Part shown: positions 1 through 64,000 of the stretch, piece by piece | Position numbering within the stretch: position 1 is the first letter of the stretch | Layout of the letters: each line of letters begins with the position of its first letter | Source of the DNA: Odiellus spinosus | Taxonomy: Eukaryota > Arthropoda > Arachnida > Opiliones > Phalangiidae | Assembly: GCA_963920705.1 (NCBI GenBank) | Contig: OY987237.1 | Location: 15,096,601-15,160,600, forward strand | Reading direction: 5' to 3' | DNA length: 64,000 bases | Notes under the pieces: model-generated | What the model was told of the DNA's origin: nothing | Database searches by the model: none | The model's input: only the letters and a program-made list of their open reading frames with translations | Position numbers and translations under genes: made by a program

Positions 1-494
1 CTAGCCGGTGGTAAAGTTGGTATGACTGGTATTGTTCTAGGAGACTGGTAAGTTACTGGTCTAGGCGGTGCAGTTGGTTGAGAGACGGATTTGGGGGCGT
101 CATTGCGATGGTTGATCACGGTGTGAGTGTGAAATTGTAAATTGGGGAATTTTGGGAAGTTGTTGAAAAAGTCCGCGAAACTTTTATGGAAGTCTAAGTT
201 GGGAGCCTTCCCTGGGCTGAACATTCCTCTGTATTCGAAACTGTTGGGTCCAACGTTGGTAAAGAAAAATGTTGGTTTAGTTTCAGTTCCATTCGTTGTT
301 AATATTTGTTGAACTTGACGTTGAACCGCTTGCGCCGTTGTTAAGTTGAAGCTACTCTGAGAAATGTTGGGCTTTCTTTGATTTTGGTTCGTATTCCGAT
401 TTGTAGACGGCGGTGGAGTTGATAGAGAGTGATGCGAAAGTGATAGTAGCACCCATAAAATAGAGATTGGATAGAATTTGTGCCGTGGAAACAT
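1..494 (-). CDS. 5' coding exon of a secreted Pro/Asn/Thr-rich protein (partial)
   Basis: Read on the minus strand, an open frame starts with ATG at 494-492 and runs without a stop to the window edge (164 codons plus two bases). The first ~25 residues (MFPRHKFYPISILWVLLSLS then HHSLS) look like a signal peptide: a basic start, a hydrophobic core, then small residues. The rest is low-complexity, rich in Asn, Pro, Thr, Phe and Gln, with sequons NIS, NLT and NGT, and ends in a proline-rich stretch. A splice acceptor (TTTCAG) abuts the ATG, so the 5' UTR is probably interrupted by an intron and this exon begins exactly at the start codon. I recognise no domain. Inference: a secreted or extracellular-matrix protein whose functional domain lies beyond the left edge. 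It could instead be an internal exon whose first codon happens to be Met, but the signal-peptide-like start argues for a true start. Confidence 0.6.
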   Translation of the reverse strand, partial: MFPRHKFYPISILWVLLSLSHHSLSTPPPSTNRNTNQNQRKPNISQSSFNLTTAQAVQRQVQQILTTNGTETKPTFFFTNVGPNSFEYRGMFSPGKAPNLDFHKSFADFFNNFPKFPNLQFHTHTVINHRNDAPKSVSQPTAPPRPVTYQSPRTIPVIPTLPPA

Positions 495-499
495 CTGAA

Positions 500-1400
500 A
501 TTACAATAAATTAAATTAATCTATAGTTTATAAACAAGAGGCTAATTGAAGGTAAAGTAGGCCTAAAAACAATTCTTAACGATGATTTTTAGAATTTGTA
601 CGGTAATTTTAGAGATGTCGGTTAAGTTGTAGGGTTTGAACTCTTACATATAAGTCTTATAATAAGAATCCGACCCTCTAAAAATAATTTCCTGCGAAAA
701 CAATCAACCTTTTGAATTTCTTTCCCAATAATTTTCTATTTAAACTGGCAAAGCCTGTTTCATAAATGCAAGAAAGAAAAATAAACCTAAAATTCTTGTA
801 TAACCGAAAGTTTCAATTCTTCCCTTCAAAAGATAAATCTTAAGAGAGTGTTCGTCTTTTTTAGAAAGTTGTATCAGTCCTAGATTTCAACGCTGTACGT
901 TCAATTCAATCTACGAATTATTATCATAAAGATACGAGAGAGTGTAGCTTTGTAAGAGATAAAATCCCAACCTGAGACGATTATAGATTTTAAGAATAAA
1001 ATAATTCCTCCCATTTTCTTTTGTATGTAATTTTCTATTGAGCAACTGGCTAACGGGGAAAAAAGCATATCCGTAAAAAAATGACGACATTCCTAATGAC
1101 CTTTTGAACCGTGTTTGGCTGAGCGCAGATAGCTAGCAGGAAGTAATTAACCCCCATTTTTAGAAAAGAATCTTCAAGAAGAAATCAAATTCCTAGCTTG
1201 GCTATAAGACTAAGAGGGAGATTTCTCTGACCTATATTATAAAAAAAAAACTGAAAATACGTTTAAAGATGACACTTTCTAGTTTTCTCTATTACTTGTC
1301 TCGAAATCTTCATTATTATAGGTTCGTTAAATTAAGAAATTAAGCTTTAACTCGCTTTTTGTTTACGTTAATTAGTTTCCAATATCCCTTCTGAATGATT
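500..1400. other. AT-rich stretch, no gene seen
   Basis: Presumed promoter or 5'-UTR intron of the minus-strand gene at 1-494. I see no convincing exon, RNA gene or clear repeat here. Confidence 0.4.
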
Positions 1401-1665
1401 TTTGGCTCTTAAAGGGAGAATGAATATGTGAAATCAACGGGATAAATTGAAATTTTAAAGGTTATGGTGTTTGATGGTTTAATATTTGAATTGGGAGAAG
1501 AGCGGGTTAGAAGGAAGGACTAATTTTCCTTAGGCGAAACCAGGGTCACAATCAAATGTTTTAGATTTGCCACCCGTCAACTACGTGAATTCAAGACAGC
1601 CATTGATATTTTATAAAGTTTGGTTGCACTTTAAGATGTGGAGCTTTTTCTTGGACCATGAGTCA

Positions 1666-1790
1666 AAATAAAGGTCTTGGGGAAGTCTTTCGGGTGTCTT
1701 ATGTAGTCTTAAGAGGTCTTGGGAAGTCTTAAAGACATCCTAAGAATTTTGTAGTGTTCTTGAGGACCTCTTCAGATCTAACCATTTCGT
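1666..1790 (+). repeat. Dispersed GTCTT-rich repeat, copy 1
   Basis: A segment built on GTCTT/GTCTTAAGA-type words. The same sequence, diverged and reverse-complemented, lies at about 35420-35570 (shared cores such as CTTGGGGAAGTCTTTC and GTTCTTGAGGACCTC). Confidence 0.55.
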
Positions 1791-2413
1791 TCAAAATTGA
1801 TCTAGAGTTTACTGAAAAATATAAATTTTATAACCAAATTTTAAATTATAGATTTTTTTTCCATTTTATATTTCCTTTAAATCTCAAATTTTGTTTATTA
1901 TTTTGATGAAGATGACCCAGTAATTATAGTCTATACCATACATTACTTCTAAAAAACAAACAAATTGAATAACCAGTCACGTAATTAATAACGATTTAGG
2001 AGAAACGGGTTTAAAACAGGGCTGTTTTCATTGTATTGCTAAGAATTTTCAGTTTAAGATGATACTAGTAGATAAGGGGATGGATTTTAAATCGGCTCCC
2101 TGCTTTTGACTAATTTATGGGAAGATATCATTGGATGATAATACTCTAAAATATCATCAACAGACCATTCATATCTGATAATGTTTGATGAAGCGTAGCT
2201 TACTAAATACTTAAAATTCTTTGAAAAACAACAACCCTCAAAAAAAAAAAAAGCTTTAGTAATTTAAACTCAATAGAGTGTAACAATATAGAATGGTTCT
2301 ACATCTGAACCTTTCAGATCTATTTCCTATAAATATTCTCCTCCCTCTGAAGTCCCCCTAAATATAGTTTCCGACCAAAACGTCCTACATATCATCCTTT
2401 ATAAATCAAATCC

Positions 2414-2611
2414 CTTTAAAGGCCATATCTGCTCTGCAATTTGCCACTTTAAAGGCCCTATCTACTCTGCAATTTGCCACTTTAAAGGTCCTATCTGCTC
2501 TGAAATTTGCCCCTTTAAAGGCCCTGTCTGCTCTGCAATTTGCCCCTTTAAAGGCCCTATCTGCTCTGAAATTTGCCCCTTTAAAGGCCCTATCTGCTGT
2601 GAAATGTGCAC
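2414..2611 (+). repeat. 33-bp tandem repeat, six copies
   Basis: Six head-to-tail units start at 2414, 2447, 2480, 2513, 2546 and 2579; each has CTTTAAAGG, then CCCTATCTGCTCTG and a TTTGCC end. The last unit runs into a segment (to ~2705) also found inverted at 36113-36236, so the array looks like an internal expansion of a TTTAAAGG-bounded mobile repeat. Confidence 0.8.
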
Positions 2612-2705
2612 CTTTAAAAATACTCTTCTCTTAGCTTTGACTGTACAATTTACTATGGTAAATGTCGTCTGCTAAGCTAGAAAAGAAGGAGACTTTAAAG
2701 GGGAT
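2580..2705 (+). mobile_element. Small TTAAAGG-bounded repeat, copy 1
   Basis: About 125 bp bounded by CCTTTAAAGG at one side and GACTTTAAAGGGG at the other. A diverged inverted copy at 36113-36236 shares AGCTTTGACT, ACAATTTA and TCTGCTAAGCTAG. Probably a non-autonomous element with TTAA-type ends. A related fragment lies at 35195-35290. Confidence 0.5.
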
Positions 2706-2711
2706 CAGTCT

Positions 2712-5500
2712 GAATAGAAGCCTTTACAGTAGACACGCAACCTGACTCAATTCAGCCCTTGATTCGCGAATTCAATTTTTAGAAATTTTGATAAATTCCG
2801 AAGCTGTGACGTCAGTTTTACTTCTCATTTAAATGTGTTACCATAGAAAAAAGTCATATTTTCATCAAAAATGGTCTACTTTTTTTGAATTAACGTTTTT
2901 TATTCGGTCTATTTGCTCGAATTCTGTTGAAATTTTCCAATTTGGACCTCTTTCTGGTTAAATTAGAAGAAATTTCCACATTTTTCTAAGCCTAATTCTT
3001 ACCCAATGGGAGCACGTTGAAGTAAAAAGTAAAACAAACGTCACACCTATGTAAAAACGTCTAAAGATTAAATCCGCGCGATTAATTTAAAAAGACCCGA
3101 ATCGAGTCGAATTGCTTGTCTAAAGTTTAAACCCAGTTTTAATCTGTACCTTAATGACCCGTAATTAAGGCTAGATAACTAGGCGTTAACAACCAAAAAA
3201 TCTTCTTTATTGCAAAATCTCAAAACACCCGAGATCTTTTGTGGATTTTAGAAGAATACAATCAATTCTTCGCTCTAGCGAATTGACTAAACTTAGCATA
3301 TAGATAAATGAAGGTAGATTAAGGCGATGATTTACCACCATAATCTAAATTAGTTAATCCCCCCCCCCTTACGGTTTCAACCTGGTTTATATAAAAGATA
3401 TTGGGATAATCCTCAATACGCCTATTTTTGTTTAGTAGGCGGTTCTTTTCATAATTATAACAACAAAAAATAAAAAAAAAAAAAAATTGAGTTGATGATC
3501 ATGCAAAACTTAATGGCTTTTCATTTACTTTTTTTTTCCCTAGAATTATATTTTATTTTTTGTTAATTTTGTAGTTTATAGGCCCACCTATTGCATGACT
3601 ACCCAAGCGCTAATTTCGGGCGAAGCACCCTTAAGGTATCATTATATTAATAGCCATTTTTAATTATTATTTTGATCTTCGCCATCCCAAAATTTAACCT
3701 TTTATCTTATCTTACTAATTGCCAAAATTAATTTAACCCTTTTTTTAATTTAATTATCTGAGGAATGAGTTTATTGTTTTATAATTAGTCTAGGTTATAA
3801 ATTAAAATTTTAACTAGTGTTTGCTATGGTTTATATTACATTCTGATCACGTGGTGTTAATTTTTTAGCCATTATGATTCACTTTTAAAAATATTTAGCC
3901 AAAATTTAACAATTTTTAGATTAGATAAATTGACAATCTTGGAAAAGACCGTAATTCCCATAGAAAAACCGGTTTTTTAATGATGATATAGGTTTCTTTC
4001 TAGATTGCAATTAAAGGGATAGTGTCTCAATGTGATTTTAATTTTAATTTTGATAAAATAACATTCATTTCACTCTAATTAACTTAAAAAATTAATTGAA
4101 TAACCCCCAAAAATGTTATTTTCCCCCCAAAAATGTTATTTTCCCTACAAGAACCTTGAAAATTGTTTTATAATTATCCTTTTAAATATTTACCAATTTT
4201 AAAATGTTTACAAATAACTTAAAGGGTGGGTAAAACATTTTTTGAGTATTAAGCCTTTTTTTCTGGCCACCAAGGGAGCGAATGTTATCGACCAAATCAC
4301 TCTTAAAATCGTAGATTTTTATTACTCGTTTCACTTGCCCTTTAAAACCTAAAATTAACGCGAATTTGTGCCTTGCTGGTTCGTGTAATTCTTGCCGAAC
4401 AATCTTATCTCATATTACCCCGTCCGATATTTAATGAACTTATTCGGTGTAGGTTTGAAATAATAATCTCCAATTAAAAGTGTAGGTGTTATTTTCAGTT
4501 TTATTTTAGATATTGATTTATTTTTGGTACTATAATTTTAGATAAATTTAGAGTTATTTTATCTCAGTTTCCTCAAATGTTTTAACCGAATAAATATTCC
4601 TACCACCTCCACGAAACAAAATATAAATTAATATGCAAATTAGGGACAAAAGTTTGGCGTGGGTCTAATCTTCTTTACAGCGCCAAAACATTAGACGCAA
4701 AAGGCGGTAAAACTATGTCTCTTATGGGAAAGATATTTAGGCTCAAAACGCAACCCATAATTTAAAATTCTTATAGTTTAAAGCGGCAAACTTTTAGCAT
4801 AGATATCTAGATATTCAAAATTAACCGTGAATTTATTTAAAAATTAGAGTGAAAATGCGTTCGAAGCCCTTTTCAAGCGAACCGAATCTTTAAAAGACAG
4901 TTTTGGAATGAGTTTCATTTTTCTGTCTACGACTATAGTTTTATTTTTAATTATTTAAACTAATTTTAAATTAGAAGATAATTTAATATTCTTTAAGAGC
5001 TAATCACGAGCTTTAAAATGAGCCTAATTGTGTCGAAATCGCGCCACAAATAAGAAAGTTGCAAATTAAAATGACGTCATGATGGAAACTAAGTTCATCC
5101 ATAAAAATTGCCGTAACTTCGTTAGTTCTTGTCCGATTACGACTTAATTTATCTCATTTTAAAGCTCGTGAAACGCTCTATTCAACTATATATTAACTCC
5201 AACCCGTAAAATCTCAAAATCCCCACCTTACCTTTAAATAGAAATAGATTTTTAATTAAAATCAATAAAAATAGTAAAACAATCCAACGAAGAGGTGAGA
5301 AAAAAAAATCACAGTTGTTGTCCTAAGGCACAGGGTTTAATCCGGAAACGATGTCTGCTCGCGAAAATATCCATTGGCGCTTTAATTCCTTTTAAAAATT
5401 AACTACCTTTAAAAACATTTAAGTAATTAATTATAGTATATTATTTAAATATGATAACGGTCTGACTTCAAAACGTTTCTATAGCGGATAATACGAGGGT
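2712..5500. other. AT-rich intergenic stretch, no gene seen
   Basis: Contains homopolymer runs (C run near 3360, A runs near 3470) and single TTAAAGGG words resembling ends of the TTAA-type elements (for example near 4013), but no exon I can support. Confidence 0.4.
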
Positions 5501-5770
5501 GTCCTCGCTAAACTGGGGACGAAAGTAAAATGTTTAAGAGTTCCGCCACTTGCCCTGGTGGTTCGTTTTTTTCTTGATATTGAGGTGACGGGGGTTGAAC
5601 CGAGCAGCGGGGGCGGGATGTTAAGAGGAGGGAAAAGCGGAAAATCTTAGAAAAGATGATCTCTCGTGACTCCCGGGCTCCATTTGAGAGAGAGAGAGAT
5701 GAGATTTCGAAGGGAAGAGTAGAGAGAGTGGTCCACCTCGTGCCCGTTCCCACGAGATCGTACTAAACCA
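5500..5770 (-). promoter_or_regulatory. GC-richer block, possible promoter/5' exon
   Basis: An isolated block clearly richer in G+C than its surroundings, with an (AG)n run at about 5686-5698 and polypyrimidine on the minus strand. An 81-codon frame on the minus strand is serine/leucine-rich and looks like chance. Since the next minus-strand gene starts at 494 right after a splice acceptor, this could be its promoter and untranslated first exon, but nothing proves the link. Confidence 0.2.
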
Positions 5771-6043
5771 CACCACCCCTACACCATTGTTTTCCCGCCA
5801 ATTTCCCCCACTACAATGTGTAACTTATATTGAGCCCTGTTGGACGGGTGATCGAAATTACCCGGTTTTTCCAATGTGAAACTCCATTATATTTCAAAGT
5901 GATAGTGAAATGATTAATATTCGAGACTAGATGGAATGATTTGAATTTCAGAGAACGTGACTCGATCCATATTTATCTGTAAAATAACCCTAATCCCTAG
6001 TATGAAAATTTATAAACCATTTTTAACTTGCTCGTAAAGTAGG

Positions 6044-6200
6044 CTTAACAAGGGTCCATGGAGAGTATAATATCGAAAAATACTCTTAACAAGGATCCAT
6101 GTAGAGTATAACACCGTAAAATAAGCTTAACAAGGATCCATTTTGAGTACTATATCGGAAAGTAGGCTTAACAAGGATCCATGTAGAGTAATAATTTTCA
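6044..6200 (+). repeat. ~41-bp tandem repeat, four copies
   Basis: The core CTTAACAAGG(A/G)TCCAT recurs at about 6044, 6084, 6126 and 6167. It resembles the subterminal 'ggcttagc...ggat' segment of the TTAA-type foldback elements, and a right end of that family follows immediately (6207-6262). Confidence 0.7.
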
Positions 6201-6206
6201 CTGCTG

Positions 6207-6262
6207 GATTAAGCCTATTTAAACGATAAGGAATCGATTTAGGTTGCATACTCCCTTTAAGA
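6207..6262 (+). mobile_element. Right end of a TTAA-type foldback MITE (fragment)
   Basis: GATTAAGCCTATTTAAACG, GATAAGGAATCGAT and a CTCCCTTTAA end match the right terminus of the family seen complete at 12624-13010. The 41-bp array just upstream may be part of the same insertion. Confidence 0.6.
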
Positions 6263-7358
6263 TCCTTTTCATTTTCCCTTTAAGTTTAAGACGGTTAGAA
6301 AATAATTTCTCGATTACTTTAGATTGAAAGTTGCTCGGGATATTTAGGATTTGACCCCCAAAAATAAAGGTCATAATATCATTATTCTGTTCGTCCCTAG
6401 TAATCAAAAAAATGGGGACTATTATTATTTGGAAATTAAAGTTGATTCTCTATTTTAGTTTTTAGTGATGGGTTCAAGAAAACCTTGGAGTTTAATTTTG
6501 GTAAATCTGGTTCTTTAGTGCCTAGGTATAAATATTAGAAATTTCTTTTGGTTTTTTATTATTATTAAGAATCAGGCCTTTGAACTACTTTATTCCAAAT
6601 TAGATTTTAAATTGTATCAATCCGCCTCACCTTTAGCTATCTTGATAACGAGGGAATTTCGAAAAATATCAAAAATATATCTTGTATTTATAGTCCGTGA
6701 AAATATAAGGATTATTTGAAGGTGATACGCTATCATGGATCAACTTTTTCCTGTTTTAAAGTTCTTTTTCGACCTCGCATGCCCCCATGTCTTGCTCTGT
6801 TAAATTATTATTTCAAATACATGAATATTAGGGTTAGATTTTATATATTTTTAGTTAGTATTTGCGTAAGAATTCGCCTCAACTGTTACGCAAGTGTTAT
6901 ATCTTCATGAACAGAATTATTATAAGGATTTTAAAAATAATACTCGCGATATTTAACTAAGAATTTGATCATCTGTTATAAAACCCTCAAAAAGATGAGA
7001 TTGACCAATTTTTTAAACCAACATTAATCCAAATCTAAGGCCCCTGTAACCCTTCCACGGTTTTTGAAGCTTATCCCTGATGAATAAGACTTAATCTGAT
7101 ATACCTGTTTTAAAATATAAGAAAAATACGTTAGATTTAAATTATAGATTTTAAAAATTGTCATCCTATATAATTTTCAATTAAATTTAACAATCTTAAC
7201 TATGCTCTCATCCTGACTAAAAAAAATTATATTTCGTAATATCTTAAAAATTTGGAGAGTATAAAGGCTAGTTCACACGGTTAGGTTAATTTAGTTCTAA
7301 TGTTATTTATCCCGTGTCTGTATTTAGTAAATTCATTAACGAAAAAACACTCTACTCC

Positions 7359-7670
7359 GGGGTTGCAACAGGTCAGGGAAAAGTCAGGGAATTTAAAAAT
7401 GAACCAAAAAAGTCAGGGAATTTTAAGATATTTTAAAAAGTCAGGGAATTTAAAGATCTTTCGAGAAGCCAGGAAATTACAATCATTATCCCTGGAAAAG
7501 ATTCTCAGCTGACGGCGTGTCAGTTGTATAGATTAGAACAAAGATACGCCTGCAACAAAGTTTGGCGAACGCGATTATATAAAAAATAAAAGCTTAAAAA
7601 TTGGGTAGTATTACCTGAAAATCGTTGGAAAAGTCGGGGAATTTGAATCTTAAAAAACTGTGACAACCCT
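7359..7670 (+). mobile_element. AGTCAGGGAATT-type element, copy 1
   Basis: Ends GGGTTGCAACAG and CTGTGACAACCC are near-perfect inverted repeats. The interior carries several direct subrepeats of GTCAGGGAATTTAAA. A second copy is at 13626-13952. No coding capacity: a non-autonomous DNA transposon, hAT-like by its ends; no target duplication was resolved. Confidence 0.55.
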
Positions 7671-8173
7671 ATTAACTCTTAATGATAAGAATTGGTAAAA
7701 CTTGGCATTCATAAAGGTCCTCTAACGGCCAAAACAGGGAATTTAAAAGTAGTAACTAACAAAAAGATAGGTATCCATTGTTAACATTCCTAGGTGTGGG
7801 ATGATTTCCAAACACGAGTACAGTGGAAATCAGTTTTTAATCATAGGCTCTGTGTTAATTATTCCATAGTTAAAAATTCCGAAGAGTCGACTAGGAATCT
7901 TAAATTTTTTCTATGGGTTAAAGTCGTTGTATTTGTTCACGCTGTTAGAATGGTATAACCCACTTTGTCTCTTTCGTTAAAAAAACCGGAATGAATCAAC
8001 TTCACGGAGAATTCACGATAAAAGAGAAAGCATAATCGTGATGAACATGGAACGACTTTCTCCTACCTAGATATTTCTTTATTGTTCTATTGACCAATCT
8101 TCTACACTGTCTCGTTCTTCTTCTTGCCTTCAATACGAAACCCTTTCAATAATGTTTTAGCGTGTAGTCTTAC

Positions 8174-8510
8174 CAGAAGCCGATGAAACCCTCCTTTGAA
8201 GTCTATTACTCCCTGGTCTTGTCTACCCCTCTCTGTATGGGTTATTCTCAAAAGGCGCGATTCGTACGCCTCCTAACGGTAGATGTTTTCGGAGCGGGAG
8301 TTCGTCGAGCGAATATCTCTAGCAGCCTCGGAGTTCGTCCAAAAAACGTCGTCGTTTGTGGAGAGAGAGAATTTCCAATTTTCCGTAGACAGGGGGGATG
8401 AAGTAGGACCCCTTCTAACTCGTAAAATTGTGAATTTTACCCATAAAGAGAGGAGCGCTATATGGAACATTGGAGTAGTAGACTTCAAAGGAGGGTTTCA
8501 TCGGCTTCTG
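8174..8510 (+). mobile_element. 337-bp MITE (family B), copy 1, 7-bp TSD
   Basis: Starts CAGAAGCCGATGAAACCCTC and ends with its inverse; both ends share about 30 bp including CCTTTGAAGTC. It is flanked by perfect 7-bp direct repeats GTCTTAC (8167-8173 and 8511-8517). Open frames on either strand inside it recur in every copy and are by-products of the element. Non-autonomous: no transposase. Confidence 0.9.
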
Positions 8511-8753
8511 GTCTTACTAAGTCAGTTATCGCGCAAATTCTTCTCTCTTTCGTTAAGGAAAAAAATGAAAAAGAATACGTGGGTCACTTTTTTCAAGAAG
8601 GGGTATATTTCGTCATCATTGTGTCATTGGGGGGGGGGCTAGCGCAAGTAGCCGAATTGATATCTTTTTTGGTTATCTAGGAAGATTTCTTAATTAAAAT
8701 GTCGTGTTTCATGGATTTTGATAATTGATAAGTTCATATTCAAGGGGAGTAAA

Positions 8754-9178
8754 GTTTTTTGCTTGAAGCAAGAATGCAGCGAGTAATTTTCCATCGATTC
8801 CTTATCGTTTAAATTAACCTAATCCACCAGTAACAAATTAAACTAGAAATAAATTTAAAACTTGCCAGCAAAATAGGCTTAGCTGGATTCATGGAGATCC
8901 TGAATTTCTTCGGATTTATGGGTCAACGACCAATAAGGAAAGGGTCCATCGTTAAGGCGAGATCTCCGTGAGACTTCCAAAAACATGCGGTTAGTCGCTG
9001 ACCCATCAAAGCGAAGAAATTCAGCTGATATCCATGAATTCAGCTAAGCCTATTTGATGGTTTTAAATTTATTTCTAGTTTAATATTTGTTCGTAATTTT
9101 TTTTTACTGGTTAATTATGCAAATTTAAACGATAAGGAATCGATAAAAAGAACTTGTTGGGATGCATTTTCCCTTTAA
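8754..9178 (+). mobile_element. TTAA-type foldback MITE (family A), diverged copy
   Basis: Long inverted repeats: the left part has CGATTCCTTATCGTTTAAA then AAACTAGAAATAAATTTAAA and GGCTTAGCTGGATTCATGGA; the right part is the complement, ending in CCCTTTAA. The loop is a short, itself palindromic segment. The left tip is degenerate, so its start is approximate. Ends fit the TTAAAGGRR consensus known for the T2/Kolobok group. Confidence 0.75.
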
Positions 9179-9179
9179 A

Positions 9180-11020
9180 CATAAAATAAGGATTTATATT
9201 TGATTGGTTTACAACGAAAATTCGTTATAAAACAATTCGGTTATTTACATTTGAAAATCTTAACTATCTTACTTATTTAAGGAACATAATTAAATTAAAT
9301 TATATTTATACGTAAATTTAACGCGCTTTTGTTTAAAATACTAAATATTTTATGGTGTTTAATAAAAATATGGATGAATATCCAGCTTGTGGCTTCTATA
9401 AATTAATCTATGTTGCTTATTGAGGCTCTTCTTGAAAATCGTGATACGAACATAAAAACGATGATACCAAGTCGGAATTTTAAACGTGTGGTATCGTATA
9501 ATTTAGAGGAGAAAAAAAAAAAATATTTCTTTAACCTTTAATTATAACTGGGTTTTAACATTACCTCAGGGTGGGTGTCGGATGGAAAATTACACGCTAT
9601 TAGATACGTGGTCCCATCCCAAAATATGTGACTGTTGGATGGCGAACTGGCATTAAACTCGCGAAATAATTTTCTTCGTAAAGTCCTAAAGGTACAGTGA
9701 AATGAGTTAAATATCAATATTAATTATAACCCCAAATCCAAAGGTTCCTGGCACCCCAATGATTAAAGCGCAGATCTAAATTATAACGTAGATATTAGAT
9801 AGAGCCCTTTTTTCACCGATTTCATTGGAGGATTCATTCTTTTTTCAAATTTTACCGCTCGATTTCGCCCTATCACTATCACCCTGTCTGTTGCTGTCGA
9901 AAATCCACGTGGTTTAGTTTATAACCTATTAATTAATCCACGCTTTAATCAGCTAATTAGCAGACGACAAAAACATCTAGACTAGTTAGGTAAATAGTAA
10001 ATTATATTATGTGACTTCCCCGCGGCCCCAGATAATTTTAATTACATTAAAAATAATCGTTTCTTAAAATAAATATATATTTGTAAAATTCTAAATCGGA
10101 TAATAATTCAATTATTTAATTAGAACAAAATTATCGAAATGGTCAAAACGATTTCCCGTAAGTTATAGATAAATTAAAAACCAATTTTTAGACTAATTTA
10201 GGTAATTAACCTAATTATTTAAAACAAGTTTCATTAAACCTTAAATAAGTAAAGATTTGAAAACCATAGAGTATCAGTTTCTAATTAAAATTCTTTTAAA
10301 TATTTAAGTTATCATGATTAATATTTTTAATATTAAAATAGTAATTAACCTCAAGATATTAGCCTAATAAAATTAAATTTCATTTTAATTTCCCTTTAAA
10401 TCTTCCGAAAGATTCAAATTATTCTAAAGAAAACTAAAAAGGTGGTCATCCTTAACCTAAATCTTCTTCACGATGGATAGTTTCTGATTCGCCCAACTTG
10501 ATATTCCACTATTCAAAAAGATAGAACTAATACGTTTAAAGACTAGATGTGGGTTGATTTCTAAATAAAATCTAACAGACTCTATTTCTTATCCATAACA
10601 TTAACTTAATTATATCTTATTAAATGGACAAAAGGTTTTTGTTTCGAATTTTAATCATCTCTAGAGAGATGAGAAATGAAACTTTACTTGGCTAGAGCCG
10701 GTATATTGTATTGTTTCAAATATATAATAATTTAAACGAACCATTTCCTCTTTGCAATTATATTTTTAATTCTATATTTATTTCTATCTTGAATTGATAG
10801 CGTTAATAATGCTGGGGATCCCGTTAAATCATGATTAATTTAATTAGAGATCAAACAAAAGGGAACCTTGCTTTGTATACGTACTACCAACTTTGCGGCT
10901 CTATAATGTGTACAAAGAATTATCAAGGACGGAAATAAGCTCTAGTCTTTGGACAATGTCCATTAAATTTACTATTTTTATTAAATGAGAAGTTGTTATA
11001 AGAAAGCCACTGTACAATGT
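9180..11020. other. AT-rich intergenic stretch, no gene seen
   Basis: Very AT-rich, no exon or RNA gene recognised; no array until 11028. Confidence 0.4.
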
Positions 11021-11027
11021 TTTTTTA

Positions 11028-11757
11028 TGAAAGTGGAGTCAGTGGACAATTGCCCAATAAGTTTTATGAAAGGGGGAACAGTGGACAAATGTTCAATAAG
11101 TTTTATGAAAGGGGATCAGTGGACAAATGCCCAATAAATTTTATGAAAGGGGGATCAGTGGACAATTGCTCAATAAATTTTATGAAAGGGGGATCAGTGG
11201 ACAATTGCCCAATAAATTTTATGAAAGGGGGATCAGTGGACAATTGCTCAATAAGTTTTATGAAATGGGAACAGTGGACAAATGTTCAATAAGTTTTATG
11301 AAAGGGGGATCAGTGGACAATTGCTCAATAAGTTTTATGAAAGGGGAACAGTGGACAAATGTTCAATAAGTTTTATGAAAGGGGAAACAGTGGACAATTG
11401 CTCAATAAGTTTTATGAAAGGGGGATCAGTGGACAAATGCCCAATAAGTTTTATGAAATGGGAACAGTTGACAAATGTTCAATAAGTTTTATGAAAGGGG
11501 AACAGTGGACAAATGCCCAATAAACTTTATGAAAGGGGGATCAGTGGACAATTGCTCAATAAGTTTTATGAAAGGGGGATCAGTGGACAATTGCTCAATA
11601 AGTTTTATGAAATGGGAACAGTGGACAAATGCCCAATAAATTTTATGAAAGGGGGGGATCAGTGGACAATTGCTCAATAAGTTTTATGAAATGGGGATCA
11701 GTGGACAAATGCCCAATAAATATTATGAAATTAGGAACAGTGGACAGATGCCCAATA
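11028..11757 (+). repeat. 39-bp minisatellite, ~19 copies
   Basis: Units of 38-40 bp contain AATAAGTTTTATGAAA, a run of G, ATCAGTGGACAA or AACAGTGGACAA, and TTGCTC, ATGTTC or ATGCCC. Variants alternate in blocks. Because 39 is a multiple of three the array gives repetitive open frames on both strands; these are not genes. Confidence 0.95.
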
Positions 11758-11759
11758 AA

Positions 11760-12620
11760 CTAAATTTCTCTTATTTCTGTCCCTGAGGTGAATCTTGTTG
11801 AAGCCATGCTATTTGATTGGGGCTCATCAAACTTGTTTTTCAAAGTATACTACTTCTGTTCGCTAGTACAGAAAAAGACTCAATAGAGGTCGCTGTAAAC
11901 GTAATAACTAAGAGGTAGTAAAGAGAATGGAGTACAAAAATTCAATTATTAATTAAAATTAGGATCGAAGGTTTGAAAGAACAACTTGTTTCCTGTTTGT
12001 TTTGCAACAATAACATTTTTTTTTTTTTCAAACCATTCCTTTGAATTATTATTTAAAAAATATTTATTGCCTTTCACTTCGTCTTAAACCACTTGAAAAA
12101 AATCTCTATCTATGCAAATTAGTTAAGCGCTAATCTGGGAATAAGAGGAAATTGTTCTAAGTTACAACACGATACTAATTTAAATATCAGAGGTGATTTA
12201 TAGTATAAGATTTTTACACTATTTATAACACACAAAAATAAGATGATTTCCTATTTAAAATGAAGTTAATTATCTCAAGTTTAATTATAAACCAGTTTTG
12301 GAATTTTTAACGAAGCCTATTTAAAAATACCCACGCTTAATTATTATCCGCAAATATGTCACGAAAGTAAATCCAGCCAAGGACGAATATTAAATTATTT
12401 TAACTAGTTATCACTAATCAGTAATGATTCGCTAATTATGACCTTTATTGTTAAGATTCCGAGTGTATGACGCAAAATAGGGTATATTCACGATCTATTT
12501 GAAAATCTTCTAGTCATTGTTAGTTGTTTCAAACTAAATTTGCACCACGATTAAAGGTACTGCGTAATTGAAAGAGGGTTATCCGAGACTGGGGTTAATT
12601 CGGATATCGTTTAATACTTT
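11760..12620. other. AT-rich stretch, no gene seen
   Basis: Only a T run near 12015; nothing else recognised. Confidence 0.35.
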
Positions 12621-12623
12621 CAC

Positions 12624-13010
12624 TTAAAGGGAGAATGCAACCTATTGTTTAAATTGGCCTAATCCACTAGTGAAAAAATTTACGAACCAATATTAAGCTA
12701 GAAATGAATTTAAAACTTACCATCAAAATAGGCTTAGCGGGATTCGTGGAGATCCTGATTTCCTGGCGTTATAAAGGTCTAGCGACCAATCGAACGCGAT
12801 TGTAAGTCTCGTCTAGATCTCGCCTTCGCTCATTGGTCGCTAGACCTTACACGTAGGCAATTCAGCTGATCTCCATGAATCCCGCTAATTTTTAAATTTA
12901 TTTCTAGTTTAATATTTGTTTTGTAAACTTTTTATCGATGGATAAGGCCTATTTAAACGATAAGGAATCGATAAAAAATCACTTGTTATTAGGTTGCATT
13001 CTCCCTTTAA
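12624..13010 (+). mobile_element. TTAA-type foldback MITE (family A), complete copy
   Basis: Bounded by TTAA on both sides (12624-12627 and 13007-13010). The ends are TTAAAGGGAGAATGCAACC and its inverse, followed by ~190-bp inverted arms (CGATAAGGAATCGAT, TTTCTAGTTTAATATTTG, GGATTCGTGGAGATC). The loop has an inner palindrome around AAGGTCTAGCGACCAAT. No coding capacity. TTAA duplication and an AAAGGG tip suggest the Kolobok/T2 group. Confidence 0.88.
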
Positions 13011-13394
13011 ATCTGAATGTGTCTCACAACCAAATTACTTGTTACTTTTTCTGGTAAAGTCCTGCGTCTTAAAGTATGTTAAATATGGGGTGGCAACTGT
13101 CCCACATAACACCCATCTTCCGATACTATCAATATCATCTGGAAATTGTGATATCTTAGCTTCGTATTCGATGCAAATTTATATCGAAAAAAGAAAGGGG
13201 AACCTTGTTAAGATGTTCTTTATAATGATAGTATCCATTTGGCACCGTTACAATGTCTGGCGACCCGTGGTAACCTTTAATGACCCGTAACTCGAGTGCT
13301 AGCTAGAGATGAAAAGATAGTTTTGAGAGGTCCTTCGCTTTTCAAGACGCGGAGAAAGTGGAAAATTTCAACCTATTTTGGATTAAAAAGAATA

Positions 13395-13412
13395 CCCCCC
13401 CCCCCCCCCCCC
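13395..13412 (+). repeat. Poly-C tract (18 C)
   Basis: Uninterrupted run of 18 C, rare in this AT-rich setting and prone to assembly error. Confidence 0.9.
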
Positions 13413-13625
13413 TCCTCAATACTTGAGACTCTTCGTCTTAAAACTGGCATCCTTTTGGTTCGACCTTATAGGGGAATAATCATATAATTTAGAAAATAAA
13501 ACCAGTTGTAGATAGTTCGAGTTATTCTTCCAGTTGCGCAAAAACTCAAGTTTTTACGAAATGTTTTGTTTCTTCGTAGTTTAAATGGATAGTACCATGA
13601 ATTTATGCCAAGTTTATAATTATTC

Positions 13626-13952
13626 CAGAGTTGCCACAGGTCAGGGAAAACAGGGGAAAGTCAGAGAATTTCAAAATGAACCAAAAAGTCAGGGAATTTT
13701 ATGATATTCTAAAATGTCAGGGAATTTAAAGATCTTTCAAGAAGCCAGGAAATTACAATCATTATCTGAAGCTGACCGTGTCAGTTGTGTAGATTAGAAC
13801 AAAGATACGCGTGCTAAAGGTTTGGCGAACGCAATTGCAAAATAATTTAAAAATTAAAGGTTAAAAATTGGGTCAGGGAAAATCGTTGGAAAAGGTCAGG
13901 GGAAAACCTGGAAAAGTCAGGGAATATGAATCTGAAAAAACTGTATACACTT
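13626..13952 (+). mobile_element. AGTCAGGGAATT-type element, copy 2
   Basis: Begins CAGAGTTGCCACAGGTCAGG and has the same interior order as 7359-7670 (GTCAGGGAATTTAAAGATC, GAAGCCAGGAAATTACAATC). The right end is decayed (CTGTATACACTTG). Confidence 0.55.
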
Positions 13953-14542
13953 GCCTTTTATACAAAGCCAAGGCTTAAATTTTCGCCTACAGTTTTAATA
14001 TTTAAATAATAGGAATAAAAATCTTCCACTTACTAGCCAAGAAAGACTTCATTTTCCACCTTTATAAGTGGATAATTGGCATCATTTTTAGGCCAAATAT
14101 TTTATTTATCTGGCAACTGTCTAAGGAAAATTTCATGAAATATATTAGATTGATTGAAATCTGGGCTTTACACATATTGCGTCAGAGTTGCTAGGTGAAC
14201 TTGTTGTTAGATTGTAAACACCGAAACAATCAATTATAAGCTTTTATCAACGTATTACGTACTAATTAATGTCACCCAGAAATCCAAATAAATTCTTCTA
14301 CGTATATATTGTTAGAACACAATGAACTTGGTCATAGTGACATAGTGTTCAAAGTCGCGGTGTGGCGGCGGAATCTGGATAAACAAAACACCCCTTAATT
14401 ATTTACCAAGTGTTTTATTATTCATTGTTCTCATTGTTTGACGCTTTATGTCAGATCGAAATTTATTCTCCTATTTCATTCGTTAAACCAATACTAATCA
14501 AAGTTGAATGTGGTTTCTACAACCCGAGTCTATCGAACCTTT

Positions 14543-14907
14543 TTAAAGAGATAATGAAACCCTAATAAATATTGGCTTAGCAAGGATCCACGGAGGTTTA
14601 AACCCGTCTTGGAATAAAGCTGGATACTGTTGAACGCAGATATTTCAAACTCTTCGTGGATCCTGGTTAAGCATACTTAATGAAGAAGTTAAAAATTTGA
14701 TTTCAAGTATAAAATTTGATTTTAAATTAGTTAATTAATGATAATCAGTGGCGGTAGACCACGAAGTTAAAGGCTTTTGTTGTTTCAGCTTGGGGCCCAG
14801 TTTCTTTGCGTTTCCAAAAAGGTTTTAAGGGACCCTTAATTGAATAATTAATTCTAAGAAGTCGATAAAAAAATTGCTTGTTGTTGACAAGCTTCATTCT
14901 CACTTAA
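14543..14907 (+). mobile_element. TTAA-type foldback MITE, divergent subfamily
   Basis: Left tip TTAAAGAGATAATGAAACC and right tip GCTTCATTCTCACTTAA; TTAA at 14543-14546 and 14904-14907. Internally GGCTTAGCAAGGATCCACGG is complementary to CGTGGATCCTGGTTAAGC, forming the hairpin core. Diverged from the 12624 copy. Confidence 0.65.
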
Positions 14908-15059
14908 ACCCCTTTCACTTTCATTAGTTCTATTATATTAAACAGTTCATATCTTTGGACAATACGATCAAAATGATCTGAAGATAAAATTCAAAATTGA
15001 TTGAAATCTTGTTTTCCTATTCAAGTTAATTGTATTACTTAGAACCAATAGAGAGCTAA

Positions 15060-16480
15060 CAGCCCTGATCTTGCAACGTCACACCCGTCTATCTCTTACC
15101 TCGATGGCACCCCCCCCCCCCCCGACTAGGTAATCTACAATATCCACATGTAGGCTAAGGGGATGACGTCTCGATGACGTCCCATCATGCCTAACTGCTA
15201 ACTCCCTATAGGGTTTAAACTTTAAAGATAATTAGAATGAGATACCATTATTGAAGACCAACCTTTCATCTCATTTTCCCTGCCTTTAAACTCTATTGTT
15301 TCTAGGAAAGTTCTGTATAATCTGAACGGAAGTTTTGAATTGCAAATTTGACTCTTGGAAAAACTGTGTCAATTTTTTGACCCATAGATTACGGGTTACC
15401 TTCTAAATTAAAGAAATTTGGTGGTAATTATCGGGTGGGTTAGTGGTAAATTTAAATTATTATAATCAATGATAATATATCTCTTAAATAAAACCGGAAA
15501 CAGATAGTTCTGCATTATTCGAGGAACTTTATTAGTCCATCAAATAAACAAAATTTTAAAAGTCCACCTGCAAGTGAAATAAACAATAATAATTGGACAA
15601 GCAAAAATTATGTTTTTTCAAACTAGGAGAATGGATGAATGTTTTGAAAGGTTCAGACTTAATTTGCAATAATTAAGTGGATTTTCACGGGTGGGTGTAT
15701 TTGTAACAACTATCCGCTACTAACCAACCCGAAATTTGGTTAAAAATAATTTTAAATGGATTAATAATAGTTTAATTTTTGAAAGTTTTGAAAAGTTTGA
15801 TTTGCAAAAATATTTTCGATAAAACTAGGTATATTGCGGTTGGGCAAGATGGTAAAGGTTTGCGGATGGTTATGCAAAAGTATTTTGGATAAATTTGATT
15901 GGTCAAGTTTTGCAAAAAGAATTTGACCAAATTAGTAAAAAAAAACATTTAAGCTTCAAAGGTTTTGCAGATTTGATTTAAATTTTTTGGTCAAAATAGA
16001 TGAATTGATTAAAATTGGGCAAAGTTTGCAAACATAATTTTGTAAAACTACAATTTTTAAAGTTGGCCCAGGTTTGCAAAATGAATTTAGTTTTTTAAAA
16101 GATTACAAAAAAAATATCAAAAACCAAATTCAATCATATTGACTTTTAATTTCTCGTGTTGTCGGAAATGAATCTTCGATAAATCAAACCTTTCTAATTC
16201 TTTTGATAAAAGCTTAACACACATTTTTATTTTAAAAACAACGAAATTACATTGTTTAAACTTTTAAAAACGCGAGAGCATAAATTAAGAATTTTTTTAT
16301 ACCCTACTTGAATTTGTTCATTTTTCCGCATCTATGGGGATTAGAATTGCCTAAAATATTCCCCTCTTAATTCATACTACGGAATAGTCTTTCGAAAGTG
16401 GGTTAATGTTGAAACTCATCCTCTAGCAGAAGACGCTCATTTTATAAAAAGATAAAAGAGATAAAAAAAAAATTAATTAA
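15060..16480. other. Non-coding stretch with degenerate TTTGCAAA words
   Basis: A C run at about 15112-15123; between ~15780 and 16090 TTTTGCAAAA and related words recur irregularly without a clean period. No gene seen. Confidence 0.35.
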
Positions 16481-16486
16481 TGATAG

Positions 16487-16779
16487 CAAGGAGGATCAGA
16501 GAAGGAGAGGAAATGTGGGGCTGCGTTGAGTTAGAGAGAGAAGAGCCAACCTCCCACTCGGGTGGAAAGGGGGGGATAGGAAATTCTCGAGGTAAACTGT
16601 TGTCACGTGGTCGCTAGCTAGCGCGTCTCATAAAGGATTCGTTTTACCCACGTGACAACAATTTACCACGAAGCATCTCTACCCCCGTCTGTCCCCCGTT
16701 CTCCCAGAGTGGGAGTTTAGGCCGACGCAGTAGGAACCGCGCCGTCCCCACATTTCCTCTCCTTATCTGATCCTCCTTG
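16487..16779 (+). mobile_element. 293-bp foldback MITE with 7-bp TSD
   Basis: Ends CAAGGAGGATCAGA and its inverse extend into a longer inverted repeat including GGAGAGGAAATGTGGGG; an inner inverted pair contains TTGTCACGTGG and CCACGTGACAACAA. It is flanked by exact 7-bp direct repeats ATGATAG (16480-16486 and 16780-16786). G+C is well above the flanks. No coding capacity; a different family from 8174-8510 but with the same duplication length and a 5'-CA terminus. Confidence 0.85.
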
Positions 16780-17113
16780 ATGATAGAGCGTGAGATATAC
16801 TATAGAGTCCCATTAACTTAAGTTTAGGGTTAACTCCCTGTTCACCCCCTCGAGGGCTAACAAAACTTGAGCCAACGAGAGAAAATCTAGTAGGATAACA
16901 ATAGGATTTTAATTAAAAACAATGAAATGGAACGAATTTTATGAAAGAGCTAAAGAAAAACCGTGATGGTTTTGATTTTTTTTTTTTTTTTTTTCTGCCG
17001 GTCGCTTTGAGACTAATTGATGAACAAATTTTCACCGATATCACTGTGGTATAAAGTTTCCTTTTAAGAACAAGCCCCGAGAGGGATTTTATTAATTTAC
17101 TATTTGATTAAGA

Positions 17114-17450
17114 TTAAAGGGAGAATGAAACCTAACAAGTGATTTCTTATAGTTACAAATAAATAATAAACTAAAAATAAATTTAAAACTTACCTGGAAA
17201 ATAGGTTTAGCGGGATTCATGGAGATCAACTGATTTCCTCGAACGCGATTGTAAGTCTCGTGTGAACGACGGGTCTTCGATCATTGGTCGCTAGGCAATT
17301 CAGCTAATCTCCATGAATCCCGCTAAGCCTATTTTGATTGTAAGTTTTAAATTTATTTCTAGTTTAATATTTGTTTTGTAAACTTTTTATCGGTTGATTA
17401 GGCGTATTTAAACGATAAGGAATCGATTAACAAATCACTTCTTTATTAGG
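17114..17450 (+). mobile_element. TTAA-type foldback MITE, right end truncated
   Basis: Left tip TTAAAGGGAGAATGAAACC, then the standard arms; the right arm reaches CGATAAGGAATCGATTAAC but lacks the terminal CATTCTCCCTTTAA. The loop is shortened. Confidence 0.75.
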
Positions 17451-18142
17451 TAATTAGTTTTTGGTAAAATTTCACAGCGTTTTGTCGAGGGCCTTTGTTT
17501 TCAAAATATATTACGTGTCATCATACCTTTAAAATTAAAATTTCAGTTTCCGCGTTTTAGTTGTAATCATAATTCGCGCGCTCGCGAAATTAAATGAAAT
17601 TTTCGCACGTGACTACGAAATTTTGGCTCGTGCGCCCAGTTGTTCCCTTTTGTGTCCCAGAACATCAAACCAATCAGGATACGCCCTTGTGAATCTTAAT
17701 CTTAATCCCTGGACACCCTTTAGGCTAAGCACGACACAATATTTTAATCAGAATTTTGGCGGGAAAGTAATTGAAAAAAACCAACCAACCCTTTGATCCC
17801 ATCTCGATTGTTGTAATTATTACGCTAAGAATACTGAAAGTGAAGCAATACCTCTTAAAAAGAAAGGCTAGAAAGATTTGAAACGAAAATTCTTTAATCA
17901 CGATTTTTTGGGGGTGACTACTTAAAAGAATCGGTTAGAAAAATATTGAGAAGATAGTGGGAAATCTTTTTTCAAATTTCGTTAATCTTAGATTTATTTT
18001 CAAGCATTGTTTAAAACTTTAAGACCTCCTACTTGAAATAGTTTTCTAAAATTAGATTTTTAAGTGGATGATGTACCGTTAACGCACAAGAAGATGGTCT
18101 CTTTAGGTTTTTTCACTCTAGAAGTAGTAGTAGTAGTAGTAG

Positions 18143-18458
18143 CAAGAATCCATTCAGGTTCCATAAGAATATGGGAGCATAGCTTTAGCCTCTGGTATCA
18201 TCCTCCCAAACTTTGTAACAAAAGTTCGTCCGCAATTTTCGCAACATTTGTACGCTTAGATCTTTTTTCGGTCGGCTCCATTTTTATTACCCAAAATATT
18301 ATGTCAAGGTCGTTAGTGGCGCGGGTTAATAATAGATGGCAGGAGCGATTTACTTGAAAAATCGATTCGAAGCAGACGAACTTTTGCTACAAAGTTTGGG
18401 AGGATGGTTATTGAATCGCGGCCCTCCCATATTCTTATGGAACCTGAATGGATTCTTG
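18143..18458 (+). mobile_element. 316-bp foldback element inside a (TAG)n tract
   Basis: CAAGAATCCATTCAGGTTCC plus further matching bases (CATAAGAATATGGGAG) at the left are repeated inverted at the right end; inner arms share CAAACTTTGTA and AAGTTCGTC. Both sides are flanked by GTAGTAG within a (TAG)n run, so a 7-bp duplication fits but cannot be proven in a microsatellite. Confidence 0.75.
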
Positions 18459-18799
18459 GTAGTAGTAGTAGAGATCCACGTAGAATTTAACTGCATTCAC
18501 ACTAAGCCTTGGAGTCGATTCAGATCGATTCAAAACGTTTCGCTTGCATCAATTTGATTCGATTTATCGAAACTGCTTCGGGAACCAGTTTCAAACCGAT
18601 TCCGCTTCTATAATCTACAGATAAAACTATAATAAATCGATTTATGAAGATGATATGTGAACAGATGGCGACCTTAAAACGATTAAACAAGCTATTTAAT
18701 TATCGATTTTGATATTATCGAGTAAAATCGATTGGGATAACCTTGTGTAATTTAGCCGAAACTTTGCCATATTATAACTAGAGCCTATGAAAACCAACC

Positions 18800-19850
18800 C
18801 TAAGAGTATCGATCAGTAATGCTAGGTATAGGGAGCCGCATCCGTGAGCAATCAAGGCGGCTAGGAGAGAAAAATATCGCGGGAATGGAAATTTTCCATC
18901 TTTCACTCTCGAAGGGGTAGTATCAAGAGGGGAGCTGATATTTGCCCAAAAAGTTTTAAAATAATTTCAATCTGTTTCACTCGCTTCTCTGCTTCATCCT
19001 CCCTTGAAAAGGTCGCGCTAAGTCACGATAATTTGAAAGTTAAAGTTCAAAACATTTTAGTTCATAAATATTTCCGTATTTTAACTAAAATATGCTGCTC
19101 TTCCGTATGAAAGTTATTTGATATTTGTACTTATTTAACCAAAATTTGTAGCGTAACTGTGTAGCGGTAACCATACGGGGAGCGGGTTTATCTTCGCTAT
19201 TAATATAACTTGTCTTGAAAGTTATTATTTGATTGAAGATTACAATTATCACGAAACGTATTTCTTTATAGTTTTAACTTTATATTATAAGAAGGATTCA
19301 CCTAATTTGGTGCTAGTTAATGAATAGTTAACATACGCGGAAAGATATTTACCCGTTATTTACGCTTGCCATAACATTTATTCCTTATCTCAATTAACTT
19401 GAATAGACAAAAAACCAAAGTTCAATTTTTAACTTTTTCTTATGGAATGTTAATTACAGCTTTTATGTTAATTAGCTATAATTTTTCTACTGTAATTATC
19501 TTTTAGTATTCAAGTAAAACAATGCCGCTATATTATCATACTTGTTTCATCATTAACACGAGGGGAATTCATCAAAATGATGAGTTTGAAGCAATTTAGT
19601 CCAAACCTATTAATTTAAAATGTTTTTTAAATATTTTACGGTATTATAATTTAAATTCTAGTTTTGTGAAATTATACGAATTTAACCATTAAGAATATAA
19701 TTATAATTAGGGTATAATTACACTCTTAAAATGCTACAATTTTATTATTTTAATTATTAGTTTAATGTGTAAATTCCAACCTTACTAAGTCTGTAATTGT
19801 ATTCAACTTTGAAATTGAAGTCATTGAAAATACTGATTTAAATTTAAACT
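18800..19850. other. Non-coding stretch, no gene seen
   Basis: A slightly GC-richer patch at 18830-18940, then AT-rich DNA; no exon or RNA recognised. Confidence 0.35.
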
Positions 19851-19859
19851 AACACTGAG

Positions 19860-20614
19860 TTAAAGGGAGAATGCAACCTAATAACAAGTGATTTTTAATC
19901 GATTCCTTATCGTTTAAATAGGACTAATCCACCGTTAAAAAGTTTACGAAACAAATATTAAACTAGAAATAAATTTAAACCATACCAGGAAAATAGGCTT
20001 AGCGGAATTCTTGGAGATCGGCTGTATTGCCTCCGTGTGTAAGGTCTAGCGACCAATGAGCGAAGGCTCGTCGTTCACGCGAGATCTAGACGAGACTTAC
20101 AATCGCGTTCGATTGGTCGCTAGACCTTATAACGCGAGGAAATCAGAATCTCCATGAATCCCGCTAAGCCTATTTTCATGGTAAGTTTTAAATTTATTTC
20201 TAGTTTAATATTTGTTCGTAAAAGTGGATTAGGCCAGAAGTAGATGAAACCCTCCTTTGAAGTCTACTACTCTAATGGTCGATATAGCGCTCCTCTCTGT
20301 ATGGGTAAAATTCCCAATTTTACGAGTTAGAAGGGGTCCTACTTCATCCCCCCTGTCTACGGAAAATTGGAAATTCTCTCTCTCCACAAACGACGACGTT
20401 TTTTTGACGAACTCCGAGGCTGCTAGAGATATTCGCTGGACGAACTCCCGCTCCGAAAATATCTACCGTTAGGAGGCGTACGAATCGCGCTTTTTGAAAC
20501 TAACCCATACAGAGAGGGGTAGACAAGACCAGGGAGTAATACACTTCAAAGGAGGGTTTCATCGGCTTCTGATTAGGCCTATTTAAACGATAATAGATTG
20601 CATTCTCCCTTTAA
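19860..20614 (+). mobile_element. TTAA-type foldback MITE interrupted by a family B MITE
   Basis: Outer element: TTAA at 19860-19863 and 20611-20614, with GGGAGAATGCAACC and GCATTCTCCC ends and the usual arms. Its right arm is split at ATTAGGC by the 337-bp MITE at 20235-20571, which duplicated these 7 bases. Confidence 0.88.
20235..20571 (-). mobile_element. 337-bp MITE (family B), copy 2, nested
   Basis: Inverted relative to the 8174 copy (begins CAGAAGTAGATGAAACCC). Flanked by perfect 7-bp repeats ATTAGGC (20228-20234, 20572-20578), which belong to the host element and date this insertion as the younger of the two. Confidence 0.92.
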
Positions 20615-21109
20615 GAGTTTAGATTGGGAATTTTTAAGCTAGATGTTTTGAGGCGAGTAATGTTCGGCGTCCATGATCTTTAGCATCAAGGGAGGGATGG
20701 AATCGTCACGATTCTCACAATTATGTTTTAAAAAATAATTGAATTAATCTTCATTACATCAATGGGGAAATATTTCATTTCCACGCTCGTCCCAAGTTGA
20801 AAAAGAATGAAAAACCCTAGTTATCCATTACTGTATTGACTACCAACCACACTTTAGATCATCAATCCTTCTTGGGGAAAATACCCCTAAATATGCTCTC
20901 CCATCAATGGTATATCATTATAAGTTTATTGTTTGGGGTATATTAAAGTTTTAAATACGACGAAAACAATAACTCGTTTGAGAATTATATTTTAAAAAAC
21001 GTAAAAACCAAACGCGTCAGAAAAATATTTGTTGTTTTCAGGTAGAAATAATGAAGTACCCACTTTTGTATAAGTAATTAAGTATGAAACAGTTAAAATG
21101 GTGTTCATA

Positions 21110-21870
21110 CACAGCAGCGTTCAAACTAGGCCTTGGAATCTATTTATTTAAACTGCTTCCCGATCTGAAACGGTAAAATCAAACCGATATTCAAATCGTC
21201 AGGAATCGTTTTAAGCGTCAATTGTTCACTCATTTTCTTTATAAATCGATTTACTGTAGTTTCAACAGAAGCCGATGAAACCCTCCTTTGAAGTCTATTA
21301 CTCCCTGGTCTTGTCTACCCCTCTCTGTATGGGCTAGTTTCAAAAGGGCGATTCGTACGCCTCCTAACGGTAGATATTTTCGGAGCGGGAGTTCGTCGAG
21401 CGAATATCTCTAGTAGCCTTGGAGTTCGTCAAAAAAACGTCGTCGTTTGTGGAGAGAGAGAATTTCCAATTTTGCGTAGACAGGGGGGATGAAGTAGGAC
21501 CCCTTCTAACTCGTAAAATTGTGAATTTTACCCATACAGAGAGGAGCGCTATATGGAACATTAGAGTAGTAGACTTCAAAGGAGGGTTTCATCGGCTTCT
21601 GGTTTCAACTATAGCAGCGTTCAGACTACAGACTTTAAAACCTTTTTTAACCGTTTTGGAAAGGTCAAATTGTAAAGTTTAGGGGTCAGCCGTGTAGATC
21701 TTTGATCAAGGAACAAAATTAATATCTTAAAAAATCGATTTAAACACCTGAAACGGTTCCAGTGTCAAGTGTGAACGTAGCTTTTAGGTTGTTAAATCGA
21801 ATCGGTAGAAATCGAATCAAATCGATTGGAGAAAAGACGATTTCCCGTTCACACTTCTCTAAAACGTTTT
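21110..21870. mobile_element. Diverged inverted-repeat element around a family B insertion
   Basis: Segments such as AGCAGCGTTCAAACTAGG and AGCAGCGTTCAGACTACAG, and later GTCAAGTGTGAACGTAGC, with many AAATCGAT words, suggest an old foldback repeat of the 'GCGTTCACAC' kind; similar words occur at 18484-18660. Boundaries are unclear. Confidence 0.35.
21266..21601 (+). mobile_element. 336-bp MITE (family B), copy 3, 7-bp TSD
   Basis: Same orientation and nearly the same sequence as 8174-8510. Perfect 7-bp duplications GTTTCAA at 21259-21265 and 21602-21608. Confidence 0.92.
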
Positions 21871-22079
21871 GAAACGAAGCTTTTTCTTCTACGGAAATAG
21901 TTTTCAAACGTTTAAATTCTACCCACTTATCATACACCTTCTTTTCCGTTTCCTCCATTGCTTCTCAAAAACCCTCTTGTACAAATCTTACAATCCTGTT
22001 ATCTCAAGCGGCTTCCTTAGAGCACCTTTATCTTCGAAAATAGCAACTGCTATGCACCCACCAAATTTTTAAGATACCT

Positions 22080-23340
22080 TTAGTTACCCCCTTATCTGTA
22101 AATAAAAATCAAAAGACCGGTCAGTTTTATTTTTGGGAATTTTTTTTTTATTAGTCATTAAATCTCTATACTGAAACTTGAACTTATATTTAATATAAAT
22201 CTGGTTTGGAACGATACGCGTACTCCCCCTCCTTTAACTTCAGTCAACTCTTAATGTGAAATATTCCTATTACTCGTTTTATTTAATATTTGGAGCGTGG
22301 GATTTTTTTTTGGAAAAACTCATCTCCGATAGTAAAGGTTACGTCACGCGCACTTTACTAGAAAATAACGTAGCCCGCAACTTCGAAGCTCATACCTCAA
22401 GCTCGCCCAATTATATCTGCCCCTTCTTTTAAAGGGACGGTGAATTAGGCTTAACAAAGTTTAAAGTAGTGGAAATGTCTTCTTTTACGAAAAATACCGC
22501 GCGAAAGCGACCTTATCAGGAGCGAGAATGATCGAGAGTTAACTTCTGTATTAACTTAGAAATTAATTTAAAAACTTTCTTTTGGCGTTTCATTTCTTAG
22601 GCGATTGACAGTGTCACCTTTCCTTTATATTAGGTTGAAAAGTTTCGTGATACGGAGATATTTGTGGGTGAAAGCGGAAATTCTTCTTTCAACTCCCATT
22701 ATTTTTAAAAAATTGTGGATCCTTAGAGATTCCTACAATTGTTATAAGAACCGTTACATTATTATTATACATTTGCGCAACTTTTCTTGAAATTCCAGTC
22801 TTTTAATGATGAAGGATCTTTAATAGAAACACCCGTATATAGAGATAGTGTGTGGTTGTCGGTACTTAGAAAATATATATGAAATCTTCTTCGTTTTTGG
22901 GCGCAACTCTTTCAAAATTTGTAGCCTAGCTGTCACCGTGAAGGGCGGTAAATTTTGTTTGGACATCCTAAGTTTTTATTATGACATTATTTAATTGGCT
23001 TCATCGTATTCCAAACTAGAATCAAGGGGGTGTTTTTTTGAGGCTTCTAAACCCAAATTTAGAACTGTGAGGTCGCCATTGAAATATGGGGAATAGTTTA
23101 TTGTGGGCTTCATTAGGATGCAATTTAATTATTAAATTTTTCGAAACTATTCGTTGAACCTGTTTCAAAACATTATTCAACGTTTTATTATCCCTTTAAT
23201 CGTCTCTAACATTTCGTTATTTCCGTTTATATTACCTTTAAAGGGAGCATGGAGTAATGAAACAAAAACTAAAATTTACTTTAAAAAAAACTTTAATGAA
23301 TTATAAATAACGCGCTTAATCAAAATTAGGACAATTAAAA
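22080..23340. other. Intergenic, no gene seen
   Basis: Downstream of the BTB-Kelch gene. A single TTAAAGGGAGCATGGAG word at ~23238 resembles a TTAA-type element tip; otherwise nothing recognised. Confidence 0.35.
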
Positions 23341-23342
23341 GT

Positions 23343-25229
23343 TTATTCGCCACGTCTTGGCAGACATGTTTGTCTTAATATGAGTTTCGCATTTTCCTCA
23401 TCGTCGTTTGGATGGTTAAAATCAGGATCTGTTAAAAAACCCAGACTTTTGAAAGTATCTCCGACTCCGAGTAGAATTTTGACCGGTCCGGGATTAGAGT
23501 CTTGGCTAAGGGCGACCACTATACCTTGGTTACTACTGCATACTGCTGTTTTTTTGTTGAAACCGGCCGAATGGTCGACGGGCAAAACGTCGCAACTTAC
23601 GTAGCTCGGGTTTCTGGAGTAAAACCCTTTCTGTCCAAACACGTATAAGTCATCGACGAATTTGACCACGGACAAATCCTTCTCTTGGAAGAGATTGACC
23701 ATGTAGGAAGACGCCACGCGGCAAAGATCGCGTTTTTCGGGATCATACTGCAAAACAGTCCTTCCATATACGAAGTAGACTTTACCGTCGGAGATGGACA
23801 TGGTTGTTGGGTAGTAAGACAATTTCATGTCGTGTTTCCCCCATATCCCCGTAGTTTCGTTCAGGATAAGTAAGACGGTTCTTTCGCTGCATATATTTGT
23901 CGCGTAGATATAAACGTGGCCTTTATGGACGACCATCTCGAGGTACTTAAAACGTAGATGAGATAATGGAACTGGAATTGATGGTCCGGTGAAGGTCACG
24001 GTATCCATATCTTGTACGTCCAACATTCCACCGCTAGTTAAAAAGTACGTGAGATTGTCTTCGATGGTGTACAGAACCACGTTCGTTTGCAAGACGGTTT
24101 CATAGAGTTCCCATCGCTTCGTGGTCGCCGAAAAGTCCGCCATGAAGATCCGATTAGCCTTGACTCGGACCCATGTTGCCCTCACCATCAAACTGTTCAT
24201 TTTCTCGCGGATTTCGGTCATTTGACGCGTCAGGATATGGGAAGCTAAACACTTGTCGTTTTTAAATAACTCTTCAATTTCGGCTTGGAAAGTTTCCATC
24301 GGTAGGTTTTCCAGTCCGAGATGTTCCGTTAGGGCGAAGAATCGATCCATCCCCTCGTCCTTGTGAGCCTCGATCCATTCGGCGACGCCTTTGAGTCGGA
24401 TTTGAACTGATTCGGGTTTGTTAAGCTCCTCCACTTGGTTTTCGTTCAGAAATTCCAGTGCCAATTCCGGATTTGTAAAAAGCTGCGAAGTTTTAAAGGA
24501 ACAGGTTCAACAACTTTTAATTATGTTTTTGCTCGGAATCTAATGCCAAAAACGGACAGGATACTCCGACTACATTAACTTATAGCCCCAATGATGCATT
24601 TTCAAATAGAAAACAACATTTACCTTTAAGACGTCAGACATCAACTGAAACTCCACGGTTTCCAGCGAATTTTCGTGATTGTACGTAATAAACTTCGTTT
24701 TAAGCGACTGAAAGGGAACCAGCATCGCGAACAACGCCAGTTTTAGCGTCTTCGCCACTTGAATCGCGTTAATCTCTTTGGCGAAAGTGTACCACCGTCC
24801 CCAGTCTTCAAAAAAAGGAATGTTTTTTATAAATTCATTCATCTCGAAGATGAAATCCTTGAGACACCACATGTCCGCTACTTTACGCGCGTCTACTAAC
24901 ATTTTCACCGAAGTCTTCGCGAAATCCATTTGGGCACCGTAAATGAAATCCAGTAACAATTGGAAGACTTCTCGGTCAATGTCCTGTAGTTGGATAATGT
25001 CTTGTCTAGATTCTTCGAAGGGTCCCGTTAACATAATTCTAAAATATCTCGTGGCGTTAATCAGCACGCTTTTGTGAGCGTTGAAGATTAGCCCATCTAC
25101 TTTTAACTTTACGTCGCAAGTTTCGTTTTGCTCGCGATCGAATAGAATTTGCGTCATACGAATAGCGGAACGACGTTGATGAAAAAAGTTGCAAAAGTCC
25201 GTTGCCGTACCCGTTTTTGATTTGGACAT
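23343..25229 (-). CDS. BTB-BACK-Kelch-like protein, two exons
   Basis: Exon 1 is 25229-24624 (202 codons) and exon 2 is 24482-23343 (379 codons plus TAA), joined in phase 0 across a 141-bp intron (donor GTAAAT, acceptor CGCAG). The product is 581 residues, close to the usual 550-620 of the KLHL family. Residues ~26-132 form a BTB/POZ domain (TCDVKLKVDG, FNAHKSVL, SRYF-like RYFRIML, LLLDFIYG). Residues ~140-260 fit a BACK domain, continuous across the splice (SDVLK joined to LFTNPELALEF). The C-terminal ~290 residues fit a degenerate Kelch propeller, with blades such as LLILNETTGIWGKHDMKLSY and SISDGKVYFVYG. KLHL proteins typically serve as substrate adaptors of Cullin-3 ubiquitin ligases; that role is inferred here. 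AATAAA overlaps the stop codon (23347-23342), so the 3' UTR may be only a few tens of bases. I cannot name the orthologue. Confidence 0.9.
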
Positions 25230-26040
25230 GTTTTCGTTTAAAATAAATGGAATAATAATCCTTCTCTACTGGGATTTCAAGCTTAAAGTAGTTCGTTTAT
25301 CTTCCAAACTTTGGACTTGACGTTTTTCAAAAGTTCTTATTTACTTCAATTATTTACAGATAAGATGTTTTTCTAAGTTAGTCATGAGAAAGTCACCAGT
25401 ATCAAACTATTTACTTAAGCTATAAATTTGTTCAACAGTACCTTTAGGCTTGAAACAGTTTTTAGGAAGATAAGACTTTTGCCATTATGGGATTTATGAT
25501 ATTTTTGGTGATTTTAATGGTGCGATCGAAACGGAATTTGATTGTTAGTTTTAGTTTTATCTGCGCCCATTCTTTGTGATGGTGTGGTCTTTAGTCACTG
25601 GTTGTTAAAGTTAATGAAACACGTCATCAAAAGTAAATTTAATTTTCCCAAATCAGAAGTAGTAAAACCTTTCGTGTTATTGTAAACTTCTGCTAATATC
25701 CATAACGGGATTGTTTAAAAACCCAAGAACATCCTAAAAATATTTTGGTGAGTGCAGAAACCTTTGGAGGGCCATGGGCCCCCTTTGGGCCACCCCTAGA
25801 ACAGTTCTGTTTATCTCAATTCTTCGATAAACCTCTTTTAATATTTCCAAATTTTTTATTCTAAAATTGAATAGAATTTTCCCTAAACCATAAAACATGT
25901 ATTAATAGGTCCTCCTTACTTACGTTGACAATATATCAAAGTTAATTTAACCACCCGAATCTTTATTTCTATAAATAGGCCATTATTATGTCAGAAGATT
26001 CGTCGAACGGGGTCAATTGGGGGTCAAAAATATAAAAATG
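25230..26040. other. Upstream region of the BTB-Kelch gene
   Basis: Should hold its promoter (minus strand). AT-rich; I see no TATA box in a convincing position and no exon on the plus strand that could belong to NAA15. Confidence 0.35.
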
Positions 26041-26099
26041 TATTTCAGGGTGTATTCACCCATCTTCCCAGAGTCGACCCCAATAATTTTTGACGGGAG

Positions 26100-26640
26100 C
26101 CGGTGCTTGTAATTTGGTGATGAAACCATTTTGGCTGTTTTATACGCTTCTCGACCATTGGACAGAATTCCATTGGACAGAATCCCATTGGGCAGAATCC
26201 CATTCGATCCACAATCCCATTCAACCGATACGTTTTCGTAAACCAGAATCCCATTCGACCGAATCCCATTCGACCGTCAATCCCATTCGACCGAATCCCA
26301 TTCGACCGTCAATCCCATTCGACCGACGTTCACAATCAGAAGTCCATTAACACATTCTAACCTAACCTAACCTAACCTAACCATTATCGGCTTAAATTCA
26401 TCGGGACGCCCTTTTTGGTTTCGGCCCAATGGGAAATTCGGTCTATGGGGGATTCGGTTCAGCGGGATTCGGTTCAGCGGGATTTCGGTTCAATGGGAAT
26501 TCGGTGCATTGGGCTCGGTCGGCCAAGATTCGGTTGATTGGGACTATTTATTTTTTTTTTCGGACCAATGGGAATTCGGTCCAATAGGATTCTATTCAAT
26601 GGGTATATACCGTTTTATACCGGCTCTATTGTTCCCCCTT
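26100..26640 (+). repeat. Degenerate short repeat (CCCATTCGACCGAAT and inverse)
   Basis: Words like AATCCCATTCGACCG recur ~10 times to about 26330, then the complementary sense (GGGATTCGGTTCAGC, CAATGGGAATTCGGT) recurs to ~26600. The two halves are inverted, so the whole may be a foldback element. (CCTAA)n at 26358-26382 sits between them. Frames across it are repetitive and not genes. Confidence 0.65.
26358..26382 (+). repeat. Short telomere-like (CCTAA)n run
   Basis: Four to five CCTAA units, the complement of TTAGG. Too short to be a telomere; an interstitial run in the loop between inverted repeats. Confidence 0.7.
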
Positions 26641-26853
26641 TTTAAGTTTTAACCAATTTTTTTGTTTCTTGAACTGGTTTTCATTACCTTCTCATGTCAC
26701 GAGGATATTTTTTATCCCCTATATTCGGTTGCAATCTTAGAATGGGCTAAAATTTAAAATTCAAAAGGGAGGGTGAAAATTATAAATGAAATGTTTTACG
26801 TAATTATTATTCTTGAGTTGGAGAATAGTTTCAAACTAAAATATCAATAATAT

Positions 26854-27190
26854 CAGAAGCCGATGAAACCCTCCTTTGAAGTCTATTACTCCCTGGTCTT
26901 GTCTACCCCTCTCTGTATGGGTTAGTTTCAAAAAGCGCGATTCGTACGCCTCCTAACGGTAGATATTTTCGGATCGGGAGTGCGTCGAACGAATATCTCT
27001 AGCAGCCTCGGAGTTCGTCCAAAAAACGTCGTCGTTTGTGGAGAGAGAGAATTTCCAATTTTGCGTAGACAGGGGGTATGAAGTAGGACCCCTCTGATCT
27101 CGTAAAATTGGGAATTTTACCCATACAGAGAGGAGCGCTATATCGAACATTAGAGTAGTAGACTTCAAAGGAGGGTTTCATCTACTTCTG
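26854..27190 (+). mobile_element. 337-bp MITE (family B), copy 4, 7-bp TSD
   Basis: Same orientation as copy 1 except that its right end reads CATCTACTTCTG. Perfect 7-bp duplications ATAATAT at 26847-26853 and 27191-27197. Confidence 0.92.
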
Positions 27191-27896
27191 ATAATATGAT
27201 AACTAATTTTCCATGATTTAAACTTAAAATACTTATTCATTGCGAACAGTTTGAAACAAAATGAAAATTCTCGTGAAATTCACTTTAATGTTTCCTTTGA
27301 AACTTATCTTTCTAACGTTACCAACTTAAACTCTTTCTTAGAGTGGAAAACTTAATCTTTACACTTTCTCACGGACTTAAACAATCGTGGAATGGTAACG
27401 GTTATGGTGTGGATGTAAAATTGAGGGTGATATCTCATTTTTATTATCAGTTTAAAAAAAAAAAGTAAATATTGTCTTAACCGTATCAATTGTTTAATTA
27501 ATTTTTCCGTGGCGTATGATTTGGTTCGAAGAAAAATAAATTATTTTAATTTCGCTTATTGGCAATTTTATTTAAATTAAAATAATAATTTTGATGATAT
27601 TAATTATTTTTGTAATATATAATTCGAAATAACCATATTTTAATTAATAACTGGTTTTTGAGGTTTCGTTTTTTAAAACCATCGCTCGGATTTCTAGATG
27701 ACAGCGTAGTTAGACTAGGATTAATGATGAAGATTTAATGGGAAAGCGAAACTAAAATGGATTGATGATTTAAAGGGAAAATGAAACCACGTGGAATGAT
27801 GATTTAAAGGGAAATTAGAAACGAAGATTTAAATTGAAATTATGGTTAAATTAAAATGGTGTGTTTAATTTTTTTGGTTTATTTATATATTTTTAG

Positions 27897-29839
27897 CTAA
27901 TATGGCACCGGCTGAGCTGAAAAAACTTCGAAACAAGCAACGCAAGGCGCGTAAAAGAGCGGAATTAGAACGCGAAAAGCAGACGGCCGCCCAAGAAAAG
28001 CGCGATCAACACATGAAATCGCGTCAACAACAAGACGGAACCGGTGGAGGAGGAGGTGGTGGCGGAGAAGTCGACAACCTAAAGGAAGAAGAGCTTATCC
28101 CCGAAAAACTAGCTCGGGTGAGCCCTTAATTACTACTCAGTATTTAAATCAATCTTTTATAACAACTATTCAAACCGTCAAGGGATCAAAAATTACAAAA
28201 GAATGAAAAGATTCCCTTTTCTTTTAAACTTTTCAAGTCGGTAATAATTACATTCTAAGTTCTAAAAAATGTGTTTTTTTTTTTTTCTTTTCATGACGTT
28301 GGATTTAGACTGACGAGCCTCTTGAGCAATCGATTCGTTTCCTGAAGCCACTCCAGTGCCTGGCCAGCGATAGGATTGAAACTCATCTACTGGCCTACGA
28401 AATCTTTTCCCGTAAAGGAAAACTCCTTTTGATGTTGCAATCGATTAAGAGAGCGCACCGGATAGAACCCAATCATCATAGACTTCATCATCACATCGGA
28501 CATTTCTATCTCCAAGGTGCTTAAATCGCTATATACAATTGGAATACGCTGTAAAAATGAAAATCAATTAATTTACGATGGTTTCAGTGCAAGAGAGATT
28601 ATCAGAGCTTCCGCCTCCAGTGGCGACCGTCCTTCAGCAGGAAATGAAAATCATCTACGGCACCAAAGACGCTCGACAACTCAATGAGCAGTTTCTAGTA
28701 ACGCATAAACATTCTCTGCCCCATTTATTACAAGGTAAGCGTTAAATTTCTAGTTTTGACTTCTTCGGGAAAGAAAAGAGAAAAACTTTTTTCTCTTCAA
28801 CGAAACTCGTATTGCCATCTATGATAGCTTCGTTTAATTCATCTCTTTGCGTTTTATTTTTATCCGTTTCTTAGGAGCTCTAGTTTTATATATGATTGAC
28901 AAAACATCTCAGGATAGAGCGCTTAAACTAGTTACTCAATTAAATAACCAATTGGAAGGAGTGAGCATTCATGTAAGTGTTTTTAAATTTTTATTTTTAA
29001 ATCGCGTGGGTTGAACCTATTAAATGATAACTATAAACTAAAAATATGAACTGAATCCAAATCTGTTAAATAGATAAGCTTTCTTATTTTTATCTTGAAC
29101 TTAATCGGCAAAGTATTTAGCCTACTTTTATTTATTGTATATAATTAGGCCTAATTATCTACATCATTGTATAGTCTACAATACAGTTAGGCCTATTTTC
29201 ATCTATTTTATCTAAAACATTGTTAAGCCTACTTTCATCTATTTTATCTAAAACATTGTTAAGCCTACTTTCATCTATTTTATCTGCAATATAGTTAAGC
29301 CTACTTTTATTTGTCTACAATATAGTTAAGCCTACTTTTATTTATTGTCTACAATATAGTTAAGCCTACTTTTATTTATTGTCTACAATATAGCTAAGCC
29401 TACTTTTATTTATTGTCTACAATATAGTTAAGCCTACTTTTATTTATTGTCTACAATATATCTAAGCCTACTTTTATTTGTCTACAATATAGTTAAGCCT
29501 ACTTCATCTATTTTACAATGGATAAAATATTTTTCTCGTTTTTCTTTTCAGACGTTAAGTGAAATTTTAATCGCGTTGAATTCAAATAGTTTGGGCCCCA
29601 TATCCGAGGAATTTATTGTCGAATTTAAACTAAAATGTCACGAACTGTTTCCCCAAGCGACTGTGTTTTTAGCCGTAGTCGATACGCCAGTCAGCGAGAA
29701 CGGTGACCACGAGGAAGATCGACAAACGAATGACTCTCCCATCTTAGATTCGTCTAAAGAATGCGCCAATGACAATGATCGCGGCGTGACTGTTGGCGAA
29801 TTGACCAATCACGTGAACAGTATAGCTCAGGAAGAATAA
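27897..29839 (+). CDS. NAA15: NAA15, C-terminal half (five exons)
   Basis: Exons 27897-28117, 28309-28516, 28588-28734, 28875-28972 and 29552-29839 have GT-AG borders and keep frame, giving ~320 residues ending in EEN-like QEE then TAA. Diagnostic matches to animal NAA15, the auxiliary subunit of the NatA N-terminal acetyltransferase: ANM-like start, ELKKLRNKQRKARKR (basic NARP1 segment), ELIPEKLAR, ETHLLAYEIFSRKGKLLLM, SLPHLLQG, CHELFP. NAA15 anchors the NAA10 catalytic subunit to ribosomes; this part is the C-terminal region, and the N-terminal TPR half (over 500 residues in other animals) is absent from the window. The first exon starts in mid-reading after an acceptor (TTTTAG|CT), so an upstream exon is expected. 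A poly-Gly run (residues ~49-56 from the Met at 27902) is lineage-specific. AATAAA lies 2 nt after the stop (29842). Either a very long upstream intron or a broken/duplicated copy; intact frames favour a live gene. Confidence 0.9.
29119..29510 (+). repeat. ~34-bp tandem repeat in NAA15 last intron
   Basis: About eleven units containing AGTTAAGCCTACTTTTATTT and GTCTACAATAT, with two 35-40-bp variants at the left (CATCTATTTTATC). The array fills most of the 579-bp intron between 28973 and 29551, ending ~40 bp before the acceptor, so it may lengthen the otherwise short intron. Confidence 0.9.
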
Positions 29840-29849
29840 CGAATAAACA

Positions 29850-31448
29850 AATAGCTTTTTAGAAGGAAAAAAAAACACGAAAGATAAAACAAACATAAGT
29901 CAGTCACGCTGAGTGAAAGAAAAACAAAATTAAGCGCTTTTTTCAAATTCAATTCTTCATTTTCTTGAATTTATTTTCATTTAAAGTTTCAATTTTTCTT
30001 CTGACGTTTCAAAATAAAAGTAAGTGACGAAAGAATTTTTTCCTTTTAAGAATAAATTAGAAAACTGAATGTTTAGAAAGCTATTTGAGAAAGTTTTATC
30101 CAAAAGTGACGTTTAATAAAAAAAATTGCGATAAAAAGAGTGGAATTTAAGAGAGAAAAAACATTTTTGACGTGAAATTGAAAATTGTTTAATAAAAAAA
30201 TATAAAAACGTGATTTTTTTAAGGAATGAAACTAAAAAACATTTTCAAACAAAAACACAATCATAGACATCTTATTAATTGGTGATATATACTTAACGAT
30301 GATTAATTTAATTTATAGATGAAGCTACAACTGTACCAAATTAAATATGTTTTTCTTTTAATTTAGAAATTAAAAGTAACGATGGAATAAAATAAACTTT
30401 TTCATCTTAAAATCACATTTGTAGCGGCACCTATAGTTGAATTATATTAAAATTAACAAATAATCCTGCCTATGCAATGCTTTATTAGATTAGATAGTAG
30501 AAAAAAAATTCCACTGTTTCCCCGTAAATTAGAAAAATTGAAATTAGGCTTCATTTAAAAAATTAGTAAAATTTCCAATAAAGTGCACCTTTTGTAAAAT
30601 CGATAAAAAAGTTTAAAACTACTGCAAATTACTTCAATAAAGGGCATGGAATTTAAATAAAATTAATATAATTAAATCAATTATTTTGATGTCTATGTAA
30701 AGAACATAATCTGTCAGAAAAAGTTAAAAAAAAATAATAATTTCTATTATTTTAAGCCATTTTAATTATTTCAATTGTAATTAATGAATTAATTACAATT
30801 AATTTAACCCTTACTTTTCTCCCTAACCTCGAGTCAAAATTTTTTCACGAAAGTTCAGTAAAAAAATTAAAATTTTGTAAGCGCCAATCTAGAGTATTTT
30901 GTCGAAACTTAATTTTGAGTTTTTTGACGAAATAAAACTATAACAATTTAAAAATACTTCCCAAACTTTAAAAAAAAAATGGGCTGTGAATTATAAAAAA
31001 TGATTTGATTAAAAACAAAATGGCTCTCCCTAAATCACGACCAAAATTTAAATTACCGTAAAAGGAATTAAAAATTGTTTGAAAATTTAATATAATGGCT
31101 GCAGTAGCACTTTATTTAATGATGATTAAATTAAACTTAACACTGTTTGCTCTGTATACCATTTAATTAAAATTAATTTGTTTTTTTAAACTAAGAAAGT
31201 CAAAGTTCATTCATTTTGATCAGAAATAAGATTTAATTATCCCTTCTTCAAATGCTTTTAAATTTTGTAATTAAAGAAAAATAATTATTAATTATAACGC
31301 AAACAGTGTATAAGTTTAACATCAAAAGTGTTTTGTAAATTAGAAAATAAAAAAACAGTGAAAAAAAAACCACAAGTTTTGGCCGATCAAACCGTGATAA
31401 AAATGTTCATAAAAAGTTACGGGCAATTTTTAGCTGATGGTCAAAACG

Positions 31449-31479
<31 letters not shown>

Positions 31480-31850
31480 ATTATTGTAAAATGATGATTA
31501 AAAATAATCATCGTTGAATAAGGTACTGTTTTATTATTACATTATATCTAAAACCATGATACGTTTATAATTTAGGCTTAGCTTTAATCACTGGAGATTC
31601 TGTGGTATGACTAAGCACTAACAGGTAAGCTAATATTTATGTAGTTCATGAATAGGTCATGTTATTTAGCATAAATGGTTTATTTCTAGATGAAATATTA
31701 AACATTTAAGGACTATAAAACAGTAATGAGCCTCAAAAGAAAACAAGTATCAAATTACAAAAGGTATTTTGATTTTTAATAAATTATTAAATTTTGCTAG
31801 ACTTAAAAAACCAAAATGAAATTAGGGCTAAAAGCATTCCATTCCGTTTT
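29850..31850. other. AT-rich intergenic stretch, no gene seen
   Basis: Between NAA15 and the CD36-family gene. Holds a run of 30 A (31449-31478); no exon or RNA recognised. Confidence 0.45.
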
Positions 31851-32219
31851 CCGCCGTTCAAATTTCCTTGTAGGTAATCACGTGAGTTAAATGCCTGAGG
31901 CTGATTGGCGCGCGAGTTTGGCTTCTCATCGGGGAGCAACCAATGAGAATCGAGAGTTGTATGACGATTTCTGTTTTCGAGGAGCCTTTATCTAAGAGCA
32001 AACTAGCAAAGCGCGTACGACGGTAACGGTACGAAGCCTGAAGCCAGAAACCTCAGCTCCTCAGATAAAGAGAATGTGATTGTTAAAATTATAGCCCCCT
32101 CACTTTTTAAACCATGTTAGATCATTCGGGAAGTTTTAGTTTAGATTATCGTAGAGGCAGCTTAAACAAAAGTGACGGAAAGAGATGACTTAAAAAGACG
32201 CCGTTAAATTCATTCGAAG
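31850..32219 (+). promoter_or_regulatory. Promoter-like CpG-richer region of the CD36-family gene
   Basis: Locally CpG-rich, with TCACGTGA (palindromic bHLH-Zip site, 31878-31885), an inverted CCAAT box (31904-31908) and a CCAAT box (31940-31944) within 70 bp. A possible donor AAG|GTAATC at 32220 could end a non-coding first exon. Placement of the start site is inference. Confidence 0.45.
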
Positions 32220-33003
32220 GTAATCCAATTGGATTTTTCATCTTATTATCGTTGTTCGTAAGCCTCGGTCCTCCCGTTAAGTGACGCGTATAGCGTGGTA
32301 AAGAAAAGAAGCCTAGCTTTCTTTCCCTATTATAAATGGGTAAAACCCGAAACTGCCGCTTTCTTTAAAGGATAAAAGGTATTATTAGGTCACTGGGTGC
32401 TTTAAAAAAATCGCCGTCCGGCGCGAGAGTGAAAGTATATTAAAAAGAAATTATATAGTCGCAATTTTAAACAGGAAATTCAACTTTAACATTTAAATAA
32501 GAATTAAGGAAGGAAAGTTATTGTTTCCGTCGCCTAAGGAAATATTTTCGTCTTTACCTTTGTTTGTAAAAATAACTCAATGAAACCAGAAGGGTATTGA
32601 ACATGTGTTTTTGATAAACTGTTCACGCGTTTTTAGACTTTATGCTAAATTAAACTGAAACAAGTGCTTACCAAATAGGTCATTACCTTTATGCCAAATT
32701 TCCATTACCAACACCAGCGTATATCGTATTGATAATATTTTAAATGAGGTATTAGTAATAGCTTTAAGTCTTGCTTCACCATTTTTGAAATATGGGAAAT
32801 CCTACTCTTTTATTATTAAAATTATTCAGATTACGCGTTTTTGATACAATATTTTCTCTTTCGTACTTATTTATATCATTGAGGTATAAGAGTGAATTCT
32901 GACGTATCTAATCTCCGTTGAAACCCCTTTATTTTATCATTCTTTCTAGGTTTTGTTTGTATAATTTTGGCTCAACTATCCTTCCACGTGCGCTTCTTCA
33001 TCA

Positions 33004-33009
33004 ATGTGA
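33004..33009 (+). promoter_or_regulatory. Minimal upstream start-stop (ATG TGA)
   Basis: ATG directly followed by TGA, 43 nt before the receptor's start codon. It lies in the mRNA if the exon begins at the good acceptor at 32948-32949 (TTCTTTCTAG) but not if the acceptor GATTAG at ~33020 is used. Confidence 0.35.
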
Positions 33010-33051
33010 ATCTCTGATTAGAAACCTCCTGTTTTTATCAATCCTACTAAA

Positions 33052-36000
33052 ATGTCTTCGCAATATCGTAAAACCAGTAAGTTGTTTTCATATTCTATTC
33101 AATAACTTTGCATTATTATTTAAAATTAGATCTTTTAATAGTGGTTACGTTAAAGTTGTTTTAATTAAACTTTACTAATGATTTTAAACCCTTTATTTCT
33201 CAGTTATCACTGGTTCCATTGGATTTTTATTCCTCATAATTGGCATTATTGGTATCACAACGTTACCAACCATTTTTAACGCCATCTTACAATTGGTAAG
33301 TGGATGATAACGTATTTTTCATAACTTTTATCACAGTTCTTAGCTAGTAAACAAAAATATAGAAAAGTTAGCGAGGTGCACTTTGCTTTTCCACTTTCTT
33401 ATTTTTCAAGTGTAGTGGTTTTTTTTTTTTTATTCTTTTGAAGTAGCGCGTATTACATCCGTTTTAAAGTACTTTTACTAGAGGGTGGATTGGGAGTCTA
33501 GGCAATGAGAATGGCTTCCTTTATGAATTATTTAGATTATAGACAAAACAATTTTGTTGTCAAGAGCTGATAAGAAAAGCAGCCTTATTTATTCCAATTT
33601 TAACAGAATAAAAATACAAAAACCCCGCGTAATGATCAAGTACTATAAGTCAATAGTTTTTTACTCCCACATACAGTAGTTACATAAATTTAGTAGATTT
33701 ACACGTTTTTAACGCGATTTAGTTTGATTTTTAAATGTAATCTACAAAATTATCTCAAACTGTAGCTAATAAATTTGTTTAAAGGGATGGTGAAAAGGAA
33801 AATAAATTTTTTATCGATTCTACTTTGATGTTTTAAAGTATCTAAATTGTGCAAAAAATTGGTAAAGATTCCAATTTTTCGCTTTTAGAATTTAAAGGAT
33901 AACCTAAGACTAAACAAGACTCCCCTTTAGCTTCGTAAAATATCTACCGCACTCGAAGTTGTACCTCAATCGATATTGAAAGAGTGTGCCGTACCATGTG
34001 TCGCTGAGATTTTATTATTGCTAAAGATACAGGGGCTTCTTTTGATTAGTCTGAGGCTATAATTTTAATTAAATTAGAAAGCAGAATCCTCTCCACCCGC
34101 CCTTTAATTATCGCTAGCAGAGCGCTATCAGTTAAAATTATCTTAGGATCAAATTCAAAACATAGTTTTGAGATTAATTTCTGCAATAAATATAACCCTG
34201 GTATTTTTTCTTCCCTTGGGAAAAAACCGTAGAAACCTGTTTCTTTATCCTAACTGAAAGATTAGACACCTGTATTGCAATTTTGCAACATTCCTGAGGT
34301 TCCCCCACCCCTTAAAATGTTTGAGTTTTAACCATAGGACCCCCACTGAATAGAGATAGGTGTGTTTGTGTTCATTGTGATATTCTTTGGTATGTGAAGA
34401 TTTTTCTGGTCAATGTCATTGAAAACCCGCCCCTTTTTTGAGGCTAAAACCACTTGTTAAAGCTAAAAGACCCTGGTGGCATGCATCCTCCAGGTGTATG
34501 GTTACTTTTAGACCAGGTGTTTTGTCCAAATTGTCCAGAGAAATGGTTTGGAAAAGTTAAGCTTGTTATTAAGGTTTCAAAAATAAACTAGATAAATGAG
34601 AATAAGCAAAAATATTTCACCTACCAAGAATATAATTTTGGTTTAGTCTAATCATATCAGATTTAATCAGAATTTAATATGATTGGCCCAGATTAAAAAC
34701 CAATGAGACGAGACTCTACTCCCAAGTGGAAATAAATTTTAGAGTGACTTTTTATATTTAAAAAAATTATATAATTTCCCTTTAATCAAATTATCCATTA
34801 GATATCAAGCCGCAAAAAGTTTTTTAGTTAATCTTTTTTATCAAGATACGTCTACTAGGTCACTAATAGTCACGCGAATTGTTATGTCATGGAATAGGAA
34901 TTTGTCGCTTGGCACAAAGTTGATATTTAGTTTAGAAAAAAATAATTCTCGCCTTAGTTAGTCCTTGACAAAGGTTCAAGCTTGAGATCCCGAGACGGGA
35001 AAACTATATTGAATGCTTAGATAACCGTTCAATTTTGTTTTTTAAGGTGAACTTCCTTTTTAAAATTACTTTAAAGGGAGTGTAAACTAAAATTAAAATC
35101 GCCTACTAACGTGTGCGACGTCATAGGGACATTTTAAATTTATGATTGAGTTTTTGCGTTAAATCAAAGTTGAAGCGTATATCAAGCTTTTCTTTTAAAG
35201 GGGCTATCTGCGATTTTTAAAGTCGTCTTTTCTCGCTTAGTAGAAAATTATTTTAAAGGCGCATATAATAGAGCAGATAGGGCCTTTAACCCCCGTTATC
35301 AGGCTTCCAAGTGACTTAAAAGCGGAGATCTAAATGGAAAAGAGAATGCAAAAAGCTTGAAAATGGGGATTACTCCGATTTGTTAGGCGTAATGGCACAA
35401 TGTCAACTATTACCCTCCACCTTACAGAGGTCCTCAAGAACAGTACAAAAGTCTTTAAGACTTCCCTAATACTTCTTGACATAATGAAAGACTTCCCCAA
35501 GACCTCTAAAGACTACGTAAGACACCTGAAAGACTTCCCTAAGACCCCTTAAGACTAAATGTTTTTGTTAAGAGAGAGCTTCATACTCCCTTTAATGTGA
35601 TTGATGTCATAGTTAAAAGAAACAAGTTTTCTTAATCTCATACTCTGTAGATATTTAAATAATGGTTACGTAGAACTTAAAATATGTCTAAATGATGTAA
35701 ATGTCTATAAATTTAATGAGTTCTAAGCCAAAAAAATGAAATTAACAATTTTTTGTGAGAATTGCTCTTTAAAATGTATCTGTTGCTATGGAAATGATAG
35801 TGAATGATCTAAAAATTAATTTACAATGACATTGAATTTGTTGAATATATTATGCATTGTGTTTCGCTGCTGATTCTAGTTTAGAAATAATATGTTTTGT
35901 AATCTTAGGAGTTTAAAGGAAATATTATATAAAATTTCCTTATTGTACCTTTAAAATCTTGGGAAAAAATTACGTATAATATAATAGTTAACTTAGTATC

Positions 36001-39000
36001 TCGTTTCAGAAGCATATCGTTGCCAAAAAAGTCTTGGATACTTTTTCAGAGCTCTAGAGATCTATTAGAACTATTATACTCTTTAAACCTGTGATTACTA
36101 AAGCCAATTTAAAGTCTCCTTTACTAGCTTAGCAGATGACGTTGACCATAAATTGTAAAGTCAAAGCTTAATTATGTACATAACGGAAGATCATTTTAAA
36201 GGGGCACATTTCTGAGCAGATAGGGCCTTTAAAAGAGTTTTTATTTGCTGTTATATATTTAAGCATTTAGTAATATCAGAAGAAAAAAAATATTTTCAAC
36301 AAATTTAAAGTTTTTTAAGCATGATACTGATCCGTATAAGTTCGTGAAAGTCTAGTTGAGGTACGACCTTCTGATAAGTCTAGTGGAAAACCTGCTATTA
36401 AATTACATACGCCTGCAAAACTAGTTGCCATTTATAGTTCTTTGTAATCCACCCACTGGATTGTTGAAATAATATAGTGAAAGGCATTACGGGAGATTAA
36501 ATTCGCTTACATTAAAATACCCTTTACATTTTTCATTTGACTCTAATGCGGGAGACAAAAACTATTTGAATTTTGGCTTGGACTTGCGTAGTTGTGTTAG
36601 AAAGTGATAAAACTTTGTCTACCTAGTAATTTTGAAAGGGAAAGTGGACTTAATAGATGATAATATAAATTCTGACTTTGTCCCAACCTTGAAAAAAGGC
36701 AACATCTTCCGTAGAAATGGGTTCTATTTAACGGCTTTTTGTTAGTTTCAAGGTTGGCAAAAGTATAGAAAATCCTACAACATCATCAATACAAATGGAT
36801 GTTTTTAACGGATATTTTATCCGTTTCCAAGATTATTTTATAAGACTGCCTATTAAGTTTATTTTTTTAAAGAGTTTCATCGTATAAAAATTGAAATTTC
36901 AGAAACTTCCATTATCGCAAGGATCAGAAAGCTACGAAATGTGGAAAAATATTCCATTGCCCATTTACTTTCGAGCTTACATGTTTCACATTGAAAATCC
37001 TGCTGAAATTTTAAACCATAACGCTAAACCTAACCTTACTGAAAAGGGGCCTTACACTTTTAGGTATTTACTATCAATTTTGTCCTTCCCAGATGCGTAA
37101 ATTAATACGAATTACATTAATTTTTTTAAGATTATATTGGACGAAAGAAAATATTACGTGGAACCCAAATGACACTATTTCATTCAGGGAATATTCTCGA
37201 TACGAGTTTTTACCAAATATGTCAGCTGGGGAATTGTCGGATGAAATTATGACGCTTAATGGGCCGATGGCGGTACGTTCTCTATCTAGCTTCATTCTCC
37301 CTTTAATACAAATATTAATATTTGAATCTAAATCAAAAGGTTGCTAGTTCGATCGTCATGAATAAGCCATTATGGGAGCGGGTTATCTTTTCTATTACGT
37401 TAAGAGTGTTAAATGAAAAGATCTTCGTCACTCATACTGTGGAAGAGTTGTTGTTTAAGGGTTACTACGATTATTTGAATATAATTGGCCGAACGATTGA
37501 CAAAAGAATTCCCGATCGCAAGGGATATTTTGCTTGGTTTTACGGAGTAAGTTTAACCACTTAAACTTTAATCGACGAAAATTGAGACTCTTTTGATTAA
37601 AAGAAAAAAACATTTTTACGCAGAAAAATATGTCACACGATGGGCTTTTTAATATAAATACTGGGAAAGGAGATTTATCTAAATCTAATTTGATTAACTC
37701 CTGGAATGGAGAACCGTAAGTTTGTAAATTAAACCGCAAACTGGTTGACATCCCCTAATTTTATTCAACGCGTAGTAATCTGGATTTTTGGTCCGGACCA
37801 ACGTGCAATGAAATTAACGGAACAAGTAATTAAAACGTAATTCCATTGACAACAAGCGAGATTAAACCGTAAAATTTTTGATCCCCGTAGACGGAGAATT
37901 AAGTCCACCCGTCCAAAAAAATCAAGAAATTCTTTACTTCTTTCGAACCGATCTATGCAGGTCAGTGTTTAGTCGAAATCCTACGAATTTAACGAACGTT
38001 TTTACAAAGATTTCCCCCACTTAGATCTTGGCCTTTAACGTATAACGAAGACGTGAGTCATTACGACATTGATTCGAAACGATTCGAGGCTTTGCCAACG
38101 GTTTTGGCCAACACCTCTATCAATCCCGATAACTATTGCTTCGAGCCCGCGGATGGGGATTTGCCATCCGGCGCTATCGATATTAGTCCGTGCCAATTTG
38201 GAGCTCCCGTGGTCCTAAGTCAACCCCATTTCTATCAAGGTGATCCTGAGCTCAGAGAGAATGTCACCGGAATGGAACCCAATAAAACGCTTCATAGTTT
38301 CCACATTGATTTGGAGCCAGTAAGATCATTTCATTTTATATCGCTGTTTGGGCAAAATTTATATTTTTTGGGTAAACTAATTCAGTGATTGATATTTTTT
38401 ATAGAATAGTGGAATACCACTCAGTATCGCAGCCAGAGCGCAAGTCAATGTTAAACTTCGTAGAGTTCCATCTGTTAGGTATTTAAAAGTTTTTGTATCA
38501 GTTTTTTTAGATTTAAAAATCCTATTTATCCAATTTCCTTAAAAATCCAGAAATAACAAGGGTTCTTATAAAATCCCTCAATTTTCTATCAAATCCCTCA
38601 ATTTTATTCAGTTTTCTATCGAATCTTGTAATTTTATTCAGTTTTCTATCAAATCCCGTAATTTTATTCAGTTTTCTATCAAATCTTGTAATTTTATTCA
38701 GTTTTCTATCAAATCCCTCAATTTTATTCAGTTTTCTATCAAATCCCTCAATTTTATTCAGTTTTCTATCAAATCCCGTAATTTTATTCAGTTTTCTATC
38801 AAATCCCGTAATTTTATTCAGTTTTCTATCAAATCCCGTAATTTTATTCAGTTTTCTATCAAATCCCGTAATTTTATTCAGTTTTCTATCAAATCCCGTA
38901 ATTTTATTCAGTTTTCTATCAAATCCCGTAATTTTATTCAGTTTTCTATCAAATCTTGTAATTTTATTCAGTTTTCTATCAAATCCCTCAATTTTATTCA

Positions 39001-41113
39001 GTTTTCTATCAAATCCCTCAATTTTATTCAGTTTTCTATCAAATCCCTCAATTTTATTCAGTTTTCTATCAAATCCCGTAATTTTATTCAGTTTTCTATC
39101 AAATCCCGTAATTTTATTCAGTTTTCTATCAAATCCCGTAATTTTATTCAGTTTTCTATCAAATCCCATAATTTTATTCAGTTTTCTATCAAATCCCGTA
39201 ATTTTATTCAGTTTTCTATCAAATCCCGTAATTTTATTCAGTTTTCTATCAAATCCCTCAATTTTATTCAGTTTTCTATCGAATCTTGTAATTTTATTCA
39301 GTTTTCTATCAAATCCCGTAATTTTATTCAGTTTTCTATCAAATCTTGTAATTTTATTCAGTTTTCTATCAAATCCCTCAATTTTATTCAGTTTTCTATC
39401 AAATCCCTCAATTTTATTCAGTTTTCTATCAAATCCCGTAATTTTATTCAGTTTTCTATCAAATCCCGTAATTTTATTCAGTTTTCTATCAAATCCCGTA
39501 ATTTTATTCAGTTTTCTATCAAATCCCGTAATTTTATTCAGTTTTCTATCAAATCCCGTAATTTTATTCAGTTTTCTATCAAATCCCGTAATTTTATTCA
39601 GTTTTCTATCAAATCCCGTAATTTTATTCAGTTTTCTATCAAATCCCGTAATTTTATTCAGTTTTCTATCAAATCCCGTAATTTTATTCAGTTTTCTATC
39701 AAATCCCGTAATTTTATTCAGTTTTCTATCAAATCTTGTAATTTTATTCAGTTTTCTATCAAATCCCTCAATTTTATTCAGTTTTCTATCAAATCCCTCA
39801 ATTTTATTCAGTTTTCTATCAAATCCCTCAATTTTATTCAGTTTTCTATCAAATCCCGTAATTTTATTCAGTTTTCTATCAAATCCCGTAATTTTATTCA
39901 GTTTTCTATCAAATCCCGTAATTTTATTCAGTTTTCTATCAAATCCCATAATTTTATTCAGTTTTCTATCAAATCCCGTAATTTTATTCAGTTTTCTATC
40001 AAATCCCGTAATTTTATTCAGTTTTCTATCAAATCCCTCAATTTTATTCAGTTTTCTATCGAATCTTGTAATTTTATTCAGTTTTCTATCAAATCCCGTA
40101 ATTTTATTCAGTTTTCTATCAAATCTTGTAATTTTATTCAGTTTTCTATCAAATCCCTCAATTTTATTCAGTTTTCTATCAAATCCCTCAATTTTATTCA
40201 GTTTTCTATCAAATCCCGTAATTTTATTCAGTTTTCTATCAAATCCCGTAATTTTATTCAGTTTTCTATCAAATCCCGTAATTTTATTCAGTTTTCTATC
40301 AAATCCCGTAATTTTATTCAGTTTTCTATCAAATCCCGTAATTTTATTCAGTTTTCTATCAAATCCCGTAATTTTATTCAGTTTTCTATCAAATCCCGTA
40401 ATTTTATTCAGTTTTCTATCAAATCCCGTAATTTTATTCAGTTTTCTATCAAATCCCGTAATTTTATTCAGTTTTCTATCAAATCCCGTAATTTTATTCA
40501 GTTTTCTATCAAATCCCGTAATTTTATTCAGTTTTCTATCAAATCTTGTAATTTTATTCAGTTTTCTATCAAATCTTGTAATTTTATTCAGTTTTCTATC
40601 AAATCCCGTAATTTTATTCAGTTTTCTATCAAATCCCGTAATTTTATTCAGTTTTCTATCAAATCTTGTAATTTTATTCAGTTTTCTATCAAATCTTGTA
40701 ATTTTATTCAGTTTTCTATCAAATCCCGTAATTGGCTAAAGATTCTCTATTTGTGAAATTGCAGCCAATTCGACAATGTACCTGAGATAATATTTCCAGT
40801 CTTATGGCAAGAAATTGTAAGAATCACATTGTAAGAAATTGTAACGTAATCACGTAATAATTAACATTACGAATCAATTCAGAGCGGAGATGTCACGCCC
40901 GAACTGGCTGATGAGCTTAAACGCTCGATAGAGTTGCCTCATTTCATAATGGAGTTATCTTTCTATTGCGCGATGGGTTTCGGTCTAGCGGTGGCTATCG
41001 TAGCTGGACTATGGGCCATTTACGTCAGTTCGACGCTCAAAAAGGAATCAGTTGAGTCTCTTTCGTTTAAACCCAAATCAATCGTTCTCGATAAACAAGA
41101 GCTTAAAGTTTGA
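33052..41113 (+). CDS. CD36/SCARB-family receptor, 12 coding exons
   Basis: Reconstructed exons: 33052-33076, 33204-33295, 36903-37063, 37131-37272, 37340-37546, 37624-37715, 37776-37825, 37891-37960, 38025-38319, 38405-38478, 40765-40816, 40883-41113. All borders are GT-AG and the phases agree, giving 1491 bp, 496 residues, a normal length for CD36/SR-B1/LIMP-2. Start MSSQYRKT is short and cytoplasmic, then a membrane segment (residues ~9-33, TGSIGFLFLIIGIIGITTLP). The ectodomain has family hallmarks: SYEMWKNIPLPIYFRAYMF, NPAEIL, EKGPYTFR, NDTISFREY, LINSWNG, DFWSGPTCNEINGT, LSQPHFYQGDPELRENVTGM, sequons NLT, NIT, NDT, NMS, NGT, NKT, and paired cysteines. The last exon carries the second membrane segment (SFYCAMGFGLAVAIVAGLWA) and a 30-residue basic tail. 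Family role: binding lipids or lipoproteins at plasma membrane or lysosome. Which subtype (SCARB1, SCARB2, CD36) cannot be settled here. Introns 3-8 are only ~60-80 bp; intron 2 is 3.6 kb, intron 10 holds a minisatellite. Confidence 0.92.
35071..35597 (-). mobile_element. TTAAAGGGAG-ended element in intron 2
   Basis: Left tip TTAAAGGGAGTGTAAAC and right tip CATACTCCCTTTAA are inverted. Inside are the inverted copies of two repeats from the left of the window: the CTTTAAAGG/GCAGATAGGGCC segment (35195-35290) and the GTCTT-rich segment (35420-35570). Probably a non-autonomous TTAA-type element about 0.53 kb long. Confidence 0.5.
36113..36236 (-). mobile_element. Small TTAAAGG-bounded repeat, copy 2
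   Basis: Reverse-complement match to 2580-2705 (shared GCAGATAGGGCCTTTAAA, CTAGCTTAGCAGATGACG-like words, AAAGTCAAAGCT). Lies in intron 2. Confidence 0.55.
36683..36757 (+). repeat. 75-bp inverted-repeat element
   Basis: CCAACCTTGAAA at the left and TTTCAAGGTTGG at the right are perfect inverted 12-mers. No target duplication seen. Confidence 0.45.
38581..40733 (+). repeat. 30-bp minisatellite, 72 monomers, with higher-order structure
   Basis: Fills intron 10 of the CD36-family gene. Each 30-bp unit contains GTTTTCTATC(A/G)AAT, a variable six-base part and AATTTTATTCA. No indels occur: units stay in register over 2.15 kb. The variable part takes forms CCCGTA, CCCTCA, CTTGTA and CCCATA, arranged in a repeated order that starts anew at 38581, 39241 and 40021 (22-unit and 26-unit blocks, then a truncated block). 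On the minus strand the array is open for 475 codons as a decapeptide repeat (GFDRKLNKIT), because 30 is a multiple of three; I do not regard it as a gene. Confidence 0.97.
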
Positions 41114-42219
41114 TCTTTTTTTCCATCGCACTGAGTTTTGTGACCTTTTTCACTCACCTTTGACCGCTTTTGGCCCACATACTAACATTTTGCTGCCAAT
41201 TTAAGCGCGTGTTAACCGTGTTTGTGCCGCGGTACGCTTTTTGTTAAAAAAAAACCAATGATTTTGATTAATTTTAGATTTTTAATTATTTTTAATATAA
41301 TTTCATTAACTTGGGGGTTGAAGGTCAGTATTACAATTTTATTCATTCCTAGGTTTGTGATTTTACGATTGTGTGCCAAATTTATCGTAATTCGAGGGAT
41401 TTTTTTAAGCACGTTAAGTTTTTAGCGCGTAAAGGTTTAAGTTTTTACAAAGAATTGTGCCAATTTTATTCTCAAGTTTCAAAAATATTTTTAATATCGT
41501 AGCGCATAATCTTGATATTAGCTCGTAACTATTTTCAATTTATAATATAATAAATAATTAATTAGTAAGGGACGGGTCGTGTTAGCGTATAAATTAAAAA
41601 GATTAGAGCGTAAATAAATCAATTAACGCATAAATTAAATATGGGTTTAGAATTTCGAGCATGATCAAAAATTTGTGACGGTAATTTTTTATAGAGATTT
41701 TGTGTTAATAAATCTTATTTTTAGCGCTACTCTTTTATTTTTAGCACTCTTTTATTTTTAGCACCATTTTATTTTTAGAGCTTCCCTTTCACGCGCATTT
41801 TTATTATAATTTCACTAATTATTTCTTTAAATTTTATAACAAAGATAAATCAGCGTATTTTGGGAATAAATGCTTGGGTTTTATATTTTTGGTGTCACTG
41901 TGTCGGTAACGCATTAATGCTTTTAAACATTGCTATTAAATTGTTTTAAAAATCTTAATTATATTAATTTTTGCGAATAAATTAAATAGATTTGTTAGTT
42001 TTGTTAAAAATGCATGCGTTATTTTATCGTATCGTTTGTAGCTGCTCTTATAAATACGCTTGGTGCTTAAATGATTTTTTTCCCATACCTTTTGTTGTTT
42101 ATTTGGTTTGCTAATAAACAATTTATTTTTTGCTTATAATTAATTTAAATGTTACATTTGCTTAATTATTTAAGTCTAATTTATAAATATGAGATATTTT
42201 CTCGTCTGAAACAGGTTTA

Positions 42220-42640
42220 GAATCTAAATAAGACCAGTTTACGAATCAAAAATCAAGTTTATTAATTGCTCGGACCAGTTCTTTATTTTAATTTAAAAAA
42301 AATGAGAGTCGGACCAGTTTTTTTATTTAAAAAATGAAAGCTGCTGGTCCCAGAGACTAGTTTAACTCGAACCCATTAGAAATATAATTATTGGGACTAC
42401 GAATTGGACCAGTTTTGTTTTTTAAGATCCGCATTCACGCTAGAGAATTCCTAACTAGTTTATAAGTCAGAAACTAAGTTTATTCATTTCTTGGACCAGT
42501 TTTTAATTTAAAAAAATGAAGGTCGATGGTCCCTGGGACTAGTTTATTCTTATCCTTTAGAAATATAATAATTGGGACTACTAATTGGACCAGTTTTGTT
42601 ATTTAAGACACAAAAGGCGTATTCACGCTTTGAAACTACT
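42220..42640 (+). repeat. Diverged ~180-bp tandem duplication
   Basis: GGACCAGTTTTTTTATTTAA then GGTCCCAGAGACTAGTTTA (from ~42313) recurs as GGACCAGTTTTTAATTTAA and GGTCCCTGGGACTAGTTTA (from ~42493). Lies between the two alternative ends of the CD36-family gene. Confidence 0.7.
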
Positions 42641-42917
42641 TTTAACAGTTTTCAATTGAAGCTAAGCAGACGACACTAACCAACCAATTAAACCGGAAGA
42701 AACATCTTAAGGGTGTTTTTATATAGCAGATGACGCTTCTAATTATTTGTGTCATACTTATGATACAATTAACTTATGCTAAACTTGTTACTTGATATAA
42801 TAATTTACGCGTAAGTTGCAACTTTTGAAAGGCATAAATTCCTATCTGAAAATCATGATCTTTGGCTTAAAGTTAAATGCTTTTTAGATCGCAAACTTAT
42901 TACATTTTACATTTCAG

Positions 42918-42983
42918 GGTGACTCTGAAACCAAACCGATCATCAACGGTGCCGATGATAATATCAACGATAATGAAGATTAA
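42918..42983 (+). CDS. Candidate alternative last exon of the CD36-family gene
   Basis: After an acceptor TTTCAG a frame of 21 codons (GDSETKPIINGADDNINDNE then D) ends in TAA, and AATAAA follows at 43013-43018. It is in phase 0, so it can be joined to exon 12 through an internal donor: TAC|GTCAGT at 41023/41024 (better site) or TCA|GTTGAG at 41049/41050 (weaker, but keeps the basic STLKK stop-transfer residues). The resulting tail would be acidic, with ETKPII resembling the [DE]XXXL[LI] lysosomal sorting motif, in contrast to the 41113-ending form. Mammalian SCARB1 is known to make two tails by alternative splicing (SR-BI/SR-BII). This exon is inferred from sequence alone. Confidence 0.55.
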   Translation, partial: GDSETKPIINGADDNINDNED

Positions 42984-43019
42984 AACAAAATCATCGTTTT
43001 TTTAATTAGTTGAATAAAA

Positions 43020-43900
43020 AGATTCAATGAAATATCTTCATTACCAAAAATTAGTGAGATTTTAATTATGGTTAATTACGTTACCATAATGTGCCTTTTT
43101 GTTTTTTCTAGGGTTTAATGTATCGATAGCCTTTCTTATTCGTTGCCATTTATTATAAAAATTTACCGGTAATTTTTAAATAAGCCTTTTTTTAGAATTA
43201 GTATCGACTACGGTTATTCTACGTTACATTTTACCATTTAAACGGTACTAATATGATGATATCAGTCATAAAATCTGACTTTTACCGAGGTAATCTCTCT
43301 GCTACATATCTATTTGATACTATTTTCATTTTAAAATGGTACCGGTGTAACCGGTAATCTACAGTTTGTGACTGTGCTAAAAATATTCCTTCATCGTGCT
43401 ACTTTCGTTAAAAAAAAATTGTTTTTAAAACATCAAAACTTTACCAAATTGAGGTGTTAATATAGAGCCATATCACTTATATTTTATTACAAATCTTATA
43501 GAATTATATAACTGCTTAATTTTATTTTATTAATTACAAATAAAATAAAATGCTCAATATATATCGTTAACCAAAAATTTCGACCTTAGACAACGTAGAA
43601 ATTATAAATGTTTTATCATTAATTCGCCTTAATTAAATGATAAATTGAGCTGGATTCGTTTGAGATTATTTTTATTTGATTGTGTTTGACTTTTGTAAAG
43701 TTTTAGAGCGTGTCATTGAAAATAAACGTTTAAATTTGACGGGTTTTTGTTGTTTTTTTAACAGCGCCATCTATTAACTTTATTTGGTCGGTTTTGAAGA
43801 GAGGGGCATTCGAACGCGGGCATTTCAATGCATCTCCATCTTCATGGTCAGGTTACGTATTACTTTTCCGTTGTATCTCTTAATTTTACAAATTAATTTG
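43020..43900. other. AT-rich stretch, no gene seen
   Basis: Between the receptor gene and the tRNA; nothing recognised. Confidence 0.4.
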
Positions 43901-43906
43901 AAAAAA
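43901..43906 (-). terminator. Pol III terminator of tRNA-Gln
   Basis: Run of six T on the minus strand, five bases past the tRNA 3' end. Confidence 0.85.
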
Positions 43907-43910
43907 TGTC

Positions 43911-43982
43911 AGGTCCCACCGAGATTTGAACTCGGATCGCTGGATTCAGAGTCCAGAGTGCTAACCATTACACCATGGAACC
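43911..43982 (-). tRNA. tRNA-Gln (anticodon CTG)
   Basis: Minus strand, 72 nt with discriminator, no intron, no encoded CCA. Acceptor stem GGTTCCA pairs with TGGGACC (one G-U). The D arm has TGGTGTAATGGTTAGCAC (A box), the anticodon arm CTGGA-CTCTGAA-TCCAG puts CTG at the anticodon, and the T arm has CCGAG-TTCAAAT-CTCGG (B box). It decodes CAG glutamine codons. Confidence 0.97.
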
Positions 43983-44829
43983 TTACAGCATTTGTCTTAA
44001 TTTTGGCACAAATTTAATTAAATGTCTTTTATTTAATTTAATTATACAAATTTTAGACATATTTCACGATGACATTGTTTCATTTAACGTCTTGGTGCGT
44101 AAAATAATTATTTACAAAAGAAGATTTAGTTGCTTATTTTCAGTACACCTTTAAAGTGGTCGCGGGGTCAAACTGGATCGTCTGCACTTTTAAATTTGCA
44201 ACCGTCATTGTAATTAACAGTGAATCTTGGACCACTTCGATGTCTTCGAATTTGTGCCATTAAACGTCCAGTTGCGTCGTCACTATGCATTAATAAAGGT
44301 AAAACTTAACATTTTTTTATTTGCTAAGAGGTTCAATATGCAAATTAAGATGAATTATTATGATATAACTATTATTAGCATATGCTATTAGCAAATTAGA
44401 TCTCTAACAAAAATCACATCTATGGTCAGATTTAGTTATAAACGAATCCATATTTTAAAATATATTGTTCCTGCTTCAACCGGAACCCAAAATATATTCA
44501 TTAATTCATTTTCCCCGGTAACTAGCTGCAATTACAACATTAATGTACGAAGGTTAGAACATTAGCATATATAGTTCATGTATTTCTGACATTAGGGTCT
44601 CATCATCAATCCTAAATCGATATTTATATGCTTTATCATAGTCAAATTTTAATAAATTTAACTTAAATAGACATTTATTTAACTCTAATTGAAAGGTGCA
44701 TTATAGAAAAGTGCTAATAAGGTTCTGGAATGTTCGCGTATTGTTTTGTTTAGTAAACTTTTTGTGACGTTATTTTTACGAGTGACGTTTCATTTTTAGT
44801 CATTTCGTTGTTCCTTGGTTTTCAGGAAA

Positions 44830-45330
44830 CTTTTGTATAGTCGGTGGATCCTGTTCGAAATAGTTGGAATACATCCCCTGGTCTGACGTTTAGGAGAAGC
44901 GGAACTACGTCACCGAAACTCCGTAAGCGCCCCCAAGCTCGAATGAACGGAACTAAAGGTTCCAACGCGAAGTGCATTAGAGAGCTCTTGTTCCTGTATC
45001 GAATCTATGGCCACAAAGCGAGAGGCGAACGGCCGAGAGCTCGGAAATAAACGTCCCTCGCGAACGTAACGAAGAATTTTGTGTTTATAATCGCGAATAG
45101 TCGAAAGTTAGGCTTTCTGAATGCGTATAAAGGACCCGAGGATATTAATTGACTGGACAACGGTCAAGATTCGGATATTTCGCGACGATTAATAAGCCAA
45201 AATATTGGCGAAAGTGCGTTTTGGTTTCTTCCAGCGAGAGTTTTTCGAAAGCTTAGCCCGGAGTGCATTGGCCCGGAGAGTCAATGACCTTGCCGCTTCG
45301 TGGTTGTGTATGGCTACGACTTGGCGGCTT
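44830..45330 (+). other. GC/CpG-richer island, possible first exon or promoter
   Basis: Distinctly richer in CpG than the flanks. It contains a 68-codon plus-strand frame at 44844-45050 (Arg/Lys-rich, KLRKRPQARMNGTKGSN) that matches nothing I know and has no supporting splice context. A donor-like AAAG|GTAATA follows at ~45435. Could be a promoter with untranslated exon, an unrecognised RNA gene, or a captured fragment. Confidence 0.25.
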
Positions 45331-45439
45331 CCACCACGCAAATTTAGCCGCTTCTGGAATTATTTAACTTAATTTTTAATCATCATTAAAACAACGAAAT
45401 AGTGTCATCAAAATATGCGGATTTTCACTTAAAGGTAAT

Positions 45440-46680
45440 AACCAATTTTCTTTCCTTTATTATCTCGTTTCAAATTGTCTTTGATATATGCCTATCGGAA
45501 TGTTTAAATATAAGTTTTCGAACTTTCGCGAAAGTTAGGCTTAACTAATTTTAATCATTACGAAAAAAATACCAAGTTTTCTTCATTTAAGTATTTAATA
45601 TTAATTAAATTACGATGGTTGTGAGGCTATACGCAACTTTTGACGCGTATTGCGCCTAACGTTGGGCTTCGGGAGTTTGGGATCCCTGACTTGTCTATAT
45701 CTAGGTTGTTGACCTGATTGCAAGTAGGCCTAGGTTTTGTGCCGTTCTTTGGTAGCCTACGCTTCTGCGTTTAAAGAGCGATGAGTTGGGACTTTTTATA
45801 GCTATAGTTATTTGCAACGTGGTTAAATTTTACGCGGATTACGTTGTAATTTTATAAGGGTGTTAAGCCTAACCTAAATTAGGCTTAGATGTAATTTGAA
45901 CTAATGGGTCGAGGACTTAGTTTAACATAATAATAATGATAAAAGGTTGTGTAATGTATTATATATATAAGCGCATTGTGAGGTTGCTGAACTTTGCGTT
46001 TTAAAAATCTGGTTTGTTGGGATATTAGAGAGACTTTATTTAGGAAATTAAAAATTTTATAATCATGGTTAATCTTTAGTTTGTAAATTAAATGCATTAG
46101 GATTTAAATTTAAAATCGTAGTTGAATGTGGTTAGTTTTTGATGGAACTAGTTAATTAGTATGTTTTGGTGACGTGGTGACGTCATCATGGTGTCGTATG
46201 CTCGCGATTTTAATCGCCAATCAGTCCATAAATATAACTTTCGTAATAGTTAGTCTTCATTTATATTTAGAGGATATTATGAAATATTAAAATTAATATT
46301 TTAAAAATAGATCTGTGGAAATAAGAATCCCCTACTCTTAAGAATTTACTATTAGAAGATTTTATCATAAAATATTTGAACAATTATGAGTTTTATAAAA
46401 CTAGCCAAGCGTTGAGTGTAACTATGATTCTTTATCTATACGCGCCAAAAACCCTTTCAAACTGTTGTATATTTATCGCGCAAAGAAAGAAGCAAATTGG
46501 GGGAAAGTAAAGAAATTTTTAATTTTCCGTTTCTTCTTCCCCCATAAGAAGTTTTGGTTAAAGGGATAGTGAAATGTATTAAAGATAATTATCCTAAGCC
46601 TAATTTTAGAATGAAAAGAATAGTCAAACTGGTTTATTACAACCCAAAGCTATGTAGTCTTCTTTAAAAATAAGTTGCTA
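45440..46680. other. AT-rich stretch, no gene seen
   Basis: One TTAAAGGGATAGTGAAATG word at ~46559 resembles a TTAA-type element tip; no matching partner end located. Confidence 0.35.
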
Positions 46681-46728
46681 AGCCTAGCCTTATTCATGTT
46701 TAAGTTGCTAAGCCAGCCTGACCTTAGT

Positions 46729-47120
46729 CTGTTGCTAACCCTAACCCTAGAAGGTTTAATCGAATTTATGTAGCTAAGCCTAACCCTAGAAGGTTTAATC
46801 AAATTTATGTAGCTAAGCTTAACCCTAGAAGGTTTAATCTAATTTATGTAGCTAAGCCTAACCCTAGAAGGTTTAATCTAATTTATGTAGCTAAGCCTAA
46901 TCCTAGAAGGTTTAGTCAAATTTATGTAGCTAAGCCTAACTCTAGAAGGTTTAATCTAATTTATGTAGCTAAGCCTAACCCTAGAAGGTTTAATCTAATT
47001 TATGTAGCTAAGCCTAACCCAAGAAGGTTTAATCTAATTTATGTAGCTAAGCCTAACCAAGGGCCTAACCCTAGAAGGTTTAATCTAATTTATGTAGCTA
47101 AGCCTAACCCTAGAAATGAA
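46729..47120 (+). repeat. 39-bp tandem repeat with telomere-like core, ~10 copies
   Basis: Unit: CTAAGCCTAACCCTAGAAGG followed by TTTAATCTAATTTATGTAG. It starts next to CTAACCCTAACCCTAG. One unit is shortened near 47055. Confidence 0.93.
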
Positions 47121-47936
47121 CATTAGCTAAGCCTAATTTAAATTAATATTAGAAACCAGTTTAATTTCAAAATTTCACTCTCCCTTTTAAAAACTACGTA
47201 ATTTTTCTTCTTTAAAAATAAAATTGTTGAACGGCGCCATTTTGTTTTTCCTCAAGGAGACTAGCTTTTTCTTTTACTTCCTCTAAAAAGCAAAAGGAGA
47301 AAATGTTTTCTTGAAACGGAATTTTAATTCCGGCTAATTATATACATTTTTTATTTTAGCGAAAGTTACTCGGTGTAAGCTCTAACCCCCTTAAAATTAT
47401 TTCCATTTTTATTTTCCGTCTTTCTTAAATTAGATTTAGTTTCGGGAAAATGAAAATTTCCGTTCTAGCTCGACGAAAAACTTATTGCTTATATATTTAA
47501 AGTTTTTTTTTTTAATCTTAATTATAAATCTTAAAATTTTAAGGGCCGAAATTGCGAAATTTTGGCCAAATTTTGTTAAAAATACTTTCAGTAATTATTG
47601 GTTGGTAATTAAGAAGTCGTCTTTCTCGAATTTTAGTAATTAAACATACCATTAACATTATCGATAATTTAAAGAATATAAATTTCGATTAAAAAAATAA
47701 TAGTTTAGATTTAAAATTATATTTTTAATTTGTTTCTAAATTAGGTAAATCTTTACAGTTTCAGTTTAGTCGTATTTACTTTAACAAGATTAGATGTCTA
47801 GGTCTGAAATAGGGATTAGATTACTGTAGATTAACGGCCGAGCTCATAATCAAGGTTACATTTTTCAATCAATCTTTATTAAATTGTAAATTCAAAGTAC
47901 TATGAATTCTCAGATACATATTATTTCTAATATTAA

Positions 47937-48660
47937 ATTACAAACTCATAGAATTTATAAAATAAAGGCTATGAAATCTCAAATTCATAGAATTTATTTA
48001 AAAAATTCTATGAAATCTCAATTTAATAGAGTTTTTTAAATTTAAAATTAATCTTCCAAAATATCTATGCAATTTCAAATTAATTCAGTTTCAAAAAATT
48101 CTATGAAATCTCAAATTCATAGAATTTATTTAAATTCTATGAAATCTCAAATTCATAGAATTTATTTAAAAAATTCTATGAAATCTCAAATTCATAGAAT
48201 TTTTTTAAAAAATTCTATGAAATCTCAAATTCATAGAATTTATTTAAAAAATTCTGTGAAATCTCAAATTCGTAGAGTTTATTTAAAAAATTCTATGAAA
48301 TCTCAAATTCATAGAATTTATTTAAAAAATTCTATGGTATCTCAAATTCATAGAATTTTTTTAAAAAATTCTATGAAATCTCAAATTCATAGAATTTATT
48401 AAAAAAAATTCTATGAAATCTCAAACTCATAGAATTTATTTAAAAAATTCTATGAAATCTCAAATTCATAGAATTTATTTAAAAAATTCTATGAAATCTC
48501 AAATTCATAGAATTTATTTAAAAAATTCTATGAATTCTATGAAATCTCAAATTCATAGAATTTATTTAAAAAATTCTATGAAATCTCAAATTCATAGAAT
48601 TTATTTAAAAAATTCTATGAAATCTCAAATTCATAGAATTTATAAAAATCTATGAAATTA
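47937..48660 (+). repeat. 39-bp tandem repeat of self-complementary units
   Basis: About 16 units. Each contains ATTCTATGAA, a short spacer ATCTCAAA, and TTCATAGAAT, so every monomer can fold into a hairpin, then TTATTTAAAAA. Diverged units lie at the left edge. Frames through it (SQIHRIYLKNSMK repeats) are by-products. Confidence 0.95.
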
Positions 48661-49316
48661 CCCAAATTAATAAAATTTCAATAAACAACATTAATCAAAA
48701 ATCTAAAATGAATTTAAATTGCTCAAAAATAAATATGAAACCTCTAAATAAATTCTAATCCTGAAAATGTCGATAAAATATTGTTATTTGTAAAATACAT
48801 TCATAATGAAAAACCTTAAAAATTTTAACTCTATCAAATCACAAGATATAAATTATTTTAAAAATGAATATAATACCCACTATAGGAAATACTAAAAAGT
48901 TTTTCACTAGACTCCAAATTTCAAACCATATCAAATATCAAAATTTGCATAAAGCCATTCAAAATAACGACGAGGTCCCTAAAAACAACCACCATATATT
49001 TATATACATTTTTTGGCAATAAAAACGAAAATATAAATTCTCTCCAGGGGGGGAAATAAAATTTGCATAAAATTTGCAAAAGTTAATTATTATTTATTGT
49101 AAAAATATTGACCTATTGAATTGAATGGTTAGGAAAGAGACTAATAGGCTTAAGCCTTACTGGGGGGATTGACATCAGTGTAAACATTAACCAAAACGTT
49201 TATTGCGAGCCAGAGATCCTTCCCTAGAGCAGAATCCTTAGGTCATTGAACCCAATAGCGCCCGAAGTTTAAGCTTCACTGCCGAGCTTTCCAACCACCG
49301 CTGGAAGAATATATTT

Positions 49317-49562
49317 ATCAATCTCAGAGTATAGCGCTATCAAAGCTTAGTTCTATCAATAAATTTCTACCTAAAGTTTGTTAGTTCCGTAGTTTTCTAC
49401 GCGGTAAACTCTTAGACTTAAATAAATTGGGTTTCACTTCATTTTTTTATCAATCTCAGAGTATAGCTCTATCAAAGCTTAGTTCTATCAATAAATTTCT
49501 ACCTAAAGTTTGTTAGTTCCGTAGTTTTCCACGCGGTAAACTCTTAGACTAAAATAAATTGG
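49317..49562 (+). repeat. 132-bp direct duplication
   Basis: ATCAATCTCAGAGTATAGC through CTCTTAGACT is repeated once at a spacing of 132 bp (49317 and 49449) with only a few substitutions; a recent tandem duplication. Confidence 0.9.
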
Positions 49563-50295
49563 ATTATTTTTATTTCAAGTTCAGTTTACAATGAAACAAA
49601 TACTGTAGCGGATTGATACATAATGTTAATTCGAGTAACAAAATAAAATAGATTTTAAGATTTAACAACCACTAGAATATTTTTCAATCTAACTGTTTAC
49701 TAGAAACGAATGGGGTGAAGGTTTTTAATGCTATAAAGGTGTCCAGTATTTTACGTACTAAAGACTTAGACTGAAAAATATATAAAAGATTTCTGTCGAC
49801 TGTTTTAGCACCCTCTTGGATTTGGTTTCAGTTTTAGTACGCAGTACAGATTATTTAAGTTTATCTTATGTTTTTATAATGTATAGGAATTAGGATTGAG
49901 CTCGCTGTACTCTTCGACTGATACGAAATATAGATAGGTGCTAAAAATGGCCACAATTCTCTATACTAAGTTACCAGGGTCACCGGTCTTTTTACACTAG
50001 ATTTGTTAGAATGAGAATATACGCTTAATAGTGGTGTAAAGTTACGTTGTATAAACTGGCACCACGCGTTTCGGATTAAACCGGATTATTATTTTTTTTC
50101 CGAGCTAGGAAGCTTCTAAAGAACTTTTAAGACTTTTCATATTGCGTAGTTTCTTAAAACACTAAAATTTTCTACAGTTCACACTATTTTTTTAACTTTA
50201 GACATAATTTTCAACTATATATCTTTTGTTTTAAAGTGATAGTAAACTGTATTTGAATCTAAATTATTAATTATTCTAAATTAAAATAGTTTCCA

Positions 50296-50475
50296 AATAA
50301 TCACCATTTTCGAAATTTTCAATAATAAAATTTTCCCGCCATCTACGTCATCATTATGGTCACGTGATTTAGCTATTGTATAAAGCCTACAGTTGTTGAT
50401 TCTCGCGCGTTCTGGCACGTGATAAGATCAATTTCGCGCCGTCTTTTTCGTAAAAGTACTTTTCGTATTGAAATT
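50296..50475 (+). repeat. Dispersed ~180-bp repeat, copy 1
   Basis: AATCACCATTTTCGA, TTTCCCGCCATCTACGTCAT, GCTATTGTATAAAGCCTA and CGTAAAAGTACTTTTCG are shared in order with 52239-52430. It has CpG-rich words (TCTCGCGCG, CACGTG). Type unknown. Confidence 0.7.
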
Positions 50476-50637
50476 ATCGTTAATTACGTTAAAGAAATAA
50501 ACTCCCAACTCCCAAAAAAGCCTAAAAAATAGGCTTAATTTATCGCGTGCCATACAACCAATTAGGAATAAGTACGCGTGACTTATGACTTATGGTCGGC
50601 AGCTAAAGGACAAGGGCGATCGATACAAAAATAAACA

Positions 50638-50652
50638 CACACACACACACAA
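50638..50652 (+). repeat. (AC)n microsatellite
   Basis: Short uninterrupted AC dinucleotide run. Confidence 0.9.
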
Positions 50653-50999
50653 GTTCACTATGAACATTTACTTTGTTTTGTCGGGAAAGTTTTATTATTG
50701 TATATATTTTTTTCTTTTTAAAAGAATACTATTCTAACTATTAAGGCTATAACTATTAAGGAATCATTTCTAAATCTAGTTTATGACTTTCAAAGTCGTA
50801 TCTCGCGTGAGAGAATAAATAGGTCTTAACTTGGTTTTGAATACTTATTATTTAAACAACAAATACCTCTTAGCAGTTTTTGCTATGAATCAGTAATGAG
50901 CTTTATAAACCGTAATATTTTGAGTTCAACTTAGTTCCAAGGGACAACCTGGAAAAGCCAGGGAAATTAAAAATGGGCCCAAAAGGTATAGGAAAAATG

Positions 51000-51358
51000 G
51001 TCAGGGAATTTATTTGAAAATTGTTAAAAGAATTTATTTGAAAATTGTTAAAAGAATTTATTTGAAAATTGTTAAAAGAATTTATTTTAAAAATGGTCAA
51101 GGAATTTATTTGAAAAATGGTCAGGGAATTTATTTGAAAAATGGTCAGGGAATTTATTTGAAAAATGGTCAGGGAATTTATTTGAAAAATGGTCAGGGAA
51201 TTTATTTGAAAAATGGTCAAGGAATTTATTTGAAAAATGGTCAAGGAATTTATTTAAAAAATAGTCTGGGAATTTATTTGAAAAATGGTCAGGGAATTTA
51301 TTTGAAAAATGGTCAGGGAATTTATTTGAAAAATAGTCAGGGAATTTATTTGAAAAAT
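51000..51358 (+). repeat. 24-bp tandem repeat, ~15 copies
   Basis: Unit GAAAAATGGTCAGGGAATTT plus ATTT, with a diverged subgroup at the left (GAAAATTGTTAAAAGAATTT). It seems to have grown from the GTCAGGGAATTT core of the element family at 7359 and 13626; the sequence just upstream (GACAACCTGGAAAAGCCAGG) supports this. Confidence 0.92.
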
Positions 51359-52238
51359 AAATATTTCAAAGCTGAAAGATATATTAATTAAGGATTTTTA
51401 AGGCATAACCCCAGATTAAGATTAAATTTCCTTTTAATTTTAACGTAAAGTTTAATTAATTTAATATATATTTTAATACTTTAATTGGTATAACTTATAA
51501 CAAAAAGTTTTTTTTTCTTTTAAATATAAATAAACGGGCCTCTATAGTTAAACGAAGAACAGTAACGTTTTAAACTTGGCTGTGATTCTATTCTGTAACA
51601 TTTTTGGCACTCCATACCATCATACCAGAGTATATTTAGTAAAGGTGCAGTGAAATGATATTTAAAAAATAATAAATCTGAAATTCCTTTTTTTTATGAA
51701 AACATTGACGTCATATTGAAAATAAATTTAAACCTACGATGAGAAATTGAAAACTACTTTTCTTTCTATGAGATATAACGTTGCGTATCAATACGCCGTA
51801 ATATCTTTCACCATTTCTCTAACAAAACTTCTTAAACAGATACTCAATAAACTGAATCACGATATAGTAGCGTGACTTGATAATAAACTTGAATGACTCC
51901 GAGACTTGATACGACCTTAATCAAGCTAAATTCTAAATTTTAATTACGGTTTTTCAAAACATTTGGTGCCAAAATCTTGAAAAATCAGAGAAACTATTTT
52001 CCAAACCATGTGATAAATTTCACCCATCCTTTATATTAAAATTAAGAATGTGTCGACACGAAATGAAATAAATCATCATTCCAAATGATTTAAAGTTTAA
52101 AGTAAGGCTGTCACTGAGTTTTCACGAACTCCAAATGAAAATTGAGTAGCATTTTCGGGTTGTTCGTTAAAAAACGATTTAAAATATATATACATATGTC
52201 ATAGAACAAAATTACCACGACAGTAAAAATACATATTT

Positions 52239-52430
52239 CATAATCACCATTTTCGATATTTTCAAAATAAAATTTCCCGCAATACTACGTCATCAATATT
52301 GTCGCTTGATTTCGCTATTGTATAGAGCCTAGAGTTAATTCTCGCCCTGACAGCACCAGTGAAAGGATCGCTTTCGCGTGGTCTTTCGCGTAAAAGTACT
52401 TTAACGTTTCGTACGAAAATTTCGTTTTGA
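52239..52430 (+). repeat. Dispersed ~180-bp repeat, copy 2
   Basis: Diverged copy of 50296-50475; same orientation, about 1.9 kb apart, just left of the family B MITE. Confidence 0.7.
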
Positions 52431-52500
52431 AGTTTCTTTCTAATGCCTCAACGCGGAGGTATAAAATTTTGAATATGTCGTTTTAATTGTATGATAAAAC

Positions 52501-52817
52501 CAGAAGTAGATGAAACCCTCCTTTGAAGTCTACTACTCTAATGTTCGATATAGCGCTCCTCTCTGTATGGGTAAAATTCCCAATTTTACGAGATCGGAGG
52601 GGTCCTACTTCATACCCCCTGTCGTCCACAAACGACGACGTTTTTTTGACGAACTCCAAGGCTGCTAGATATATTCGCTCGACGAACTCCCGCTCCGAAA
52701 ATATCTACCGTTAGGAGGCGTACGAATCGCGCTTTTTGAGACTAACCCATACAGAGAGGGGTAGACAAGACCAGGGAGTAATTGACTTCAAAGGAGGGTT
52801 TCATCAGAGGGTTTCTG
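52501..52817 (-). mobile_element. Family B MITE, copy 5, internally deleted
   Basis: 317 bp, same orientation as the 20235 copy; lacks ~20 bp around the GGAAATTCTCTCTC part. Flanks ATAAAAC (52494-52500) and ATAGAAC (52818-52824) are 7-bp duplications with one mismatch. Its right end carries a small rearrangement (CATCAGAGGGTTTCTG). Confidence 0.88.
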
Positions 52818-52824
52818 ATAGAAC

Positions 52825-53690
52825 TAAAAATGGTGATAGCCCCACTTGAAATAAAATGATTAAAACTATTTTTATTTATTACGAGATATAATAATATCTA
52901 ACAATACACCTTCGATGTTTACAAACCATTCCCAAATGATACTTTACTATAGATATTTATGAAACATTCCAACACATCACATCTTCTATAAACCAATTAG
53001 ACTTGTCACTACGGACCCCGTTCTGTTACTAGGTATATAAAGATAACGAAAGCCCCTCTTTAGTGACAACTGAAACCGTCTATTAGTCAGTCATAATACA
53101 TATGTTAATATACCGACGTAGGTATATTTATTAGAAGGTAGTAGCCCCCTTTTTAACAGACCCCGAAAAATCTCTTCACGGGGTTAACCAAAGGTCATAT
53201 CAGTTCCCCGTGAAAAGTTCCGTGTTCCAACCCTCCCCTTTAGATCTACACCATATGTTGTAGTCTAGAAAATATATGGTACGACCTTCCCCGTATTCTA
53301 GGTGACGGAATTGTTCCCTTCATGGTCAGTCTAAGTTTTCAGCGCGTAGAAACCTAATAATAGTGTTTAAATTATGATTATGTTTTATTAGAATATAGGT
53401 TTATTGACGCTGATACCTGAGACTGCTTTGGGGTTATCTGGGTGTCATTGTGGGATGGTTAACTTTTTTTTGTACGTGACTATTTTTCTCTACCATGTTT
53501 ATTATTGGATACCATTCCGCCCCGGTTTTTATCGTATTGCAATTTACTCTGAAACAAGCCACGCCTAGACGAAAAAATTTTTTTAAGGTTTTTTAACCCT
53601 GAGTTAACGTTGTTCTCTGATTTCCCTCATTGTATGGCGAAATATTATTTCATATCCGTTATAAGGTAATGAACTGGGGTTTTTTTTATT
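52825..53690. other. Non-coding stretch, no gene seen
   Basis: Nothing recognised apart from TATATAAAG at ~53032, which has no gene behind it. Confidence 0.35.
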
Positions 53691-53699
53691 GGAGGAATA

Positions 53700-53990
53700 A
53701 TTATTTATAGTTAAATCCACTAATAAAAAAATTTACAAACAATATTAAACTAGAAATAAATTTAAAACATACCATCAATAAAAATAGGCTTAGCTGGATT
53801 CACGGAGATCCTGCATTCCTCATATAAGATCCATTGATCAATGTTATTAGGGGGTTTCAGGATATCTCCGTGAATCCAGTTAAGCCTATTTTGATTTTTA
53901 ATTATAAATTTATTTTTAGTTTAATATTTGTTTGTAATTAAACGATATTGAATCGACAAAAAATCAATTGTTGTTAGGCTGCATTCTCCA
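53700..53990 (+). mobile_element. TTAA-type foldback MITE, tips decayed
   Basis: Arms AAACTAGAAATAAATTTAAA, GGCTTAGCTGGATTCACGGA and their inverses are clear; right end reaches TTGTTAGGCTGCATTCTCC but the terminal TTAA is lost. Confidence 0.75.
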
Positions 53991-54353
53991 AACTCTCCGT
54001 TGATCCTTGCTAAGCCTACTTTCGTCAATAACGTCCGGTTATTCCCGCGGTACATTGATATTAATTTATCTATAACACCCGATATGTTGGTTCCAGCTGT
54101 ATTTAAGTAGACGAAGTTTTATATCAAATATATATATCCAAGTTTATTACCCTATGACACTGTACATTTCAAATTGGCCTCACACGCTCACAGTGAACAT
54201 GTAACCAGAGAAAACAATCTGTAGCACCTTTTTTACACCGCTAAAACCACCTGGTGGGGCGATGCTGTCAACGTTCAATAGCCGCGCTATTAATTTTATT
54301 TGATTCGAGATCCATTTCCCTTATTTTAATTTTAAAACTTTTACTGATATGAT

Positions 54354-54522
54354 CAGGGGCGTCGCTAGGATCTTCGAATTGGGGTGGCTAATCAGGGCAA
54401 TAGGGGCTTTTGGTGGGGCTTATCAGGGCGATTCGGAGGGCTATTCAGGGAACACGTGTATTTTTTAAAAAAATGGGGGGGGGGTAATTTGAAATTTGGG
54501 GGGTTATCTAGCGACGCTCCTG
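54354..54522 (+). mobile_element. 169-bp hAT-like MITE with 8-bp TSD
   Basis: Ends CAGGGGCGTCGCTAG and CTAGCGACGCTCCTG are inverted; flanks GATATGAT (54346-54353) and GATATAAT (54523-54530) are an 8-bp duplication with one mismatch, as expected for hAT. G-rich interior. Confidence 0.82.
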
Positions 54523-54679
54523 GATATAATTTTTAAATTATATATAAAACTCTTTCAACATAGTAAAAGTATTTGAATTATTATAATGAAGTTTAATTGA
54601 AATTAAATATTATTACTAGAATAAGAAAAAATGGTTAATTAGTTAATTATTTTAATTAATAATTAATTGAATGCATAAT

Positions 54680-54800
54680 TAAATAACGAATAATTGAATG
54701 AATGATTAAATTAATAATTGAATGAATGATTAAATTAATAATTGAATGAATGATTAAATTAATAATTGAATGAATGATTAAATTAATAATTAAATAAATG
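54680..54800 (+). repeat. 24-bp tandem repeat, ~5 copies
   Basis: Unit GAATGAATGATTAAATTAAT plus AATT, decaying at both sides. Confidence 0.88.
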
Positions 54801-55404
54801 ATTAAATACATTTTCACTGCAAAGAATTTGTTTCACGTTTATAATGTGTGTAGATTTAAAACAGGAAAATTAAATTTTAATTTCTCGCTATTTTTAAAAT
54901 TTCGTTAAAAATGTGACTTTTATGTGTTGTCACGCGCTTGTGGTTCGGCACAGTTCAAAGTTCATTCAGTGTACGTGCTTGTTTCTCTATAGAGACTGTC
55001 TTGGTTCTTCAAAGAACCCGGAAATGGTTCATTTTTTTATTTAATTCCTTATCTAAATTTTTTGATTCAACTCTTCTGTTATTTTAACGGTTAATTGTCG
55101 GCTACTTTTAAGCGTTAATCTGTCATAAGTAATCTAATGATCTGATTTGATAATTAGTTAGTTTAATTATAATACGGATTTTAACGGGAATTGTATTTCG
55201 AATCGTATTCAAATTCATTTAAAAAAAAAAAAGAATGTTCATCTTTTTTTTTATAAAATCAGGTTAATCATTTTAATAAATTAAAAACCAATTTCATCTC
55301 TTTTAAATAATCTCCTCTAATCCTAAATATATCAGACCAATAAAAGTTTAACCACAATTTAACCACGCATTCAAACAATTTAATGATATTTTAACAGTTT
55401 AATT

Positions 55405-55675
55405 AACTTTGAAACAATTTAATCATACATTTAAACAATTTAATCATTCATTTAAACAATTTAATCATTCATTTAAACAATTTAATCATTCATTTAAACA
55501 ATTTAATCATTCATTTAAACAATTTAATCATTCATTTAAACAATTTAATCATTCATTTAAACAATTTAATCATTCATTTAAACAATTTAATCATTCATTT
55601 AAACAATTTAATCATTCGTTTAAACAATTTAATCATTCGTTTAAACAGTTTATTCACGTTTAAACCGTTTAATCA
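55405..55675 (+). repeat. 21-bp tandem repeat, ~12 copies
   Basis: Unit AAACAATTTAATCATTCATT plus T; the last units drift (CATTCG, CAGTTTATTCACG, CCGTTTAATCATCG). Frame through it (FKQFNHS repeats) is a by-product. Confidence 0.95.
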
Positions 55676-56462
55676 TCGTTTAAACCCTTAAATTATAATT
55701 TTTTTTGTTAAAATATAAATTTAATATAACTAGATAAGAATCAAAATTGATCTTAAATATTTTTAATCGAGATTAAATCATTTTAATCCCTATTTAATTA
55801 CGTAAACCTAACCTTACGGAAGTGACTCGCAATTTAGCGTAATTGATAAAATTTATTAATAGGTCAAATAATATTAATATTCGTATGTTGATTTCTCTCT
55901 GTAAAAGTTTGAACGTCGAGTTTGAATCATATCTGTCAGAGCGTATAAACGAATGACCTTTAAAATATGGGTATAACGTCACGATGACGTATCGCTCTTG
56001 GTATCACGGTCATAACGCTTTTGAGAATTGGATTTGTGTTAAATAAGGGAGCAAAATGGTGTCATATTCGAGTAATGTACGTAAAACGCACCAGAGGAGG
56101 TCATTCGCCGTGACACCTTTTGTGAAAATGGGATTGAAATAAAAAATAAAAAGAGAAAAATTCGGTACAAGTTCATGGAAACCGAGTGAGAGAACGAAAA
56201 ACCCAAACCAACGAACGTAGAGAGACTAGCTCTAATTAATACTATCTTTCAAATAGGTCACTTTATCTAACAGCCTAGCCAGGGAAAGCCCCACAATTCG
56301 ACCTATAATTCCAAACTCTCTCTCTCTCCTAGTTCCATTAAAATATGCTCCCGTTGTTCCAAAATATCGATATCACAGCGAATTTATAAAAGGGTTAAAT
56401 TATTTTTCTGTTTTAAAGTGTGGCTGTCACTTCAGAACTATATTTTTTCGTTTTTCATATTT

Positions 56463-56936
56463 CAGGGTGACCACTTTTCCTATATTTCCTATTTTTTCCT
56501 ATATTTTCACCTCCTTCATATTTTCTCCTATAATTTAATGTCAATTCCTATAATCTCCTATATTTCTACTCAAAATCTCTAGTTAAGGGTAAAGTTCTAA
56601 ATCATCCTGTCAGCTGTGGCTGTATAAGATTATTTTAGCTTAACTGTACATTTTCCAGTTAAAATAGTCTGTAAAATTCCATACTATTTAAGCAATTGGA
56701 TCCTATTAATATCGTGTTTAAACCGGTGGCGAGAGTTGTGACGCAATAATAAACATGGTTCCTACTTTTAATTAATTATTTTCCTATTTTATCATATATT
56801 TTCCACTTATTTCTTCCTATTTTATCCTATATTTTACTTAAAATTCTTCCTATATTTTCCTATATTTCGCAAAGAAATTTCCTATATTTCCTATATAGTA
56901 TTTTCAAATTTTCAGTGGTCACCCTGAAACTTATAT
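56463..56936 (+). mobile_element. 474-bp hAT-like MITE (CAGGGTGACCAC ends)
   Basis: Perfect inverted ends CAGGGTGACCACT. The outer thirds are full of TTTCCTATATTT-type words; the middle is unique. No clear target duplication. Interior style resembles the element at 58577-59096. Confidence 0.75.
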
Positions 56937-56958
56937 TCGAAATTTTACACCTTCGGGT

Positions 56959-57365
56959 TTAAAGGGAGAATGCAACCTAACAAAAATTGAATTTTTTATC
57001 GATTCCTTATCGTTTAAATAGGCCTAATACACTTGTGAAAATAGTTACAAAACAAATATTAAACTATAAATAAATTTAAAACTTACACGGAAAATAGGCT
57101 TAGCTGAATTTGTGGAGTTTCCCGTATAAGAACTAGCGACCAATAACATTGATCGATGTCTCTTATATGAAGAATGCGGGATCTCCATGATCAAAGTCCT
57201 TATATCTCCATGAATCCAGAAATAAATTTAAAACTTACTATCAATCAAAATAGGCTTAGCTGGATTCATGGAGATCCTGCATCCCCAATATAATAGCCAT
57301 TGGTCGCTGGTTCAGGGTATCTCCATGAATCCAGCTAAGCCTATTTTGATCGTAAGTTTTAAACT
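56959..57365 (+). mobile_element. TTAA-type foldback MITE, rearranged
   Basis: Left tip TTAAAGGGAGAATGCAACC is intact. The core is duplicated (two GGCTTAGCTG segments, 57098 and 57254), as if two copies were fused; the right end stops after GTAAGTTTTAAA. Confidence 0.72.
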
Positions 57366-57369
57366 TCAA

Positions 57370-58380
57370 AATTAAAATTACAAATTATTGAATATTTAAC
57401 TAATTATCTTTACTATATTTCGACTCATATCCAATCAAAAATTAACCATTAACAATAATTTAATGAGTTCCAAAAATAAACCAAAAAATCATTAAAATTT
57501 CTCTCATTTTAAATTTTAAAAATATAAAATTAATATTTAATTATTTTTAAACAAATTAAATATTCGTTTAATTTTAAAAATAACGTAATTAAATTCAAAA
57601 TATTTATTGAAAGTTACGGACACGCTTAAATGAATTTTTTATCTTAAAAAGAAAATTAGAAATAAAAATAAAATTTGAAAGAAAAACATTTTAAGTGGTT
57701 TCCTTTGGGATATATTATTGTCGCCCCAACCTGAATGTTTCCTCTTAATGTCGCTATTTTTTTCCCAGTATGCGCAACATTCTTGTTCCAAATATTGCGC
57801 TCAGGAAAAGTGTTGGTTCCTTCCTTGAAGGGAAAAAAATCCATTTCTTATCATCCTTATTACGCATTTTTGTAATTTCTTTTTTTAAGCGTTGCTTTCC
57901 TACTTTCACTCGATTCGCGATATGGTACATACTCCCGATTTATATTAATAGAACACCCTTCCCCCCTTAGCGCTGACTATTTTTCGCAAATTTATAGTTT
58001 TGTTTCAGGCGCATGCGTGCGAGACTTGTTTTTTAAATAAATATACAAATACATTAAAGGATGGGTGAAATTTGAAATTAAATATTATTATTATTATTTC
58101 AGTTTTTACCCATTTTATTTTTAATTTAAATTTAATTGGAAGGAAGTTTTGAACTTAAAATATTGTACGGAAATTTTTTTAACTTCAATTTAATTAGAGA
58201 ACATTTATTGGGTTAATGTTTTTAATTATAATAAACATAAATGGTAGGTCTAATTTATGATTTTTTTAGTTTAATTTAGGATTTTTTTTGAGTTTAATTT
58301 AGGTTCATTTCTGAGTGTAGTTTAGGATATTTTTTTAGGATATTTTTTAGGGTAATTTAGGATATTTTTTGAGTTTTATT
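57370..58380. other. AT-rich stretch, no gene seen
   Basis: Low complexity; a repeated TTTAGGATATTTTTT-like motif between 58260 and 58375. Confidence 0.35.
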
Positions 58381-58387
58381 AATATAA

Positions 58388-58576
58388 TATTTGGGTACAA
58401 TTGATGATAGAATTTGAGTACAATTGGTGATAGAATTTGAGTACAATTGGTGATAGAATTTGAGTACAATTGGTGATAGAATTTGAGTACAATTGGTGAT
58501 AGAATTTGGGTACAATTGATGATAGAATTTGGGTACAATTGGTGATAGAATTTGAGTACAATTCGTGATAGAATTT
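58388..58576 (+). repeat. 23-bp tandem repeat, left part
   Basis: Unit GAGTACAATTGGTGATAGAA plus TTT, about eight copies, cut by the insertion at 58577-59096. Confidence 0.93.
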
Positions 58577-59096
58577 CAGGGCTCCCAGACCACCTATAAT
58601 ACCTATAATTACCTATAATTCTGAAGTGATCCTATAAAAACCTATAATTTCACTTTTTAACCTATAATACCTATTTTTTGGGGAATTTGTTCAATTTCGG
58701 TGATAAAATTCGAAAGGAATGAACTATATAACTATAAAAATTATACTTTTGCTTGAAAAAGTGCAAATGATTGCTAAAAACCAAGCTGTGGCAGAAAGGT
58801 TTCCTCTCCTAGGTCACTGGTAATTATTACTCTATTTTTTTAGGAGTTAGGTAGACTGTTGAGAGGGGCGTGAGTAGCTGGTAGTGCCAAAGGCAGAGGG
58901 ACGGGTCTAGAGGCTATAGAACCTATATTGCATTACATGTCAGCGAAACCTACCTATAAAACACCTATTTTTCGAAACTAAAAACCTATAAAAGTCCTAT
59001 AAATTGATATTTTTGGACCTATAAATTACCTATATTTTTGGCTTTTAAAACCTATAATACCTATAATTTTTTCTGGGCTATGCGCTGGGAGCCCTG
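58577..59096 (+). mobile_element. 520-bp hAT-like MITE splitting a tandem array
   Basis: Perfect 12-bp inverted ends CAGGGCTCCCAG; both flanks carry GAATTT (58571-58576 and 59097-59102), a 6-bp duplication or simply the array register. The interior has many CCTATAATACC-type words at both ends and a unique middle. Confidence 0.85.
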
Positions 59097-59300
59097 GAAT
59101 TTGAGTACAATTCGTGATAGAATTTGGGTACAATTGATGATAGAATTTGGGTACAACTGATGATAGAATTTGGGTACAATTGGTGATAGAATTTGGGTAC
59201 AACTGATGATAGAATTTGGGTACAATTGATGATATAATTTGGGTACAATTGATGATAGAATTTGAGTACAATTGGTGATAGAATTTGGGTACAATATATT
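59097..59300 (+). repeat. 23-bp tandem repeat, right part
   Basis: Continuation of the array at 58388, about nine copies, ending at a decayed unit before 59300. Confidence 0.93.
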
Positions 59301-59779
59301 GGTAGTATTTAGAATAACGCTTGCGTCAAATTAAAATAATATTTAAATCTAATATATGTTAATAACTGCGTTACATTTATCTTAATAATTGCTTTACATT
59401 TATGTTAATAATTTCCAAAGGGTCAAAAAGCTAGATATGTTTTGATTATCAAAACATTGCCATTAAATTTTCAATTTGGAAATATTAATTTTAGCTTAAA
59501 TTATAATTAAATCGTATGAAATAAAATATCATTTAGTTTCACTATCCCTTTAAATTTGGAAAATTGCGAAAGTTTTAGATTAAATATTTAATCTTACGTC
59601 ACCTATATACAGATAACTAACCAGAAACAAAATTTTAAATCATTTCTTTTGCATCCTTTGAGATCAGATAAGTTTTAAAAACGATGGGGAAACGTTACAA
59701 AATTTAGATCATAATCATTAAATTTTATAAATTTAACTGGCTGGTTTTTTTGGTGGTTTTTAACCAAAGGTTAGCGAAA

Positions 59780-60330
59780 GGTCGAAGAATTTTAAAACCA
59801 GTCTCAAGTATTAGGGAAAAGTCCAGTTTATTTTAAAAACAGGGTCAGAGAAAGGTCAAGGAATTTAAAAACCAGTCCCAAGAATTAGGGAAAGCAAGGT
59901 TCAATTAATTTTAATGATAAAGGTCAAAACTATTCACAAAGGTCAGGAAATGTTTTCTTCTCAAATAAGGCGCAAAGATCAATCTAAATGTCAAGGAATT
60001 TAAAAACCCCTCCCAAAGGTCAGGAAAGGGTTCGGGAATTTAAAAAAAACACTCCCAAAGGTCAGGAAAAGATACGGGAATTTAAAAACTATTAACAAAG
60101 GTCAAATAATTTTAAAACTATTCGCCATATTCACAAAGATCGATAAATTGTTTCTCAACCAGTCAAAAGGTCAAGGAAATTTTTAAACAATTGACAAAGG
60201 TCAGGGAAAGATGCAACAATGATGAAGGTGGCTAAAACCCCTGTACTTTGACATATATATAAAGATGGGCGAAAAGTATTGATGGGAAAATTAAAACTAG
60301 TCACAAAGGTCAAGGAAAGGTCAAATATTT
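59780..60330 (+). repeat. Degenerate AAAGGTCAGG/AATTTAAAA repeat
   Basis: Words like AAAGGTCAGGAAA, GGAATTTAAAAAC and CAGTCCCAAG recur irregularly every 30-60 bp; an old, diverged minisatellite related in style to the GTCAGGGAATT family. Confidence 0.6.
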
Positions 60331-60419
60331 TTAAAAGGCAACTGCGAACGATAGTCGTCTGATAGAACACCTGGAAAAATTAGTAAATTTTGAAATTATA
60401 AATATGAGCGCGTATTGTT

Positions 60420-60850
60420 TTTGGAGGGTGATGACGTCATAGTGGTTTTCGTGACGAGGCGAGGATAATATTGGCGCTAGTGGCGCCGCGGAGCGTGCGT
60501 GACGAGAGAGAGAGACACTGCGCTGGTGTAGAAAGGTCTTCGACACTAGATTGAAAACAGGGCCGGGCGATGTTTGGGAAGCAAAGCGGGGAAACTAGGC
60601 CAATGTCCGTTATTCCATTCACCCCGAAGCGAGGACGTTCACCCAACCAGCTTTGAAGGAACACACCGCGCAACTCTCTATAACACGAGGACGAACCGGC
60701 CGTTTCCCTCTCATACATCCTATATGTACCTCTCCCCTATGAAGCTTTGACTTTCGGTATGCCGATGGGGAAAGCCACCATCCCAAGGCGCGTTCGGAGC
60801 AGACTAAAGTCCTCAAAAACTTGGTCCAACTTTCGAACAGCGATTTTAAA
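60420..60850. other. GC/CpG-rich island next to the satellite
   Basis: Clearly GC- and CpG-rich (TGGCGCTAGTGGCGCCGCGG near 60472, with a TGACGTCA site at 60430-60437). Short frames exist on both strands but none is conserved or spliced recognisably. The TGACGTCA (CRE-type) and CpG content fit a promoter; an unrecognised RNA gene is also possible. Confidence 0.3.
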
Positions 60851-60918
60851 CGCTGTAGAAAAATTTTAAAGGGGTTTTGATAAGGGAAAATATGTTCACG
60901 TTAGAAAGAAAAATCCTG

Positions 60919-63654
60919 GATTTTAATTTCGAACAATAAAATTGACATGAGCCACTCGAAAAGGATGCCTCGCCACTCGACACAAAATGAGCAAAAATCC
61001 AAAAATGACCCCTATCTTTAAATGACCGTAACTTTTCACTATGATCTCCTATACCAAAACTGATTGTACCGTTAGAAAGTAGACATTCCGTTCATTAATT
61101 TCAAACAATAAAATTGACATGAGCCACTCGAAAAAGATGCCTCGCCACTCGACACAAAATGAGCAAAAATCCAAAAATGACCCCTATCTTTAAATGACCG
61201 TAACTTTTCACTATGATCTCCTATACCAAAACTGATTGTACCGTTAGAAAGTAGACATTCCGTTCATTAATTTCAAACAATAAAATTGACATGAGCCACT
61301 CGAAAAAGATGCCTCGCCACTCGACACAAAATGAGCAAAAATCCAAAAATGACCCCTATCTTTAAATGACCGTAACTTTTCACTATGATCTCCTATACCA
61401 AAACTGATTGTACCGTTAGAAAGTAGACATTCCGTTCATTAATTTCAAACAATAAAATTGACATGAGCCACTCGAAAAAGATGCCTCGCCACTCGACACA
61501 AAATGAGCAAAAATCCAAAAATGACCCCTATCTTTAAATGACCGTAACTTTTCACTATGATCTCCTATACCAAAACTGATTGTACCGTTAGAAAGTAGAC
61601 ATTCCGTTCATTAATTTCAAACAATAAAATTGACATGAGCCACTCGAAAAAGATGCCTCGCCACTCGACACAAAATGAGCAAAAATCCAAAAATGACCCC
61701 TATCTTTAAATGACCGTAACTTTTCACTATGATCTCCTATACCAAAACTGATTGTACCGTTAGAAAGTAGACATTCCGTTCATTAATTTCAAACAATAAA
61801 ATTGACATGAGCCACTCGAAAAAGATGCCTCGCCACTCGACACAAAATGAGCAAAAATCCAAAAATGACCCCTATCTTTAAATGACCGTAACTTTTCACT
61901 ATGATCTCCTATACCAAAACTGATTGTACCGTTAGAAAGTAGACATTCCGTTCATTAATTTCAAACAATAAAATTGACATGAGCCACTCGAAAAAGATGC
62001 CTCGCCACTCGACACAAAATGAGCAAAAATCCAAAAATGACCCCTATCTTTAAATGACCGTAACTTTTCACTATGATCTCCTATACCAAAACTGATTGTA
62101 CCGTTAGAAAGTAGACATTCCGTTCATTAATTTCGAACAATAAAATTGACATGAGCCATTCGAAAAGGATGCCTCGCCACTCGACACAAAATGAGTAAAA
62201 ATCCAAAAATGACCCCTATCTTTAAATGACCGTAACTTTTCACTATGATCTCCTATACCAAAACTGATTGTACCGTTAGAAAGTAGACATTCCGTTCATT
62301 AATTTCAAACAATAAAATTGACATGAGCCACTCGAAAAAGATGCCTCGCCACTCGACACAAAATGAGTAAAAATCCAAAAATGACCCCTATCTTTAAATG
62401 ACCGTAACTTTTCACTATGATCTCCTATACCAAAACTGATTGTACCGTTAGAAAGTAGACATTCCGTTCATTAATTTCAAACAATAAAATTGACATGAGC
62501 CACTCGAAAAAGATGCCTCGCCACTCGACACAAAATGAGCAAAAATCCAAAAATGACCCCTATCTTTAAATGACCGTAACTTTTCACTATGATCTCCTAT
62601 ACCAAAACTGATTGTACCGTTAGAAAGTAGACATTCCGTTCATTAATTTCAAACAATAAAATTGACATGAGCCACTCGAAAAAGATGCCTCGCCACTCGA
62701 CACAAAATGAGCAAAAATCCAAAAATGACCCCTATCTTTAAATGACCGTAACTTTTCACTATGATCTCCTATACCAAAACTGATTGTACCGTTAGAAAGT
62801 AGACATTCCGTTCATTAATTTCAAACAATAAAATTGACATGAGCCACTCGAAAAAGATGCCTCGCCACTCGACACAAAATGAGCAAAAATCCAAAAATGA
62901 CCCCTATCTTTAAATGACCGTAACTTTTCACTATGATCTCCTATACCAAAACTGATTGTACCGTTAGAAAGTAGACATTCCGTTCATTAATTTCAAACAA
63001 TAAAATTGACATGAGCCACTCGAAAAAGATGCCTCGCCACTCGACACAAAATGAGCAAAAATCCAAAAATGACCCCTATCTTTAAATGACCGTAACTTTT
63101 CACTATGATCTCCTATACCAAAACTGATTGTACCGTTAGAAAGTAGACATTCCGTTCATTAATTTCAAACAATAAAATTGACATGAGCCACTCGAAAAAG
63201 ATGCCTCGCCACTCGACACAAAATGAGCAAAAATCCAAAAATGACCCCTATCTTTAAATGACCGTAACTTTTCACTATGATCTCCTATACCAAAACTGAT
63301 TGTACCGTTAGAAAGTAGACATTCCGTTCATTAATTTCAAACAATAAAATTGACATGAGCCACTCGAAAAAGATGCCTCGCCACTCGACACAAAATGAGC
63401 AAAAATCCAAAAATGACCCCTATCTTTAAATGACCGTAACTTTTCACTATGATCTCCTATACCAAAACTGATTGTACCGTTAGAAAGTAGACATTCCGTT
63501 CATTAATTTCGAACAATAAAATTGACATGAGCCACTCGAAAAAGATGCCTCGCCACTCGACACAAATTGAGCAAAAATCCAAAAATGACCCCTATCTTTA
63601 AATGACCGTAACTTTTCACTATGATCTCCTAGACCAAAATTGATTGCACCGTTA
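60919..63654 (+). repeat. 172-bp satellite, 16 monomers
   Basis: The anchor TTCATTAATTTC recurs exactly every 172 bp from 61091 to 63499, with a more diverged first unit from ~60919; no indel in the whole array. Monomers are near-identical; variants (CGAACAATAAA, AAAAGGATGCC, GAGTAAAAATCC) mark units near 60930, 62134, 62340 and 63510. A further decayed unit edge seems present at ~60870-60918. The length is close to one nucleosome repeat, like many centromeric or subtelomeric satellites. Confidence 0.97.
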
Positions 63655-63692
63655 CATAAAAAATCATTTGTTGTTAGGTTATATTTTGTGCG
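63655..63692 (+). mobile_element. Right-end fragment of a TTAA-type MITE at the satellite edge
   Basis: AAAAAATCATTTGTTGTTAGG then TTATATTTTG matches the right terminal part of the family A elements; it begins at the very base where satellite similarity stops. Confidence 0.55.
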
Positions 63693-64000
63693 CTTTTTAT
63701 CTAAAATTCCGAGGATTTTTATGTGAAATTTCTTGCAATATAGGGTTGCAACCGAGTTATAAATAGAAAAAAAAAAGATATTTGTCCCGCAGTGTTGAAT
63801 CAGTTATTTCCGAAGCAAGCATAAATGGGTAATGTTTTTAATACTTCCTCAAAGTCGGATCTTATTGGGCTCGTAAATCTTTCTTTTTGGGCGCGAAAGA
63901 GTCGCATAAACGTGCGTTCCATTTTTTTTTTACAAAATAATTTCATCATTTACGAGAACTATTCGTTATCATAAGTAACATAATGTACGGAAAAAGAGAA
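63693..64000. other. Right edge of window, no gene seen
   Basis: AT-rich, nothing recognised. Confidence 0.35.

Follow-up and report, generated by a model that had tools for sequence, protein, structure and literature searches.

Which cytoplasmic tail does the CD36/class B scavenger receptor (SR-B) encoded in this locus carry, and does splicing choose between two of them? The window analysed here, a stretch of 64,000 nucleotides of Odiellus spinosus DNA, holds a receptor gene whose twelfth and last modelled exon runs on past the second transmembrane segment (TM2) to a stop at 41113, and a short open reading frame further downstream that could supply another ending.

The receptor gene and its family

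The gene model, obtained by spliced alignment, is as follows.

33052..41113, forward strand: CD36/SR-B receptor gene, 12 coding exons (spliced alignment; Pfam CD36)
33052-33076, 33204-33295, 36903-37063, 37131-37272, 37340-37546 and 37624-37715, forward strand: exons 1-6
37776-37825, 37891-37960, 38025-38319, 38405-38478, 40765-40816 and 40883-41113 (read-through stop), forward strand: exons 7-12

By sequence, the protein is a member of the CD36/class B scavenger receptor family, its ectodomain match extending over most of the chain (PF01130, E 5.6e-147, residues 14-462, profile positions 2-460 of 463). Hydrophobic stretches at both ends of the translation, judged by eye, read as two TM segments flanking the ectodomain, and on the same by-eye reading the short cytosolic tails complete the layout typical of CD36 and class B scavenger receptors. 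Twelve coding exons are likewise usual in vertebrate CD36 genes (PMC4030837). The closest solved structure is LIMP-2 (5uph, E 1.5e-71); we dropped this match as proof of lysosomal identity, since C15p and C14a, the paralogs checked in the same way, also have LIMP-2 as their nearest structure and the match is thus unspecific. A CD36 search across the 443-Mb genome returned 23 matches out of 26 scored candidates (longest 711 nt), counts that are lower bounds, and among these 23 there was no intronless full-length (processed) copy in which a junction would be frozen. Scans of the genome-contig and viral-contig collections for orthologues from contaminating relatives confirmed none. Elsewhere in the same genome, at C14:2.86-2.94 Mb, rough gene models place about four CD36-family genes within about 75 kb.

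Several features of the window are recorded for orientation. Most of intron 10 of the receptor gene consists of a tandem repeat with a 30-bp unit in about 72 copies (38578-40733, 96% matches); the unit is stop-free in several frames and so gives rise to spurious ORFs, 737-740 codons long, on each strand. On the reverse strand, 23343-25265 encodes a BTB-domain protein (24570-25265, PF00651, E 3.4e-19) and, after it, an ORF of 387 codons for which Pfam gave no match up to an E of 1. A 172-bp satellite occupies 60923-63654 in about 16 copies (99% matches).

Two possible ends and the sites that would join them

Beyond TM2, the following elements bear on how the transcript may end.

40883..41023, forward strand: part of exon 12 that precedes the candidate donor, encoding the ectodomain end and TM2 (...AVAIVAGLWAIY)
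41024..41029, forward strand: candidate 5' splice site TAC/GTCAGT, phase 0, at the TM2 end; score 5.3
41024..41113, forward strand: read-through tail VSSTLKKESVESLSFKPKSIVLDKQELKV and stop; codon score -3.6
41051..41056, forward strand: second in-phase GT, TCA/GTTGAG, a very poor donor; score -4.5
41549..41554, forward strand: first AATAAA 3' of the read-through stop
41024..42917, forward strand: proposed last intron, 1894 nt, predicted from donor 41024 and acceptor 42918
42918..42983, forward strand: candidate terminal tail exon and stop, proposed from its ORF, acceptor score and codon score
42927..42944, forward strand: codons for ETKPII, an acidic-dileucine-like motif
43013..43018, forward strand: AATAAA 3' of the tail exon

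Eight CD36-family genes of the genome supplied 101 modelled introns; 30 were removed by hand as doubtful, and the remaining 71 served to build the models with which splice sites were scored. The phase-0 ORF at 42918-42980, closed by TAA at 42981-42983, codes for GDSETKPIINGADDNINDNED and follows the acceptor ACATTTTACATTTCAG/G, which at 7.9 beats 58 of the 71 modelled acceptors and is equalled or exceeded by 1.4% of the 3151 AGs in the window. The exon that the sequence-only reading had described here, in phase 0 behind a good acceptor and with a stop and a nearby AATAAA, is therefore confirmed as a set of features, although the poly(A) signal by itself carries little weight because an AATAAA lies within 60 nt of 10.7% of noncoding positions. 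A second open frame of 28 codons crosses the exon; we rejected it as coding on its noncoding-like score (-8.0 for its first 26 codons). Searched against its own genome, the tail exon has a single match, itself, and blastn of 42900-43060 (the exon with its flanks) over the window together with 160 kb of paralog DNA likewise returned only self.

The coding signal of the exon is strong. With codon statistics trained on paralogs only, it scores 10.2, a value that no noncoding open window of 21 codons reaches (0 of 1892); these windows had also trained the background. On synonymous choice only, its score is 4.1, and 2.1% of noncoding windows are as high. The full score is also higher than that of any of 445 windows cut from the coding sequence of the gene itself, so that much of it is owed to an unusual Asp/Asn-rich composition. 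An earlier codon model, with this gene included in the training, found 10 of 1986 noncoding acceptor-started ORFs (12-60 codons) scoring as high, one of them with an equally good acceptor. Acceptor and coding signal together total 18.1, which makes the exon the top candidate in 41069-44000; the total was attained in none of 500 dinucleotide shuffles, but among 24 real stretches of the window treated as noncoding, 3 hold a candidate as good.

An uncut scan of the same DNA yielded four candidates of at least 18.1, at 29552 and 8177 on the forward strand and at 356 and 28078 on the reverse strand, and two of these look like genuine exons. The 95-codon ORF at 29552-29839, upstream of the receptor gene, has a very strong acceptor and an AATAAA after it and looks like an unassigned terminal exon, with no above-cut-off Pfam match; the 118-codon ORF at 1-356 (reverse strand) stands behind an acceptor near the window edge with a coding-like score and is possibly an exon from a different gene. 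The ORF at 8177-8398 opens with KPMKPSFEVYYS, which recurs near the C14 receptor cluster at about 2.906 Mb, and is probably a dispersed element. The candidate at 28078 is without explanation. The proposed last intron itself holds two copies of an element (42311-42427 and 42493-42608, 84% identical over 117 columns), and a tRNA-Gln (CTG) gene lies just downstream of the tail exon at 43910-43983 on the reverse strand.

The read-through tail presents a different picture. Its 29 codons (41024-41110) score -3.6, as high a value being found in 33% of 965 noncoding open windows and as low a value in 10% of 437 windows of the gene itself; it has no positive coding sign and is noncoding-like, though a short tail could still be coding. 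Set against the tail exon score, which none of the 1892 windows reaches, this makes it doubtful that the KQELKV ending is the default, as had been assumed.

The splice donor that would replace this ending is credible. GTCAGT at 41024 scores above 12 of the 71 modelled donors and is the sole good donor at the TM2 end of this gene; of the 3095 GTs in the window, 7% do at least as well. Within the gene's exons, 1 of 443 codon boundaries carries an equally strong phase-0 GT, and the chance of meeting one across 13 noncoding codon boundaries is about 3%. Of the two in-phase donors claimed from the sequence, this one stands; the other lies at 41051 rather than 41050 and scores below all 71 modelled donors. 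The GT at 41051 is near the position of the GTGAGT donor of paralog C15p and would place the motif better, but we rejected it as the main site on its score.

Paralogs point the same way. Seven were modelled and six examined at the TM2 exon, C14c being left out, and all six have a phase-0 donor at the TM2 end, with scores from 4.1 to 10.9 (C15p 7.7 and 7.6, C13p 8.5, C14b 10.9, C14d 8.9, C11 5.4, C14a 4.1). The donors of C11 and C14a are weak: in C11 a phase-0 GT within TM2 scores slightly higher (5.7), and C14a has another one eight codons on (4.9). Scanning about 3 kb past the six donors for tail exons gave best totals of 8.4 to 15.2, of which only that of C15p is plausible, so the post-TM2 introns of the paralogs are predicted only. 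Because all six paralogs have the donor, a GT as strong as 41024 is rare and mammalian SR-BI forms differ just past TM2, an intron at this position is probably old in the family, judging from sequence, and a separate tail exon would therefore be the normal condition.

The sorting motif and the competing readings

The downstream exon was proposed to add a signal close to the [DE]XXXL[LI] type used by LIMP-2. A strict match is absent from its peptide; ETKPII, with Ile in place of the consensus Leu, is the only fit to the relaxed [DE]xxx[LIVM][LIVM]. Presence of the motif means little by itself, since reshuffling the 21 residues yields [DE]xxx[LIVM][LI] in 8.2% of cases and a strict dileucine motif is present in 15% of type I protein tails (PMC2882754). 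In a reporter study, a Pro directly before the dileucine and an Asp-Asp six residues past it each raise endocytosis about twofold, and a tail depending on an Ile-Leu pair was internalised (PMC2882754). In the tail exon, Pro precedes Ile-Ile and Asp-Asp begins four residues after it; the Glu, the Pro and the downstream Asp-Asp resemble an endocytosis-promoting context. With donor 41024, the motif Glu falls at tail residue 4, very near the membrane, and no basic residues directly follow TM2. The LIMP-2 signal reportedly needs a particular position (Ogata and Fukuda, 1994).

We favour, with a probability of roughly 0.55, the reading that 42918-42983, joined in phase 0 to donor 41024, is the usual last exon of a CD36/SR-B receptor and encodes its cytoplasmic tail. 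That it is a real exon joined directly after TM2 is probable, and an ordinary tail is more likely than a special one because the read-through tail is noncoding-like, the exon has a strong coding score and six of six examined paralogs have a donor there. Exon 12 would then be spliced at donor 41024, where TM2 ends, to 42918, and the main receptor tail would be acidic, with a relaxed acidic-dileucine motif (E-x-x-P-I-I, then D-D). This motif may bind clathrin adaptors and so keep the receptor cycling through endosomes and lysosomes; what the computation shows is the ORF, the site scores, the coding signature and the donors in paralogs, whereas use of the junction, adaptor binding and lysosomal sorting by the tail are things we infer. 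The KQELKV tail would be made only if donor 41024 went unused, most likely as a by-product or minor form. Provided that the junction is used, the gene model ending at 41113 gives the receptor the wrong tail, and location predictions based on that tail are wrong as well.

A tail switch is a less likely alternative: donor 41024 would be used in some transcripts and not in others, which makes exon 12 a composite terminal exon, and each of the resulting tails would direct the receptor to a different membrane. Both tails are open and properly ended, an AATAAA follows each (at 41549 and 43013), the donor is below median strength as a regulated site might be, and mammalian SR-BI offers a precedent, variant 1 being a surface form while variant 2 resides in endosomes and lysosomes (PMC11585690). 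However, AATAAA is common in the AT-rich DNA of the window, and the absence of a coding signature in the read-through tail tells against this reading. More specifically, a switch like that of SR-BI and SR-BII might have arisen independently in an arthropod SR-B gene by optional use of the old post-TM2 donor, with KQELKV at the plasma membrane and ETKPII...DD in endolysosomes; we regard this as doubtful. Were both tails used, the gene would be an independent case of splicing re-addressing a lipid receptor.

It is unlikely, in our estimate, that the 42918 ORF goes unused, as a chance ORF or as a relict exon left after loss of an ancestral donor, with the receptor ending in KQELKV. A relict donor would be hinted at by GTTGAGT, a non-donor by score near the GTGAGT donor position of the C15 paralog; the read-through tail also retains the basic KK after TM2, and equally good totals occur in those 3 of 24 window pieces. 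Yet the codon score above all noncoding windows, the good acceptor, the right phase and the second usable donor oppose it, and a relict would be expected to decay. Skipping of exon 12, by which 40816 would join 42918, also in phase 0, and yield a form without TM2, seems very improbable: its phase is compatible and the gene model itself uses the donor at 40817, but the tail would lie outside the cytosol and the anchor would be lost, with nothing specific in its favour.

Comparison with known receptors

In mammals, the splice form of SR-BI departs from SR-BI itself in its 44 C-terminal residues, directly after TM2 (PMC11585690), and the probable phase-0 joining after TM2, likened to SR-BI from the outset, falls at the same place. 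In SR-BI/SR-BII, splicing at this point alters the cytoplasmic tail, and in our receptor it would do so by a junction of predicted sites. The alternative form SR-BII is said to need a C-terminal dileucine motif for endocytosis (Eckhardt, 2006). The means would differ: SCARB1 skips exon 12, whereas the receptor would putatively choose between read-through and a last exon.

Among arthropods, Drosophila Emp is, like the receptor, an SR-B with a cytosolic C-terminal tail, a likeness of family; its C-terminus comprises residues 484-520, and it is located at apical membranes and Rab5/Rab7 endosomes (PMC10564452). The words 'isoform' and 'splice' have no hits in the main text of that paper. In the literature surveyed, as titles and abstract openings with few subscription papers, we came across none that describes alternative tails for an arthropod SR-B, a weak negative.

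LIMP-2 (SCARB2) shares with the receptor a CD36 ectodomain held between two TMs, and its tail carries a Leu-Ile type signal, DERAPLI. The predicted receptor tail, in contrast, would place Ile-Ile near the membrane and continue for 12 further residues. Set beside these systems, the tail exon is of a familiar kind and belongs to a known family.
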